This document shows, one piece after another, positions 1-7,499 of a stretch of 7,499 bases of DNA. The first letter of the stretch is position 1. The number at the start of each line of letters is the position of its first letter. The notes below the pieces were generated by a model that was given only the letters and a program-made list of their open reading frames with translations, was not told the origin of the DNA and searched no databases. A program made the position numbers and the translations under genes. Source of the stretch: Candidatus Desantisbacteria bacterium CG1_02_38_46 (GTDB lineage: Bacteria; Desantisbacteria; UBA1551; UBA1559); assembly GCA_001871015.1 (NCBI GenBank), contig MNUO01000031.1, positions 1-7,499 on the forward strand, written 5' to 3'.

Positions 1-797
1 CCTGCAAAACGCTGTCTTCCCACTGCATCTATCTCATCCATAAAAATCAACGCCGGCGCTGTTTTCTTTGCCTGCTCAAACAAATCACGGACGCGACTTG
101 CACCAACACCTACGAACATCTCCACGAAATCAGAACCACTTATACTGAAAAAAGGAACATTTGCTTCCCCTGCAACAGCTTTTGCAAGCAGAGTTTTGCC
201 ACAACCCGGCGGACCAAGTAAGAGCACTCCTTTTGGAATTTTACCTCCTAGCCTTGAAAATTTCCCCGGGTCCTTTAAAAATTCAATAACCTCCTGTAAC
301 TCTTCTTTTGCTTCGTCAACACCTGCTACATCATTAAATGTAATTTTTGGTTGGTCCGGAGTTTGCAATTTTGCCTTACTCTTGCCAAAAGAAAATGCCC
401 GTTCAGCAGGACCACGCATCTGTCTCATGATAAACCACCAGAATCCAACAAACAACAGTAGCGGAAAAACCCATGTGAAAAATCCACTAAGCCATTTAGA
501 TGGCATCTGGACCTTGAATTCCACATTGTGTGCCCGTAGTGTCTTAATTAAGTCCGGATCTTCAATTGCAAATGTGACAAAGGAAATAGGTTTGCCAGAT
601 TCGTCTTTAATTTCCCCTTTGATAGTGTTCTCGCTGATTATAATTTTAGTGATCTTTCCTTGTTCCACATTGGTAAGAAAAGAACTATAACTAATTTCTT
701 TTACCGGCGAAGAAGATTTGATATTATTGAGGAGAATTATCAGTAACAGTGCAAAAAATAACCAGATGACCAAGCCTCTTGCTCTACTTTTTTTCAT
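1..797 (-). CDS. ftsH: ATP-dependent zinc metalloprotease FtsH, N-terminal part (cut by window start)
   Basis: FtsH is the membrane-anchored hexameric AAA+ protease that degrades misassembled membrane proteins and short-lived regulators. Translating the minus strand from the ATG at 797 gives 265 residues before the window ends. Visible in order: a first membrane segment (about 9-24), a periplasmic region with the FtsH extracellular pattern (SYSSFL at 36-41), a second membrane segment (about 108-124), a linker, then the AAA+ start ([14 protein letters not shown] at 154-167). Walker A is GPPGCGKT (195-202), with Cys where FtsH usually has Thr. The pore loop is FVGVG (228-232) and Walker B is LIFMDEID (250-257). 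The second region of homology and the HExxH protease site lie outside the window. A Shine-Dalgarno AGGAG (803-807) sits 5 bases before the ATG. The gene follows tilS in the same direction, the common tilS-ftsH order, here without the hpt gene often found between them. The identity is certain. Confidence 0.97.
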
Positions 798-811
798 ATT
801 CACTCCTATTT

Positions 812-969
812 GTAGTGGCAGAGTTTACTCTGCTAGTAGTGGTAAAGTTTACTCTGCTATTTTGTAGTGGCAGAGTTTACTCTGCTATTTTGTAGTGGCA
901 GAGTTTACTCTGCTATTTTGTAGTGGTAGAGTTTACTCTGCCATTTTGTAGTGGTAAAGTTTACTCTGC
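812..969. repeat. Palindromic repeat array A, 6 copies, between tilS and ftsH
   Basis: Six copies of a 22-base unit begin at 812, 836, 864, 892, 920 and 948. Each starts GTAGTGG or a variant and carries the near-palindrome GCAGAGTTTACTCTGC, which has 7-base arms around a TT centre. The last four steps are 28 bases (6-base spacer TATTTT, or CATTTT once); the first step is 24 bases (2-base spacer TA). The right arm ACTCTGC is unchanged in all six copies. The left arm varies by transitions: GGCAGAGT, GGTAGAGT or GGTAAAGT. The array fills most of the 191-base spacer, ending 14 bases before the ftsH start and 19 bases after the tilS stop. Function is unknown; a folded mRNA element, a mobile palindrome or a protein-binding array are all possible. 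Confidence 0.95.
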
Positions 970-988
970 CATTAGACACTTGATTTGC

Positions 989-2362
989 TCAGGTTTTTCT
1001 AAATATTTCAACTTTCAAAATCTTTTTAGTCCCCTGCGTAACTTTTGCCTCTTCGCTCACCCGATAACCCACAATCCAGATGATTTTTTGCTCAGGAAGC
1101 TGGACTGTTTTCACTCTGGTAATGAGCAGTGGAATCTTTTCTCTCATTTCCCGTGGCACCTTATGGTCAATAAAAAAATCCGATAGTTTCTTTCTTCCAC
1201 TGGCACCCTGTGGGTAAAAATAGTCTCCAATTTTTCTCGTCCTCACAAATAGAGAAAGCCCCACCTTATCTGCATCAAAATAAGCAGTATCATGAGTTGC
1301 ACGATAGGAATGTAACGGTTTATTGTGGTTCAAAATTGTCTTTTTGATTGTGTATTGCCCGGCTTGCTGCAGAGTAATTTTTCCTTTTCGAATGCAAAGA
1401 TTTTCATATTCTTTCTGAGCAATTATTTCCCCTGGTAAATCCAATCTTGAACCTGAAGGTTTCTCATTAATTAAATTCAGTAAATCTTCAATATGCCCAA
1501 AACCCAATTGCAACAAGTCACCCTTGGCTCGGTGAATCGCCTCCCGCAATATCCTGGGTTTAAGAGCGGACGGCACATTTCTAAATTCCTTTATCAGGAG
1601 CATTACATTCCTATCTTTTCCTCTTCTCAAAATGCGAGGCACATACCTTTGCGCTTGAGATTCAAGGTAAAGGTCTTCTTCCTGCAAAATCAAACTTGTG
1701 CGGAAAAGTGTTTCTTTTATATTGGGGTTATAATCCTTGGCAAGTTGTGGTAACAACTCAAGCCGGAGTTTATTGCGCTGGAATACCGGCTCTAAATTTG
1801 AAGAATCCAAACAATAGTCTAATTTGTTTTCCTTTAGATAGGAGAGAATTTCTTCTTTTGAACATTCAATCAAGGGATGAATGTACTTATCATGAACAGG
1901 CAACATCCCTCCAAGTCCTGTATGTCCGCTTCCCCTGAACAAATTCAAAAGAAGCGTTTCAGCCTGGTCATCAAGAGTATGCCCCAGAGCAATTTTGTTG
2001 GCGCCTACTTTTGTAGCAGTCTCATTTAAAAAAGCGTAGCGAACCTCGCGTGCACCTGCTTCAGGTGAAACTTTCTTTTCTTTTATGAAATCCGGCACAT
2101 TTTCGTGTTTAATAAATAGCGGTAAACCAATCCTGTTTGCCAGGTCTCTGACAAAACGCACATCCTTCTCGGCTTCAACAGGGCGAATCATATGGTTGAG
2201 ATGAGCAATATAAAAAGACGTGCCAAATTCACTCTGCAGAGATGTAAGAATATATGCAAGTGTTACTGAATCTGGACCGCCGGAAACACCGATAACAACC
2301 TTATCTTCCTTCCCCAGCATATTGTATTTCTTAATTGTTTTTAAAACCTTTTCTCTCAGCAT
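989..2362 (-). CDS. tilS: tRNA(Ile)-lysidine synthetase TilS
   Basis: TilS uses ATP and lysine to convert C34 of tRNA-Ile(CAU) to lysidine, which switches its decoding from AUG to AUA and its charging from Met to Ile. The 457-residue protein is full length for the two-domain class. The N-terminal PP-loop ATPase motif SGGPDS is at 27-32, followed by HLNH (54-57) and HTLDDQAET (128-136). The C-terminal domain (about 360-455) shows the usual VRTRKIGDYFYP and GRKKLSDFFIDHKVP stretches and an IIWIVGYR strand. The ATG at 2362 gives the expected distance to the P-loop, but no clear Shine-Dalgarno precedes it, because the palindrome array begins 13 bases upstream. It lies between a tRNA gene with a CAU anticodon and ftsH, all in one direction, so all three may share transcripts. 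No frameshift or missing motif is seen. Confidence 0.97.
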   Translation of the reverse strand: MLREKVLKTIKKYNMLGKEDKVVIGVSGGPDSVTLAYILTSLQSEFGTSFYIAHLNHMIRPVEAEKDVRFVRDLANRIGLPLFIKHENVPDFIKEKKVSPEAGAREVRYAFLNETATKVGANKIALGHTLDDQAETLLLNLFRGSGHTGLGGMLPVHDKYIHPLIECSKEEILSYLKENKLDYCLDSSNLEPVFQRNKLRLELLPQLAKDYNPNIKETLFRTSLILQEEDLYLESQAQRYVPRILRRGKDRNVMLLIKEFRNVPSALKPRILREAIHRAKGDLLQLGFGHIEDLLNLINEKPSGSRLDLPGEIIAQKEYENLCIRKGKITLQQAGQYTIKKTILNHNKPLHSYRATHDTAYFDADKVGLSLFVRTRKIGDYFYPQGASGRKKLSDFFIDHKVPREMREKIPLLITRVKTVQLPEQKIIWIVGYRVSEEAKVTQGTKKILKVEIFRKT

Positions 2363-2375
2363 ATTTTATTTGTAT

Positions 2376-2501
2376 GTAGTGGCAGAGTTTACTCTGCTGG
2401 TAGTGATAGAGTTTACTCTGCTATTTTGTAGTGGCAGAGTTTACTCTGCTATTTTGTAGTGGCAGAGTTTACTCTGCTGGTAGTGATAGAGTTTACTCTG
2501 T
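2376..2501. repeat. Palindromic repeat array B, 5 copies, between tRNA-Met and tilS
   Basis: Five copies of the same 22-base unit as the array before ftsH, in the same orientation, begin at 2376, 2400, 2428, 2456 and 2480. Spacers are TATTTT (28-base step) or TG (24-base step). Two copies have the altered left arm GATAGAGT. The right arm ACTCTGC is intact except that the last copy ends in T instead of C. The array starts 13 bases before the tilS start codon and ends 4 bases from the encoded CCA end of the tRNA, so it occupies nearly the whole spacer. In minus-strand transcripts it would form a row of small hairpins just after the tRNA. Confidence 0.95.
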
Positions 2502-2505
2502 AAAA

Positions 2506-2582
2506 TGGTAGCGGCGGACCGATTCGAACGGTCGACACTACGGGTATGAGCCGTATGCTCTAACCAACTGAGCTACGCCGCC
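2506..2582 (-). tRNA. tRNA-Met (anticodon CAU), probably elongator
   Basis: The minus strand folds into a full 77-base tRNA. The acceptor stem is GGCGGCG with CGCCGCT (G1-U72 is a wobble). The D stem is GCTC/GAGC, the anticodon stem TACGG/CCGTA with loop CTCATAC, the variable loop GTGTC, and the T arm GACCG-TTCGAAT-CGGTC. The discriminator is A and CCA is encoded. The anticodon is CAU, used by initiator Met, elongator Met and the TilS substrate tRNA-Ile2. The TACGG..CATACCCGTA arm and the GGCGGYG/CGCCGCT acceptor match what I recall of Firmicutes elongator tRNA-Met. It lacks the initiator features of an unpaired 1-72 and three G-C pairs next to the anticodon loop. Elongator Met is favoured; tRNA-Ile2 is not fully excluded. 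No convincing promoter is visible directly upstream. Confidence 0.95.
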
Positions 2583-2614
2583 ACGGTTATATCGAACTTA
2601 CACTAACGCTTAGT

Positions 2615-2649
2615 CCCCACCTGCTTCGTTTCGAAGAAACGAGGTGGGG
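2615..2649. repeat. GC-rich intergenic hairpin upstream of tRNA-Met
   Basis: The arms CCCCACCT (2615-2622) and AGGTGGGG (2642-2649) enclose a second pair CGTTTC (2627-2632) and GAAACG (2636-2641). This gives 14 paired bases with a 4-base bulge and a 3-base loop. No T-run follows on either strand, so it is not a standard terminator. It stands out from the AT-rich 267-base spacer between the toxin gene and the tRNA, which otherwise holds only the palindrome GCAAAATTTTGC at 2713-2724 and no gene I can support. It could be a dispersed palindromic element or a processed leader structure of the tRNA transcript. Confidence 0.75.
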
Positions 2650-2849
2650 TCGGAAATTTTGAAATCCTGATTGCAAAACAAGACTAAAACTCTATGTTTT
2701 GAAACCACTTATGCAAAATTTTGCTATGCGACACAAATTCATAATAAAAAATAATAGCCTGTTTTGAAATTTGAGATTTAAAAAAGCATTACTTCTTCAC
2801 TAAGAATTGGACAAAGTATCCATTGCTTTGTTAAATTAGAAAGCAGTCT

Positions 2850-3074
2850 TTATTTCAATAGATTTATGAATTCATCCACACTCAGACCTGCGTGTCGAAT
2901 AATGGCTCTCAATGTACCTCTGTCCAGTACTTTGTGGTCTGGGACAACAACTTGAGCAAAAGGTTCGTCGCGACGTAGGATTAGATGACTACCGGCTTGT
3001 CGCTTTAAGTAAAAGTTTGCTCGCTTAAGTGTTTGGGTGCATTCGCGCCCCGAAATCACCGGCAACTTACTCAT
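2850..3074 (-). CDS. hicA: HicA-like toxin (mRNA interferase)
   Basis: This 74-residue protein fits the HicA/YcfA family, small proteins with a double-stranded-RNA-binding-like fold that cleave mRNA when freed from their antitoxin. It starts SKLPVISGRE, has the family pattern FYLKRQAGSHLILRR with the presumed catalytic histidine at 30, and continues with VVVPDHKVLDRGTLRAIIR and a final helix (LSVDEFINLL). Length is normal for the family. The start ATG overlaps the stop of the upstream hicB-like gene by 4 bases, so the two are translationally coupled. The order is antitoxin first, toxin second. No damage is visible. The call rests on recognised family motifs; toxicity is inferred. Confidence 0.9.
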   Translation of the reverse strand: MSKLPVISGRECTQTLKRANFYLKRQAGSHLILRRDEPFAQVVVPDHKVLDRGTLRAIIRHAGLSVDEFINLLK

Positions 3075-3277
3075 ACTACCACCGTTAGAACCTCAAACCG
3101 TTCCTCAGGAACAGATAACCCATCTTCTTTGAGCACAGTAATGTATCCTTCAATAGCTTCGCGAATGTTTTGAATAGCTTCCTCTTTGGTTTTACCTTGA
3201 CTTATACAGCCAGGCAATGTAGGACACTCAACCACCCAGTAACCATCCTCACCAGGATATATTATTACCTCTCGCAT
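3071..3277 (-). CDS. hicB: HicB-like antitoxin, short form
   Basis: This 68-residue protein has the HicB N-terminal partial RNase H fold: a beta strand EVIIYPGEDGYWVVECPTLP, the typical GCISQGKTKEEAIQNI segment, and a helix EAIEGYITVL. HicB proteins neutralise HicA by covering its active site. Many also carry a C-terminal ribbon-helix-helix or HTH domain that represses the operon. None is present here, as the protein ends after FEVLTVVV. A strong Shine-Dalgarno GGGAGG lies 7 bases before the ATG. The gene overlaps the end of the upstream 76-residue gene by 13 bases and the start of hicA by 4. If this short HicB does not bind DNA, another factor would have to autoregulate the locus. Confidence 0.88.
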   Translation of the reverse strand: MREVIIYPGEDGYWVVECPTLPGCISQGKTKEEAIQNIREAIEGYITVLKEDGLSVPEERFEVLTVVV

Positions 3278-3495
3278 TGTTCATCCTCCCTTTCAAAATA
3301 TTTCATTTTATTGTTATGTTCTACATATTTTGTTTCAAGTCCATAAGCAATTAAATGCTGGACTATGCCGCAGACGAGTTCGACAATCGCCACGACATTT
3401 TTCCCTTTTGAATCGGGAAGAAGTTTCTGCAAACTTCGTTCTATCTCTTCGGCTTTGCTCTTATGCCCTTCAGCGTTCATATAATATTCTTCCAT
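3265..3495 (-). CDS. Unrecognised 76-residue protein leading the hicBA locus
   Basis: I do not recognise this protein with confidence. It is a small, charged, largely helical protein: an N-terminal amphipathic helix (KSKAEEIERSLQKLL), then VVAIVELVCGIVQHLIAYGLETKY, and a very polar tail ending EDEQCER. The second helix, with a central His and a following EHN, vaguely recalls small HEPN-type proteins, but no catalytic RxxxxH pattern is complete. It overlaps the hicB-like gene by 13 bases and shares its promoter, so it is probably part of the same unit. The start is uncertain. The ATG at 3495 has no Shine-Dalgarno; the ATG at 3480 has a weak GGAAG 8 bases upstream and would give 71 residues. 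The tail could be a truncation. Confidence 0.7.
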   Translation of the reverse strand: MEEYYMNAEGHKSKAEEIERSLQKLLPDSKGKNVVAIVELVCGIVQHLIAYGLETKYVEHNNKMKYFEREDEQCER

Positions 3496-3517
3496 TCAGA
3501 AATTTAAGATAGTATAT

Positions 3518-3546
3518 AGTATATCAAATAATCTAATAAATGTCAA
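3518..3546 (-). promoter_or_regulatory. Sigma70-type promoter of the HicBA-type locus
   Basis: On the minus strand a perfect -35 box TTGACA (3546-3541) is followed after 17 bases by TATACT (3523-3518). Transcription would start near 3511, about 16 bases before the first ATG of the 76-residue gene. The -10 box sits in a direct repeat of TAGTATA (plus strand), which could be an operator for autoregulation. The promoter lies just after the terminator of the upstream operon, so the toxin locus looks transcriptionally independent. Confidence 0.8.
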
Positions 3547-3567
3547 GAAAACGCAAAAATCTGCTGG

Positions 3568-3600
3568 AAAAAATAAAAAACCGCCGGTAGATTGGCGGCT
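3568..3600 (-). terminator. Rho-independent terminator of the exporter operon
   Basis: On the minus strand the stem AGCCGCC and GGCGGTT (one G-U pair) encloses the loop AATCTACC. It is followed at once by a tail of 12 T in 13 bases (3580-3568). It lies 118 bases after the MFS stop codon and 22 bases before the toxin-locus -35 box, which closes the exporter operon cleanly. Confidence 0.9.
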
Positions 3601-3666
3601 AATTACAATCAAAAATTCATCAATAAATGATACTCTAATTGCCCGAAGAAGTTACTTAGAAACAAG

Positions 3667-3693
3667 CCTGCCCGCCAATGTGGTAGTGGCAGG
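3667..3693. repeat. Small GC-rich inverted repeat after the MFS gene
   Basis: The arms CCTGCC (3667-3672) and GGCAGG (3688-3693) enclose a smaller CCA..TGG pair. It lies in the 117-base stretch between the MFS stop and the terminator. It has no T-tail. It contains GTAGTGGCAG, the first 10 bases of the palindrome unit found around tilS, but not the rest. It is probably a short intergenic palindrome of unknown role. Confidence 0.45.
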
Positions 3694-3717
3694 TGGTACA
3701 TTTTCGGGAGGCAGATG

Positions 3718-4878
3718 CTAATTGTTCTGCATAGAAGTTATAACTCTGGTTGCCATAAAACCGACTATAAACATTATTAAAGAAGCGGAAATAAAAATCA
3801 TACCAATTCCCCATTTATTCAAAATATATCCATTTAAAAATGTTCCTATTCCACCACCCACAAACATATTAAAAGAAGCTAACGACATAACTGTACCTCT
3901 TAATTTGGGCATAAGTTGCTGGGCAGTTGTCACCAGAGTTGATTGAAAGAAAACAAACGCCAATCCAAATCCAAATAAGGAGACAGAAATTAAAAACGGA
4001 GAATGCCAGAACGATAGGGTTGCCAGAGATGCCCCGCCCAAAACACCAGCCAGCAGAAGAAACCTGTTTCCCATCTTTTGTCTCATTGTGCCAGCTTTTC
4101 TCCCGCCAATTACACTTGCTATGCCAAAGAAAGTTAAAAGCAGCCCGACTATCAGGATATTATAACCCGTTCTGATTTGAATAAACTTACCAGAATAAGT
4201 AAAACTCCCGAAAACACAATAGCCCACAAAGAAGATGATGCTCACTACCTTGAGCAAATCTTTGTTTGCAAAGGCTTGACCGTATACTCTGCCGAAGTTC
4301 AAACTTCCAACAACTCCCGGTCTTTTCTCAAGCATTTTTAACATCATTATTGCAATAATAAGCTCAGCGATTCCGTAAACCAAATATACTAACCGCCAGG
4401 AACCTAAATATGACAATATTCCTCCAATTGCTGTAGCAGATGCCCCGCCCAACATCATCAAACCCATTACTTTCCCTATTGCATTCTGTCTGGATGAATC
4501 GTCAAAACTTTCTCCAATCAGTGCCATTGTAACAGGCAGGATGCCGGCAGCAAAAGCGCCATTTATTCCACGAATGACACAGAGGGATGTAATATCAAAA
4601 GCGGCTGCTCCTAAACAACTAAAAATTGCTGTTCCAAAAGCGGCTATATTAATCACCTTGGTTTTGCCATACCTGTCGCCCAGAGGGCCAAACAATAAAG
4701 TAAACAGCCCAAAAGGTAACATATAAGCGGTGACTGAAAAAGCGGCTCTGCTAATATCTAAATGAAAATCCCTGGCTATATTTAAAAGCAAGGGGGCGGC
4801 AGCGTAATTGTCTCCGTTGCACCAAAAAACCAGAATCCCAAGCAACAAAACCATTTGATTCAAACGATTAGAATTCAT
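3718..4878 (-). CDS. MFS transporter (probable exporter)
   Basis: This is a major facilitator superfamily protein of 386 residues with about 12 hydrophobic helices, the normal size for the family. The hallmark motif A lies between helices 2 and 3 (GPLGDRYGKTK at 64-74). Helix 4 has RGINGAFAAG (103-112), resembling the proton-coupling motif B of drug-type exporters. The substrate cannot be read from sequence, and it does not resemble the arsenite carriers ArsB or Acr3. It is the last gene of a unit that starts with an ArsR-type regulator and a Cys-rich protein, so a metal, metalloid or thiol-conjugate exporter is a reasonable inference. The ATG at 4878 is chosen because GGAGG (4884-4888) lies 5 bases upstream; an in-frame TTG at 4890 would place the Shine-Dalgarno inside the gene. 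A terminator follows 118 bases downstream. Confidence 0.92.
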   Translation of the reverse strand: MNSNRLNQMVLLLGILVFWCNGDNYAAAPLLLNIARDFHLDISRAAFSVTAYMLPFGLFTLLFGPLGDRYGKTKVINIAAFGTAIFSCLGAAAFDITSLCVIRGINGAFAAGILPVTMALIGESFDDSSRQNAIGKVMGLMMLGGASATAIGGILSYLGSWRLVYLVYGIAELIIAIMMLKMLEKRPGVVGSLNFGRVYGQAFANKDLLKVVSIIFFVGYCVFGSFTYSGKFIQIRTGYNILIVGLLLTFFGIASVIGGRKAGTMRQKMGNRFLLLAGVLGGASLATLSFWHSPFLISVSLFGFGLAFVFFQSTLVTTAQQLMPKLRGTVMSLASFNMFVGGGIGTFLNGYILNKWGIGMIFISASLIMFIVGFMATRVITSMQNN

Positions 4879-4900
4879 TTTTACCTCCAAAATTGCTTCA

Positions 4901-4936
4901 GGGCGGAGGGGAATTTAAAAATCCCCCGCCCGCCCC
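4901..4936. repeat. GC-rich imperfect hairpin between the Cys-rich gene and the MFS gene
   Basis: GGGCGGAGGGGAATTT (4901-4916) faces AAATCCCC followed by CGCCCGCCC (4919-4935), with a few bulged bases. It fills most of the 66-base gap between the small protein gene and the MFS gene. No T-run follows, and the MFS ribosome site begins 13 bases downstream on the minus strand. It may set relative expression by partial attenuation or protect the mRNA from decay. It could equally be a dispersed palindrome. Confidence 0.65.
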
Positions 4937-4944
4937 ATTTCCGC

Positions 4945-5148
4945 CTATTCACTTTTAGTTCCTTTAAGATGTTCTTCCACGGCGGCAAGTTCCTTTTTAA
5001 GCTGGTCCTTGTATTTTTCTAGCTGTTCCTGTTCTTCTTTGGCAGATACAAAACGCCGCAGGAAAGGTCCACACCCGCACCCACAACGGCCAGAAGTATG
5101 ACCCCCGTGCCCAAAACCTCTTTCGTTCCCACCTGGTTCGCAGCACAT
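4945..5148 (-). CDS. Small Cys/His-rich protein with coiled-coil tail
   Basis: This is a 67-residue protein I cannot assign to a named family. The N-terminal third is a flexible Gly/Cys/His region: Cys 2 and 3, HGGH at 14-17, and CGCGC at 22-26. After a short PFLRRF linker comes a heptad-like helix (about 36-62: EEQEQLEKYKDQLKKELAAV). This suggests a cytoplasmic soft-metal ligand held by a coiled coil. The CxCGC plus coiled-coil segment (22-63) aligns without gaps to residues 90-131 of the ArsR-type regulator encoded just upstream, with 15 identities in 42 positions including KYK. The start at 5148 is chosen for the Shine-Dalgarno GGAGGTGA 5 bases before the ATG; the in-frame GTG at 5157 lies within that site. 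A perfect inverted repeat upstream is the likely operator, and the MFS gene follows. It might be a metallochaperone for the exporter or a modulator of the regulator. Confidence 0.85.
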   Translation of the reverse strand: MCCEPGGNERGFGHGGHTSGRCGCGCGPFLRRFVSAKEEQEQLEKYKDQLKKELAAVEEHLKGTKSE

Positions 5149-5171
5149 TTTTATCACCTCCCTTGGTCCAA

Positions 5172-5199
5172 TAGTTTAAGTAGTTGTTAAACTACTTAA
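5172..5199. promoter_or_regulatory. Probable ArsR-type operator
   Basis: The perfect inverted repeat TTAAGTAGTT (5176-5185) and AACTACTTAA (5190-5199) has a 4-base centre. A second overlapping dyad is TAGTTTAA (5172-5179) and TTAAACTA (5187-5194). It lies in the 67-base gap after the regulator gene, 24 bases before the ATG of the Cys-rich protein and just upstream of its Shine-Dalgarno. Such long AT-rich dyads are typical of winged-helix dimer repressors. Position and symmetry suggest that the neighbouring ArsR-type protein binds here to control the small protein and the MFS gene. Confidence 0.75.
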
Positions 5200-5215
5200 T
5201 TAAATTCTAAAAAAA

Positions 5216-5632
5216 TTATTTGGTATTTTTACCCTTTATTTCCGAGATTCTCTTTTCAACATCCCCCAATTCCATTTCTAATTCTTTCTTGTATTTTGTA
5301 AGAGACACCAGACTTAATTTTTTCTGGTTTTCAAATCTGCATGTCCCCTTACATCCGCACCTGCAAATTTCATTTACTATAAGTCGGCAATCCTCCATTG
5401 CCCCCCCGTCTATTGAATACGGTATCCAGTATCCCTTTCGTGCGCTACTGACAAGGCCGGCCTGCTTTAGCACCTTTAAATGTTGCGATACTGCAGCGGG
5501 GGTTATCCCAAGTGCTTCAGCGATATTTTTCGCGCCCAATGACCCCCTTGATTTTAAAAGTTCAATTATTTTAATCCGTGTCTCTACAGACAACACCTTA
5601 AATATTTCTGAAGAATCCAATCTTACTTTCAT
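5216..5632 (-). CDS. ArsR-family repressor with extra Cys cluster and coiled-coil tail
   Basis: This is a 138-residue winged-helix regulator. The HTH is clear: TRIKIIELL (18-26), KNIAEALGITPAAVSQHLKVLKQAGLV (35-61) and the wing ARKGYWIPYSI (64-74). Most ArsR/SmtB repressors are dimers that leave DNA when metal or another effector binds. The classical ELCVC metal site in the helix before the recognition helix is absent (GAKNIAEALG here). Instead cysteines cluster after the wing, at 82, 90, 92, 94 and 98 (CRCGCKGTC), followed by a charged helix (about 104-133). This tail makes the protein longer than a minimal ArsR domain and is copied in the small protein encoded next. The effector is inferred to bind these cysteines. 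The Shine-Dalgarno GGAG is 13 bases before the ATG, which is long, and a half-site-like TAAACTA lies between them, hinting at autorepression. It follows the DsrE gene by 39 bases. Confidence 0.93.
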   Translation of the reverse strand: MKVRLDSSEIFKVLSVETRIKIIELLKSRGSLGAKNIAEALGITPAAVSQHLKVLKQAGLVSSARKGYWIPYSIDGGAMEDCRLIVNEICRCGCKGTCRFENQKKLSLVSLTKYKKELEMELGDVEKRISEIKGKNTK

Positions 5633-5671
5633 ATTTTTAGTTTATCTCCGATTTTTTTTGAATAAAAATTT

Positions 5672-5992
5672 TCAGAAAGTTACCACCTTGTCGCTTTCTT
5701 TTACAATCTCATAAAAATCTTTCATTGTGTTTATTGTACACATTTCGGTTCCTTCCTGGTTCCGGGATTTAATACATGTTCCACAGACTAATATTTTACC
5801 ACCGGATTGCAGAAATTTATCCGCCTGCTCAATCGTGTTGAATTTTTCCGTGCTTATTGACTGATACTCAACACCTTTGCCCATAAGGAAAACCTTAACT
5901 TCATCTTTCTGTCCAAGGCAAAAATTTGCATACCGCAATGCATTCCAGCATGTTTCAGCATCATTGCTTGAAATAACAACTCCTATTTTCAT
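5672..5992 (-). CDS. DsrE-family sulfur-carrier-like protein
   Basis: This is a 106-residue protein of the DsrE/DsrEF-like fold, small cytoplasmic proteins that carry or relay sulfane sulfur on a conserved cysteine. Visible features are the opening strand MKIGVVISSNDAETCWNALR, strand VKVFLMGKGV (32-41), the helix region EQADKFLQSGG, and the family's redox or persulfide motif VCGTCIKSR with Cys 70 and 73. Other cysteines are at 15, 25 and 85. The start at 5992 is chosen because AGAGG lies 6 bases upstream and the strand fits the family start. An upstream in-frame start at 6109 would add 39 residues with no family character. It lies 131 bases after the methyltransferase-type gene and 39 bases before the ArsR-type gene. 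This points to reactive sulfur or thiol chemistry in the cassette, by inference. Confidence 0.9.
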   Translation of the reverse strand: MKIGVVISSNDAETCWNALRYANFCLGQKDEVKVFLMGKGVEYQSISTEKFNTIEQADKFLQSGGKILVCGTCIKSRNQEGTEMCTINTMKDFYEIVKESDKVVTF

Positions 5993-6123
5993 ATTGAGCC
6001 TCTTTTGATTAAGTATTTTAATAATGATTTTCGCACTTGTCGGCAAAGATTGAAAAAGGCCATCGCTTGTGTAGAACGAAAATATGAGTTCTTGAAAACG
6101 CAAACCCAATCAAAATAAAACCT

Positions 6124-7269
6124 CTAAATAGCCGGTGTCGGCACATCACCCCAGGCCGTTGCCTTCTCAACTTCTTTCATGTTTATTATTTCGCCCGTCT
6201 GTACATTTATGTCAATGAACCCGACGGGTTTTCTTACAATATTAAAAGAAAGCGACGCTTTTCCTGATACGCGTTTGTTATGATTGTCTTCTATTTGTAT
6301 AAATACGATCCTCCGATAAGGACAGTCTTTGCAATCCATATATTCCCGATCAATTCCGATAGGGCAGTGATGCCTTCTTGCCATTACCGGATCTACGTTA
6401 TGCATTTTTGCCATATGTAAGGCAGGGGATGCCCTTAAATGACTAAAGGGATGAAATACCCATTCGCTTATCATCGCCAGTGTGTGGTTTTTTTTATATA
6501 AATGAAAATCGCTGCCGGTATTTGCTATCATACCCTGCATTATATAATCCGCCGGCATCAAATAACCCAAGTAATATTTCCCTTCCTGGATAAAACTTAT
6601 TTTACTATATGCAGTATTTGAAATACCATCGAGTGATTTTATACAATCCTCATTATCTTCAGGAAGGATAGAAACAAGGGTAATGTTATCCCGGGCATCA
6701 AAATGAAGCTGGTTAAGAGTAATTGTCCTTAGAATAAAACCAATGCCTATTGTCACCGTTACGGCAATCAACGGGATCAAGAGATATTTAACCTTGGTAT
6801 CAGGGATTAGTTTCGTAAAAGATTTTTCAATAAATTTTGGAAAGAACATACCTGTTTTGTCCATGTAGGGTGCGTACGTTTCCCCATATTGTCGAAGCAT
6901 TCTTCTTTCCTCATCTTTTGCAAGAAAATAATAAAGGATAAACATAAGGGATAACGAGGCAAGGACTAAGAATCTCGGCCACAGGATGGCCATTCCAATA
7001 CCCCATATTCCAAGAGCCAGATACTGGGGATGACGGATATATGAGTATAGTCCTTTGATGGCTACCCCCCGGCGGAATATTTTATTCAAATAAACATGGG
7101 AAGCACAGATTAAAAAGGCCAGAGCGCCAACTATAAATAACATTGAACCTGATATGCGGATTGCTTTCAAAAACAATGTTGGAGGCAAAATCATATGGGG
7201 CAAGAAAAACGCTGTCAGCCATCTTGTTATGGTATACTGGTCAAACCATCTAAATATAGGATTAAACAC
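6124..7269 (-). CDS. PEMT/ICMT-type membrane methyltransferase with unrecognised Cys/His C-terminal domain
   Basis: This is a 381-residue fusion. Residues about 35-142 match the integral-membrane methyltransferases of the phospholipid N-methyltransferase and isoprenylcysteine carboxyl methyltransferase group: GLYSYIRHPQYLALGIWGIG (73-92), two further helices, then KDEERRMLRQYGETYAPYM with the SAM-site Glu pair at 120-121. A membrane helix at about 161-185 leads to roughly 195 residues I do not recognise. These include VFHPFSH (271-277) and a cluster with His 300-301, Cys 302, 313 and 316 (CKDCPYRR), which could bind metal or heme. The substrate is unknown. The start is weak: GTG at 7269 is the first start after an in-frame stop, has no Shine-Dalgarno, and overlaps the end of a 23-codon reading frame. 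Insertion-sequence DNA lies just upstream, so the original N-terminus or promoter may have been replaced. It probably leads the DsrE/ArsR genes. Confidence 0.85.
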   Translation of the reverse strand: MFNPIFRWFDQYTITRWLTAFFLPHMILPPTLFLKAIRISGSMLFIVGALAFLICASHVYLNKIFRRGVAIKGLYSYIRHPQYLALGIWGIGMAILWPRFLVLASLSLMFILYYFLAKDEERRMLRQYGETYAPYMDKTGMFFPKFIEKSFTKLIPDTKVKYLLIPLIAVTVTIGIGFILRTITLNQLHFDARDNITLVSILPEDNEDCIKSLDGISNTAYSKISFIQEGKYYLGYLMPADYIMQGMIANTGSDFHLYKKNHTLAMISEWVFHPFSHLRASPALHMAKMHNVDPVMARRHHCPIGIDREYMDCKDCPYRRIVFIQIEDNHNKRVSGKASLSFNIVRKPVGFIDINVQTGEIINMKEVEKATAWGDVPTPAI

Positions 7270-7333
7270 TGAATAGAAGAAAAATGGAAATTATAAAGGA
7301 AATTTCACCCTTTTCTGTTAATTGAATTTTCAC
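7262..7333 (-). CDS. Possible 23-codon leader peptide
   Basis: A reading frame starts at GTG 7333, directly after the purine-rich, Shine-Dalgarno-like AAAGGGAGAGG, and encodes KIQLTEKGEISFIISIFLLFSV, with a hydrophobic second half. Its stop overlaps the GTG start of the methyltransferase gene by 8 bases (AGTGTTTAA), an arrangement that would allow translational coupling to a gene lacking its own ribosome site. It may also be an artefact of insertion-sequence end DNA, or the detached N-terminus of a frameshifted gene. Low confidence. Confidence 0.25.
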   Translation of the reverse strand: MKIQLTEKGEISFIISIFLLFSV

Positions 7334-7358
7334 CCCTCTCCCTTTACTTCTCCTTTAG

Positions 7359-7386
7359 ATTATACACCTTTTTGCCTTTTTGTCAA
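7359..7386 (-). promoter_or_regulatory. Outward sigma70-type promoter at the insertion-sequence end
   Basis: On the minus strand, TTGACA (7386-7381) and TATAAT (7364-7359) are both perfect consensus boxes, 16 bases apart. The -35 box overlaps the stop codon of the istB-like gene. Transcription would start near 7352 and run into the methyltransferase-DsrE-ArsR genes. Some IS21-family elements are known to carry outward -35 boxes at an end; here both boxes appear to lie in element-linked DNA. Confidence 0.8.
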
Positions 7387-7499
7387 TTTTCTTCTTTTGA
7401 TTCCTGCTTTTTTTCTTTCTTCTTTTCCTCCTTTCCCAGCCTGCTTTGAAGCCTGTAGCTTTTCCCTGTGATGTTAATAATGATAGAATGATGCACAAG
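7383..7499 (-). CDS. istB: IstB-like ATP-binding helper of IS21 transposition, C-terminal 38 residues
   Basis: IstB is the AAA+ ATPase that assists the IstA transposase of IS21-family elements. The minus-strand frame entering from the window edge begins LVHHSIIINITGKSYRL, which matches the conserved IstB ending (a dimer of His, a short strand, then GxSYRLK). A lysine/glutamate-rich tail of about 17 residues (KEEKKKEKKQESKEEN) runs to a TGA at 7385-7383. The Walker motifs lie outside the window. The stop codon is embedded in a TTGACA box that belongs to the outward promoter. The family call is good despite the short piece, because the SYRL ending is characteristic. Confidence 0.8.
   Translation of the reverse strand, partial: LVHHSIIINITGKSYRLQSRLGKEEKKKEKKQESKEEN

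Follow-up and report, generated by a model that had tools for sequence, protein, structure and literature searches.

Head-to-tail arrays of a short hairpin repeat on both sides of tilS in a Desantisbacteria genome are probably clusters of GTAG-tagged REPs

The window, which here means the whole stretch of 7,499 nucleotides that was analysed, holds two arrays of a small palindromic repeat in adjacent spacers. Judged from sequence, these arrays are very probably clusters of GTAG-tagged REPs, that is, small non-autonomous hairpin units whose tag and stem would be recognised by a RAYT (TnpA-REP) transposase. Units and REPINs would have been spread by the RAYT, the arrays would have grown locally, and the RAYT itself would have been lost or left unassembled. 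The defining features of GTAG REPs and RAYTs are used as published (PMC3733652, PMC2817692, PMC8266576). The window contains 11 units of 22 nt, all in one orientation, six in array 1 and five in array 2, and on the minus strand the order is tRNA-Met, array 2, tilS, array 1 and ftsH, as follows.

3 to 803, minus strand: ftsH, N-terminal part, running off the contig (start at 797/803)
811 to 914, plus strand: 104-bp block common to both arrays, copy in array 1
812 to 833, plus strand: reference unit GTAG-TG-GCAGAGT-TT-ACTCTGC, made up of the GTAG tag, a dinucleotide and a 7-bp stem (GCAGAGT/ACTCTGC) with a 2-nt loop
812 to 969, plus strand: array 1, six head-to-tail candidate REP units, between ftsH and tilS
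989 to 2362, minus strand: tilS (tRNA-Ile lysidine synthetase; TIGR02432 at 170 bits, over the cut-off; PF01171, PF11734)
2375 to 2478, plus strand: 104-bp block, other copy, in array 2
2376 to 2501, plus strand: array 2, five head-to-tail candidate REP units, between tilS and tRNA-Met
2506 to 2582, minus strand: tRNA-Met (cat)

Elsewhere in the window are a hicA/hicB-like toxin-antitoxin pair on the minus strand (2850-3277; PF07927, PF15919) and a DsrE-like protein beside an ArsR-type regulator (5216-6001).

Mapping of the units, whose strand is written here as GTAGTGGCAGAGTTTACTCTGC, bore out the first-pass annotation in its count of eleven copies in one orientation, at steps of 24 or 28 nt, on both sides of tilS. 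Units start at 812, 836, 864, 892, 920 and 948 in array 1 (steps of 24, 28, 28, 28 and 28 nt) and at 2376, 2400, 2428, 2456 and 2480 in array 2 (24, 28, 28 and 24 nt), although array length may be off, the assembly being a draft. The copies are less alike than that annotation had them: the exact 16-mer core GCAGAGTTTACTCTGC is found in 6 of the 11, and the other five deviate at 1-3 positions. Core matches in the window, counted on both strands, numbered 18, against a mean of 0.04 in 200 shuffles of the window. The 24-nt steps carry the linker TA or TG and the 28-nt steps TATTTT, as had been described, with CATTTT once in addition. The two copies of the 104-bp block are about 97% identical (ungapped alignment, differences counted by eye), and one window array would have been copied in part into the neighbouring spacer, 1.5 kb away.

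The source genome is a 1.73-Mb draft MAG of 133 contigs, 88% complete. Exact cores occur 95 times genome-wide, on more than 40 contigs, and the reversed pattern does not occur at all, which agrees with the earlier suggestion of a genome-wide REP-like family and disposes of the possibility that the repeat is absent elsewhere. An assembly error that duplicated one spacer is likewise an unlikely explanation, since related units occur in differing sequence contexts on more than 40 contigs. In the 774 kb examined for units, comprising stretches from every contig with an exact core, we identified 217 units of the same plan, compared with 3 in a reversed-sequence control; 190 of the 217 start with GTAGTG. 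Units in this set were chosen for pairing (5 of 6), whereas a separate count of GTAGTG sites, made without such selection, placed a 6-bp hairpin directly after 177 of 420 sites, and four scrambled tags gave 0-3. Stem pairs covary: pair counts exceed the partner-shuffled means at all seven positions, with alternative Watson-Crick pairs C-G/T-A at pair 2, A-T/C-G at pair 3 and T-A/C-G at pair 7, the innermost. Because the innermost pair covaries, the TTTA and CTTG middles can be read as T-A and C-G closing pairs. Two main stem types are present, A (GCAGAG, GCAGAC) and B (GTCGAG, GGCGAG).

Units occur on both strands, singly, as inverted pairs and as head-to-tail arrays. ORFs of 110 aa or longer take up 88% of the DNA, yet 124 of the 192 placed units, about two thirds, fall outside them; the share inside genes is overstated by crude ORF calling with the earliest possible starts. 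A strict restriction to intergenic DNA does not hold: some units truly lie inside genes, in frame.

Inverted pairs and head-to-tail arrays differ in composition. Inverted neighbours combine types A and B in 43 of 44 pairs, whereas head-to-tail neighbours are of the same type in 48 of 53, a comparison whose p value is not to be taken literally, the types having been defined after inspection and pairs within one cluster being non-independent. Elsewhere in the genome there are 26 inverted pairs of REPIN/BIME type with GTAG outside, a feature absent from the window arrays, which consist of one unit type in a single orientation and contain no inverted pairs. Interiors of the inverted pairs, such as CCAAT, AGAAAA and AATTTA, recur on different contigs, while most of the longer head-to-tail linkers are limited to a single array or to two adjacent ones; one linker, TCCAAT, is common to different contigs. 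Within the 774 kb, the linker TTGAGGAA is confined to two contig 35 arrays 2.3 kb apart, one of four units at a 30-nt step, in frame within a 709-aa ORF (L125:7507-7618), and a second at L125:5208. TATTTT is similarly confined to the two window arrays, so that a unit and its neighbouring spacer were probably duplicated together locally; this explains the steps better than the choice of linker that the first-pass annotation had put forward. On contig 18, a seven-unit array with a 24-nt step (L138:4877-5042) repeats the stem-breaking variant TTTATTCTGC several times, which fits local duplication of a mutated unit. On contig 120 (L119:7711-7981), a longer repeat, GTAGTGGCCAAAAGTAGCCGACTGTAGGCACTCTGGAAGTGCAGAG, is interleaved with REP units.

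Our reading of these patterns is that inverted pairs may be what disperses and that arrays may grow locally, sometimes seeding a nearby spacer. Single units and REPINs would have been spread by a RAYT of the clade described below, and arrays of the window type would then have grown by local tandem duplication of unit plus spacer, through slippage or through repeated single-strand cleavage and joining.

The repeat extends to other phyla. Among the matches listed, the exact 21-mer TAGTGGCAGAGTTTACTCTGC is present in MAGs named Elusimicrobia, WOR-3/Stahlbacteria, Zixibacteria, Ratteibacteria, Planctomycetota and Brocadiaceae, and 20 repeat-bearing genomes checked from those matches have 1-73 copies of the 22-mer each. 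The 16-mer is absent from all 58 comparison genomes, which are relatives of the window's genome, nearly all distant. On these matches, one identical 22-nt putative REP is common to several phyla of uncultured bacteria.

Every one of the 20 repeat-bearing genomes has Y1 transposases, a result of little weight on its own. A small RAYT clade (profile A1, E<1e-40) is more informative, with strong matches in 14 of the 20 repeat-bearing genomes compared with 1 of the 58 comparison genomes (Fisher 5e-10, a statistic inflated by relatedness and therefore checked within phyla); the other 6 of the 20 have no strong match. Within Elusimicrobiota the clade was found in 5 of 5 repeat-bearing genomes and 9 of 289 others, and within WOR-3 in 4 of 8 and 5 of 139, with profiles built partly from the tested genomes (four of the 20 for A1 and a larger number for A2) and favouring them somewhat. 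One clade member exceeds the NCBIfam REP_Tyr_transpos cut-off. The only comparison genome with a strong match (G001) is also the only one in the window's order, and its RAYT sits between two GTAGCT-GCAGGG-CTTG-CCCTGC units. In a tree of 36 RAYTs, supported branches hold members of different phyla, a pattern expected under horizontal transfer.

A RAYT was the right thing to look for, as had been proposed earlier, but the source assembly, 88% complete, yielded no RAYT of the clade, even as a fragment, and no REPtron (a RAYT flanked by its REPs), an arrangement seen in other genomes with related units. The mobilising RAYT may since have been lost, or may be missing from the incomplete assembly. 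Three candidates in that assembly were rejected as the cognate RAYT: the contig 60 Y1 transposase (C60) has a broken frame and that of C109 a DnaA-like C-terminus, both with no GTAG units within 600 bp, and a fragment at a contig end (C53), about 350 bp from one unit, falls outside the clade. The contig 60 gene (L116:8460-9200) has an in-frame stop and, at its borders, an inverted AAAAAGGGGACG motif that was noticed by eye; it resembles the TIR-flanked transposases (TIRYT) of PMC3733652. A tblastn search of plasmids with the RAYT as query returned distant transposases only, at no more than 34% identity.

Many clade members have GTAG units of the same plan on their flanks, with a dinucleotide and stem that vary from subclade to subclade. 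At none of the RAYT loci examined does the exact window unit bracket the gene. The closest approaches are L263, which is bracketed by GCAAAG-TTTA units, and L290, where a GCAGAG-TTTA unit lies 29 nt beyond the RAYT. GTAG hairpins also occur inside the genes, in 17 of 43 RAYT ORFs, against 0.2 expected under synonymous shuffling. Typically there is a sense unit at about codon 40, an antisense one located between the HuH motif and the catalytic tyrosine, or the two together, and in-frame units were seen in L260, L261, L262, L265, L266, L267-L271, L277, L300, L302 and L322. The sense unit reads VVAELAL or VVAQFIE and the antisense unit AKQALPLQ or similar. In some cases only (L260, L265, L277 and L266), internal stems equal those of the flanking units. 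The antisense unit of L277 is tandemly repeated in frame.

REPs inside RAYT genes have already been described for subclass 2.4 (PMC6006769), and in-frame REPs between HuH and Y, a feature of subclass 2.4/group 4, are present in several of the related RAYTs of other genomes, which also agree with that subclass in having no C-terminal extension. The clade resembles subclass 2.4 of Quentin 2018, as judged from described features. Group 4 RAYTs, or subclass 2.4 TnpA-REP (Quentin et al. 2018, PMC6006769), also have a patchy spread over phyla, as here. Unlike subclass 2.4, several members here add a sense unit upstream of HuH at a fixed codon, with length little changed, and the source assembly yielded no such RAYT gene. 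A tentative and rather unlikely idea is that the clade's transposase gene carries an inverted REP pair at fixed coding positions, with stems that change with the surrounding REPs, and that the gene could be a template or reservoir that renews the REPs of a genome and carries them between phyla on transfer. Internal REPs being already published, its new part would be the fixed sense unit, the length-neutral position and the stem matching.

Among known systems, the GTAG-tagged REP families of Di Nocera et al. 2013 (PMC3733652; 24 families) share with these units a GTAG at one end, a short perfect stem with compensatory variants, a 2-nt loop of TY type, and many copies that stand alone, in dimers or in clusters, some of them in frame within genes. 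Head-to-tail arrays, rare in most of those families, are frequent here, and most of the phyla concerned are uncultured. The sequence family is apparently undescribed. REPINs and BIMEs (Bertels and Rainey 2011, PMC3116915; E. coli Y/Z units) likewise have inverted pairs of two types with GTAG outside, sometimes in tandem; the window arrays, unlike REPINs, have one type and one orientation. The Marinomonas REPtron Mb (PMC8266576) has, as here, a short perfect palindrome whose middle is 4 nt long and whose stem is separated from GTAG by two bases, but differs in its 5-bp stem, its group 3 RAYT and the concentration of its REPs near the RAYT gene.

We considered whether the arrays could instead act in cis on the tRNA-Met/tilS/ftsH region as RNA or regulatory elements (3'-end stabilisers, attenuators or protein-binding sites), the palindrome having been selected for this function. 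The arrays do form strong hairpins on both strands (z -12.1 and -5.8 for array 1) and lie between co-directional genes, and REPs of other bacteria are thought to be transcribed and to act in RNA (PMC3733652). Dispersal of the units to dozens of unrelated sites on both strands, their in-frame copies within genes, their presence in other phyla and a family not tied to tilS or ftsH elsewhere nonetheless make such a role improbable. No T-run follows the hairpins in the direction of transcription, as judged by reading the sequence, and an intrinsic terminator was rejected on this ground. Under the preferred reading, that of RAYT-spread REP clusters, expression of tilS or ftsH would be affected incidentally, if at all.

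Simple tandem repeats arising by slippage, with a transposase uninvolved, would account for linkers private to one array or two neighbouring arrays and for the mutated unit making up most of the contig 18 array. Slippage accounts for array length and not for dispersal, and we regard it as a very improbable sole cause given single units and inverted heterodimers with identical interiors on different contigs, the retention of the GTAG tag and compensatory stems, and the same 22-mer in several phyla among the matches listed. Palindromic direct repeats at regular steps might suggest a CRISPR-like or other spacer-holding array; CRISPR was already discounted in the first-pass annotation, and such an array is excluded because the 2-6 nt between units are themselves repeated and leave no unique spacers.

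Taken as clusters of GTAG-tagged REPs, the arrays would widen the range of the REP/RAYT system to phyla known mostly through metagenomes, and would be a clear example of a 22-nt REP that is identical in different phyla and accompanied by a RAYT clade. The sequence suggests two separate processes, one dispersing inverted heterodimers with conserved interiors and the other enlarging one-type arrays locally, with linkers that stay private. The spread and origin of REPs would become testable through the RAYT genes that have REPs built in.

Follow-up and report, generated by a model that had tools for sequence, protein, structure and literature searches.

A tandem ArsR repressor and small cysteine-rich protein that share a predicted coil module, with a putative second operator between their genes

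In the SmtB/SmtA system, an ArsR/SmtB repressor controls a metallothionein through an imperfect inverted repeat. The AzuR/NmtA pair likewise consists of an ArsR/SmtB repressor that controls a small metal-binding cysteine protein by means of an imperfect inverted repeat (PMC8790569). The AfArsR repressor of Acidithiobacillus ferrooxidans has a type 2 As(III) site, made up of C95, C96, and C102, at the end of its C-terminal dimerisation helix (PMC11868830). ArsR can also act as a roadblock to RNA polymerase, and engineered biosensors show less background when a further ArsR site is placed behind arsR (PMC3918153, PMC10310618).

The locus described here lies in a stretch of 7,499 nucleotides from Candidatus Desantisbacteria bacterium CG1_02_38_46 (contig MNUO01000031.1), which we call the window. 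The gene order on the minus strand is a DsrE-like gene, arsR, a small gene, and an MFS transporter gene. The DsrE-like gene (5672–5992; Pfam DsrE, 5e-10), which comes first in the unit, encodes a DsrE/DsrF-like small sulfur-relay protein, and its start was set at an internal ATG directly after the upstream operator. The arsR gene (5216–5632) encodes an ArsR-family repressor of 138 aa (HTH_5, 9.9e-14; NCBIfam HTH_metalloreg, 1.7e-23, above the cut-off). The small gene (4945–5148) starts with an ATG preceded by GGGAGGTGAT and encodes a Cys/His-rich protein of 67 aa with a CGCGC motif and a C-terminal coil, as seen in its sequence and with the family profile A3. The two genes are likely to be on a single transcript, and the MFS transporter gene (3718–4878; Pfam MFS_1, 7.4e-45), which follows after a gap of about 65 nt, is probably co-transcribed with the small gene. 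The arrangement is like SmtB/SmtA and AzuR/NmtA in that a repressor is combined with a small cysteine protein, for which metal binding is here predicted. It differs from both in that the α5 His/Asp site is missing and that the small protein is short and coiled, is encoded in the same direction behind arsR, and shares the tail module of the repressor. Our reading of the open-access literature found no ArsR accompanied by a small cysteine-rich coil protein.

Elsewhere in the window, the segment 6124–7269 is an ORF whose N-terminal domain is isoprenylcysteine-methyltransferase-like and whose long C-terminal part has no match. Genes for a HicA toxin and a HicB antitoxin (2850–3277) adjoin a 76-aa ORF (3265–3495). 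Two intergenic stretches (811–975 and 2375–2518), on either side of a tilS-like gene, contain 28-nt units with the palindrome GCAGAGTTTACTCTGC (GTAGTGGCAGAGTTTACTCTGCTATTTT), and a tRNA-Met (2506–2582) comes after the second of these.

The first-pass annotation stated that the classical ArsR metal site is missing from the repressor, and inspection agrees. The R773/E. coli-type α3 motif C32-x-C34-xx-C37 is absent, there being no Cys before C82, and so are the SmtB-type α5 Zn ligands D-x-H...H-xx-E, as α5 has no His. The motif C90-x-C92-G-C94 (5351–5365, minus strand) forms, together with C82, a conserved Cys set, C82-x7-C90-x-C92-x-C94, at the end of α5. Relatives came from a related-locus search, which gave L003 (65% identical), and from profile searches that covered 386 genomes from across the domain. 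An alignment of 17 relatives shows no change at C82 or C90 and almost none at C92 or C94; 13 have a coil behind CxCGC, and the remaining four end directly after it. At one locus, L115, the CxCGC has been lost from the ArsR and the small protein alike. An AF2 model of the repressor, built from the window and L003 sequences and of moderate quality, with low confidence at the cysteines, has a helix at residues 76–91, a linker holding most of the cysteines, and a second helix at 108–134. This last helix (5231–5311, minus strand) is the predicted C-terminal coil, and it matches the coil profile of the small proteins. Among plasmids, a tblastn search returned, in the matches listed, other ArsRs only, all less than 41% identical, and a scan of viral contigs gave three weak matches confined to the DNA-binding helix. 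Loci L073 (1718–3292) and L039 (3762–5273) each have one long ORF in which, judging by the sequence, an ArsM-like methyltransferase seems to be fused to a C-terminal ArsR domain, the reverse of the ArsRM order.

The proposal that this tail is the sensor is plausible, given that the Cys set is nearly invariant in the 17 relatives and lies at the α5 end, like the As(III) cysteines of AfArsR. The two repressors have in common the ArsR fold (PDB 6j05 aligns to P0002 13–97), and the window protein is predicted to resemble AfArsR in having its cysteines where the dimerisation helix ends. In contrast to the CC-x5-C of AfArsR, the window ArsR has C-x7-CxCGC, and it also has the extra coil tail and the small Cys/His protein as a partner.

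The similarity of this tail to the small protein, noticed in the initial reading, is borne out. Residues 90–131 of the ArsR align without gaps to residues 22–63 of the small protein, with 15 identities in 42 positions as had been counted and a BLOSUM62 score of 59. When the alignment is extended the score is 64, a value reached by none of 5000 shuffles of the full small protein (maximum 53) and by none of 5000 in which the Cys and coil parts were kept apart (maximum 61). Most of the signal comes from the coil (residues 36–63 of the small protein, 4960–5043, minus strand), which is significant alone in shuffles (P = 0.0004); the Cys part, which includes C22-G-C24-G-C26 (5071–5085, minus strand), gives P = 0.10 alone and is not significant. 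The similarity also stays above background once homologues are aligned, with the coil profiles matching at 95.8% probability and a score of 39.9, whereas 100 column shuffles reach 17.4 at most and the reversed profile scores 14.5. When 5814 ORFs from 930 kb of DNA were searched with a model of the ArsR tail, the ArsRs ranked highest, followed by small proteins of the coil family; the sole further match was a remote candidate in L073. In the same 930 kb the strict pattern L..Y...L..E[LI].. matches 26 ORFs, almost all of which are coil-tailed ArsRs and small proteins. On these sequence comparisons, the ArsR coil tail and the small-protein coil appear to be one module.

Two details of the first description have to be modified. 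The spacing of 20 residues from the last Cys to Tyr is exact in the window (C94–Y114 and C26–Y46); it is not conserved, because the linker between CxCGC and coil varies among ArsR homologues, and a homologous register is rejected. The identity of the spacing in the two window proteins thus seems to be partly coincidental. The heptad pattern ascribed to both coils fits less well than an 11-residue rhythm of hydrophobic positions (0, 3, 7, 11, 14, 18, and 21), in which position 3 is a conserved Tyr and position 10 a conserved Glu.

The small protein has five Cys in its 67 residues, including CC and CGCGC, and no Pfam metallothionein match. The sequence RRFxSxEE..LExYK is steady across its family, for which there is no NCBIfam model and no curated Pfam name. 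The window protein resembles DUF5320 in being a small protein with a C-terminal coil, at 20.7–21 bits, below the Pfam gathering cut-off of 27, and such weak matches are found for three of 11 family members. It differs from DUF5320 in its Cys/His-rich N-terminus and in having RRFxS.

It had been asked whether the pair is found together in other genomes, and it is. A coil-type Cys/His-rich small protein is encoded directly downstream of a coil-tailed ArsR in at least 10 genomes of nine families, the window's included (the window, L108, L109, L110, L111 with two copies, L112, L113, L114, L115, and L116). The small-protein profile matches at least 20 of the 386 genomes: at least 10 beside an ArsR of the type described here, two beside another ArsR, one beside a PadR gene, and the rest elsewhere, counts that are lower bounds since the census scored the best first-look candidates per genome. 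Phylum-level searches were small, covering two genomes for the window's phylum, three for G025, one for G033, seven for G243, and 24 for G065. More broadly, a Cys-rich small ORF stands directly behind the CxCGC-type ArsR in nearly all relatives. Three coil-tailed ArsRs (L003, L121, and L122) have instead a short CGCGC peptide without a coil, and the coil-less ArsRs of L118, L119, L120, L153, and L161 are also followed by such a peptide. Behind the L117 ArsR no small Cys ORF was recognised. In L112, a 21-residue ORF, MAEKKKKAKKKSCDCGCLGTK (6570–6635), encodes a CDCGC peptide behind arsR and the second operator, and a separate coil-type small gene comes next.

The idea that the small protein is a recently detached copy of the tail is not well supported: coils of the same locus are only slightly more alike than coils of different loci (P = 0.04), and in L003, the closest relative, the Cys peptide lacks a coil. 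A further possibility, to which we give a little under even odds, is that the coil is a common dimerisation module gained separately by each, and that the small protein is a metal buffer without any contact with the repressor. The near-equality of same-locus and cross-locus coils speaks for separate gain, as do the three coil-tailed ArsRs that adjoin a coil-less Cys peptide. It is also favoured by coil-type small proteins that lie away from such an ArsR, beside Mrp-type ATPase, fumarase, or PadR genes. Against separate gain stands the association of coil small proteins with 10 of 13 coil-tailed ArsRs and none of five others (Fisher P = 0.007), although it reflects few events, as the ArsR tree requires only about four label changes.

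What is new here is a pair of putative operators, one at the promoter of the repressor gene and a second that separates arsR from the small gene, in a stretch where no sigma-70 promoter could be detected. A sigma-70-like promoter, CCGACA-17-TAAAAT (6015–6043, minus strand; 9/12 matches), stands before the dsrE-like gene and arsR, with a score that alone is not above shuffles. It overlaps the putative upstream operator (6004–6024, minus strand), a degenerate TTAAGTA/TACTTAA inverted repeat with the core TTATTAAAATACTTAA that agrees with 11 of 14 consensus positions and is 86% complementary to an arm at 5184–5204. An inverted-repeat operator is present at the unit's own promoter; in the window it is degenerate and lies before dsrE. 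The putative second operator (5176–5199), in the interval between arsR and the small gene, is a perfect 24-bp inverted repeat, TTAAGTAGTT-4-AACTACTTAA, of a kind expected 0.03 times by chance in the window. The arsR stop codon is followed immediately by a T7 tract (5209–5215, minus strand). In the window genome, a search for further sites with the 16-base operator core, allowing one mismatch, gave two places compared with five for a backwards control, and none can be claimed as part of a wider regulon.

Relatives have the same pair of operators, one at the arsR promoter, directly behind a near-perfect sigma-70 −10 box in most of them, and the other in the interval between arsR and the small gene. 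With leave-one-out matrices made from the promoter operators of the other loci, the second operator was recovered in 14 of 15 loci (P ≤ 0.04 each; combined P 1e-18). It is missing from L110, L111, and L116 because the small gene abuts arsR. A run of at least five Ts occurs in 16 of 17 tandem loci (5–9 T; T7–T9 in 14), L114 having the second operator without a T-run; for comparison, among 787 control ORFs five have a T7 near the stop codon, and one of these five is an arsR of this kind. The T-run begins 0–14 nt past the arsR stop and ends 9–10 nt before the second operator in all 16 T-run loci. The matrix used for this spacing was trained on 14 sites chosen by eye, and in L142, L161, and L091, which are outside the training set, the distances are 10, 9, and 9 nt. 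From the end of the second operator to the small start codon the distance is 11–243 nt, and since it varies in this way, the T-run belongs with the operator and not with translation of the small gene. The T-run is rejected as part of a general intrinsic terminator, since most loci have no hairpin abutting it and none was found in the window. In L091 of G060 (1391–1794, minus strand), an ArsR without the CxCGC tail has the same stretch of T6, 9 nt, and operator, followed by a small Cys-rich ORF and a gene for an ABC ATPase; the element is therefore wider than the CxCGC-tailed ArsR subfamily.

The second operator might be explained by a separate small-gene promoter, weak or not of the sigma-70 type, of which the T-run would be a part. 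In some loci the last Ts and the bases that follow do look like a −35 box, for example, TTGCCA in L109. However, at the second site the highest sigma-70 scores have a mean of 7.2/12, no better than shuffles, compared with 10.2 at the arsR promoters, and the T-run keeps its 9–10 nt to the operator and not to the small start codon. We therefore consider such a promoter improbable. In the window, too, no minus-strand promoter was found between 5149 and 5215, so that the operator lies within the presumed transcribed unit and has no detectable promoter of its own. A repressor site in that position would therefore act on the elongating polymerase. The window arrangement has the same plan as the engineered arsenic biosensors, in which an operator at the promoter and another behind arsR work against leaky read-through. 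It differs from them in being natural, in being conserved across families, and in having a T-run at a fixed distance. By this analogy, we propose that the cassette may be a natural form of the engineered double-operator ArsR roadblock.

The ligand is most likely a soft metal or metalloid. Neighbouring genes in relatives encode ArsP permease halves, CopD, TauE, and a DsbD_2-type membrane protein, and since these neighbouring transporters differ among genomes, no single ligand is fixed by them. Locus L122 also contains a fluoride riboswitch (10701–10765). Instead of a metal, the repressor might sense reactive sulfur or the redox state, and persulfide would then be handled by DsrE and the small protein, a reading suggested by DsrE being the first gene of the window unit and by the TauE and DsbD-like membrane proteins beside some relatives. 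It is made unlikely by the relatives examined, none of which was seen to have DsrE beside it while others adjoin CopD and ArsP, and by the three CxCGC cysteines and His-rich partners, which suit the binding of a soft metal.

We favour, with a probability of roughly 0.55, the view that the repressor responds to a soft metal or metalloid through a C-terminal Cys site like that of AfArsR, and that it controls a metallothionein-like partner in two ways, by blocking the promoter and by a roadblock. With C82-x7-CxCGC, where the dimerisation helix ends, the repressor would sense a metal or metalloid that favours thiols (As(III), Sb(III), or Cu(I), for example), and ions of this kind would also be bound by the small Cys/His-rich protein. 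In the absence of ligand, the repressor would occupy the promoter operator and the second operator just behind arsR. The latter would halt the elongating RNA polymerase in or near the T-tract, and this roadblock would keep the leaky transcription that makes the repressor out of the small gene. Given the 9–10 bp from T-run to second operator, a polymerase with its active site at the last T might clash with the bound repressor; it may also stop earlier in the T-run. We suppose that the T-run could help the halted polymerase to release. With ligand, both blocks would lift, and the small protein and the product of the gene behind it, in the window the MFS transporter, would be made. Against this view count the loci that lack the second operator (L110, L111, and L116) or the T-run (L114), the loss of CxCGC in L115, and the variety of the neighbouring transporters.

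The coils of the ArsR and of the small protein would each probably dimerise. A mixed coil contact between them, put forward in the initial reading along with competition for the ligand, is possible and would allow the small protein to take the ion from the repressor. It is tempting to go further and to suggest that the small protein docks on the repressor by the shared coil, removes the ion, and so resets the repressor. The T-run and second operator would then form a natural, ligand-gated roadblock terminator, and the small gene would stay off as long as the repressor carries no ligand. This extended scheme is speculative, and we regard it as rather doubtful.

If the proposed mechanism is true, the sensor and the ion-binding product share one domain, and the product could then reset its sensor directly. 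Bacteria would also have evolved the same double operator that engineers put into arsenic biosensors. The fixed distance between T-run and operator makes roadblock-assisted termination directly testable.
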